Of a DNA stretch of 33,741 nt, positions 1 through 33,741 are shown in pieces. Numbering within the stretch: position 1 is the stretch's first letter; each line of letters opens with the position of its first letter. The DNA lies in assembly GCA_016928395.1 (NCBI GenBank), contig JAFGKV010000263.1, positions 1 to 33,741 on the forward strand, given 5' to 3'. The translations under genes and the position numbers were made by a program. Below the pieces are notes generated by a model. It was not told the origin of the DNA. It searched no databases and saw nothing but the letters and a program-made list of their open reading frames with translations. Source of the DNA: Candidatus Fermentibacterota bacterium (GTDB taxonomy: Bacteria; JAFGKV01).

Positions 1-4
1 GACG

Positions 5-45
5 GGACCTCCCAAGCCATATTGGGGGGTCCGGCTTATTCTCTT
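5..45 (+). terminator. Terminator-like hairpin of an upstream gene
   Basis: Arms at 5-13 (GGACCTCCC) and 24-32 (GGGGGGTCC) pair over 9 bp with one T-G wobble, and a T-rich stretch follows at 36-47. This looks like a Rho-independent terminator for a + strand gene lying left of the window, before the peptidase gene begins at 109. The tail is T-rich rather than a clean T run, so confidence is moderate. Confidence 0.45.
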
Positions 46-108
46 GTGTGTTGTGTGCCTGCCGCCCCCCGGGAGGCCTGTACCTCGTGCTGCGTGGAGA
101 ACCTGCCC

Positions 109-3100
109 ATGCCCTTCTCATGTCTTCTCGCTCTTCTGGCGGTGATGTCATCACTGACACCATCCGACGACCGATGGATCAGTTTCAATAATGACCCTGC
201 CGATCTCTCGCCGATCGGCGTGCTCGCCGCCCGCCGTGACGGTGTGGAGCTTGAGATACGCCTCGCCGGCATGAACAGTGAAGACAGGCCGGCCATGGGG
301 ACACTGTATCAGCGGCTGTCGCTGCCCTCAGGTGGGAGAACCGCCGACCTGGGCCATCCGGAGCTTCCCTGCTACGCCCGCTTACTCGCGATTCCCCACG
401 GGGCCGCCATGGAGGTTCGATTCACCCCGGTGGACAGCCTGGAGCTTTCCGGGTTCACCGTGTGGCCAGCCCAGACCCCGCCCACGGATGCCGGCGATGA
501 ACCACCGTTCGTCAAGGATGAGGCCTTCTACCGAAGCGACGCGCTGTTCCCTGCGACGAACGTGATGCTCACCGATGCAGGCACCATCCGCGGATACCGG
601 GTTGCCCTGCTCAGGGTGTTCCCCGTGCGGTACGACCCCAAGGGTTCCACGCTTCTGATCTACACCAAGGCCCGCGTTGAGGTCGATTTCACCGGGGGCA
701 CCGGCGTGTTCGTAGAGCCACGGCTGCGCTCCCGGTTTTTCGAATCCCTGCTCTGCCAGACGCTGCTCAACTACGACGCCCTCGGGGATTTCCATCCCCT
801 GCCCCGGGTCCGCGAGGGAGAGGGGGAATTCCTCATCATCGCTGCCGACGCGTTGGTGAACGCCGTCGCGCCTCTCGCCCAATGGAGGACTGCTGCAGGA
901 TTGCCGACGGTGGTGGTGAGCCGAAGCACTGCGGGGTTAACGGCCGAAGGCATCGGTCAATACATCCAGAACGCCTATGATCAATGGGAGACCCCGCCCA
1001 GCTTCGTGCTGCTGGTTGGGGACGCAGAATATCTTCCCACGAACTACCGGTACATGCACCCCTGGCAGCTCAACATGACGGCGGCTGATCTGTGGTACTT
1101 CACTGTGGACGGGACAGACTTCTTCGCCGATATCCACTACGGCCGCGTTTCGGTAGACAACACGTCGCAACTCAACCAGATCCTGACCAAGTTGTCGTCC
1201 TATGAGAAGACTCCGCAGGCCGGCCCGTGGAACAACCACGTCTTCCTGGCATCCTACCAGGAAGTCGGCATGTACTTCACCATCACGTCAGAGCAGATCT
1301 ACACCTATCTGAACTCCATCGGGTACGACGTCGATCGGGCCTACGAAGGCGGCTTTCCCCCGGGGACGACGCAGGATGTCATCGACAACTTCAACCAGGG
1401 GTGTTTCCTGGTAAACCACCGCGACCACGGCGGCAGGGAGAACTGGGTGCACCCCAGCTTCTGGATTTCTGACTTCCCGCAGGTGAACAATGGGCAAATG
1501 ATGCCGATGGTGTTCAGCATCAACTGTCTCTCGGGCTACTTCGACGCAGAGACCGACGACACCCAGGGCACCTTCGAATCGTTCTCGGAGGGACTCCTCC
1601 GCAAGTCGCCGGGCGGCGCCATCGGCGTGCTTTCGTCATCCCGAACCAGCTATAGCGGGTACAATGACGAACTGAACAAAGGCCTGATCGACGCGGTGTG
1701 GCCCGGCTTCGACACCGGATACCCCGGGTCGACCCAGAATCCGTGGGAGAGCCCGACATTCCGGCCTGGGGCCATGCTCAACTACGCCAAGTGGTTTATG
1801 TATGACAAATACGTACTCACCGGCGGCAGCGGCTACCCGTGGTCACCGACGACCCAGCAGACCCGGCTTCAGATGGAGATGTATCACTGCCACGGCGACC
1901 CGACTCTAGACATTCACACCGCCCAGCCTTCAGCCATGGTCGTGTCCCACGATGCCACCGTGCCCCTGGATACCGCCTCCTTTGATGTCATGGTCGATGT
2001 TGACGGGGCGCTGGCAGCACTCAGTCAGGACGGGAGCCTTGTCGGGCGGGCCTATGCGAACGCAGGGGTCGCCCACGTGGTCTTTGACCAGCTCCCGGCC
2101 CAGGGAACCGTGGACATAGTGGTGACCGCCCACAATCACATCCCGCACGAATCGGAGATTGTCGTGGTAGCGGCCAGCGGATGGTACGTGACCCTCTCGG
2201 AGGTGGCCGCGGCGGACATCGCGGGGTACGTCGATGGCGTGATCGACCAGGGCGACTCAGTGGCGCTTGCGCCCACCGTGCAGAATGTCGGCACCATGGG
2301 TGCGCCGGCGGCGTGGGGAAGACTGGTGACCTCCGATGAGAATGTGACTATCACGGTCGACTCGCTATGGTTCGGTGACATCCCCGCGGGAGGAACGTCG
2401 TCCGGTGGTGGGCCCGTCTACCTCAAGATCCATGGCGGGCTCTCAGACGGAACCCTCGTACCGCTGGCACTGGAGATCACCTCCGGAGACAGCCTGTGGA
2501 CACGGCCATTCTCTCTGGCGGTGCACGCCCCTCTCTTGCACGTGACCCAAGTGCTCGTGGACGATGCCTTGGGAAACGGCAATGGCTACGCCGAGCCAGG
2601 TGAAGAGGTGAGGCTGTGGGTCACTCTGGCCAATGGAGGCAGCGGAACTGCCGGGATGCCCCAGGCATCGCTGTCCTGCGAGAGCAGCGCGGTCACCATT
2701 CAAAGCGGGGAGGCCGGCTATCCCGACATTCATCCCGCTGAAACCACACCGTCCCTGTCGCCGTTTCAGGTCGCACTGAGTCCGTCGTGCCTGGAGGGTA
2801 CCATCACTTTCGAGGAGACGGTGACGTCCCACGGTCCGATTCAGTGTGTACTTCCCTTTGGGCTGATCATCGGAACGGTTCCGGTGCTGGTGGTGGATGT
2901 TGACGACGAACAGACGGAACAACGTCTTCTTGATGCCATGGATCAGCTTGAGTACCAGTATCGCGTGTGGCGAACCTATGTGCAGGGCACCGTGCCCGCC
3001 GATACGCTCTCACTGTACCGGGCCGTGGTATGGACCGGGGGCGACAACAACATTTCCTCTGCGTCGCCCGCGGATCAAGCGAACCTGGCCCAATACCTCT

Positions 3101-3831
3101 CGAACGGTGGAGCCCTGCTCTTTTCCGCTGAGAACTACTTGACCTCATACGGCGACTCCTCGTTCACCGCCAACTTCCTCCATGTGGAGAACTTCGCGAC
3201 TGGCTACGATGCTAACTGGATAGACGGTGTTGCCGGCGATCCCGTTGCCGATGGATTCTCCACGGGCCTCGCGTATCCGGAGGGGCTGTCGAACACGCCG
3301 GACGAACTGACCCCCGATCCCGAGGCGGCAGCCATGCTGACGGCCCAACCGTTCGATCGGGCCGTGGCGATCAGGTATCCGGCCACCGGGCAGGGTGGCT
3401 ACCGCGTCATCTTCATGGCGGTACCATTCGAAGCCCTCGACCCGGGGACGGCGCCGCCCGACGATCCCGCGACCTTCCTTGACTGCGCGCTGGCATGGCT
3501 TATGGATAGTGTCGATCTCATACCACCCCACGCGGTCACCGACCTTTCCTTGGCACCGGGGAGCGATCTTTCGTTACTCCTCACGTGGCAGCCAGCGTGG
3601 GATAATGTCGGGGTGCATCACTACGCCGTACACCGGGAAACGGCCGCCTACTTCCAGCCCGCACCAGGAACCCTTCTGGCCAAGACACCGCTCACCGCGT
3701 GGATTGATCCGACTGGTGCCGGCGATCCCACGACTGATCACTTCTATGTCGTCCTGGCAGTGGATGCTGCCGGCAACCAGTCAGCCCCCTCCAATTGCGT
3801 CGGCGAGAGAGAGACACCCGTGGAGCCATGA
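109..3831 (+). CDS. Secreted gingipain-like C25 cysteine peptidase, multidomain
   Basis: Predicted exported protein of 1240 aa. I start it at ATG 109 because a signal peptide follows directly (MPFSCLLALLAVMSS); the upstream in-frame stretch from 22 looks non-coding. A propeptide-like region (about 25-225) precedes a caspase-like C25 domain (about 235-610). That domain has LLVGDAEY, the catalytic-His motif HRDHGG (His440) and the catalytic-Cys motif INCLSGYFD (Cys473). The 33-residue His-to-Cys spacing equals that of gingipain RgpB (His211/Cys244). Next come Ig-like beta-rich segments (about 630-930), then an alpha/beta segment opening with PVLVVDVDD (about 955-1130) that resembles the class I glutamine-amidotransferase-like fold of other FCB secreted proteins, and a C-terminal FnIII domain (about 1145-1235). 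No T9SS-type sorting domain is visible at the end. The family cleaves proteins outside the cell; substrate and specificity cannot be read from the sequence. Confidence 0.9.
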   Translation: MPFSCLLALLAVMSSLTPSDDRWISFNNDPADLSPIGVLAARRDGVELEIRLAGMNSEDRPAMGTLYQRLSLPSGGRTADLGHPELPCYARLLAIPHGAAMEVRFTPVDSLELSGFTVWPAQTPPTDAGDEPPFVKDEAFYRSDALFPATNVMLTDAGTIRGYRVALLRVFPVRYDPKGSTLLIYTKARVEVDFTGGTGVFVEPRLRSRFFESLLCQTLLNYDALGDFHPLPRVREGEGEFLIIAADALVNAVAPLAQWRTAAGLPTVVVSRSTAGLTAEGIGQYIQNAYDQWETPPSFVLLVGDAEYLPTNYRYMHPWQLNMTAADLWYFTVDGTDFFADIHYGRVSVDNTSQLNQILTKLSSYEKTPQAGPWNNHVFLASYQEVGMYFTITSEQIYTYLNSIGYDVDRAYEGGFPPGTTQDVIDNFNQGCFLVNHRDHGGRENWVHPSFWISDFPQVNNGQMMPMVFSINCLSGYFDAETDDTQGTFESFSEGLLRKSPGGAIGVLSSSRTSYSGYNDELNKGLIDAVWPGFDTGYPGSTQNPWESPTFRPGAMLNYAKWFMYDKYVLTGGSGYPWSPTTQQTRLQMEMYHCHGDPTLDIHTAQPSAMVVSHDATVPLDTASFDVMVDVDGALAALSQDGSLVGRAYANAGVAHVVFDQLPAQGTVDIVVTAHNHIPHESEIVVVAASGWYVTLSEVAAADIAGYVDGVIDQGDSVALAPTVQNVGTMGAPAAWGRLVTSDENVTITVDSLWFGDIPAGGTSSGGGPVYLKIHGGLSDGTLVPLALEITSGDSLWTRPFSLAVHAPLLHVTQVLVDDALGNGNGYAEPGEEVRLWVTLANGGSGTAGMPQASLSCESSAVTIQSGEAGYPDIHPAETTPSLSPFQVALSPSCLEGTITFEETVTSHGPIQCVLPFGLIIGTVPVLVVDVDDEQTEQRLLDAMDQLEYQYRVWRTYVQGTVPADTLSLYRAVVWTGGDNNISSASPADQANLAQYLSNGGALLFSAENYLTSYGDSSFTANFLHVENFATGYDANWIDGVAGDPVADGFSTGLAYPEGLSNTPDELTPDPEAAAMLTAQPFDRAVAIRYPATGQGGYRVIFMAVPFEALDPGTAPPDDPATFLDCALAWLMDSVDLIPPHAVTDLSLAPGSDLSLLLTWQPAWDNVGVHHYAVHRETAAYFQPAPGTLLAKTPLTAWIDPTGAGDPTTDHFYVVLAVDAAGNQSAPSNCVGERETPVEP

Positions 3832-4000
3832 GATGGATGAGGTGGGCGGATTCTTCTGGTGCGCCCAGGTTTCGTCGATCCCACGGTGCGTCGCCGCAGA
3901 TGTGGCGCCCTGTTCGCATCGTTCACCCTGATCATGGCACAGGCGAAGCCTCAATCTCAGCTCCGCCTAGCGCCGCGTGTCGTAAGGGGGAAACCCTCGC
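3832..4000. other. Convergent intergenic gap
   Basis: This gap of about 170 bp lies between the converging C25 peptidase gene and the small secreted-protein gene. The open frames here lack homology or a convincing ribosome-binding site. I see no clear terminator hairpin. Confidence 0.5.
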
Positions 4001-4333
4001 CTACAGAACGAAACGGTAGTTGTTCGGTCCCTTGGTGACCTCCACCGGCTGCTCCACCGGCCCGCGACCGGGATCGGTGCCCCACGCCATCCCAAGACCC
4101 TTCGCCTCGGGGAGCCCGGTAATCAGATAGCCGCCGTCGCGGCCCGTAACCGCCGTGACCTGTATGAACCGGCCATAACTGGTGACAAGCCAGAACTCAA
4201 CCCGCGCCTTGTGAACCGGCTCACCCTTCTCATCCATGACGCGGCCGCCTATCGACTGCGGGGAAGAGCGTTGGGCCTCAGCCCCTACGAAGAGCATCGA
4301 GATCATCGTCACTACCATGAGTGTCCGTATCAT
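4001..4333 (-). CDS. Small secreted protein, carboxypeptidase-regulatory-like domain
   Basis: 110 aa. The start at 4333 is chosen because GGAGG lies 9-10 nt upstream on the minus strand and a signal peptide (MIRTLMVVTMISMLFVGAEAQ) follows at once. The open frame extends further upstream, but that part lacks a ribosome-binding site. The mature part (IGGRVMDEKGEPVHKARVEFW ... DGGYLITGLPEAKGL) has the pattern of a single carboxypeptidase-regulatory-like (CarboxypepD_reg) beta-sandwich: a 'GxVxDexGxPVxxAxV' strand followed by 'DGxYxxxGLP'. Such domains are usually binding or structural modules on exported proteins; a stand-alone copy has no assignable enzymatic role. It lies downstream of the acyltransferase gene on the same strand, but a 415-bp gap with hairpins makes co-transcription unlikely. 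Confidence 0.75.
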   Translation of the reverse strand: MIRTLMVVTMISMLFVGAEAQRSSPQSIGGRVMDEKGEPVHKARVEFWLVTSYGRFIQVTAVTGRDGGYLITGLPEAKGLGMAWGTDPGRGPVEQPVEVTKGPNNYRFVL

Positions 4334-4604
4334 TGCAGAATCCTCCGTCTCATTGGGTTCTGATGGTCGACCGTGGCGGTCGATTTGCTGTCTCGCTCCT
4401 ATGCTATGCAGCTTCGGTGCCGAGACACCAGACGCCAGGGGTAGGGCGGGGTACAGGGCGCCGGGCACTGCCTGGAAACTCTCGATTGCCCAATGATCAC
4501 CGAAAGTGAGGCCTTTGAGCGTGCGGGTACGCCCATGCACCGCATGAGCTTCGTTTCGAGGTTCCCGCCAACTGCAGGCGTTGGCTGCACACCGCGCCTG
4601 GTGT

Positions 4605-4643
4605 TATATAGGACTTGTCCTATATATGCGGTGTCCTATATAT
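4605..4643. promoter_or_regulatory. Operator-like palindrome TATATAGGAC-TT-GTCCTATATA plus extra half-site
   Basis: Positions 4605-4614 and 4617-4626 form a perfect 10-bp inverted repeat with a TT spacer. GTCCTATATAT recurs at 4633-4643, 16 bp after the first direct copy. The AT-rich block stands out in GC-rich surroundings. It could bind a dimeric regulator or contain promoter elements of the downstream minus-strand gene (ATG at 4333, about 270 bp away). The regulator is unknown. Confidence 0.45.
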
Positions 4644-4644
4644 C

Positions 4645-4668
4645 GAGTGGCCTATGCATCGGCCACTC
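4645..4668. repeat. Perfect 8-bp hairpin next to the palindrome
   Basis: GAGTGGCC (4645-4652) and GGCCACTC (4661-4668) are perfect complements around an 8-nt loop. There is no T run on either side, so it may be a structural or regulatory element rather than an intrinsic terminator. Confidence 0.4.
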
Positions 4669-4719
4669 CGGGACCGCGGCCCGACACTGGGCCGGCTCCG
4701 CTGTCCTTCAGGACGGGCG

Positions 4720-4738
4720 CCCGGCCCATCCGGCCGGG
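4720..4738 (-). terminator. GC hairpin downstream of the acyltransferase gene
   Basis: A 7-bp stem CCCGGCC/GGCCGGG with a 5-nt loop lies about 10 nt past the stop of the minus-strand acyltransferase gene. No U tract follows, so it is only a weak candidate for transcript end or mRNA stabilisation. Confidence 0.3.
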
Positions 4739-4748
4739 GCATTGGTCA

Positions 4749-5879
4749 TCAGGAGAGACGCTTGGTGTAGACGCGGGAACGGCGGTGAAGCCGTTTCTCG
4801 TACAGCTTCCACTGGGCCTGGATCTTGGCGTTCTCCTCAATCTCGCGGTTGCTCTCCGCGTGGGTCATGCCGCGGGCCAGGGCGCTCTTGCCCATTTCGT
4901 AGGCCAGCATCAGGTCGATGCCTCGGTTGCGGTACTCCGGCAGGACGCCGGCCAGGTAGAAATCGAGCACCGTGCTGGTCTTCATGGCCCGCAGAATATG
5001 AAGAAAACCTAGGGGGAAGAGCCGCCCACGGGCCTTCTGGAATGCCCTTGAGAGGTTGGGCATGGCGACGACGAATCCTACCAGCCGGTCATCGTGCACC
5101 GCCAGCTTGATGAACTCAGGATCCACATGACCAAGGTATCCGTCGACGTAGAACTCTATCTGCCGCTCGGTGAGCTCGGTGGTGCCGTAGAGATGGGCAT
5201 ACGTCCGATTGAGTACCTGGAAGAGCTGGGGGCCCCATTGGGCAACCAGTTCCTTGCGGCTCCTCTCGCTGAATACCCGCACCCCGCTACGCTTGGCCAG
5301 CACCTCCGCGAGACGGGAGACCTTCTCGGGGAGCTGGGCGGGCACTGTGGTGCGATACTCCACGTACTCGATCTCCTTCACGTAGCCCAGGGCGGTGATG
5401 AAGTCGTTGTAGTAGGGCGGATTGTAGCTCCCGGCGATGGTGGGCAGCTCCCCGAACCCCTCTACCAAGAAACCGGTGGGGTCAAAATCAGTGAAGCCCA
5501 ATGGCCCGCTTATCTCCTCCATGCCCCGTTCAGCAACCCATGCCTCAGCGGCGGCGATCAGAGCAGATGCCGTGCCTTCATCCCGCTCGCATTCAAACCA
5601 TCCGAACCTTCCGCATCTGCGGTTCCATCGCTGGATGAACGGGTGGGAGACCAATGCCGCGACCCGGCCCACCACCGCATCCCCGCGGCGGGCGAGGAAG
5701 AGTTGCGCGTCGGTGTGTTCAAAGGCCGGGTTGCGGCCCGGATCGAACTGCCGCCTCTCGTCCGCCCGTAACGGCGGGATCCAGGTGGGATCTGCCCGGT
5801 AGAACCAGTACGGGAACTCGACGAACCGGGAGAGATCCCGAGGCAAGAGCACCGGCGTGACCCGTAAGGCGGAACGCAT
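4749..5879 (-). CDS. GNAT-fold N-acyltransferase, paralogue of bacterial ceramide synthase
   Basis: 376 aa, cytoplasmic. Recognised by co-linear similarity over its whole length to the protein at 24496-25614: the N-terminal pattern FVEFPYWFYRADPTWIPPL, then FEH..AQLFLA, VVGR, GWFECE, GME.I.GPLGF, SYNPPYYNDF, and a C-terminal FPLGFL ... YRNRGI..ML block. These patterns match the GNAT-like family that includes the experimentally defined Caulobacter ceramide synthase (bCerS), many members of which are still annotated as generic acetyltransferases or 'dATP pyrophosphohydrolase'. bCerS attaches an acyl chain to the amine of a long-chain base. This copy stands alone, 18 kb from the spt/cerR cassette, so it may use another acyl donor or another amine. 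Calling it a second ceramide synthase is inference. Confidence 0.8.
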   Translation of the reverse strand: MRSALRVTPVLLPRDLSRFVEFPYWFYRADPTWIPPLRADERRQFDPGRNPAFEHTDAQLFLARRGDAVVGRVAALVSHPFIQRWNRRCGRFGWFECERDEGTASALIAAAEAWVAERGMEEISGPLGFTDFDPTGFLVEGFGELPTIAGSYNPPYYNDFITALGYVKEIEYVEYRTTVPAQLPEKVSRLAEVLAKRSGVRVFSERSRKELVAQWGPQLFQVLNRTYAHLYGTTELTERQIEFYVDGYLGHVDPEFIKLAVHDDRLVGFVVAMPNLSRAFQKARGRLFPLGFLHILRAMKTSTVLDFYLAGVLPEYRNRGIDLMLAYEMGKSALARGMTHAESNREIEENAKIQAQWKLYEKRLHRRSRVYTKRLS

Positions 5880-6377
5880 ACCATCTCCTTGGCCATAGCC
5901 CAGCGGCCGTCATGTGAGGCGTCAGGGGTGTGGCGATCGGTGCGAGACTGCATGCAAGTTCAGTCTGCACCCCTCTGCTGTCGAGTATGTTCTTGCGCCT
6001 GGGGCCGACCACTCGTGAGAGGCGACTCGGGTCTTCTGCGCCCGCGAACGTGGACGCAGTGTCGATAGCAGTAGTGGTGTCAGTAGCGAAGACCCCGGCC
6101 ACCCACGACACGGGTGGCGAAACGGTGAGAGGAGAAGTGAAGGAAAGTCAAAGGTGGAAAACATGGTCGACTGCCGGACACCTCTGCCGCGAATTCCAGC
6201 TACAGTCCGGGGCTCACGACCGGCTGGATGAATAGCGGACTCTCCGCACTGCCTAAGCCCAGTCAGCTACCTCCGGCAAAGCCAAAAGCGTGCCGGTCGC
6301 GGGTCTCTCGGAGTGGCTTGTTCGCGACCGTGTGGACACACCACGTTCCCCCTGTTCACCTCACACTGCCCTACCGT

Positions 6378-6440
6378 GTCATTCCCACGGACGCGGGAAT
6401 CCAGTCTTCTTCACTCGATTCCGGGTGGCGTTCCCCTGCC
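6378..6440. repeat. Degenerate dispersed palindromic repeat (GTCATTCCC...GGGAATCCAG type)
   Basis: Positions 6381-6389 and 6392-6400 are 9-bp arms (ATTCCCACG/CGCGGGAAT) with one mismatch, within GTCATTCCC...GGGAATCCAG. ATTCCGGGT follows at about 6418. This recalls, from memory, a widespread intergenic repeat with the consensus 'GTCATTCCCGCG...CGGGAATCCAG ... GATTCCGGGT'. The right half is strongly decayed here. Only one copy is visible in this window. Confidence 0.4.
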
Positions 6441-6485
6441 CACAAGGTCAGAGCTGTACTCCCGGATCTCTCAAAGTCCGCGCGT

Positions 6486-6504
6486 CCCCCGGCAAGACCG
6501 GGGG
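6486..6504 (-). terminator. GC hairpin downstream of dprA
   Basis: CCCCCGG (6486-6492) and CCGGGGG (6498-6504) form a 7-bp stem with a 5-nt loop, about 17 nt past the dprA stop on the minus strand. No U run follows, so an intrinsic terminator is possible but unproven. Confidence 0.4.
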
Positions 6505-6520
6505 CGTACCTCTCTTACGA

Positions 6521-7666
6521 TTACGGTTCGGCCAGTTCGACCAGCGCCAGGAATTGCTTTCCCGCCAGTTGCTTGACGACTCCTTTGAGCTCCAGGTGTA
6601 GCAGCTGGGCCAGCAGCGTGCCCGAGGGCTGGCCTGTTCTGGCGCACAACGTGTCGATATGCACGGGATCAGTCCCCATCTGACGAAGAAGCGTCTCCTC
6701 GTCGGCGGCAAGGTCCGGGGCCGCGGCCCGAGAGACCTGTGACCCTCGAGTCGGAAGGGGCTCCCCCAAAGCGGCCAGAATGTCGTCGATGTCTTCGACC
6801 AACGCGGCGCCCTGCTTGATCAAGGCATGCGGCCCCTTGCTGGTGCGGGCATGGATGGGGCCCGGCACGGCCATGACCTCCTTGCCCTGCTCTAGGGCAT
6901 GCTGCGCCGTGATGAGCGCACCGCTGGTCTCCCGGGCCTGCACCACGATGACCCCCATGGAGAGGGCCGCGATGATCCGGTTTCTTCGGGGAAAGTGCTT
7001 GGGGTTCGGCGAGGTCCCCGGCGGGAACTCGCTGACCACGACGCCATGATCCACGATCTCCTGCATGAGTGTGCGATTCTCGGGAGGGTAGGCAATATCG
7101 GGACCGTTACCCAAGACCGCCACGGTGCGGCCGCCGGCATCCAGCGCGGCGCGGTGGGCGAAGCTGTCCACCCCCCTGGCCAGTCCGCTCACCACTGCCA
7201 GGCCCTCGGCGGCCGCGGCGTGGGCAAGGTCGTAGGCCACGGTCTTTCCGTATTCCGTGGCTGCCCGGGAACCGACCACGGCCACCGCCCGGGCATCGGA
7301 GGGGAGAAAGGCGCCTCTCGTGTAGAGCAAGACCGGAGGGCTGGGGATGTTCCGAAGGGCGAGCGGATAGTCGCTATTCCAGAGCGAGTACAGCCGGAAG
7401 TCGCCGCTACGGAGCGCGTCCACCTGCTTGGCGGTGCGCACGTCTTGAGCTGCGCGCATGGCCCGGGCAATCCGCGCCTCCTCACACCCCAGAATGGAGG
7501 CGATTGCCCGGGGAGAGGCAGCGACCACCTCCCGGGGGTCTCCCAAACGCTGGACGAGCACTGCGATCTTCTGATCGCCCACGCCCTCCAAACTCGAAAG
7601 GAAGAGCCATGCCTCCAACTCGGCGGGATCTATCCCTGCGGTGGGTTTGCTTTCGCCCTTTTCCAT
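6521..7666 (-). CDS. dprA: DNA-processing protein DprA/Smf
   Basis: 381 aa from ATG 7666; the frame stays open upstream to 7717, inside the obg-like gene. DprA binds incoming single-stranded DNA during natural transformation and loads RecA onto it. The Rossmann-fold core is intact: VAVVGSRAATEYG, VVSGLARGVDSFAHRAAL, VAVLGNGPDIAYPPEN, PRRNRIIAALS, SGALITAQHALEQGKEVMAVPG and SKGPHALIKQGAALV. A SAM/HhH-like N-terminal segment (SLEGVGDQKI) precedes it, and a winged-helix DML1-type C-terminus (DEETLLRQMGTDPVHIDTLCARTG) follows. The start overlaps the end of the obg-like gene by 37 bp, so fmdB-obg-dprA is probably one transcription unit. Its presence hints at DNA-uptake or recombination capacity, but no other competence gene is nearby. 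Confidence 0.95.
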   Translation of the reverse strand: MEKGESKPTAGIDPAELEAWLFLSSLEGVGDQKIAVLVQRLGDPREVVAASPRAIASILGCEEARIARAMRAAQDVRTAKQVDALRSGDFRLYSLWNSDYPLALRNIPSPPVLLYTRGAFLPSDARAVAVVGSRAATEYGKTVAYDLAHAAAAEGLAVVSGLARGVDSFAHRAALDAGGRTVAVLGNGPDIAYPPENRTLMQEIVDHGVVVSEFPPGTSPNPKHFPRRNRIIAALSMGVIVVQARETSGALITAQHALEQGKEVMAVPGPIHARTSKGPHALIKQGAALVEDIDDILAALGEPLPTRGSQVSRAAAPDLAADEETLLRQMGTDPVHIDTLCARTGQPSGTLLAQLLHLELKGVVKQLAGKQFLALVELAEP

Positions 7667-8613
7667 CTCTCTGCCATGAGACTCAGGAAGCCTTGCGCGT
7701 CCTCGGCGGCGGTCCATCCCGGAAGCTGATCATGGGCCGGGATCTCGGGTAGCGGCACTCTGGTCGGGCACGCCACCCACGGAATCGACGCCAAACCCTT
7801 GTCATAGCGTTCGAGCTCGGCACGAACCATCCGGATCTCACCGGCGGCATCTTCGCCCCCCTGCACGACCACCACCAGCAGGGCAGCTCGCTCGGCGTGG
7901 ACGAGGAAGCTGTTGCCCAGCCCCTTGCCCTCCCAGGAGCCTTCAACCAGAGCCGGCAGTTCGGCCAGCACCACGGGTTCAAAGGTCTCGGTAAGCACCG
8001 CACCCAGCACGGGGGTCGTGGTGGTGAAAGGCCATTCCTCGATACGGGGCCGGGCTCGGGTGAGGGTGGCCAGGAGGCTGGACCGGCCCCCATTGGGCGG
8101 GCCGACGAAGGCGATATCCACCAAGAGGGCCAGCCGAAGGACAATGCAGCGCTCTTCTCCGGGCTGCCCGGCATGCCCCTCTCGGGGCGTCCGATGCGTC
8201 GGCGTCGCCAGCCTGGCCGTGCCTGCGCCTCCCCGTCCTCCGCGGACGGCCACGACACTCTGATCATGTTCCACCAAGTCGGCAAGCACGATCCCCGCAG
8301 GGTCCAGCACCATCGTGCCCAAGGGCACCTCGATATGCAGCGGCGGGCCGTCAGAACCGAACAGCCGATGGGAGCCGCCCGGCTTCCCTGGCCCCGCGGC
8401 GAAGAGCTTCCTGCCTCCCAGGTGGCTCAAGTCATATCGCTGCTCATTGGCACGGATGATCACATCCCCTCCGCGGCCCCCGTCACCCCCATCTGGCCCC
8501 CCCTTGGGCACGTGGGGATCCCTGCGGAGGCTGGAGGAGCCGCCTCCCCCTGCGCCGGATCGCACGACTATCTCGATGCGATCCGTGAAAGCCGGAAAAG
8601 ATCTATGCCGCAC
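7630..8613 (-). CDS. Obg/CgtA-like protein with degenerate GTPase motifs
   Basis: 327 aa, GTG start at 8613. The N-terminal Obg fold (about 10-158) is convincing, with the glycine-rich motif GAGGGGSSSLRRDPHVPKGG, then PDGGDGGRGGD and VPLGTMV, as in the ribosome-associated GTPase Obg that acts in 50S assembly. The G domain aligns (VGPPNGGRSSLL, WPFTTTTPVLG, LPALVEGS), but key residues have changed. The P-loop Lys is Arg177, the G3 DxPG is ELPA (Glu218, Ala221), and the expected G4 NKxD is replaced by PTRV (about 283-286). There is no extra C-terminal domain. Obg with intact motifs is essential in most bacteria, so either a second, canonical copy exists elsewhere or this lineage uses a non-hydrolysing version. 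It lies between fmdB (6-bp gap) and dprA (37-bp overlap). The open frame and retained fold argue against a pseudogene. Confidence 0.85.
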   Translation of the reverse strand: MRHRSFPAFTDRIEIVVRSGAGGGGSSSLRRDPHVPKGGPDGGDGGRGGDVIIRANEQRYDLSHLGGRKLFAAGPGKPGGSHRLFGSDGPPLHIEVPLGTMVLDPAGIVLADLVEHDQSVVAVRGGRGGAGTARLATPTHRTPREGHAGQPGEERCIVLRLALLVDIAFVGPPNGGRSSLLATLTRARPRIEEWPFTTTTPVLGAVLTETFEPVVLAELPALVEGSWEGKGLGNSFLVHAERAALLVVVVQGGEDAAGEIRMVRAELERYDKGLASIPWVACPTRVPLPEIPAHDQLPGWTAAEDAQGFLSLMAERWKRAKANPPQG

Positions 8614-8619
8614 CCAGGC

Positions 8620-8934
8620 TCAATCCTTTGAGCTCGAGCTCTCTGGTGTGTTCGCCGCACATGCCGTCTCGCTCTTCGAGGGGCCGCTCTTCGAAGACTC
8701 AGTCTTTGAGATGCCCGTTCCGCTCTCTTCCTTGACCTTCTTCTTATAGTCCTCGCTCCGATGGTCGGTGGCGTAGAAACCCGAACCCTTGAATATCACG
8801 GCAGCCCCGGTACCCAGGAGGCGCTCCACGACGCCTGAGCACCGGGGACACTGGGTCAGGGCCGGCGCAGTGATGGGCTGGAATATCTCGAAAGTGTGCC
8901 CGCACGCCGTACAGCGGTACTCGTAGGTGGGCAT
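8620..8934 (-). CDS. FmdB-family zinc-ribbon protein
   Basis: 104 aa. It starts MPTYEYRCTACGHTFE and continues CPRCSG, giving the two CxxC pairs (Cys8/Cys11 and a second pair near residue 30) of the FmdB/CxxC_CxxC_SSSS zinc ribbon. GSGFYATDHR follows, as is usual in the family, with a Ser/Lys/Glu-rich disordered tail. The family's exact role is unknown; it is named after a putative regulator of formamidase genes. It is the first gene of fmdB - obg-like - dprA. Confidence 0.9.
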   Translation of the reverse strand: MPTYEYRCTACGHTFEIFQPITAPALTQCPRCSGVVERLLGTGAAVIFKGSGFYATDHRSEDYKKKVKEESGTGISKTESSKSGPSKSETACAANTPESSSSKD

Positions 8935-9063
8935 GGGCTATGACCTCCCGGTTTCACACTGGGGTATCTGGGCAGGTGGAGAAAACGTGGCCCGGGATCC
9001 AAAGTACCGGAGCCCGGGCCAAAGAACTATGGCGAAAGGGTGCGCCAGGTCAATGCGGACGAA

Positions 9064-9357
9064 CTACCTCCACTTGCCGGGCACCCACTTCCACCGATTC
9101 CCCTTTTGCTTCCAATGACCTGGTACCCACACCTTGCCGGGCTTCTGATGATCCCATCGTCCCTGCATCCACACATACTCGCCCTTGTGCCATGCCCAGT
9201 GCCCGGGAATCCAGACCACGTTTCCCGGAGGCTGGGGAGGAGGCGTCTCCATCTGCCGCTCCGGCGGTGGGACCGAAACATAGCCGCCTCCTGAACAGGC
9301 GACGGCCATGACCACGGCTGCCACAGCCACAAGGCCGAATACGATTCGCGTTGACAT
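9064..9357 (-). CDS. WXXGXW-repeat lipoprotein
   Basis: 97 aa. The start at 9357 is set by AAAGGAGG 7-8 nt upstream on the minus strand. A hydrophobic leader ends at a plausible lipobox (MAVAC), so the mature protein should be lipid-anchored at Cys21. After a Pro-rich linker (PPPERQMETPPPQPPG) come repeats of the YXWGXW type: VWIPGHWAWH, YVWMQGRW, VWVPGHWKQK and KWVPGKW. These repeats occur in short envelope proteins of many Gram-negative bacteria; their biochemical function is not established. It is transcribed divergently from cysS across a 168-bp gap that should hold both promoters. Confidence 0.85.
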   Translation of the reverse strand: MSTRIVFGLVAVAAVVMAVACSGGGYVSVPPPERQMETPPPQPPGNVVWIPGHWAWHKGEYVWMQGRWDHQKPGKVWVPGHWKQKGNRWKWVPGKWR

Positions 9358-9525
9358 CGAGATCCTCCTTTGCTGCATGGGAACACCATGCGATGGTCCT
9401 GGTATCGCGACCGAAACCGCCCGCAGGCGGCCTGACCGTTGACGGATGACCAGGCAGGCTGCAAACTGGGGTAGCTACCCGCATTCGTCAGCTGCGAGCA
9501 CTCCCTACGCCAAGGAGACGTTTCC

Positions 9526-10968
9526 ATGGGGCTTGTCGTGTACAACTACCTTACGCGCTCGAAAGAAACGTTCAAGCCCGTCACTCCGGGACGCGTGGGA
9601 ATGTATGTGTGTGGGCCCACGGTCTATGACCACGCACATCTCGGCCATGCCAAGGTCTATGTCTCCTTCGACGTAGTCAACCGCTTCCTTCGCTTTCTAG
9701 GATACCGGGTCAGGTATGTGCAGAACATCACTGATGTTGGCCACCTTCTGGACTCGGGCGAAGACCGGATTCATCGGGGGGCAGCCCGGGAGAAACTCGA
9801 GCCCATGGAGGTCGTGGAGAAGTATGCCTGGAGCTACTTCGACGACATGGACGCGCTGGGAGTGCGGCGCCCTGACATCTCACCCCGCGCCTCAGGCCAT
9901 GTCACCGAGCAGATCGAGCTTATCCAGTGCATGGTGGACAAGGGCGTTGCCTATGTCTCCGACGGCTCAGTGTACTTCTCCGTGGATGCCTACCCCGCCT
10001 ATGGGAGACTCTCCCGTCGCAATATTGAGGAGTTGCAGGCGGGCACCCGGGTAGAAGCCCTGGAAGGAAAACGAAACCCCCTGGATTTCGCCCTGTGGAA
10101 GCACGCACAGCCCGAACATTTGATGCAGTGGCCGAGCCCGTGGGGGCGGGGATATCCCGGCTGGCACATCGAGTGCACAGCCATGTCGGCCAAGTACCTT
10201 GGCCTGCCGTACGATATCCATGGAGGCGGGTTGGACAATATCTTTCCCCACAATGAAAGCGAAATCGCCCAGGCAGACGCGGCCTTCGGAGAGGGCTATG
10301 CCAACTACTGGCTCCTGGCGGGCTCGCTGAATGTCGACGGTGTGAAGATGAGCAAATCCCTGGGCAACTTCGTGACCATCAAGGATGCCTTGGCCAAGGC
10401 AGACCCGGCCGCGCTACGCCTCTTGGTGCTCACCGGGCACTATCGCTCCCCGCTGGCCTTCACCAACGACGCCTTGGAGGCCGCCAGAACCGGGGCGAGA
10501 CGCCTGGGCGCTGCTCGGGACAAGGTGGCGGCCTATATGAGTGCACGGGGGTTGCCGCCCGAGGAAGACCTGGCCTCCTTGCAAGGCGAGCCCGCGGAGA
10601 CGAGAGATCGCTGCGTGGAATCCCTCAAGGATGACTTCAACACCCCCCAGGCCGCCGGCGTGCTCTTCGAGGCCGCTCACCGCGTGAACACGCTCCTGGA
10701 CGAGCCATCGCCGCCCGAGGAGACTGTGCGTGGATTTGACGCCCTGTTCAGGGAGGTGGGCGACCGCGTGCTGGGCATTATTCCCAAGGCGGGGCTCGAT
10801 CTGACCGGCCTCACCCCACGCCTGATGGAACTGCTGCTGGCCCTGCGTACCGAACTGCGCACGGCGAGGAACTATCCTTTGGCGGATCGCATTCGCGAGG
10901 AACTGGCCACACGCGGCATCAGTGTGGAGGATCATCCCGACGGCCCACGATGGCGCATGGATCGCTGA
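9526..10968 (+). CDS. cysS: Cysteinyl-tRNA synthetase
   Basis: 480 aa, the usual length. It charges tRNA-Cys in the cytoplasm. Class I signatures are present: the first zinc-ligand Cys in MYVCGPTVYD (Cys29), HIGH as HLGH (His38-His41), WHIECTAMS and GGGLDNIFPHNESEIAQ with further zinc ligands, and KMSKS at 274-278. The DALR-type helical and C-terminal regions follow, ending WRMDR. AAGGAG about 10 nt before ATG 9526 supports the start. It leads a tight operon: trmB overlaps its end by 19 bp. Confidence 0.98.
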   Translation: MGLVVYNYLTRSKETFKPVTPGRVGMYVCGPTVYDHAHLGHAKVYVSFDVVNRFLRFLGYRVRYVQNITDVGHLLDSGEDRIHRGAAREKLEPMEVVEKYAWSYFDDMDALGVRRPDISPRASGHVTEQIELIQCMVDKGVAYVSDGSVYFSVDAYPAYGRLSRRNIEELQAGTRVEALEGKRNPLDFALWKHAQPEHLMQWPSPWGRGYPGWHIECTAMSAKYLGLPYDIHGGGLDNIFPHNESEIAQADAAFGEGYANYWLLAGSLNVDGVKMSKSLGNFVTIKDALAKADPAALRLLVLTGHYRSPLAFTNDALEAARTGARRLGAARDKVAAYMSARGLPPEEDLASLQGEPAETRDRCVESLKDDFNTPQAAGVLFEAAHRVNTLLDEPSPPEETVRGFDALFREVGDRVLGIIPKAGLDLTGLTPRLMELLLALRTELRTARNYPLADRIREELATRGISVEDHPDGPRWRMDR

Positions 10969-11678
10969 CCGCGCGGGTTCGTCTCTGCGATGAACCCGTA
11001 GTGGAAGCCAGAGACCTTTCGTGCAGGGAGCGCGGACATGCCCCTTTGGCGGCGGGGCCCGGGAGCCCTGGGCAACAAGAGCTGCGGCTCTTGTCCGACG
11101 TTCCGCCGGCATCAGCATCGGGGTGGCGCGGCCTTCTGGGGCCTGTGGAATGCGTAGAGATTGAGGTCGGCTGCGGAAGGGGCGTCTTCTTGGTCGAACA
11201 GGCGCGCCGGCGGCCGTACTGCGGGTTCTTGGGCCTGGAGCTTTCCGGGAAGTGGGCACGGATGGCCGCCGACGGGTTAGATCGGGCGGGCATCGCCAAT
11301 GCCGCGGTAGTGCACTGCGATGCGGTAAGCTTCCTGCGAGCCCATGTGGCCGACGAATCAATTCAGGGGGTGCATGTCTACTTTCCCGATCCCTGGCCGC
11401 GAGCGCGCCACGAGAAACGGCGTATCTGGCGGGACGACTTCGTGACCGAGGTCTTGCGCGTCGTGGCTCCGGGCGCTAGGATAGTTGCGGCGACCGACAT
11501 CAGAGGGTATTTCTTGTCTATCCAGCGCCTGCTGTCCGAGCAGCCGCTCCTGCGGCAGCAGACCCTGCCGGATGCATGGCCGGTGACTGCGTACGCCAGG
11601 AAGTTCCTTGAGCGAGGCCGCCCGGTGTTCAGCACGATGTTCGTGAGAGTGCCCGATGCACCAGGCACGGGAGGTTGA
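10950..11678 (+). CDS. trmB: tRNA (guanine-46-N7)-methyltransferase
   Basis: 242 aa. It uses SAM to methylate G46 in the tRNA variable loop. The SAM-binding motif is EIEVGCGRGVFL, the catalytic/tRNA-binding motif is VYFPDPWPRARHEKRRI, and the C-terminal TD motif is TDIRGYFLSI; all are typical of TrmB. The first 50 residues are poorly conserved, so the true start could be somewhat downstream of ATG 10950, which overlaps cysS by 19 bp. Its stop TGA overlaps the ATG of the next gene (TGATG). Sitting directly after cysS, it fits a tRNA-maturation pairing. Confidence 0.93.
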   Translation: MAHGSLTARVRLCDEPVVEARDLSCRERGHAPLAAGPGSPGQQELRLLSDVPPASASGWRGLLGPVECVEIEVGCGRGVFLVEQARRRPYCGFLGLELSGKWARMAADGLDRAGIANAAVVHCDAVSFLRAHVADESIQGVHVYFPDPWPRARHEKRRIWRDDFVTEVLRVVAPGARIVAATDIRGYFLSIQRLLSEQPLLRQQTLPDAWPVTAYARKFLERGRPVFSTMFVRVPDAPGTGG

Positions 11679-12781
11679 TGGTGCGTGACCCTCGGCTTGA
11701 GAGGATGGCGCGGGTACTGACGCAGTATTCGCTGGAATTGCGCTCTGGTGATCGCGTCATGATCAACGCGTATCCCCGCGCCGAGAGCCTTGTGGACTCG
11801 GTGTTCGTTGAGGCGCTCCAACTCGGTGCACTGCCCGAGGTCTCGTTGGAGCCCGCGAATTTGCGGCGGCTTTACTTTGCGGCGGCTTCGCCTGTTCAGA
11901 TGGCCGACATAAGCCCCCGGGAGCGTCTCGTGGCGGACTCCTACGATGCCATTCTCAGAATAGGTGCCCCGATGAATACCAGAGATCTAAGCGGGATTCC
12001 GCCCGACCGTCTGGCAGCCCGGAGCACGGCCACCGCGCCCCTGCAGCGGGCATGGTTGCGCCGCGCGGCCGAGGGAACCCTGCGGTGGACATCGACCCAG
12101 TTCCCGACCGAGGCCGGTGCGCAAGATGCGGACATGAGTCTTGCAGAATATGAGGACTTCGTATTCAGCGCCTGCTTGCTCAACGATCCTGATCCGGTGG
12201 CACGCTGGCAGCGGGTCCACGATGAGCAGGAACGCATCATACGGTTCCTCGAAACGCATTCCCAGTTCTCGGTACACAGCCCATCGGTGGAGCTATCCTA
12301 TCGGGCCTCAGGGAGGAAGTGGATCAACTCCGACGGCCATCACAACTTCCCATCCGGCGAGGTATTCTCCAGCCCCGAGGAGGACTCCATGGAAGGGGTG
12401 GCGGCCTTCGACTTCCCGGCCATTGTCATGGGCCGCGAGATCACTGGCATTTCCTTGGAGTTCAAAGGCGGCGTCGTGGTGAAAGCATCGGCAACGAAAG
12501 GTGACGACCTGCTGCAGGAACTTCTCCGCACCGATGCCGGCGCGTGCAGGGTGGGAGAAGTCGCCATCGGTACCAACTATGGCATCACCAAATTCACGCG
12601 GAATATCCTCTTCGACGAGAAAATCGGCGGTACGATGCACCTGGCAATTGGTGCCGCCTACCCTGAGACGGGGGGAATCAATGAGTCGGCGATCCATGTG
12701 GATTGCATCGCCGATCTTCGTCGCGGTGAGTATGCCGCGGACGGTGAGGTGTTCTATAGAAACGGTGCATTTCTGATCTGA
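11678..12781 (+). CDS. M29-family (AmpS-type) metallo-aminopeptidase
   Basis: 367 aa from ATG 11678, preceded by GGGAGG and overlapping the trmB stop by one base. M29 peptidases (AmpS, aminopeptidase T, PepS) are cytoplasmic dimers that remove N-terminal residues using two metal ions. The family features are visible: ERxxRxLTxYSLxLRxGDRVMI near the N-terminus, NFPSGEVFSSPEE with the first metal-binding Glu, then GEVAIGTNYGI with the second Glu, GGTMHLAIG with a His, and HVDCI near the C-terminus, where the family usually has HxD(M/L). The length is slightly under the usual 370-410. It lies 12 bp before the ABC ATPase gene; a functional link to the transporter is not obvious. Confidence 0.9.
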   Translation: MVRDPRLERMARVLTQYSLELRSGDRVMINAYPRAESLVDSVFVEALQLGALPEVSLEPANLRRLYFAAASPVQMADISPRERLVADSYDAILRIGAPMNTRDLSGIPPDRLAARSTATAPLQRAWLRRAAEGTLRWTSTQFPTEAGAQDADMSLAEYEDFVFSACLLNDPDPVARWQRVHDEQERIIRFLETHSQFSVHSPSVELSYRASGRKWINSDGHHNFPSGEVFSSPEEDSMEGVAAFDFPAIVMGREITGISLEFKGGVVVKASATKGDDLLQELLRTDAGACRVGEVAIGTNYGITKFTRNILFDEKIGGTMHLAIGAAYPETGGINESAIHVDCIADLRRGEYAADGEVFYRNGAFLI

Positions 12782-12793
12782 GAGGAGTCACGC

Positions 12794-13729
12794 ATGGTCA
12801 CCTTTGAGGAGGTCAAGAAGGTCTACCCCGGTGGCCTCGAACGACGCTCTGTCACGGCCCTGAAGGGCATCAGCTTCTCCCTGGAACCGGGGGAGGTAGT
12901 CGCCTATGTCGGGCCCAATGGCGCGGGAAAGACCACCAGCCTCAATATTCTCCTGGGGTTGCTCAAGCCCACCTCCGGACGGGTCACGGTGGGTGGTCGC
13001 TCTCCCACCGAGGCTCCCGCTCGGGCCATCGTGGGCTATCTTCCCGAGCGCCCCTACTTTTACGAACAGCTTTCGGCGATCGAGTTTCTCCGCCTGTGCG
13101 GCAACCTCTCGGGGCTAGATCCCGCGGCCATCACCCGTCGCTCAGACCAACTGCTGGAACGCATGGGTTTGGCCGAGGCCGGGCGCCGCAGGCTTCGTAC
13201 CTTCTCCAGGGGAATGCTGCAGCGTCTGGGCCTCGCCCAAGCCCTGCTCCATGATCCCCAAATCCTGGTGCTGGATGAACCCATGTCGGGGCTTGATCCC
13301 CTGGGTCGGCACCTGGCCCGGGAGATCATCGCTGAGGCCAAGAAAATGGGCACGACCGTGCTGTACTCCAGCCATATCCTGGCCGACGCTGAGCTAGTGG
13401 CCGACCGGGTCGCAGTCTTGGTGCAAGGAGAACTCATCACCCTTGCGCCGCTGGTCGAGCTCCGGGCAATCCAGGAGGAGCGATTCGAGCTGGTCCTTGC
13501 CCCTACGGCCAAAGTCTCCATGGAACAAATCGAGCAGCGATGGCCCGAAGGCCGGGCGGTAGGAAATGCGTGGGTGTTGAATACCGATGAGGAATGCCTG
13601 CAGCGAATCCTCGCTCAAGCGACGGCCCGGGGTGCCAGGGTCATCCAGGTGCAACGGCCCCAGGCCCCGCTGGAGGAGACTCTGGTGCGGCTCATGCGTC
13701 GGCCGGACGCGAAAGGAGACACCGTATGA
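12794..13729 (+). CDS. ABC transporter ATP-binding protein (ABC-2 type)
   Basis: 311 aa. It is the cytoplasmic ATPase subunit of an ABC-2 exporter. Walker A is GPNGAGKT (40-47), the Q-loop region is GYLPERPYFYEQLS, the signature is FSRGMLQRLGLAQALL (RGMLQ in place of SGGQ, as is common in the drug/Nod/CcmA-like subgroup), Walker B is ILVLDEPMSGLDP, and the switch His is in YSSHIL. A roughly 100-residue C-terminal extension follows. GAGGAG lies just upstream of the ATG. The stop overlaps the permease start by 4 bp (ATGA), indicating translational coupling and a shared complex. Confidence 0.95.
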   Translation: MVTFEEVKKVYPGGLERRSVTALKGISFSLEPGEVVAYVGPNGAGKTTSLNILLGLLKPTSGRVTVGGRSPTEAPARAIVGYLPERPYFYEQLSAIEFLRLCGNLSGLDPAAITRRSDQLLERMGLAEAGRRRLRTFSRGMLQRLGLAQALLHDPQILVLDEPMSGLDPLGRHLAREIIAEAKKMGTTVLYSSHILADAELVADRVAVLVQGELITLAPLVELRAIQEERFELVLAPTAKVSMEQIEQRWPEGRAVGNAWVLNTDEECLQRILAQATARGARVIQVQRPQAPLEETLVRLMRRPDAKGDTV

Positions 13730-14553
13730 GAATCCTCGGGACCATTGCCGTCCATTCTTTCCGCGACATCCTCCGCAGCCGGATTCTGTACGCCGTCATC
13801 GCCTATGCCGCGGTGGTGATGGGGGTGGCGGTCTTGGCCGGCGAATGGACCCTCGGCGAGCAGATCCGCCTGGTCACCGACGTCGGCCTGGGCGCCATGG
13901 TGGCATTTGGTCTGTTGCTGGTGCTGACCCGGGGAGCCGAGACCATCAGTCGAGAGGTCGAGCGAAAGACCGTACGCGTCATGCTCGCCCGGCCTATTCA
14001 GCGATGGCAGTTTGTGGTGGGGAGCTTCCTGGGCATGGTCATGGCGCTGGCCCTCCTCATCGCGGCCTTGCTCGCTGTGCTGTGTGTCGCGCTGATTCCC
14101 ATCGGCGGCCCTTCGTCATGGGGAAGCCTTTTCATCGCCTCGTGGGGGATCCTCTTGGAGCTGCTCATGATTGCTGCCGTCGCCCTCCTGGCCAGCAACC
14201 TCTCGTCTCCGGTGTTGGCGACACTCCTGACTCTCTTGGTATTCTGCGCGGGTCACATGGCCTCGGGGCTCCATGAGTGGATACAGGGAACCGCGACTGA
14301 TGGCGCCTCGCACCTTCCCGACTCCATGGCCAAGGTAGCCATGGCCTACCAGAGCGGACCGCTGAATGTGTTTCTACGCGTTGCATACTTTGCACTCCCC
14401 ATCATGACTCACGTGAACTTCAAGGCGCAGGCCGCCAATGCCGTCGCGGTGCCCGCCATGCGGGTCGTTGTCGGATCGCTCTATGCTTTGGTGTACACCA
14501 CCCTCGTGACTCTGGTGGGAGTCGGGGTCTTCAGGCGGAGAGACATCTCGTGA
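13726..14553 (+). CDS. ABC-2 type transporter permease
   Basis: 275 aa from ATG 13726, which overlaps the ATPase stop (ATGA); the longer frame upstream is within the ATPase gene. About six hydrophobic segments are visible: around residues 19-37, 48-65, 95-120, 135-165 and 170-185, plus two near the C-terminus (about 210-225 and 245-268). The motif ISREVERKTVRVMLARPIQRWQFV between the second and third segments is typical of ABC-2 membrane subunits (NosY/GldF-like). The substrate is unknown. It should form the exporter with the preceding ATPase and perhaps with the following TPR-like protein. Confidence 0.9.
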   Translation: MRILGTIAVHSFRDILRSRILYAVIAYAAVVMGVAVLAGEWTLGEQIRLVTDVGLGAMVAFGLLLVLTRGAETISREVERKTVRVMLARPIQRWQFVVGSFLGMVMALALLIAALLAVLCVALIPIGGPSSWGSLFIASWGILLELLMIAAVALLASNLSSPVLATLLTLLVFCAGHMASGLHEWIQGTATDGASHLPDSMAKVAMAYQSGPLNVFLRVAYFALPIMTHVNFKAQAANAVAVPAMRVVVGSLYALVYTTLVTLVGVGVFRRRDIS

Positions 14554-15335
14554 TTCTCAGGACATGGGCCGCCTGGGTCGCCGTGGCGGGGATTCTGATT
14601 GTGTCGCTGGTGGGGCTGGATCGCCAGGCGACGGCTCACTGGCCCGCGACGCATACCCTGGAGCGAACGATCTCCACGCCGTCGGCCGCGCTCTCTATCC
14701 TCTCATTCGGCTTACGCCCCCTCATGGCAGATTATCTCTGGATCGACGCGGTGCAGTACCTGGGCCACACCTTGGGGCACCATGAGCACGACATCGTGGA
14801 TGGGAGCATCGTGGAACGAGGCCTGTCCGGCGACGACACGCGCACGGCGTCGGAAGTGTTCTACTCTTTGGTCAAGAGAACGGTGGAGGTTGATCCACTG
14901 TTCGTGCGGCCCGCCATGCTAGGCGCGCTCTTCCTTATCGATCCCCATGCCAACCCCATGGCGGGGCTGCGTCTCCTGGAGAGTGGCGCACGAAGCCGCC
15001 CAGACAGCTGGCAACTCCGGCTCTGGCACGGATTCTACCGCTACGCGATTCTCCGCGACCGGCAGACCGCGCTTGACGAGTTGGCGGCAGCGGCACGGTG
15101 CCCGGGCAGGCCCGACTATGTGCCGCAGATGCGGCACTTCCTGGAGACGGCGCCCGATTCGTCCCTGGCCAAGGTTTTCTTCAGGCACGCGCTCCACGAG
15201 GCCCGCACCGAGACCGAGCGCGCTCGGCTCCAGCAGAGGCTTGACGAACTGGACGCCGGCCTGGGAGAATTCGGGATACGCCACGATCATCACGATGATC
15301 ATCACGGGCATGGGCGCCCATCAGAGACCGACTGA
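14550..15335 (+). CDS. Membrane-anchored TPR-like protein with His-rich tail
   Basis: 261 aa from GTG 14550, overlapping the permease stop (GTGA). An N-terminal transmembrane segment (about 7-24) is followed by a conserved-looking stretch (FGLRPLMADYLWIDAVQYLG) and helical, TPR-like repeats (roughly 95-230). The protein ends in a histidine/aspartate cluster (HDHHDDHHGHG). Similar single-pass helical-repeat proteins accompany ABC-2 transporter genes in other bacteria, but I do not recognise a named family. The His tail could bind Zn, Ni or Cu. The overlap suggests it belongs to the transporter complex. Its biochemical role is unknown. Confidence 0.8.
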   Translation: MILRTWAAWVAVAGILIVSLVGLDRQATAHWPATHTLERTISTPSAALSILSFGLRPLMADYLWIDAVQYLGHTLGHHEHDIVDGSIVERGLSGDDTRTASEVFYSLVKRTVEVDPLFVRPAMLGALFLIDPHANPMAGLRLLESGARSRPDSWQLRLWHGFYRYAILRDRQTALDELAAAARCPGRPDYVPQMRHFLETAPDSSLAKVFFRHALHEARTETERARLQQRLDELDAGLGEFGIRHDHHDDHHGHGRPSETD

Positions 15336-15435
15336 GGCCTGCGCCAGAGGGCGTGGCGGAAGCAGGATTCCGGGCCGCGGCGCATGCGATGAGCCTCGCG
15401 GGTCGTGAAAGATCGCGTGATCGATCCGCGGCCAG

Positions 15436-15475
15436 CCCCCGCCTGCGTCGTAGCGACGGGGGAGGGTTGTGTTCG
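15436..15475 (+). terminator. Possible terminator of the cysS-ABC operon
   Basis: CCCCC (15436-15440) and CGTCG (15446-15450) pair with CGACG-GGGG (15454-15462) around a TAG loop, with a 5-nt bulge on the 5' side. A modest T-containing stretch (GGGTTGTGTTCG) follows. It lies 100 bp past the TPR-like gene. The evidence is weak. Confidence 0.3.
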
Positions 15476-15570
15476 TGAGTGAGGAGGCGTACTTTCTGCC
15501 CGGCAGAAGCCTTGCGAGCTATCCGGCGGGCGTGGCATTCACCTCCCGGCGAAGTGGCCTATACCGTTCA

Positions 15571-15626
15571 GGTGCGGGGGAGGTCCCCAAGGCGTCATAC
15601 CCCCCGGGCGCCTTCTCCTCCGCACC
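15571..15626. repeat. Hairpin element copy 1 (56 nt)
   Basis: GGTGCGGGGGAG (15571-15582) pairs with CTCCTCCGCACC (15615-15626) at 11 of 12 positions. An inner stem AAGGCG/CGCCTT encloses a C-rich loop. It is a diverged direct copy of the hairpin exactly 80 bp downstream. Confidence 0.55.
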
Positions 15627-15650
15627 GCCATTTCGACTTCGCGAGGCTGT

Positions 15651-15705
15651 GGTGCGGGGGGTGAGGCGTGTCCTCCCCCTCGGCGCGTACTCAACCCCTC
15701 GCACC
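15651..15705. repeat. Hairpin element copy 2 (55 nt)
   Basis: GGTGCGGGGGGT (15651-15662) pairs with ACCCCTCGCACC (15694-15705): 12 contiguous pairs including one G-T wobble, with a further GAG/CTC stem inside after a bulge. The loop is again C-rich (TCCTCCCCCT). Its end arms and its AGGCGT...CCCCC core match copy 1. Confidence 0.55.
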
Positions 15706-15920
15706 ATTTCCCCGGCGGTGGGATGTGTGGTCAAGTTGTCTCTTGCCGTTCATCACAGCATGGCATACACTCACGCTGCCGGGCTGCGGAGAAGCCGAGG
15801 GCACTCGAGGCGAAGAAGGCCGTTCGGCGACACGCTCCATCCGTTACCGGAAGCCCGCCATGATCACGCTGCGGCCCCTCGGTCGCCGGGGGCGAGGCTG
15901 AGGAGGCAGGGAACGCTCCC

Positions 15921-17024
15921 ATGGCGATCATCCATACCCCTATCACCGCTGCCGCCCGTCGTGGCCGGAGCCTGCGTGTGAGACCGTTCCCGCTGGCCCG
16001 CTTCGGGATCAGGGCGCTTCAGACATGGCGCGGCAGGCTTTCACGGCCCTACAAGCTCACCTTTTCAGTGACTGAGCGCTGCAACCTGAGATGCCGTTGG
16101 TGCAATATCTGGCGCTCGGATGGCGAAGGAGAGCTTGGTCTCGATGAGATCGACAGATTCTTCGCCGCGAATGCCGCATTTGCGTGGGTGGACCTCACGG
16201 GAGGCGAGATCACCCTTCGACCGGATATCCTCGAAATCACCCATTCGGCGTCCGAGCGTCTTCCACACCTGTTCCAGTTTCACTTCCCCACCAACGGGAC
16301 GATGCCCCTCCGGGTCGAAGCTGTGGTGGAGACGGCACTGCGCGCGCAGATTCCCAAGGTGGTCGTGAGTGTCAGCATTGACGGCCCTCCCGAACTCCAC
16401 GACACCCTGCGCGGCAGGCCCGGAACCTGGGAGCATGCCGTGGAGACCTATGGCCGGGTTCGTCGCATCGGCGGCGAAGCGTACTTCGGCATGACCATCA
16501 GCCATGACAACCTCAAGGCCTTATCCCCGACGATGGAGGCGCTGGCCGCACGAGTCCCGGGATTCACCCCTCGCGACCTCCACCTGAACATAGCTCACTC
16601 GACCTTCTACTATGGCTCGCCACAGCTCCCGGCGCTGCCTCAGGAGACCGTCGACACCCTCGCCGGCTTCATGAAGGCTCGGGGATTCCCCAAGAACCCC
16701 GTCCTGCTGCTGGAGATGCTGTATCAGCGGAAGGTCGGCGCCTATCTCTCGACCCATCGCTCGCCGGTGCCATGCCAGGCCCTCTCCTCGTCGCTGTTTG
16801 TGGATGCCCGCGGCAGCGTGTTCCCTTGTACGTCGTACGACCTGCGGCTGGGGAACCTCCGTGAGATGAACTACTGCCTCGAGAAGCTGTGGACTGCACC
16901 CGAAACAGCGGCGCTGGCCCACGACATCAGGCACGGCACGTGCCCGGGGTGCTGGACTCCCTGCGAGGCCTATCAGAGCATTATCGCCAACCTTGCCCGG
17001 CCATCCACATGGCGCGCGGCGTGA
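15921..17024 (+). CDS. Radical SAM protein with SPASM/twitch-like C-terminus
   Basis: 367 aa. The radical SAM cluster motif CNLRCRWC (Cys54, Cys58, Cys61) sits in the usual context FSVTERCNLRCRWCN. It is followed by the GGE-type SAM-binding motif DLTGGEITLRPD and a beta strand VVVSVSIDGPPELHD. The C-terminal part has PCQALSSSLFVDARGSVFPC, then CPGCWTPCEAYQSI, a Cys pattern compatible with a SPASM/twitch auxiliary Fe-S cluster. Such enzymes include peptide- and sugar-modifying maturases; no precursor peptide or partner is adjacent, so the substrate is unknown. AGGAGG lies 14 nt before ATG 15921, which is long, so the exact start is uncertain. It is followed 66 bp later by phoH. Confidence 0.88.
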   Translation: MAIIHTPITAAARRGRSLRVRPFPLARFGIRALQTWRGRLSRPYKLTFSVTERCNLRCRWCNIWRSDGEGELGLDEIDRFFAANAAFAWVDLTGGEITLRPDILEITHSASERLPHLFQFHFPTNGTMPLRVEAVVETALRAQIPKVVVSVSIDGPPELHDTLRGRPGTWEHAVETYGRVRRIGGEAYFGMTISHDNLKALSPTMEALAARVPGFTPRDLHLNIAHSTFYYGSPQLPALPQETVDTLAGFMKARGFPKNPVLLLEMLYQRKVGAYLSTHRSPVPCQALSSSLFVDARGSVFPCTSYDLRLGNLREMNYCLEKLWTAPETAALAHDIRHGTCPGCWTPCEAYQSIIANLARPSTWRAA

Positions 17025-17090
17025 GACCCAGCGTGCCCGGCCACCATCGCGCCCTCTGGGTGTCTCCGCGGAGGGAGGAAAGAAAGCAGC

Positions 17091-18062
17091 GTGTCGGCGA
17101 TGGCGGATAAGCACGGTTCGCGGACCGAAGTCTGCATCGCTTTGAATGACATCGATCCTGTGCTGTTGCTGGGCGAGAACGACCGCTGGCTGCGGCTGCT
17201 CAGGGCTCACTCCCACGCCCGGTTGATCGCCCGCGGCGATACCATTCGCATCGTGGGCGAGGCCGATGAGGTTCGGCGCATCGAGGCGCTGGTGCTCTCG
17301 CTTATGGATCTGGTCAGATCGGGGCACACACTGCAGCAGGAGGACATGGAGATCGCACTGCACGTTCCCGGTGCTGCCAATCCGCCGCCGCGCACCGCGG
17401 CGGCGGAGATCGTCGCGCCTCGCCGGGTGGTTCGTCCCCGCACTGCGGGACAACACGCCTACGTTGATGCGATGATGGCCAACGATCTGGTCTTCGCCAT
17501 CGGGCCGGCGGGCACGGGGAAGACCTATCTTGCCGCGGCCATCGCCGTCGCAGCGCTATCCCGCCATGAAGTCCGCCGGATCGTCCTGGCCCGTCCCGCC
17601 GTGGAGGCAGGAGAGAAGCTGGGGTATCTCCCCGGGGATCTGAAGGAGAAAGTAGACCCCTATCTGCGCCCGCTATGGGATGCACTGTACGATCTTCTCC
17701 CCTTGGAGCGAGTCAAACGCCTCATGACGCTGGAGGCCATTGAGATCGTGCCGCTGGCATTCATGCGCGGCAGAACTCTGAATGACTCGTATGTGATCCT
17801 CGATGAAGCCCAGAACACCACACCCATGCAGATGAAGATGTTTCTGACCCGCCTGGGAAACAGCTCCAAGGCCATCGTGACCGGCGATGTCACGCAGATA
17901 GACCTCCCGCCGGGCCAAATCTCAGGGCTCCTGCACATTCGGCAGATTCTCCCTCCCATCCCGGGGATAGCCTTTGTGGAACTGACCAGAGCCGACGTGG
18001 TTCGCCATCCCTTGGTCCAGCGTATCGTGCAAGCCTACGAGGAACTGGAGCGCGACGGCTGA
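17091..18062 (+). CDS. phoH: PhoH-like ATPase
   Basis: 323 aa from GTG 17091, with GGGAGGA about 12 nt upstream; an in-frame ATG lies 9 nt further on. An N-terminal KH-like or PhoH-N region (about 15-95) precedes the P-loop ATPase domain. Walker A is GPAGTGKT (138-145), then RPAVEAGEKLGYLPGDLKEKVDPYLRPL, Walker B VILDEAQNTTPMQMKMFLTR, and VTGDVTQIDLP. PhoH family members are RNA-linked ATPases or putative helicases that commonly neighbour ybeY, which is two genes downstream here. The stop overlaps the pgpH start (TGATG). Confidence 0.96.
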   Translation: MSAMADKHGSRTEVCIALNDIDPVLLLGENDRWLRLLRAHSHARLIARGDTIRIVGEADEVRRIEALVLSLMDLVRSGHTLQQEDMEIALHVPGAANPPPRTAAAEIVAPRRVVRPRTAGQHAYVDAMMANDLVFAIGPAGTGKTYLAAAIAVAALSRHEVRRIVLARPAVEAGEKLGYLPGDLKEKVDPYLRPLWDALYDLLPLERVKRLMTLEAIEIVPLAFMRGRTLNDSYVILDEAQNTTPMQMKMFLTRLGNSSKAIVTGDVTQIDLPPGQISGLLHIRQILPPIPGIAFVELTRADVVRHPLVQRIVQAYEELERDG

Positions 18063-20248
18063 TGCGCCGAAGCCGGACCACCCAGAAAGAATCACGGCAT
18101 GTTCGCCGGCCTACGCTGCGCTGGGCCTCGTGGGCAGGTCTGGCTTTGATCCTCTCGCTTCTGAGGCCACCATTGGAATCCGTCGATGTGCCGATGTTCG
18201 AACTCGGCCAAGTTGCCGACAGGACTGTCATCGCACCGTTTCCCTTTCAGGTAACCAAATCCAAAGCCGATCTGGATCGCGAACGCGCGGCCGCGGCGAA
18301 TCGGGAGCCCCCCGTCTTCCGCCTCATCGCCGGAGCACGAGGGCTGTCTCTGGGGCGTCTCGATGCCCTGAAACACACGCTGCCTGCCTCGGCGCATCGA
18401 GACAGCCTTCAGGCCGCTGTGACGCCTGATCAGGCTCTCTCCCGGTCGACTCGTCAGCTCCTCTCCACGGAAGACACCCGGACAAAGGCATTCGCAATCG
18501 CCGGCCAACTGCTGGGAGGCATCCTTTCCGGCTGGATCGCCCCGGACGGGGTCTCTCTGACAGGAGCCAAGGAGTTTGTGACAGTCCTCCCCGACTCCAG
18601 TGAACGAATCGTGCCCGCAGACTCGCTGCTCACCGTAGATCGCGCCCTCTCGCTCCTCAGTAGCCAGGCACGAAATCTCCTTCCTGACGACGAGCTCATG
18701 GCCCGCGCCGTGTACGAGATCGCCTCGCCATTCATCGCTCCCACCGCGATCTTGGATCCCGCATCCACGGAGGTCCGCCGCGCCCGGGCCATGGAGAGCG
18801 TGTCGCCCTTCACTGGGACCATGCTGGCGGGTGAGGTCATCGTGGAGGCGCACTACCGCTTAACCCAGGCCGACCTTGACGAACTCCGCAGCCTTCAGGA
18901 GGCGTACGCGGCCCGCGCCAGCGCGGCGGGCGCCGCCTCTACCGCACTCCCCGTGGTGGGTCACCTTTTGTGGACAGGCTTCTTCTTGGTGATGCTGGCT
19001 GCGTCGCTCCGCGGCCTCTCGGCAGGCATTCTCCGATCTCCCGGCGACACCGCCCTCGTTGCCGTGCTCTTGTCTTTGTTGGCGGTGGCGGGATACGCGG
19101 CCCGCTGGTGGATCCGGCTGCCTCCCGCAGCGGTTCCCCTGTCGGCTTTTGCGATACTGGCCACGGTGTTCTTCGATACGCGAGTCGGTTTCGGCGTAAC
19201 CACGCTGGGGCTTCTGCTCTCAGCCAGCCATTTCCGTTTTGAGCTATCCGGGCTGGTGGGACCGCTGGCGGGTGCCCTGGTGGCGGTGTTCTGGGTCCGC
19301 CGACTGCGCCGTCGCCGTGATTTCCTGCTGGCCGCGCTGTGGGTCTTCTTGGCATCGGCGGGCGCGGGATTGTCGCTGGGCCTGATCTTCGGCTCCAACG
19401 GCGCCGCTTTGCTCCGCGGCGTCATCCTGAGCGCGGGAAACGCAGTTGCCAGCCTCTTTCTCGTGGTGGTGGCGTTCCCCGTGCTTGAGACCCTGTTCCA
19501 CCGGACCACCGATCTTCGGCTCCTGGAACTCTTGGATATGAACCATCTTTTGCTCCGTCAACTGGCCTTGGAGGCGCCCGGTACCTATCATCATTCCATC
19601 GTGGTGGGAAATCTGGCGGAGGCGGCATGTGACGCTATCGGCGCCAATGCGCTTCTCGCCCGGGTTGGGTCTTACTACCATGACATCGGCAAACTGACCA
19701 AGCCGCAGTACTTCGCCGAGAACCAGGGTGCGGGGGACAATCCCCATGACCGGCTGACGCCAAAGATGAGCGCCTTGGTCATCGCCTCCCACGTGAAGGA
19801 GGGGCTGCGGATGGCCGACAAGGCAGGGCTGCCTCCCGCCATCGGAAGCTTCATTGCTGAGCATCATGGCACGGGTCAGATTTCCTTCTTCTACAAAAAG
19901 ATGAAGGAGCAGAACCCGGATGCCAAAATCAACCCCGAGGAGTTCTCCTACAGCGGGCCAAAGCCCAGCTCCCGAGAGACCGCGGTGGTCATGCTGGCCG
20001 ACAGCGCGGAGGGAGCAACCCGGGCGCTGGATGAGCCCAACGCTACCAGGATCCGGCAAATCGTGCAAAGAGTGATCCATGAGCGCCTTACGGAAGGGCA
20101 ACTCGACGAGAGCCCGCTCAACTTCAGAGACCTGGAGCGGATTCGGGAAGCCTTTGCGCCCATTCTGATGGGGGTTCATCATCGGCGGGTGAAGTATCCC
20201 GAGGGCAGTCGCGAGACTCCCGGAAGCAGCGAGGATAACCCGCTGTGA
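18062..20248 (+). CDS. pgpH: Membrane HD-domain phosphodiesterase, PgpH/YqfF type
   Basis: 728 aa. It matches the 7TMR-HD architecture: an N-terminal membrane helix (about 20-35), an extracytoplasmic 7TMR-HDED region starting VADRTVIAPFPFQV (to about 290), seven transmembrane segments (about 298-480), then a cytoplasmic HD domain. HD residues are present: GTYHHSIVVGNLAE (His510, His511), VGSYYHDIGKL (His540-Asp541) and IAEHHGTG. PgpH enzymes hydrolyse the second messenger c-di-AMP to pApA. phoH - pgpH - ybeY is a widely conserved gene order, which supports the assignment. It overlaps both neighbours by 1-4 bases. No diadenylate cyclase gene is in the window. Confidence 0.94.
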   Translation: MRRSRTTQKESRHVRRPTLRWASWAGLALILSLLRPPLESVDVPMFELGQVADRTVIAPFPFQVTKSKADLDRERAAAANREPPVFRLIAGARGLSLGRLDALKHTLPASAHRDSLQAAVTPDQALSRSTRQLLSTEDTRTKAFAIAGQLLGGILSGWIAPDGVSLTGAKEFVTVLPDSSERIVPADSLLTVDRALSLLSSQARNLLPDDELMARAVYEIASPFIAPTAILDPASTEVRRARAMESVSPFTGTMLAGEVIVEAHYRLTQADLDELRSLQEAYAARASAAGAASTALPVVGHLLWTGFFLVMLAASLRGLSAGILRSPGDTALVAVLLSLLAVAGYAARWWIRLPPAAVPLSAFAILATVFFDTRVGFGVTTLGLLLSASHFRFELSGLVGPLAGALVAVFWVRRLRRRRDFLLAALWVFLASAGAGLSLGLIFGSNGAALLRGVILSAGNAVASLFLVVVAFPVLETLFHRTTDLRLLELLDMNHLLLRQLALEAPGTYHHSIVVGNLAEAACDAIGANALLARVGSYYHDIGKLTKPQYFAENQGAGDNPHDRLTPKMSALVIASHVKEGLRMADKAGLPPAIGSFIAEHHGTGQISFFYKKMKEQNPDAKINPEEFSYSGPKPSSRETAVVMLADSAEGATRALDEPNATRIRQIVQRVIHERLTEGQLDESPLNFRDLERIREAFAPILMGVHHRRVKYPEGSRETPGSSEDNPL

Positions 20249-20706
20249 CGCCATCCCGCCCCATGGTGTATGTGAATGGCCATGCCCGAACCAAAGGCAT
20301 ATCAAGGGGAACACTCACTCCGTGGCTGCGCGATCTGCTGTGCATTGAGGGCCGGCCTGGCGCGGTAGTGAGTCTGACCTTCGTTGACAGCGCCGCCATG
20401 TCCGCCCTGAATGGACGGTATACGGGTAGACGCGGTACCACCGATGTGCTCGCCTTCTCCCAACAGGAGGGAGATCACCCGGCTCCTGATCCCGACCTCT
20501 TGGGTGACGTACTCGTCGACATGGAGCAGGTGCGCGCCCAGGCCCGTAAATACGGCGTAGAGCCGAGAGAGGAAATGCTTCGGGTCGTGGCACATGGATT
20601 CCTTCACCTCCTTGGATACGATCATACATCACAGAGAGAGGAGCTGTGCATGCGCCTCGCGGAGGAGCGGCATATCCTCAGATATCGCACCAGCCAGGAG
20701 TCATGA
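20245..20706 (+). CDS. ybeY: Endoribonuclease YbeY
   Basis: 153 aa from GTG 20245, overlapping the pgpH stop (GTGA). YbeY is a zinc-dependent RNase needed for 16S rRNA 3'-end maturation and ribosome quality control. The zinc motif HGFLHLLGYDH (His117, His121, His127) is complete, and the upstream TTDVLAFS and LGDVLVDMEQV motifs are conserved. The stop overlaps the start of the next gene. Confidence 0.96.
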   Translation: MTPSRPMVYVNGHARTKGISRGTLTPWLRDLLCIEGRPGAVVSLTFVDSAAMSALNGRYTGRRGTTDVLAFSQQEGDHPAPDPDLLGDVLVDMEQVRAQARKYGVEPREEMLRVVAHGFLHLLGYDHTSQREELCMRLAEERHILRYRTSQES

Positions 20707-21581
20707 TGCGCCCCCTTGACCGAATTCGTCTCATGGCGCTGCTGCCGTTGGTCCGTCTCACCCAGAGGCTTCAGGGCCCCTTTGAGGACAGGCTCAGGGT
20801 TCTGGCGCGCAGCGACCACGGCGCCGCAAGAGCCCTCAGTGCATTGCGGATTGCCGCGGCAGACGACGGCACGCTGGAGACCGAAGAACAGGAGATGATC
20901 AGCCACATCTATGAGTTCGGCGAGACCCTGGCCCGCGAGGTCATGGTGCCTCGCATCGACATGGTCTGCGCCGACATCGCCGAAGGTATCAACGAGGTAG
21001 TCCGCCTCATAGAGGAGACCGGTCACTCCCGGATTCCCGTGTATCGAGAATCGGTGGACTACATCGAAGGCATCGTCTATGCCAAGGACCTGCTGACAAA
21101 CATGTCGAAGGACGCCCAGGAGACCTCGGTGCTCGCCCTGGCGCGAAAACCCTTCTTCATCCCGGAAACGAAAAAGATCGATGACCTCCTCAGGGACTTG
21201 CGCCGCGACAAGGTGCACATGGCTATCGTAGTTGACGAATATGGAGGCACGGCCGGGCTCGTGACTCTGGAGGATCTACTCGAGGAGATTGTTGGTGAGA
21301 TCCAGGATGAGTACGACACCGAGGAGCCTGAGTTTGTCCGCCTCGGTCCGGAGAGCTTCCGGGTTGATGCCCGCATGAATCTTGACGATCTGAACGAGCT
21401 GGTCGGCGCCAATGTGCCCACGGACTCGGTGGACACAATCGGCGGGTTCATCTACGACCTCCTCGGCAGGATTCCCGAAGAAGGGGAGACCATCCAATGG
21501 TCCAATCTCCGCTTTGTTGTAGAGGAGATCGAAGGCCAGCGTATCGCCAAGGTCGTGGTCAAGACCGAGCCCTCGCACTGA
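20703..21581 (+). CDS. CBS-pair/CorC_HlyC domain protein (hemolysin C/CorC-like)
   Basis: 292 aa from ATG 20703, which overlaps the ybeY stop; the next codon is also ATG (20706) and has the better spacing to AGGAG. It is soluble and lacks the DUF21 membrane domain. Two CBS motifs are present (REVMVPRIDMVCADI...SRIPVY and IEGIVYAKDLL, then FIPETKKIDDLLRDL...MAIVVDEYGGTAGLVTLEDLLEEIVGEIQDEYD), followed by a CorC_HlyC transporter-associated domain (about 205-285, with VDARMNLDDLNELVG and TIGGFIYDLLGRIPEEGE). CorC-type proteins are linked to Mg/Co efflux. ybeY-corC adjacency is common in bacteria. Confidence 0.94.
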   Translation: MMRPLDRIRLMALLPLVRLTQRLQGPFEDRLRVLARSDHGAARALSALRIAAADDGTLETEEQEMISHIYEFGETLAREVMVPRIDMVCADIAEGINEVVRLIEETGHSRIPVYRESVDYIEGIVYAKDLLTNMSKDAQETSVLALARKPFFIPETKKIDDLLRDLRRDKVHMAIVVDEYGGTAGLVTLEDLLEEIVGEIQDEYDTEEPEFVRLGPESFRVDARMNLDDLNELVGANVPTDSVDTIGGFIYDLLGRIPEEGETIQWSNLRFVVEEIEGQRIAKVVVKTEPSH

Positions 21582-21584
21582 TCC

Positions 21585-21602
21585 CGCTATGCGGGCATAG
21601 CG
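21585..21602. promoter_or_regulatory. Hairpin at the DUF502 translation start
   Basis: CGCTATG (21585-21591) and CATAGCG (21596-21602) form a perfect 7-bp stem with a CGGG loop. It sits between the corC-like stop and the DUF502 ATG (21607), four bases before the start, in the place where a ribosome-binding site is expected. It could restrict initiation or couple it to upstream translation. No T run follows, so it is not an intrinsic terminator. Confidence 0.5.
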
Positions 21603-21606
21603 CTTC

Positions 21607-22269
21607 ATGAGCATCAGGCGAACCCTGCAGGCCAATCTCATCGCCGGCGTCCTGGTGCTCACCCCGGCGGTGGTGAGTCTCTACGTATTCGTGCAGCTCT
21701 TCCTCGCCCTGGACCGGCCGCTGGCGAATGCAGTGAGACTGGCCACGGGCTACCGCATCCCGGGGGTCGGATTTGCCGCACTTGTGATCCTCGTGCTTCT
21801 CGTGGGAGTGTTCACCCGGAACGTGGTGGGAAGCCACCTTGTCGGGTTTGCCCGCAGAGCCATGACATCCGTACCCTTGCTCGGTACTCTGTATGGCGTC
21901 CTGGAACAGACGCTGGGCATGATCATGTCGGGACGGGGAAAGGGTTTCCGGCGGGTCGTGATGGTGGAATACCCAGTGGCGGGGATCTGGTCCATCGGTC
22001 TCGTCGCAGGGGAGGGAGGGATCGGCGGCACGGCCCAAGACGGGCCCCTGACGCGGGTATTCGTACCAACATCTCCCAACCCCACGTCGGGATTTCTCCT
22101 CTTGGTATCGCCAATGAAGTTACGCGAGTTGCCCGTCCCCGTTGAGGAGGCCGTCAAGATGCTCGTCTCCGGCGGCCTAGTGGTGCCACGGCCATTCCAT
22201 CCATCTTCCTCCGGTGTCGGCCACGACACTGACCCTGTGACCAGCGAGGCGGCCAATGGCGCGCCGTGA
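21607..22269 (+). CDS. DUF502 family membrane protein
   Basis: 220 aa with two transmembrane segments (about 10-32 and 54-76). The family pattern is clear: a small N-terminal membrane part, then VPLLGTLYGVLEQ, VVMVEYPVAGIWSIGLV, FVPTSPNPTSGFLLLVSP and VEEAVKMLVSGGLVVP. DUF502 proteins occur widely in bacteria and in plants (LIKE COV). Their molecular function is unresolved; a role in membrane trafficking or envelope homeostasis has been suggested for plants. I see no ribosome-binding site; a hairpin occupies its position. The gene lies between the corC-like gene and recO. Confidence 0.92.
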   Translation: MSIRRTLQANLIAGVLVLTPAVVSLYVFVQLFLALDRPLANAVRLATGYRIPGVGFAALVILVLLVGVFTRNVVGSHLVGFARRAMTSVPLLGTLYGVLEQTLGMIMSGRGKGFRRVVMVEYPVAGIWSIGLVAGEGGIGGTAQDGPLTRVFVPTSPNPTSGFLLLVSPMKLRELPVPVEEAVKMLVSGGLVVPRPFHPSSSGVGHDTDPVTSEAANGAP

Positions 22270-22373
22270 TGCCACCGACCAAGGCCAGCGCGCCATTCGT
22301 GAGTCACTCCCGTGAAGTCCACGCATGATCTGTCAGGTCTCCCGCGGGGTCGCCTGAACATGAGCGTTGGGGA

Positions 22374-23216
22374 ATGAAGCTCGTCCGTGTTGACGGCATT
22401 GTCCTCCGGGCCATCCCTTTTTCGGAGACTAGCCTCGTGGGATCACTTCTCACCCGCCAGCTCGGCCGCATCGGCGTGATCGCCCGGGGCGCCCGCCGGC
22501 CCGGCTGCGCCGCCGCCGCCGCCTTTCAGTCCACCAATCTCGTCTCCTGCTCGGTCTACATGGGCGAACGAAGCGGGCTGCGCACCATCAGCCATCTGGA
22601 ACTAGAAGCGACACACGAGTCGATTCCTCGCTCGGTGGAGCTGTTCGGTCTCGTGGGGTATGCCATGGAGCTTGTCATCTTCCAGGCACCGGAGGAGGAA
22701 CCCGCGCCCCGCGTGTTTCGGCTCTTGAAGGGCTTTCTGCACGCGGCGGATGGCGCAACTCTGGCCGAGGCCGAAATGGCTCTTGTCGCCTTCGAGTTCC
22801 GCCTCCAGCGAGCGCTGGGATGGGGTCTTTGCACCGAGGTGTGTGCCCGGTGCGGCGCCGTGGTGACTGGGGCAACGAGGCTCAGCCCCCGCGAGGGCGG
22901 CACTCTCTGCCCAGCGTGCGATCCCCAAGATGCTTGCGGAGAGACCCTGTCATCAGGAGATTTGAGCGTTTTGCGCGCGATGCTGCTTGAACCCTTTGCC
23001 CGGTGGAGGCAAAATGCGGTATCAGGTGAAACCGTAGCCGCGCTCTCGCGCATCGCACGAAGTGTGTGGCAGATACACGCCCCGGCGCCCACTCGGAGCA
23101 GCTCTTTGGCGTTTCTTGCCGACGTGCGCAGCGACGGCTATGGGAAATCCGGGACGAGATCCGGGGAAAACGCCGGCGCCAAGGATTTCGCATCACGCCG
23201 ACCAATGACGCAATGA
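22374..23216 (+). CDS. recO: DNA repair protein RecO
   Basis: 280 aa. RecO helps load RecA onto SSB-coated single-stranded DNA together with RecR. The N-terminal OB fold (VRVDGIVLRAIPFSETSLV ... GRIGVIARGARRP) is followed by a helical region. A zinc finger has CARCGAVV (about residues 161-164) and CPAC. The C-terminal 25 residues are Ser/Gly/Arg-rich and unlikely to be structured. ATG 22374 is preceded by GGGGA. A gap of 101 bp separates it from the ceramide cassette. Confidence 0.93.
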   Translation: MKLVRVDGIVLRAIPFSETSLVGSLLTRQLGRIGVIARGARRPGCAAAAAFQSTNLVSCSVYMGERSGLRTISHLELEATHESIPRSVELFGLVGYAMELVIFQAPEEEPAPRVFRLLKGFLHAADGATLAEAEMALVAFEFRLQRALGWGLCTEVCARCGAVVTGATRLSPREGGTLCPACDPQDACGETLSSGDLSVLRAMLLEPFARWRQNAVSGETVAALSRIARSVWQIHAPAPTRSSSLAFLADVRSDGYGKSGTRSGENAGAKDFASRRPMTQ

Positions 23217-23247
23217 TTGACCACATCGCCCGGGGAAGTGCTCCCTA

Positions 23248-23270
23248 CGGCCGTACCGAAGTATCGGCCG
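23248..23270. repeat. Hairpin between recO and spt
   Basis: CGGCCGTAC (23248-23256) pairs with GTA-T-CGGCCG (23261-23270) around a CGAA loop, with a single bulged T. This is a stable tetraloop hairpin inside the 101-bp gap. No T run follows, so it may mark partial termination, RNA processing or a 5'-UTR element of the ceramide cassette. Confidence 0.4.
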
Positions 23271-23317
23271 ACCATGGCATAGGACTGTAGGGCCCGCCAC
23301 CGCAGGCTGGAGGCAGT

Positions 23318-24499
23318 ATGGACCTGTTCGAGAAGTGTTACCAGTTTACCGAGGCCAAAGAAGTCATGGCCATGGGGATCTACCCGTTCTTCCGCCCCAT
23401 CGAGTCGTTCCAGGAGACGCTGGCGCGCATCGACGGCAAGGAAGTAATCATGATCGGGTCCAACAACTACCTCGGGCTTACCCACCACCCGAAGGTCATT
23501 CAGGCAGCCAGGGCGGCCCTTGAGCGCTATGGATCCGGATGCACGGGATCCCGCTTCCTCAATGGAACCCTGACCCTCCATGAAGAACTGGAGCACCGGC
23601 TTGCCCGCTTCGTGGGCAAGGAAGCGGCCTTGGTCTTCAGCACCGGCTTCCAGGTGAACCTGGGGGTCATTTCTTCGCTGGTGGGCCGAAACGAACTGAC
23701 CATCACCGACCGCGAAGATCACGCCAGCATCGTGGACGGGTGCCGCCTGAGCTTTGGCAAGAATCTCAAGTTCCCCCATGGCAACATGGAGGCCCTGGAG
23801 AGCATTCTCGTCGCCAACAAGGATCGCCCCAAGCTCATTATCGTCGATGGCGTCTTTAGCATGGGAGGGGATCTCGCCGATCTACCGTCACTGGTGGATC
23901 TGGCCCGGCGGTACGATGCCCGGCTCCTGGTGGATGATGCGCACGGCATCGGCGTCGTGGGGACGACAGGCAGAGGCACTGCCGAGCATTTCGGGCTCAC
24001 CCAGCAGGTCGATCTTATCATGGGGACCTTCAGCAAGTCCTTCGCATCGCTGGGCGGGTTCATCGCGGGAGAGGAACAGGTCATTCACTACATCAAGCAT
24101 CACTCCCGCAGCTTCATCTTCTCGGCGAGCATGCCCCCTGCGTCCGTTGCGGCGGCCATGGCGGCGCTGGAAGTACTCGAAGAGGAGCCCGAACGCGTGC
24201 AGCGCCTGCACGCCATCGCCGAACGGATGCAACGGGGATTCCGGGAGCTGGGATTCGACGTGGGCGGCAGCCAGACCGCCATCATCCCTATCAAGGTGGG
24301 CCTGGGTATGCTGGGCACGTTCCGTTTCTGGAAATCCCTCCTGGAAGAAGGCGTGTTCACCAATCCCGTGATCCCGCCGGCAGTGACTCCCGGGGATGAA
24401 CTGCTGCGAACAAGCTACATGGCAACCCACGAGGACTATCAACTGGAGAAGGTGCTGGCCGTGTTCGCCAAGGTCGGCAAAGACTACGGGATCCTATGA
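23318..24499 (+). CDS. spt: Serine palmitoyltransferase (AONS family, PLP-dependent)
   Basis: 393 aa; GGAGG lies just upstream of the ATG. SPT condenses serine with a long acyl thioester to give 3-ketosphinganine, the first step of sphingolipid synthesis. The PLP alpha-oxoamine synthase motifs are present: GSNNYLGLTHHP, GSGCTGSRFLNGTLTLHEELE, DREDHASIVDG (the PLP-stacking His), LLVDDAHGIGVVG, and GTFSKSFASLGGFIAG with the Schiff-base Lys240. The N-terminal GIYPFFRPIES stretch and FIFSASMPP resemble the soluble bacterial SPTs of Bacteroides and Sphingomonas rather than KBL or BioF. The next two genes, a ceramide-synthase-type acyltransferase and a CerR-type reductase, settle the choice of SPT among AONS enzymes. 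It overlaps the next gene by 4 bp (ATGA). Confidence 0.92.
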   Translation: MDLFEKCYQFTEAKEVMAMGIYPFFRPIESFQETLARIDGKEVIMIGSNNYLGLTHHPKVIQAARAALERYGSGCTGSRFLNGTLTLHEELEHRLARFVGKEAALVFSTGFQVNLGVISSLVGRNELTITDREDHASIVDGCRLSFGKNLKFPHGNMEALESILVANKDRPKLIIVDGVFSMGGDLADLPSLVDLARRYDARLLVDDAHGIGVVGTTGRGTAEHFGLTQQVDLIMGTFSKSFASLGGFIAGEEQVIHYIKHHSRSFIFSASMPPASVAAAMAALEVLEEEPERVQRLHAIAERMQRGFRELGFDVGGSQTAIIPIKVGLGMLGTFRFWKSLLEEGVFTNPVIPPAVTPGDELLRTSYMATHEDYQLEKVLAVFAKVGKDYGIL

Positions 24500-25614
24500 G
24501 CCTGCAGGTCAGGCAGGTACGAACGAAGCGAGACCTGGCGCGCTTCCAGAGCCTGCCATGGCGGATCTACCGTGACGACACGACGTGGGTACCGCCGCTT
24601 TTGAGCCAGGAACGCGCCCTGCTGTGGCCCGGGCGTCACCCCTTCCATGAGCATGCCCTCACCGCGCTGTTTCTCGCCACGAATGGCAGCCGGGTGGTGG
24701 GCCGGATCGGTGTGTGCCTGAACGAGCAGCATAACGTGTTTCAGGGCGAGCGCATGGGGTTCTTCGGGTTTTTCGAATGCGAAGACGACCAGGCAGCGGC
24801 CGACGCACTGGTGGGGGCCTCCCGGGACTGGCTTCTCGGTCAGGGAATGGAGCGGATGCGGGGCCCCTTCAACTGGTCGACCAACGAGGCGTGCGGCCTG
24901 CTGATAGAGGGATTCGACCACCCGCCCATGGTGCTCATGACGTATAACCCGCCGTATTACGAGGCCCTCCTGGAGACGACAGGGCTCACCAAAATCAAAG
25001 ACCTGTTCGCTTTTGAGTTATTCACCACGGGTCCGGAGCCCGAACGGGTGGCCCGCATCGCGGCGCGGGCGATGCAGCGTGCCGGCATTACCCTCCGATG
25101 CATGAATATGAAACGATTGATTGAAGATGCCGCGGTCCTCAGGGATATCTACAATGAAGCGTGGAAGAACAACTGGGGATTTGTGCCCATGACGTCCCGG
25201 GAGTTCGAGCACTTGGCCAAGGATATCCGTTCAGTGATCGATCCCCGCCTCATACTCATTGCGGAACATGAGGGCACACCGGTCGCGTTCACCCTGTCGC
25301 TTCCCAATGTCAACCACGTGCTCAAGCACTTGAACGGCCGCATGTTTCCCTTCGGCTTCCTGAAGGCCCTCTGGTATGGACGTCGCATTCCCGAGGCCCG
25401 CCTTATCACGCTGGGGGTCAAGGAGGGGTTTCGGCGCCGGGGTATCGAAGCGGTGCTCATGCTGGAGTCATTCCGGCAGGGCCACCTGGCAGGGTACACC
25501 CACGGCGAGATGGGATGGGTACTGGAGAACAATGAACTCATGATCCGGGATATCGAGGCCATGGGAGGACGCCGCTACAAAACCTATCGGATCTACGAGA
25601 CTCCCCTCGGCTGA
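24496..25614 (+). CDS. bcerS: Bacterial ceramide synthase (GNAT-type)
   Basis: 372 aa, ATG overlapping the spt stop. Family signature: FQSLPWRIYRDDTTWVPPL near the N-terminus, FHEHALTALFLATN, VVGRIGVCLN, FGFFECEDD, GMERMRGPFNWSTNEACGLLIEGF, YNPPYYEALLETTG, and a C-terminal GNAT lobe with LITLGVKEGFRRRGIEAVLM, in which RRRG replaces the acetyl-CoA-binding RxxGxG/A. This is the GNAT-like family containing the bacterial ceramide synthase characterised in Caulobacter, which N-acylates a 3-keto long-chain base or sphinganine. No dedicated acyl carrier protein or acyl-CoA synthetase gene is next to it, unlike in Caulobacter. It is a paralogue of the protein at 4749-5879. Confidence 0.85.
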   Translation: MSLQVRQVRTKRDLARFQSLPWRIYRDDTTWVPPLLSQERALLWPGRHPFHEHALTALFLATNGSRVVGRIGVCLNEQHNVFQGERMGFFGFFECEDDQAAADALVGASRDWLLGQGMERMRGPFNWSTNEACGLLIEGFDHPPMVLMTYNPPYYEALLETTGLTKIKDLFAFELFTTGPEPERVARIAARAMQRAGITLRCMNMKRLIEDAAVLRDIYNEAWKNNWGFVPMTSREFEHLAKDIRSVIDPRLILIAEHEGTPVAFTLSLPNVNHVLKHLNGRMFPFGFLKALWYGRRIPEARLITLGVKEGFRRRGIEAVLMLESFRQGHLAGYTHGEMGWVLENNELMIRDIEAMGGRRYKTYRIYETPLG

Positions 25615-25616
25615 CC

Positions 25617-26591
25617 ATGGCCACTGACCTGGTAACCGGGGCGAGCGGTTTCATCGGGTCGCATGTGGTGGATCATCTCCTCAGTCGGGGCCGATCCGTA
25701 CGGGTCCTTCTCAGGCCCGCCTCATCGCTCCAGTGGCTTCCCGCCGACCACATCGAGGTCATACGCCTCGCGGCCTGGGGCATAGACAGCCTGACGTCGG
25801 CGCTAGCCGGCATCGACCGGGTGTACCATGTGGCAGGGACCACCCATGCGGCAAATCGGGCGGCGTTCTTCGCATTTCACGTTGACGGCACCAAATCACT
25901 GCTGGAGGCATGCCGCCGCGGGGGCACTGTGGGCCGAGTAATCGTGTTCTCCTCCCTGGCCGCCGCGGGGCCGAGCCCCACGGGCAGGCCATTGCACGAA
26001 ACCGACCCTCCAGGGCCGGTGTCTTGGTATGGTCAGAGCAAGCTGGCTCAGGAAGAGGTGGCCCTCTCCTACGCGGATACGCTGAGCATCGTCATCCTGC
26101 GCCCCCCCGCGGTCTATGGCCCGCGGGATCGTGATTTCCTGCCCCTGTTCCAGGTGGCGCGCCGCGGCCTGCTGCCGGCCCCGGCCCATGGCACCCAGAG
26201 CTTCACCCACGTGGGCGACGTGGTAGCCGGGGCATGGGCTGCGGGACAGGGCGTGGTTCCCTCCGGCGGCGTCTACTTCATCAGCTCGCGGGAAGTCATT
26301 ACGTGGCAAGGCCTGGCCCAGGTGCTGGGGAAGGAGCTGGGCCGCACGATACGCGTGATCCCTGTGCCCCGCATGGCCTTGTCGGCCATCGGCTGGGCAA
26401 GCCGCGCGCTGGAGCGGCTCACCGGCACATCCATCCCGCTGGATCGCAACAAGATCATGGAGGCCCGTTTCCCCCATTGGGTCTGCTGGCCATCCAAGGC
26501 AGAGCGGGAGCTGGGGTTTTGCCCCGCCCTTGATCTGTCGGAGGGCATCGCCAGAACCATCGGGTGGTACCGTGAGCGGGGAGCGCTGTAG
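25617..26591 (+). CDS. cerR: NAD(P)-dependent extended SDR, CerR-type ketone reductase
   Basis: 324 aa, starting 2 nt after the ceramide synthase stop. It is an extended short-chain dehydrogenase/epimerase. The nucleotide-binding motif is TGASGFIG (7-14), the catalytic pair is YGQSK (Tyr138, Lys142) with the upstream VFSSLAAAG serine, then ILRPPAVYGPRD and a C-terminal WPSKAERELGF as in epimerase-like SDRs. In Caulobacter and relatives an epimerase-annotated SDR (CerR) reduces the 3-keto group in ceramide synthesis, and it sits with spt and the GNAT-type synthase as here. Assignment rests on context plus fold; a nucleotide-sugar or sterol substrate cannot be excluded from sequence alone. Confidence 0.85.
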   Translation: MATDLVTGASGFIGSHVVDHLLSRGRSVRVLLRPASSLQWLPADHIEVIRLAAWGIDSLTSALAGIDRVYHVAGTTHAANRAAFFAFHVDGTKSLLEACRRGGTVGRVIVFSSLAAAGPSPTGRPLHETDPPGPVSWYGQSKLAQEEVALSYADTLSIVILRPPAVYGPRDRDFLPLFQVARRGLLPAPAHGTQSFTHVGDVVAGAWAAGQGVVPSGGVYFISSREVITWQGLAQVLGKELGRTIRVIPVPRMALSAIGWASRALERLTGTSIPLDRNKIMEARFPHWVCWPSKAERELGFCPALDLSEGIARTIGWYRERGAL

Positions 26592-26652
26592 GCGGATTTC
26601 ATCAGGACCGGCGTCTCTGCCTGAGCACCCCCACCCTTCCTTCCATCCTCCC

Positions 26653-28257
26653 CTACCGCCCGGGGAGCACGGCCACGTAGTCAAACTCCCCCGCCATGCC
26701 GGATGAGGCCGACTCATTCGCCGCGGCATCCACGGCACTCACCCGCCAGAAGTAGTTGGTAGTGACGTTCCCCACGACGTCCGCGCCTGCGGTGTTCTGA
26801 TCAGTCCACTGCACGCCGGGCATCCCGGAGTTCTCATCGGTAATCGCGGTGGCGATCCGTGTCATGGCCGTCGTCGGCAGGAATGCCTCGGCACCACGGT
26901 ACACATGGTACCCGGCCAGATCGCCGTCCGGATCAGTGGAGGGGTTCCAGGACAGGCGAATCCAGTCAGCCATCACCTCCGTGGTCAGCCCGGACGGCGC
27001 CGTCGGCGGGGTCGACCCCACCACCTCCGCGGCGTAGGAGAACTGCCCCTGAGCGCCGGCAAAGAGCCTGAGATTGTGCACCACGAGGATGACTCGCTGG
27101 AGCGATGAGAATCCGGTGAGAGTGGTGTCGCCCTGGCCTGAAGATGGATCGAGACCGAAGAGGCCATAGGCCGAGCCGCCCTCATGCACCGCGATGACGC
27201 CGGCGCTCCACGGCCCCTGCGCATCGGATCCATCCACCGAGATGTGGAGCGACTCGCCCCCATCGTTCAGAAACTCCACATAGTTCGCCCCCAGGCCATA
27301 GGGGGCCGCGAGGCCGCTCTCGCCTGAGGAGGGGTATGACCCGTGGCTCGCCACCATGGGAACGGCGCCCGATATGAGGTCGCCCTCGGCATAGTGCAGC
27401 CCGTCGTCCCGAATGCCGCAGAGGTAGTTCCATGCCGTGAAGACCTGGTACTCTTCGGTCAGCGTGGCGCGGCCCGAGGCGGCCAGCTCATTCTCCGTGG
27501 CCGACACGACATTGTTGCCCGCGACCTCGGCGCAGCGAACCCAGATCCGCCGGATGAGGTCGGCGTCGGCGCCCGAGTCTACGAGAAACTTGGGCCACAG
27601 AAGGGCTCCGTGCTCCGTCCACCCGTCGGACACATAGAGATACTTGTGGCAGTTCCCCAGGTAGGATCCCGTGCGCAAAGCCCACCTATTCGCCCCGGGA
27701 GCCACCAGCTCCTCGATCCACCCGGCGCTTTGCTCCATCCATGCCCCCAGCTCATTGGCCGAGTAGGCATACTGGCATGCTTGGTGGACATGGTGGGCCA
27801 CCGCCGCGCTCTGTTCGTCTCCGGTCATGCCCGTGGCCAGCACGATGAAGCTGGTCGCGTCATCCGGGTAGCCGCCCGGGATGGAGGCTTCAAGCTGTGT
27901 GTACCCCGAGACATCTGTTCCCAATCCCTTGAGGTACACGTCGTAGCGCGAGTCTCCTCCTCCGGAACCGTCCCCCGGCGGGGGGAGCCACCCGAAGCCC
28001 GTGAACACCTGCCGGGCCGTATCGGCCCACTGGGCAGCCTCGGATGCATATACGGCGGTGGTCGCATCGGCCCCGGTGGTGGTAAAGTGCACCAGAAAGT
28101 GCCCACCTGGGCTGGGGACTAGTTGCTCAGAGCCCGAGAGCCCCGGCCGGTCCCTGGCGGGCGACCGATGGGTCAGGGTCAGGGAGCGCCGCCCCTCTCC
28201 CGGATCTCCCACCGCCAGCACCCCCACCAGGAGCCCCAAAGCGAAGGACATGGTCAT
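26653..28257 (-). CDS. Secreted MXAN_6640-family metalloprotease homologue, probably inactive
   Basis: 534 aa. ATG 28257 overlaps the adenosine deaminase stop (ATGA) and is followed by a signal peptide (MTMSFALGLLVGVLAVG). The mature protein resembles the MXAN_6640 family of putative metalloproteases: HFLVHFTTTGADA, GWLPPPGDGSGGGDSRYDVYLKGLG, SFIVLATG, then the active-site region, followed by WMEQSAGWIEELV and FTAWNYLCGIRDDG. In place of the family's HExxH the sequence reads HHVHQ (155-159), so the catalytic Glu and the second zinc-binding His are replaced. A beta-sandwich region (about 370-430) and a C-terminal FnIII domain (about 435-525) follow. It may be an exported binding or adhesion protein built on a dead protease fold. 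No sorting domain is visible. Confidence 0.82.
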   Translation of the reverse strand: MTMSFALGLLVGVLAVGDPGEGRRSLTLTHRSPARDRPGLSGSEQLVPSPGGHFLVHFTTTGADATTAVYASEAAQWADTARQVFTGFGWLPPPGDGSGGGDSRYDVYLKGLGTDVSGYTQLEASIPGGYPDDATSFIVLATGMTGDEQSAAVAHHVHQACQYAYSANELGAWMEQSAGWIEELVAPGANRWALRTGSYLGNCHKYLYVSDGWTEHGALLWPKFLVDSGADADLIRRIWVRCAEVAGNNVVSATENELAASGRATLTEEYQVFTAWNYLCGIRDDGLHYAEGDLISGAVPMVASHGSYPSSGESGLAAPYGLGANYVEFLNDGGESLHISVDGSDAQGPWSAGVIAVHEGGSAYGLFGLDPSSGQGDTTLTGFSSLQRVILVVHNLRLFAGAQGQFSYAAEVVGSTPPTAPSGLTTEVMADWIRLSWNPSTDPDGDLAGYHVYRGAEAFLPTTAMTRIATAITDENSGMPGVQWTDQNTAGADVVGNVTTNYFWRVSAVDAAANESASSGMAGEFDYVAVLPGR

Positions 28258-29252
28258 GGGTGATCCCCAGGGGGTGACCCAGCGGGATTGATGAAGCTGA
28301 ACTCCCGGGCTTCGCGGTGGATGCGGGCCACTTCCTCCATCCCGACTTCTTCCGCCACCAGCTCGCTTTCGTGTACGATGTCCGTACGGGAAACCGTGGC
28401 ATTGTCGACACAGATAGCCACGGGGACCCCCTGCTCGAGAAACCGAAAGATCGGATGCCGGGTGCCCCGAGCCACTGCGCCGGTCTGGTAGTTGGAGGTG
28501 ATGCAGCATTCGACCAAAATGCGGTCTCGGGCGAGACGCTGAATCAGGGTCGTATCCTGCAGGGCGGAACAGCCGTGCCCGATGCGCCTCGCTCCCAGTT
28601 CGTCGACGGCCTCCCACACCGCGCGGGGGCCCTCGTCCTCACCGGCATGCACCGTCAGCCCCAGCCCTCCCTGGCGGGCAAGGAGAAAGGCCTCCCGGAA
28701 CAGGCTCGGCGGATTGCCCCGCTCTGCTCCCGCGATGTCGAAGCCGACCACGCCGGATCGCGTGTGAAACTGCTGGCCTTCGGCGATGGCCTGCCGGGCT
28801 AGGATTTTGGCAATATGGGGACCATGCTGCCGCATGGCGATCACGATGAGGCCAACCTGCATGCCGTACGCCGCGCGGGCGTGGTTCATGCCGCTGAGCA
28901 CTGCCCGGATTGCCTGGCGCACTGTCAGGCCGGCATAGGTATGGACTATCGGAGAGTACCGCAGTTCCGCGACTGTGACACCCAAACCCGCCAGGCGATC
29001 GAGGATGGCGATGGTGGCGGCCTGGATATTCTCGTAGAACTGGGTGATCCAGAGGGGGTAGCTGAACTTGTCAAGGTATGCCAGCAGCGATGCCTCATCC
29101 TCGGGCTGCATGGTGAGCAAACGCTCGGTCTCTTCCAGGGTGGGCCGGGGATTGAGGCCATACTCGGTCATGAGTTGCCAGGTCAGCTCCAGGGGGATCG
29201 ACCCGTCCAAGTGCAGGTGCAATTCGGTCTTCGGCAAGGCAAGAAGATCCAT
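28254..29252 (-). CDS. add: Adenosine deaminase
   Basis: 332 aa; AGGAG lies about 6 nt upstream of ATG 29252. It deaminates adenosine (or deoxyadenosine) to inosine for purine salvage. Zinc and catalytic motifs: LHLHLDGS (His12, His14, Asp16), GLTVHAGE (zinc His and nearby catalytic Glu), RIGHGCS, ITSNYQTGAV, and ICVDNATVSRTDI with the metal-binding Asp. The second residue of the usual DD pair is Asn, a variant also seen in other bacterial members. The last codons overlap the start of the pseudo-protease gene by 4 bp, an unexpected coupling of a cytosolic and an exported protein. An adenine or cyclic-adenosine relative of ADA cannot be fully excluded. Confidence 0.93.
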   Translation of the reverse strand: MDLLALPKTELHLHLDGSIPLELTWQLMTEYGLNPRPTLEETERLLTMQPEDEASLLAYLDKFSYPLWITQFYENIQAATIAILDRLAGLGVTVAELRYSPIVHTYAGLTVRQAIRAVLSGMNHARAAYGMQVGLIVIAMRQHGPHIAKILARQAIAEGQQFHTRSGVVGFDIAGAERGNPPSLFREAFLLARQGGLGLTVHAGEDEGPRAVWEAVDELGARRIGHGCSALQDTTLIQRLARDRILVECCITSNYQTGAVARGTRHPIFRFLEQGVPVAICVDNATVSRTDIVHESELVAEEVGMEEVARIHREAREFSFINPAGSPPGDHP

Positions 29253-29403
29253 GGCGTCTCCTGGGAAAGTACCGGCGAAAAATGAGAACCTGTCGTGAAT
29301 AACGAGCCTCCTCCCCTACCGCGCAACACGCCTGTCGCAAACACCCATGAGTGTCGGGAACGGGGCGAAATACCCGCGACGCGGTGCTTCCAGGCAATGG
29401 AAA

Positions 29404-29433
29404 CGGGTCTTCGGCCCGAAGGCCGAAGACCCG
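29404..29433 (-). terminator. Strong hairpin terminator after the sorting-domain protein gene
   Basis: Arms 29404-29416 and 29421-29433 are perfect 13-bp complements (CGGGTCTTCGGCC / GGCCGAAGACCCG) around a 4-nt loop. Read on the minus strand it lies 21 nt past the stop at 29454 and is followed by TTT. It probably ends that gene's transcript and separates it from adenosine deaminase. Confidence 0.75.
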
Positions 29434-29453
29434 CGCTGCTCAGCAGGGTGGCG

Positions 29454-30734
29454 CTAGCGCAAAACCGCCTTTGCGCTCACCACGCCTGTGTCATGGATGA
29501 GACGAACTATGTAGGCGCCCGGAGCGGCCGTCCCGCTGGGCGTCGTTCCGTCCCACTCGATCTGGCCACGACCTGCAGGCAGGCTCTGGTTGACGAGCAC
29601 GGCAACCTCATGGCCGGCCACGTCATACACCGAGAGCTTGGCCTGGCCTTCCGCCGGAATCGCCATACGGAAGATCACGCCGCCGATTGCCGCCTCGGTG
29701 GTCAGACCCAGTTCAGCGGGGCTCTCCTGAGGCACGACCACGACCACGGGCCCGTGGAAGGTCTCCAGTCCGCTGAAGCTCACATCGCTCACCCAGTACT
29801 GGAATCGGGTGCCGACGGTGACCTCGCGATCCACGAACTGATAGTCGTTGGGCGACAGAGTCGTCCCGGCGCCCGGGATCAGCCACTCATTGATCTTGGC
29901 CCGCTCGCCGTCCGAGGCCCGGTACACATTGAAGCCCAGATTCTCACTCTCTGTCTCCGTGCGCCACCTGACCTGCACCTCGCCCGGAGCCGCCACCGCG
30001 CTGAGCGAGGATAACTCGATGGGGATGAGATCTCCCGTGCATTCGTAGTCTGCCCAGATGGAGAGGCTCACCGTCGCTGAGGGGAACTCGACCCAGTTGC
30101 CCGGATAGTCCGTCCAATCCCAGCACGTGCCCGTTACCGTATTGTCGCCGACGGGGTAGACATCGTTGTCACTGTCTGTCGAGTCGAACCGGACAACGCT
30201 GATGTAGTTCTCTGCCGGCAGACAACTAAGATCGGTGCAGTTGCTCAAGGGAAGGCACGCCGACCAGAACGAGAACGCCGCACCGGGATTGGGGAGCGAG
30301 AGCCGCTGCTGGGGGCCATCGCAGATCAAGACAGCGGGAGTGTCAGGACATGCGCTGCTCGTGGCGGTACTCCAGAGCTCGGCATGGGCGAGATACTCGA
30401 TGTTGTTGCCAGTCGTATCGCCGTAGATCGCAAAAAAATAGCACACCCGCAATGGGAGGTGCGTGGTCGTCGAGCAGCATTCACATACATCCACGGAATC
30501 ATTTACTGCGCCGTACGCTTCGCCGGACCACATCACCCACGTATTGAAGTATGAGGTAGCGCCAGGGACACCCGCGGTGCACGTGTCGCCAACGTCCCGC
30601 CCGGCCGTGCCGAGGAGAGGGACCAGATTGACGATCTGATCGCTCGGGACTGCCGCGACCTCCGCAGTCCGGGGGCCGCTCTGTGCGGCGACTGCACTGA
30701 GCATCAGCAGGGAGACAACTAAGAGAACCCTCAT
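29454..30734 (-). CDS. Cys-rich secreted protein with C-terminal FlgD-like/type A sorting domain
   Basis: 426 aa. A strong GAGGAGGT lies 6 nt before ATG 30734, and a signal peptide follows (MRVLLVVSLLMLSAVAAQSG). The N-terminal half (about 25-235) has about a dozen cysteines, including CECC, with an Ig-like feel and no recognised domain; an extracytoplasmic, disulfide-bonded structure is likely. A beta-rich segment (IPIELSSLSAVAAPGEVQVRWRTETESENLGFNVYR, about 238-330) is typical of FCB secreted proteins. The C-terminal 80 residues (LSVYDVAGHEVAVLV, GRGQIEWDGTTPSG, GAYIVRLI) form a FlgD-Ig/type A sorting-like domain used for export or surface attachment. Function unknown; a surface or cell-wall structural role is inference. 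Confidence 0.85.
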   Translation of the reverse strand: MRVLLVVSLLMLSAVAAQSGPRTAEVAAVPSDQIVNLVPLLGTAGRDVGDTCTAGVPGATSYFNTWVMWSGEAYGAVNDSVDVCECCSTTTHLPLRVCYFFAIYGDTTGNNIEYLAHAELWSTATSSACPDTPAVLICDGPQQRLSLPNPGAAFSFWSACLPLSNCTDLSCLPAENYISVVRFDSTDSDNDVYPVGDNTVTGTCWDWTDYPGNWVEFPSATVSLSIWADYECTGDLIPIELSSLSAVAAPGEVQVRWRTETESENLGFNVYRASDGERAKINEWLIPGAGTTLSPNDYQFVDREVTVGTRFQYWVSDVSFSGLETFHGPVVVVVPQESPAELGLTTEAAIGGVIFRMAIPAEGQAKLSVYDVAGHEVAVLVNQSLPAGRGQIEWDGTTPSGTAAPGAYIVRLIHDTGVVSAKAVLR

Positions 30735-31399
30735 GTGTACCTCCTCGGTGAGGGCCGGTCACCCCGCAGACGGATGCGCAACGGAGTGACACCTGCAACA
30801 GAAAGACCTACCACAATGTGAGCCCCCGGCCTCCTGGACGCAACAAGAAAGACCCGGGCTGGAAAACGTTGTCAGCTCTTCAATTGACTAGTCTGGTGCG
30901 CCGGCCACCTCGCCTCCGATCTCTCGTGGGCTCCTCCGTCCCCCCACGCCTGCTCCCCGGAGGTCCCGCAGGCATGACGTCTTGCGCATACTCCTTCGGC
31001 TCTGTCAGCCCTCGGCGGCATCAAGGCAGAGGCCATCAAGGTAGACGCCGGCATTGCCTGACGAGTGCGCGCCATTGAGATACTGCTTTGGCCAAAGATG
31101 ACAGATTCGATTCTGCTGAAGAACCCCCATACGCGCCGGGGAAGGCCCCAAACGTGGGGGTCATTTTGGTCGCTTCGCCTCGAGATCGTCGAGATTTGGC
31201 CCATTCTTGTGCGTCGCGTTTTCGGGTTCATTTCGAGCATTTCTCGCCATGGGGGTTTCTCAGCAGAATCTATGTTCAAGATTTGATTCCAGACTGGACA
31301 CCGAAGACCCCGGCGATCCAGATCGGGCTTGACTCCGTGGGCCAATCAGCAGCCACTACCAGCGCGGGGAGGAACAGCATGATTGCACAGGTGAGGCGT
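30735..31399. other. 665-bp intergenic region
   Basis: It lies between the starts and ends of two minus-strand secreted-protein genes. A 162-bp inverted-repeat element occupies 31109-31270. A short direct repeat (GCAACA.GAAAGACC) occurs at about 30795 and 30840, within the likely promoter region of the sorting-domain protein. No convincing gene; the overlapping frames have no ribosome-binding site or homology. Confidence 0.5.
31109..31270. repeat. 162-bp element bounded by 22-bp inverted repeats
   Basis: GATTCTGCTGAAGAACCCCCAT (split for reading: GATTCTGCTGA at 31109-31119, AGAACCCCCAT at 31120-31130) matches the reverse complement of 31249-31270 at 20 of 22 positions. The 118-bp interior is less GC-rich than its surroundings and has small internal hairpins (CCCCA/TGGGG near 31148; CTCGA/TCGAG near 31180). 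No coding capacity. It could be a MITE-like element or a structured RNA. I found no clear target-site duplication. Confidence 0.6.
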
Positions 31400-32566
31400 C
31401 TACTGTGCATGGCACGGCCCTCCTCGCGCTCGAATCATGTGGCAGAGATCGCCGGGATCGATCTGAAACACCAGCGTGAGAGGGTCGAGATCGAGGAAGT
31501 AGACATCAACGCCCCCGTCTCCACTGGCACTCAGCCATCTTCCGTCCGGGGAGATCAGCAGGCGAGCAAGCGACGATGTTTCCGGCGGCTTCGGCAATGC
31601 GCTCTCTTTCACCGTGGCACCTGAGATGTCCACAATGCGGATGAAGGTGCCTGAGCTTCCTTCGGAGAGCACGACGAAGGACTGCTCGTCGAACAGGAAA
31701 TCGCAGCGCACCACAAGTTCACCATCGTGGACAACGGGTTTCGACCACAGCACTGCTCCGCACAGTGGATCCCCGAGCGTGACCACGTTGCCCGACCCCC
31801 ACGTCACAAGGTACGTGCCGTGATATGAGAGCGCCGCCATCCCTCGCGGGCACCATCCCTTCGTATAGGATGGCGTGATGAGTTCCCAACGCCCATCCCT
31901 CATGACAGCGAATGATCCCTTCATTGTCGTCGCTGCGTAGGTAGACCCGTCATCCGAGACGAGCACTAGGAATACGTCTTGGGGTAGGATCCGGCTATCC
32001 GTGACGATATGTGGATCCCCTTCGAACTCGAACGGGCTCGGGCCTTCATACCGTTGCATGACATTACCCTTCGGGTCGAATACCCAGACGTCCTCAGGGT
32101 TGGGCGTCGCCCCAATCAGGTTGTTGGGGGATACCCTGAGGTCGATGAGCGCTACCGGGTCAGTGGACTCGTCAACGGCGAACGCCCGAACGGGTGGTGG
32201 GCTGACGAACCTGGCGGCAACGGTTTGCCACGCAGAAGGCAAGTCCCCCCACACTCGGGCTGGGCTTGGCGCAGCGTTGACCAGCCTCGGGGCTCTATCC
32301 GAGACCAGAGCGAACTCCTGCAATGTTGAGTCCAGCGCTGCCAAGCCGGTGATCTGCGCGAACTCGGCGAAGCGCTCAGGATTCGGCGGCGGCGAGGGAT
32401 CCTCGACTGGCTCAAACCCGAACCAATCCAGCTTCCCTGGTCCCGCATTCAGTCGAGTACAGAACAATGCGCAAAGCAGAAACCACAAGGCGAGCTGCGG
32501 ACTGCGAGCCTTGCCTCGCCTTGCCATGTGGGATCGGTCGTTCTCTCCCCTCACGAGTGACAACAT
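31400..32566 (-). CDS. Secreted protein of unknown function, probable beta-propeller
   Basis: 388 aa. CAGGAGG with good spacing supports ATG 32566, although ATG 32527 would place the signal peptide nearer the N-terminus. A hydrophobic core (LALWFLLCALFCT) ends at RLNA-GP, so export is predicted. The mature part has repeating beta-rich units of about 40-50 residues with phrases such as VWVFDPKGNVM, SDDGSTYAATTMKG, YHGTYLVTWGSGNVV, RIVDISG and LISPDGRWLSASGDGGVDVYFLD, which recall WD40/YVTN-like propellers. No catalytic residues are evident and there is no C-terminal sorting domain. I cannot assign a function. Confidence 0.75.
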   Translation of the reverse strand: MLSLVRGENDRSHMARRGKARSPQLALWFLLCALFCTRLNAGPGKLDWFGFEPVEDPSPPPNPERFAEFAQITGLAALDSTLQEFALVSDRAPRLVNAAPSPARVWGDLPSAWQTVAARFVSPPPVRAFAVDESTDPVALIDLRVSPNNLIGATPNPEDVWVFDPKGNVMQRYEGPSPFEFEGDPHIVTDSRILPQDVFLVLVSDDGSTYAATTMKGSFAVMRDGRWELITPSYTKGWCPRGMAALSYHGTYLVTWGSGNVVTLGDPLCGAVLWSKPVVHDGELVVRCDFLFDEQSFVVLSEGSSGTFIRIVDISGATVKESALPKPPETSSLARLLISPDGRWLSASGDGGVDVYFLDLDPLTLVFQIDPGDLCHMIRARGGPCHAQ

Positions 32567-32614
32567 GATTCCTCCTGGGTGAAACCCTTGTTATGTTCGT
32601 TCAGAATGAGGGCC

Positions 32615-32747
32615 GGCACGCTCCGTGCCTGTGAAACAGGGCCGGAGATCGCCAGATCTCGGCGTGGCCGCCATTGTGCCTCCTTCGTTCAGGAACCCAG
32701 GGCCATGCCATTGTGAGGAGACTCTCTCCCGCCTGTGCATGGCCCTG
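32615..32747. repeat. REP-like cluster of three hairpins
   Basis: GGCACG/CGTGCC at 32615-32629 (3-nt loop), GAGATC/GATCTC at 32645-32660 (4-nt loop), and a perfect 11-bp pair CAGGGCCATGC (32698-32708) / GCATGGCCCTG (32737-32747) with a 28-nt spacer. Clusters of small palindromes are typical substrates of RAYT transposases, a remnant of which lies about 400 bp away. Confidence 0.45.
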
Positions 32748-33049
32748 ACTCGGAATGAGATGCTGTCATAGACTCTGACGTGGCGGGGCTCGGCACGGCG
32801 GGCTGCGGGGGTTATGGGAGGTCGCTAATAGGGGGATGGCGATGGAGAGGCGTGAAGCGTCACAGGGTATGGCGACGCCCCTCTGCGGCGGAGGCCGCCA
32901 GAGGCTTCTCGCAGTGTCTGAGTCTCGTCGAGAGCTGCCATTGTCTACCACCCGCGAAGCTGACTACCATATCACGGAACACCAGCACCATGCATATGCA
33001 CGAAGGAAACACCTTCCCGCCTCGTGTCAAGCACTCTCTCACTCGTGGG

Positions 33050-33076
33050 GTCAAATCTTTAATCTATAATCTTGAC
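33050..33076. repeat. AT-rich palindromic motif upstream of the RAYT relic
   Basis: GTCAA (33050-33054) and TTGAC (33072-33076) bracket three near-tandem 7-mers (AATCTTT, AATCTAT, AATCTTG). The AT-rich block contrasts with the surroundings. It may be a RAYT-associated end sequence or part of a promoter. Confidence 0.35.
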
Positions 33077-33154
33077 GCGACAGATCCTCCTCCTCTAACA
33101 TGCCTGCCAGGTCCCTTACGTGTACTCCTCTGTGCCTTCCCTCCGGAGATCGCC

Positions 33155-33695
33155 ATGGCCCGACCACTCTGCGTCGACTACCCCGGCGGCCACTACCACA
33201 TCACCGCCCGCGGCGGTGTCGGCACACAGAATCCTCACCGACGACAATGATCGGCTCGACTTCCTCGGCAGACTCCCGCAGCTCTACCAGCGCTTCGGTG
33301 TCGTCATTCATGCCTACTGCCTCATGGATACCCACTACCATCTGGAACTCGAGACCCCCGCGGGGCATCTCAGCCGCAGCATCCAATGGCTCAATGAAAC
33401 CTATGCGTCGTCATTCAACCGCCGCCATGGGAGGTCAGGCTACTTGTTCCAGGGTCGGTTCCACAGCGTCGTCATCGAGGCCGAATCCCACCTCTCGGCA
33501 CTCACTCGCTACATCCACCTGAATCCCGTGAGGGCCGGCCTGGCGGCACGTCCATGGAAGTACGTCTGGTCAAGCTGCCGGGCCTATCTGGGCATGGAGC
33601 AGCGGCCTCTGTGGCTTACGACCTCTTCGGTCTTGACTCGGTTCGGCAGGACCGCAGTGTATTGGTTCAGCGTGAACGAGACCGCAGGGATGTAG
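33155..33695 (+). pseudogene. REP-associated tyrosine transposase (Y1/RAYT), frameshifted
   Basis: The N-terminus begins at ATG 33155 as MARPLCVDYPGGHYHITARGG, the standard start of this family, then runs into a stop at about 33248. The rest continues one base later in another frame: RILTDDNDRLDFLGRL, the HUH motif in HAYCLMDTHYHLELETPAG, WLNETYASSFNRRHGRSGYLFQGRF, the catalytic-Tyr region LTRYIHLNPVRAGL, and WKYVWSSCRAYLG. The break lies around 33212-33230 and fits a 1-base gain or 2-base loss. RAYTs are single-strand nucleases that mobilise REP palindromes. The C-terminus past SVLTRFG also departs from the family pattern. A sequencing error at one base would restore much of the gene, so 'pseudogene' is conditional. 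Confidence 0.8.
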
Positions 33696-33741
33696 TAGTA
33701 AGGGACAAGTGGGGCCACGAGTATGGCCGCGTCTCTGCATA

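Follow-up and report, generated by a model that had tools for sequence, protein, structure and literature searches.

The window, by which we mean the whole 33,741-nucleotide stretch of contig JAFGKV010000263.1 of a Candidatus Fermentibacterota bacterium, carries three consecutive genes that very probably form a minimal ceramide-backbone operon, encoding a serine palmitoyltransferase (Spt), a ceramide synthase (bCerS) and a ceramide reductase (CerR). The assignment is based on homology, catalytic motifs, the predicted fold of bCerS, conserved synteny and the fact that no dedicated AcpR/AasR was found, and from these we infer the enzyme activities, the acyl-CoA donor, the order of the steps, co-transcription and the final lipid. 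The enzymes and their clustering are already known from many bacteria; what is new is the lineage and the unusual operon neighbour.

Layout of the spt, bcerS and cerR genes

The three genes lie head to tail on the forward strand. The first, spt (23318–24499, +), encodes a 393-residue putative serine palmitoyltransferase of the alpha-oxoamine synthase family and has a GGAGG-type site just 5' of its ATG; its stop overlaps, in an ATGA, the start of bcerS (24496–25614, +), which encodes a 372-residue GNAT-fold N-acyltransferase homologous to ceramide synthases, and 2 nt separate the bcerS stop from the start of cerR (25617–26591, +), whose 324-residue product is an extended SDR homologous to ceramide or 3-oxo-sphinganine reductases. 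All three have a GC3 of the coding type (0.78–0.79). These coordinates bear out the description, in an earlier note made from the DNA alone, of three overlapping or abutting genes at 23318–26591. The same note placed the genes behind a recO operon, and recO (22374–23216, +; PF02565/PF11967) is indeed found directly 5' of spt, across a gap of 101 nt, as the final gene of a housekeeping run that begins with genes for PhoH, a 7TMR-HD hydrolase, YbeY, a CorC-like protein and a DUF502 protein (17091–22269, +). A consensus-based scan, a weak kind of method, identified no promoter between recO and spt. The three proteins are probably translated from one message, which could be the tail of the phoH...recO transcript; in that case ceramide synthesis would be constitutive.

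Assignment of the three enzymes

The best match to Spt was the Sphingobacterium multivorum serine palmitoyltransferase (3a2b, also 8guh), an enzyme from another phylum with which it shares 51% identity (428 bits) and all catalytic motifs, followed by the Sphingomonas enzymes (about 277–283 bits); identity to the Rhodobacterial type is lower than to the Bacteroidota type (39% versus 51%). Its two top-scoring NCBIfam models are likewise serine palmitoyltransferases, though neither reached its cut-off (SerpalmtaseCFB, 546 bits against 640; SerpalmtaseBetaP, 390 bits against 500). These equivalog cut-offs are lineage-specific thresholds for naming and do not define the enzyme, and a score of 546 against 640 is what would be expected of a protein from a different phylum, but it is not proof. 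In a maximum-likelihood tree, for which, as for the other trees, the reference comparison sets left out the Caulobacter proteins, Spt fell together with solved or assayed serine palmitoyltransferases in a 16-row clade with support of 100/99. This clade includes the Sphingobacterium, S. wittichii, E. coli B and Sphingomonas enzymes, with KBL, BioF, ALAS and a Thermus enzyme outside it. The tree rules out KBL or BioF as the identity of Spt, and two other synthases of the same genome (L002 and L005), which are KBL-like, fall elsewhere, with KBL. Spt retains the motifs GSRFLNGT, DHAS, DDAH and GTFSKS, where KBL has SVRFICGT and GTLGKA in place of the first and last, and alignment to serine palmitoyltransferase places the PLP lysine at Lys240 and the ring-stacking histidine at His135, with Asp207 and His209 also kept. 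The claim of an AONS-family enzyme with SPT-specific features is thus upheld by both the clade and the GSRFLNGT and GTFSKS motifs.

As alpha-oxoamine synthases vary in their choice of amino acid, we considered whether the genes might instead yield a ceramide-like lipid built on alanine or glycine (a 1-deoxy-ceramide) or on cysteate (N-acyl-capnine, a sulfonolipid). According to one study, alanine can serve bacterial Spt as the substrate for 1-deoxyceramide (PMC11334938), and the cysteate acyltransferase 28eh is among the matches to Spt, at 249 bits; however, the best match is a serine palmitoyltransferase, and the motif and catalytic residues of that enzyme are kept, making such a product improbable.

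The bcerS product had no match in Pfam or NCBIfam searches. A full-length match was identified to E. coli B YghO (35% identity over residues 1–368, E-value 2e-70), and in a tree the protein was placed inside the main bCerS group. For BL21, yghO (ECD_02850) is listed as the acyltransferase gene for dihydroceramide synthesis, alongside aasR, epi, acpR and spt; Spt, AcpR and AasR of that strain were tested, and yghO and epi were assigned by homology to Caulobacter (PMC9386255). The predicted structure of bCerS (pLDDT 94) is a tandem GNAT. Among the structures listed, 7q3a was closest (Z 25.0; 304 residues aligned, 3.4 A), within a range of Z 22–25 for tandem GNATs, and N-myristoyltransferases scored about 16.7; the matches listed by Foldseek included no solved bCerS structure. 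N-myristoyltransferases use long-chain acyl-CoA. Together, the full-length YghO match and the tandem GNAT model agree with what had been proposed for this gene, a GNAT-type ceramide synthase homologue.

Our searches also revealed further bCerS-like proteins. One is encoded within the window at 4749–5879 (−), with 32% identity to the bCerS described above and 28% to YghO and with no spt nearby; it falls outside the main bCerS group (98/83) and is kept in a genome of the same genus (75% identity), where it adjoins a C25-peptidase gene. The window itself encodes, at 1–3831 (+), a gingipain-type C25 peptidase with a propeptide and a C-terminal Ig-like domain. In a genome of the same family there are further paralogues at L130 2618–9682 (G002:C212) and L131 3990–12000 (G002:C146), one of them within a run of TetR, MMPL transporter, bCerS and LolA-like genes and the other several kb away from TetR and MMPL genes, neighbourhoods that may represent a lipid export setting.

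The third protein, CerR, is an extended SDR with the nucleotide motif TGASGFIG and a Ser113-Tyr138-Lys142 triad, of which Y138 and K142 are conserved in our alignment; inspection by eye revealed no obvious signal peptide. It shares about 31% identity with the genes in the cerR position of E. coli B and Sphingomonas. Among NCBIfam models HpnA scores highest for it (131.5 bits), and our tree, in which backbone support is weak and the branching poorly resolved, places it apart from the nucleotide-sugar epimerase clade. The HpnA match and the weakness of the tree would suit a reading in which this SDR is a sugar epimerase or an HpnA-like protein with no part in the pathway, to which only Spt and bCerS would belong. 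The HpnA score, however, is far below the cut-off of 367.65, and the same model is the top match for the cerR-position genes of E. coli, Sphingomonas, Streptomyces and Rubrobacter, as well as for an Eisenbacteria one; moreover, tight linkage of cerR with spt and bcerS is seen across many phyla, and a search of 72,556 plasmids with the CerR protein, which gave 17 matches at E-values of 1e-15 or less, returned mostly ceramide loci, with a bCerS homologue no more than 10 kb away in 10 of the 17. The remainder include matches in Prevotella, Parabacteroides and Phocaeicola of the Bacteroidales, an order known for sphingolipids. Based on the NCBIfam cut-offs, the tree position and the linkage to spt and bcerS, we reject HpnA and nucleotide-sugar epimerase as names for this protein, and regard a pathway without it as very improbable; the earlier match of the SDR to CerR is supported.

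Acyl donor and proposed pathway

In Caulobacter-type systems a dedicated AcpR is loaded by AasR, whereas the serine palmitoyltransferases of Bacteroidota are reported to use acyl-CoA (PMC9386255, PMC11324152). We found no dedicated AcpR or AasR either at the locus or genome-wide in this 94% complete MAG. The best genome-wide match to AasR has only 28% identity over part of the protein (AMP-binding), and the single ACP of the genome is encoded within fabD-fabG-acpP-fabF. The dedicated acyl carrier protein and acyl-CoA synthetase had already been reported missing beside the three genes, and this holds for the genome as well; to read their absence as a gap in the pathway, however, overstates it, as they are normally absent outside Rhodobacteria (PMC11324152, PMC9386255). 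Because neither was found and Spt most resembles the Bacteroidota enzymes, its donor is likely to be acyl-CoA, with housekeeping acyl-ACP a possible alternative, and, as the only ACP is that of fatty-acid synthesis, these genes probably encode a ceramide pathway that uses CoA, as is known from bacteria other than the alpha-, beta- and gamma-Proteobacteria.

In the pathway we propose, 3-oxo-sphinganine would be formed when Spt condenses L-serine and a long-chain acyl thioester, acyl-CoA being the most likely one; bCerS, as a tandem-GNAT N-acyltransferase, would attach the second acyl chain, and the SDR CerR would reduce the 3-oxo group to yield (dihydro)ceramide, the acylation and reduction being possible in either order (PMC11087976). 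One could go further and speculate that this sister lineage of the Eisenbacteria makes ceramide constitutively, as a core lipid of its membrane, by an AcpR-independent pathway encoded whole in the tail of the phoH-recO transcript, with the diverged bCerS paralogues making or exporting further N-acylated lipids, an extension that we put forward as unlikely.

Conservation, relatives and significance

The RpoB protein of this genome was, among 18 named genomes tried, closest to that of a Candidatus Eisenbacteria genome (63%), followed by Latescibacterota (59%) and Zixibacteria (57%). As RpoB is nearest to Eisenbacteria, the earlier description of the lineage as Eisenbacteria-like is fair, but the host phylum is a separate one, of which three genomes were compared. 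All three have the genes linked to recO. In the same-genus and same-family genomes (G001 and G002), spt, bcerS and cerR lie in the same order behind recO and are followed by convergent FN3 and adenosine deaminase genes, and the phoH, 7TMR-HD, ybeY and corC run is also present in the latter. Identities for Spt, bCerS and CerR are 85%, 74% and 65% within the genus and 76%, 61% and 56% within the family. Since both relatives keep all three reading frames in the same order, their sequences indicate conserved proteins and not chance ORFs. That the genes are a borrowed or mis-binned island foreign to the lineage, as the 343 contigs of the source MAG and the scatter of the gene set across phyla might suggest, is largely excluded, since the context behind recO is conserved in both kin genomes (mis-binning being ruled out on this ground) and the window holds the phylum's own housekeeping genes.

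More widely, we counted linkage in 80 named relatives spread over many phyla. In 51 of them the sequence extended 3 kb or more to each side; spt was nearby in 38 of these 51, and both spt and cerR in 30, in several gene orders. The gene order of the window recurs in Myxococcota, Eisenbacteria, Acidobacteria, Gemmatimonadota, Streptomyces and Rubrobacter. The closest counterparts in arrangement include plasmid-borne actinobacterial sets in Streptomyces sp. NBC_01001 and Rubrobacter radiotolerans, which have the same three genes in the same order and on one strand, overlapping or nearly so, with 47–53% identity in Spt, but not behind recO. The same order on one strand is seen in Candidatus Eisenbacteria (L086), where, unlike in the window, recO was not found alongside, and in five Myxococcota loci (L041, L044, L046, L047 and L054). 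Some of the latter carry a second bCerS gene directly after cerR (L044 8208–9341, L046 8266–9381 and L054 8220–9329), perhaps with a different acyl-chain choice. The Myxococcota Spt frames (L041 and L044) also appear to have about 120 additional residues beyond the catalytic domain at the C-terminus; the 400-nt stretch between spt and bcerS in these loci contains no ACP gene but continues the Spt frame.

Compared with the Caulobacter crescentus and E. coli B set (spt, cerS/bcerS, cerR, acpR and aasR; PMC9386255, PMC11324152, PMC11087976), the window has homologs of Spt, bCerS and CerR, matching those of E. coli B end to end, but acpR and aasR, present in both of those organisms, were not found in its genome. 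It also differs from Bacteroidota, in which spt reportedly has neither bcerS nor cerR close by (PMC11334938). Here and in many other phyla bcerS shares a single run with spt and cerR, which speaks against a published statement that cerS is found in a different operon in every case (PMC11324152). The earlier note called such a system little described, which is half true: the lineage is new, but a 2024 study inferred sphingolipid capacity for 38 phyla from spt, bcerS and cerR and noted their frequent clustering (PMC11334938), so that this is a known gene set and not a new system. The locus is distinguished by its lineage, by its conserved linkage to recO and by the position of bcerS in a single run with spt and cerR.

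With these results, the growing list of bacteria that are probably able to make sphingolipids gains another uncultured, deep-branching lineage. In addition, a compact three-gene set without AcpR or AasR could be expressed whole, and would offer a test of the acyl donor and of whether acylation or reduction comes first, a point in dispute.
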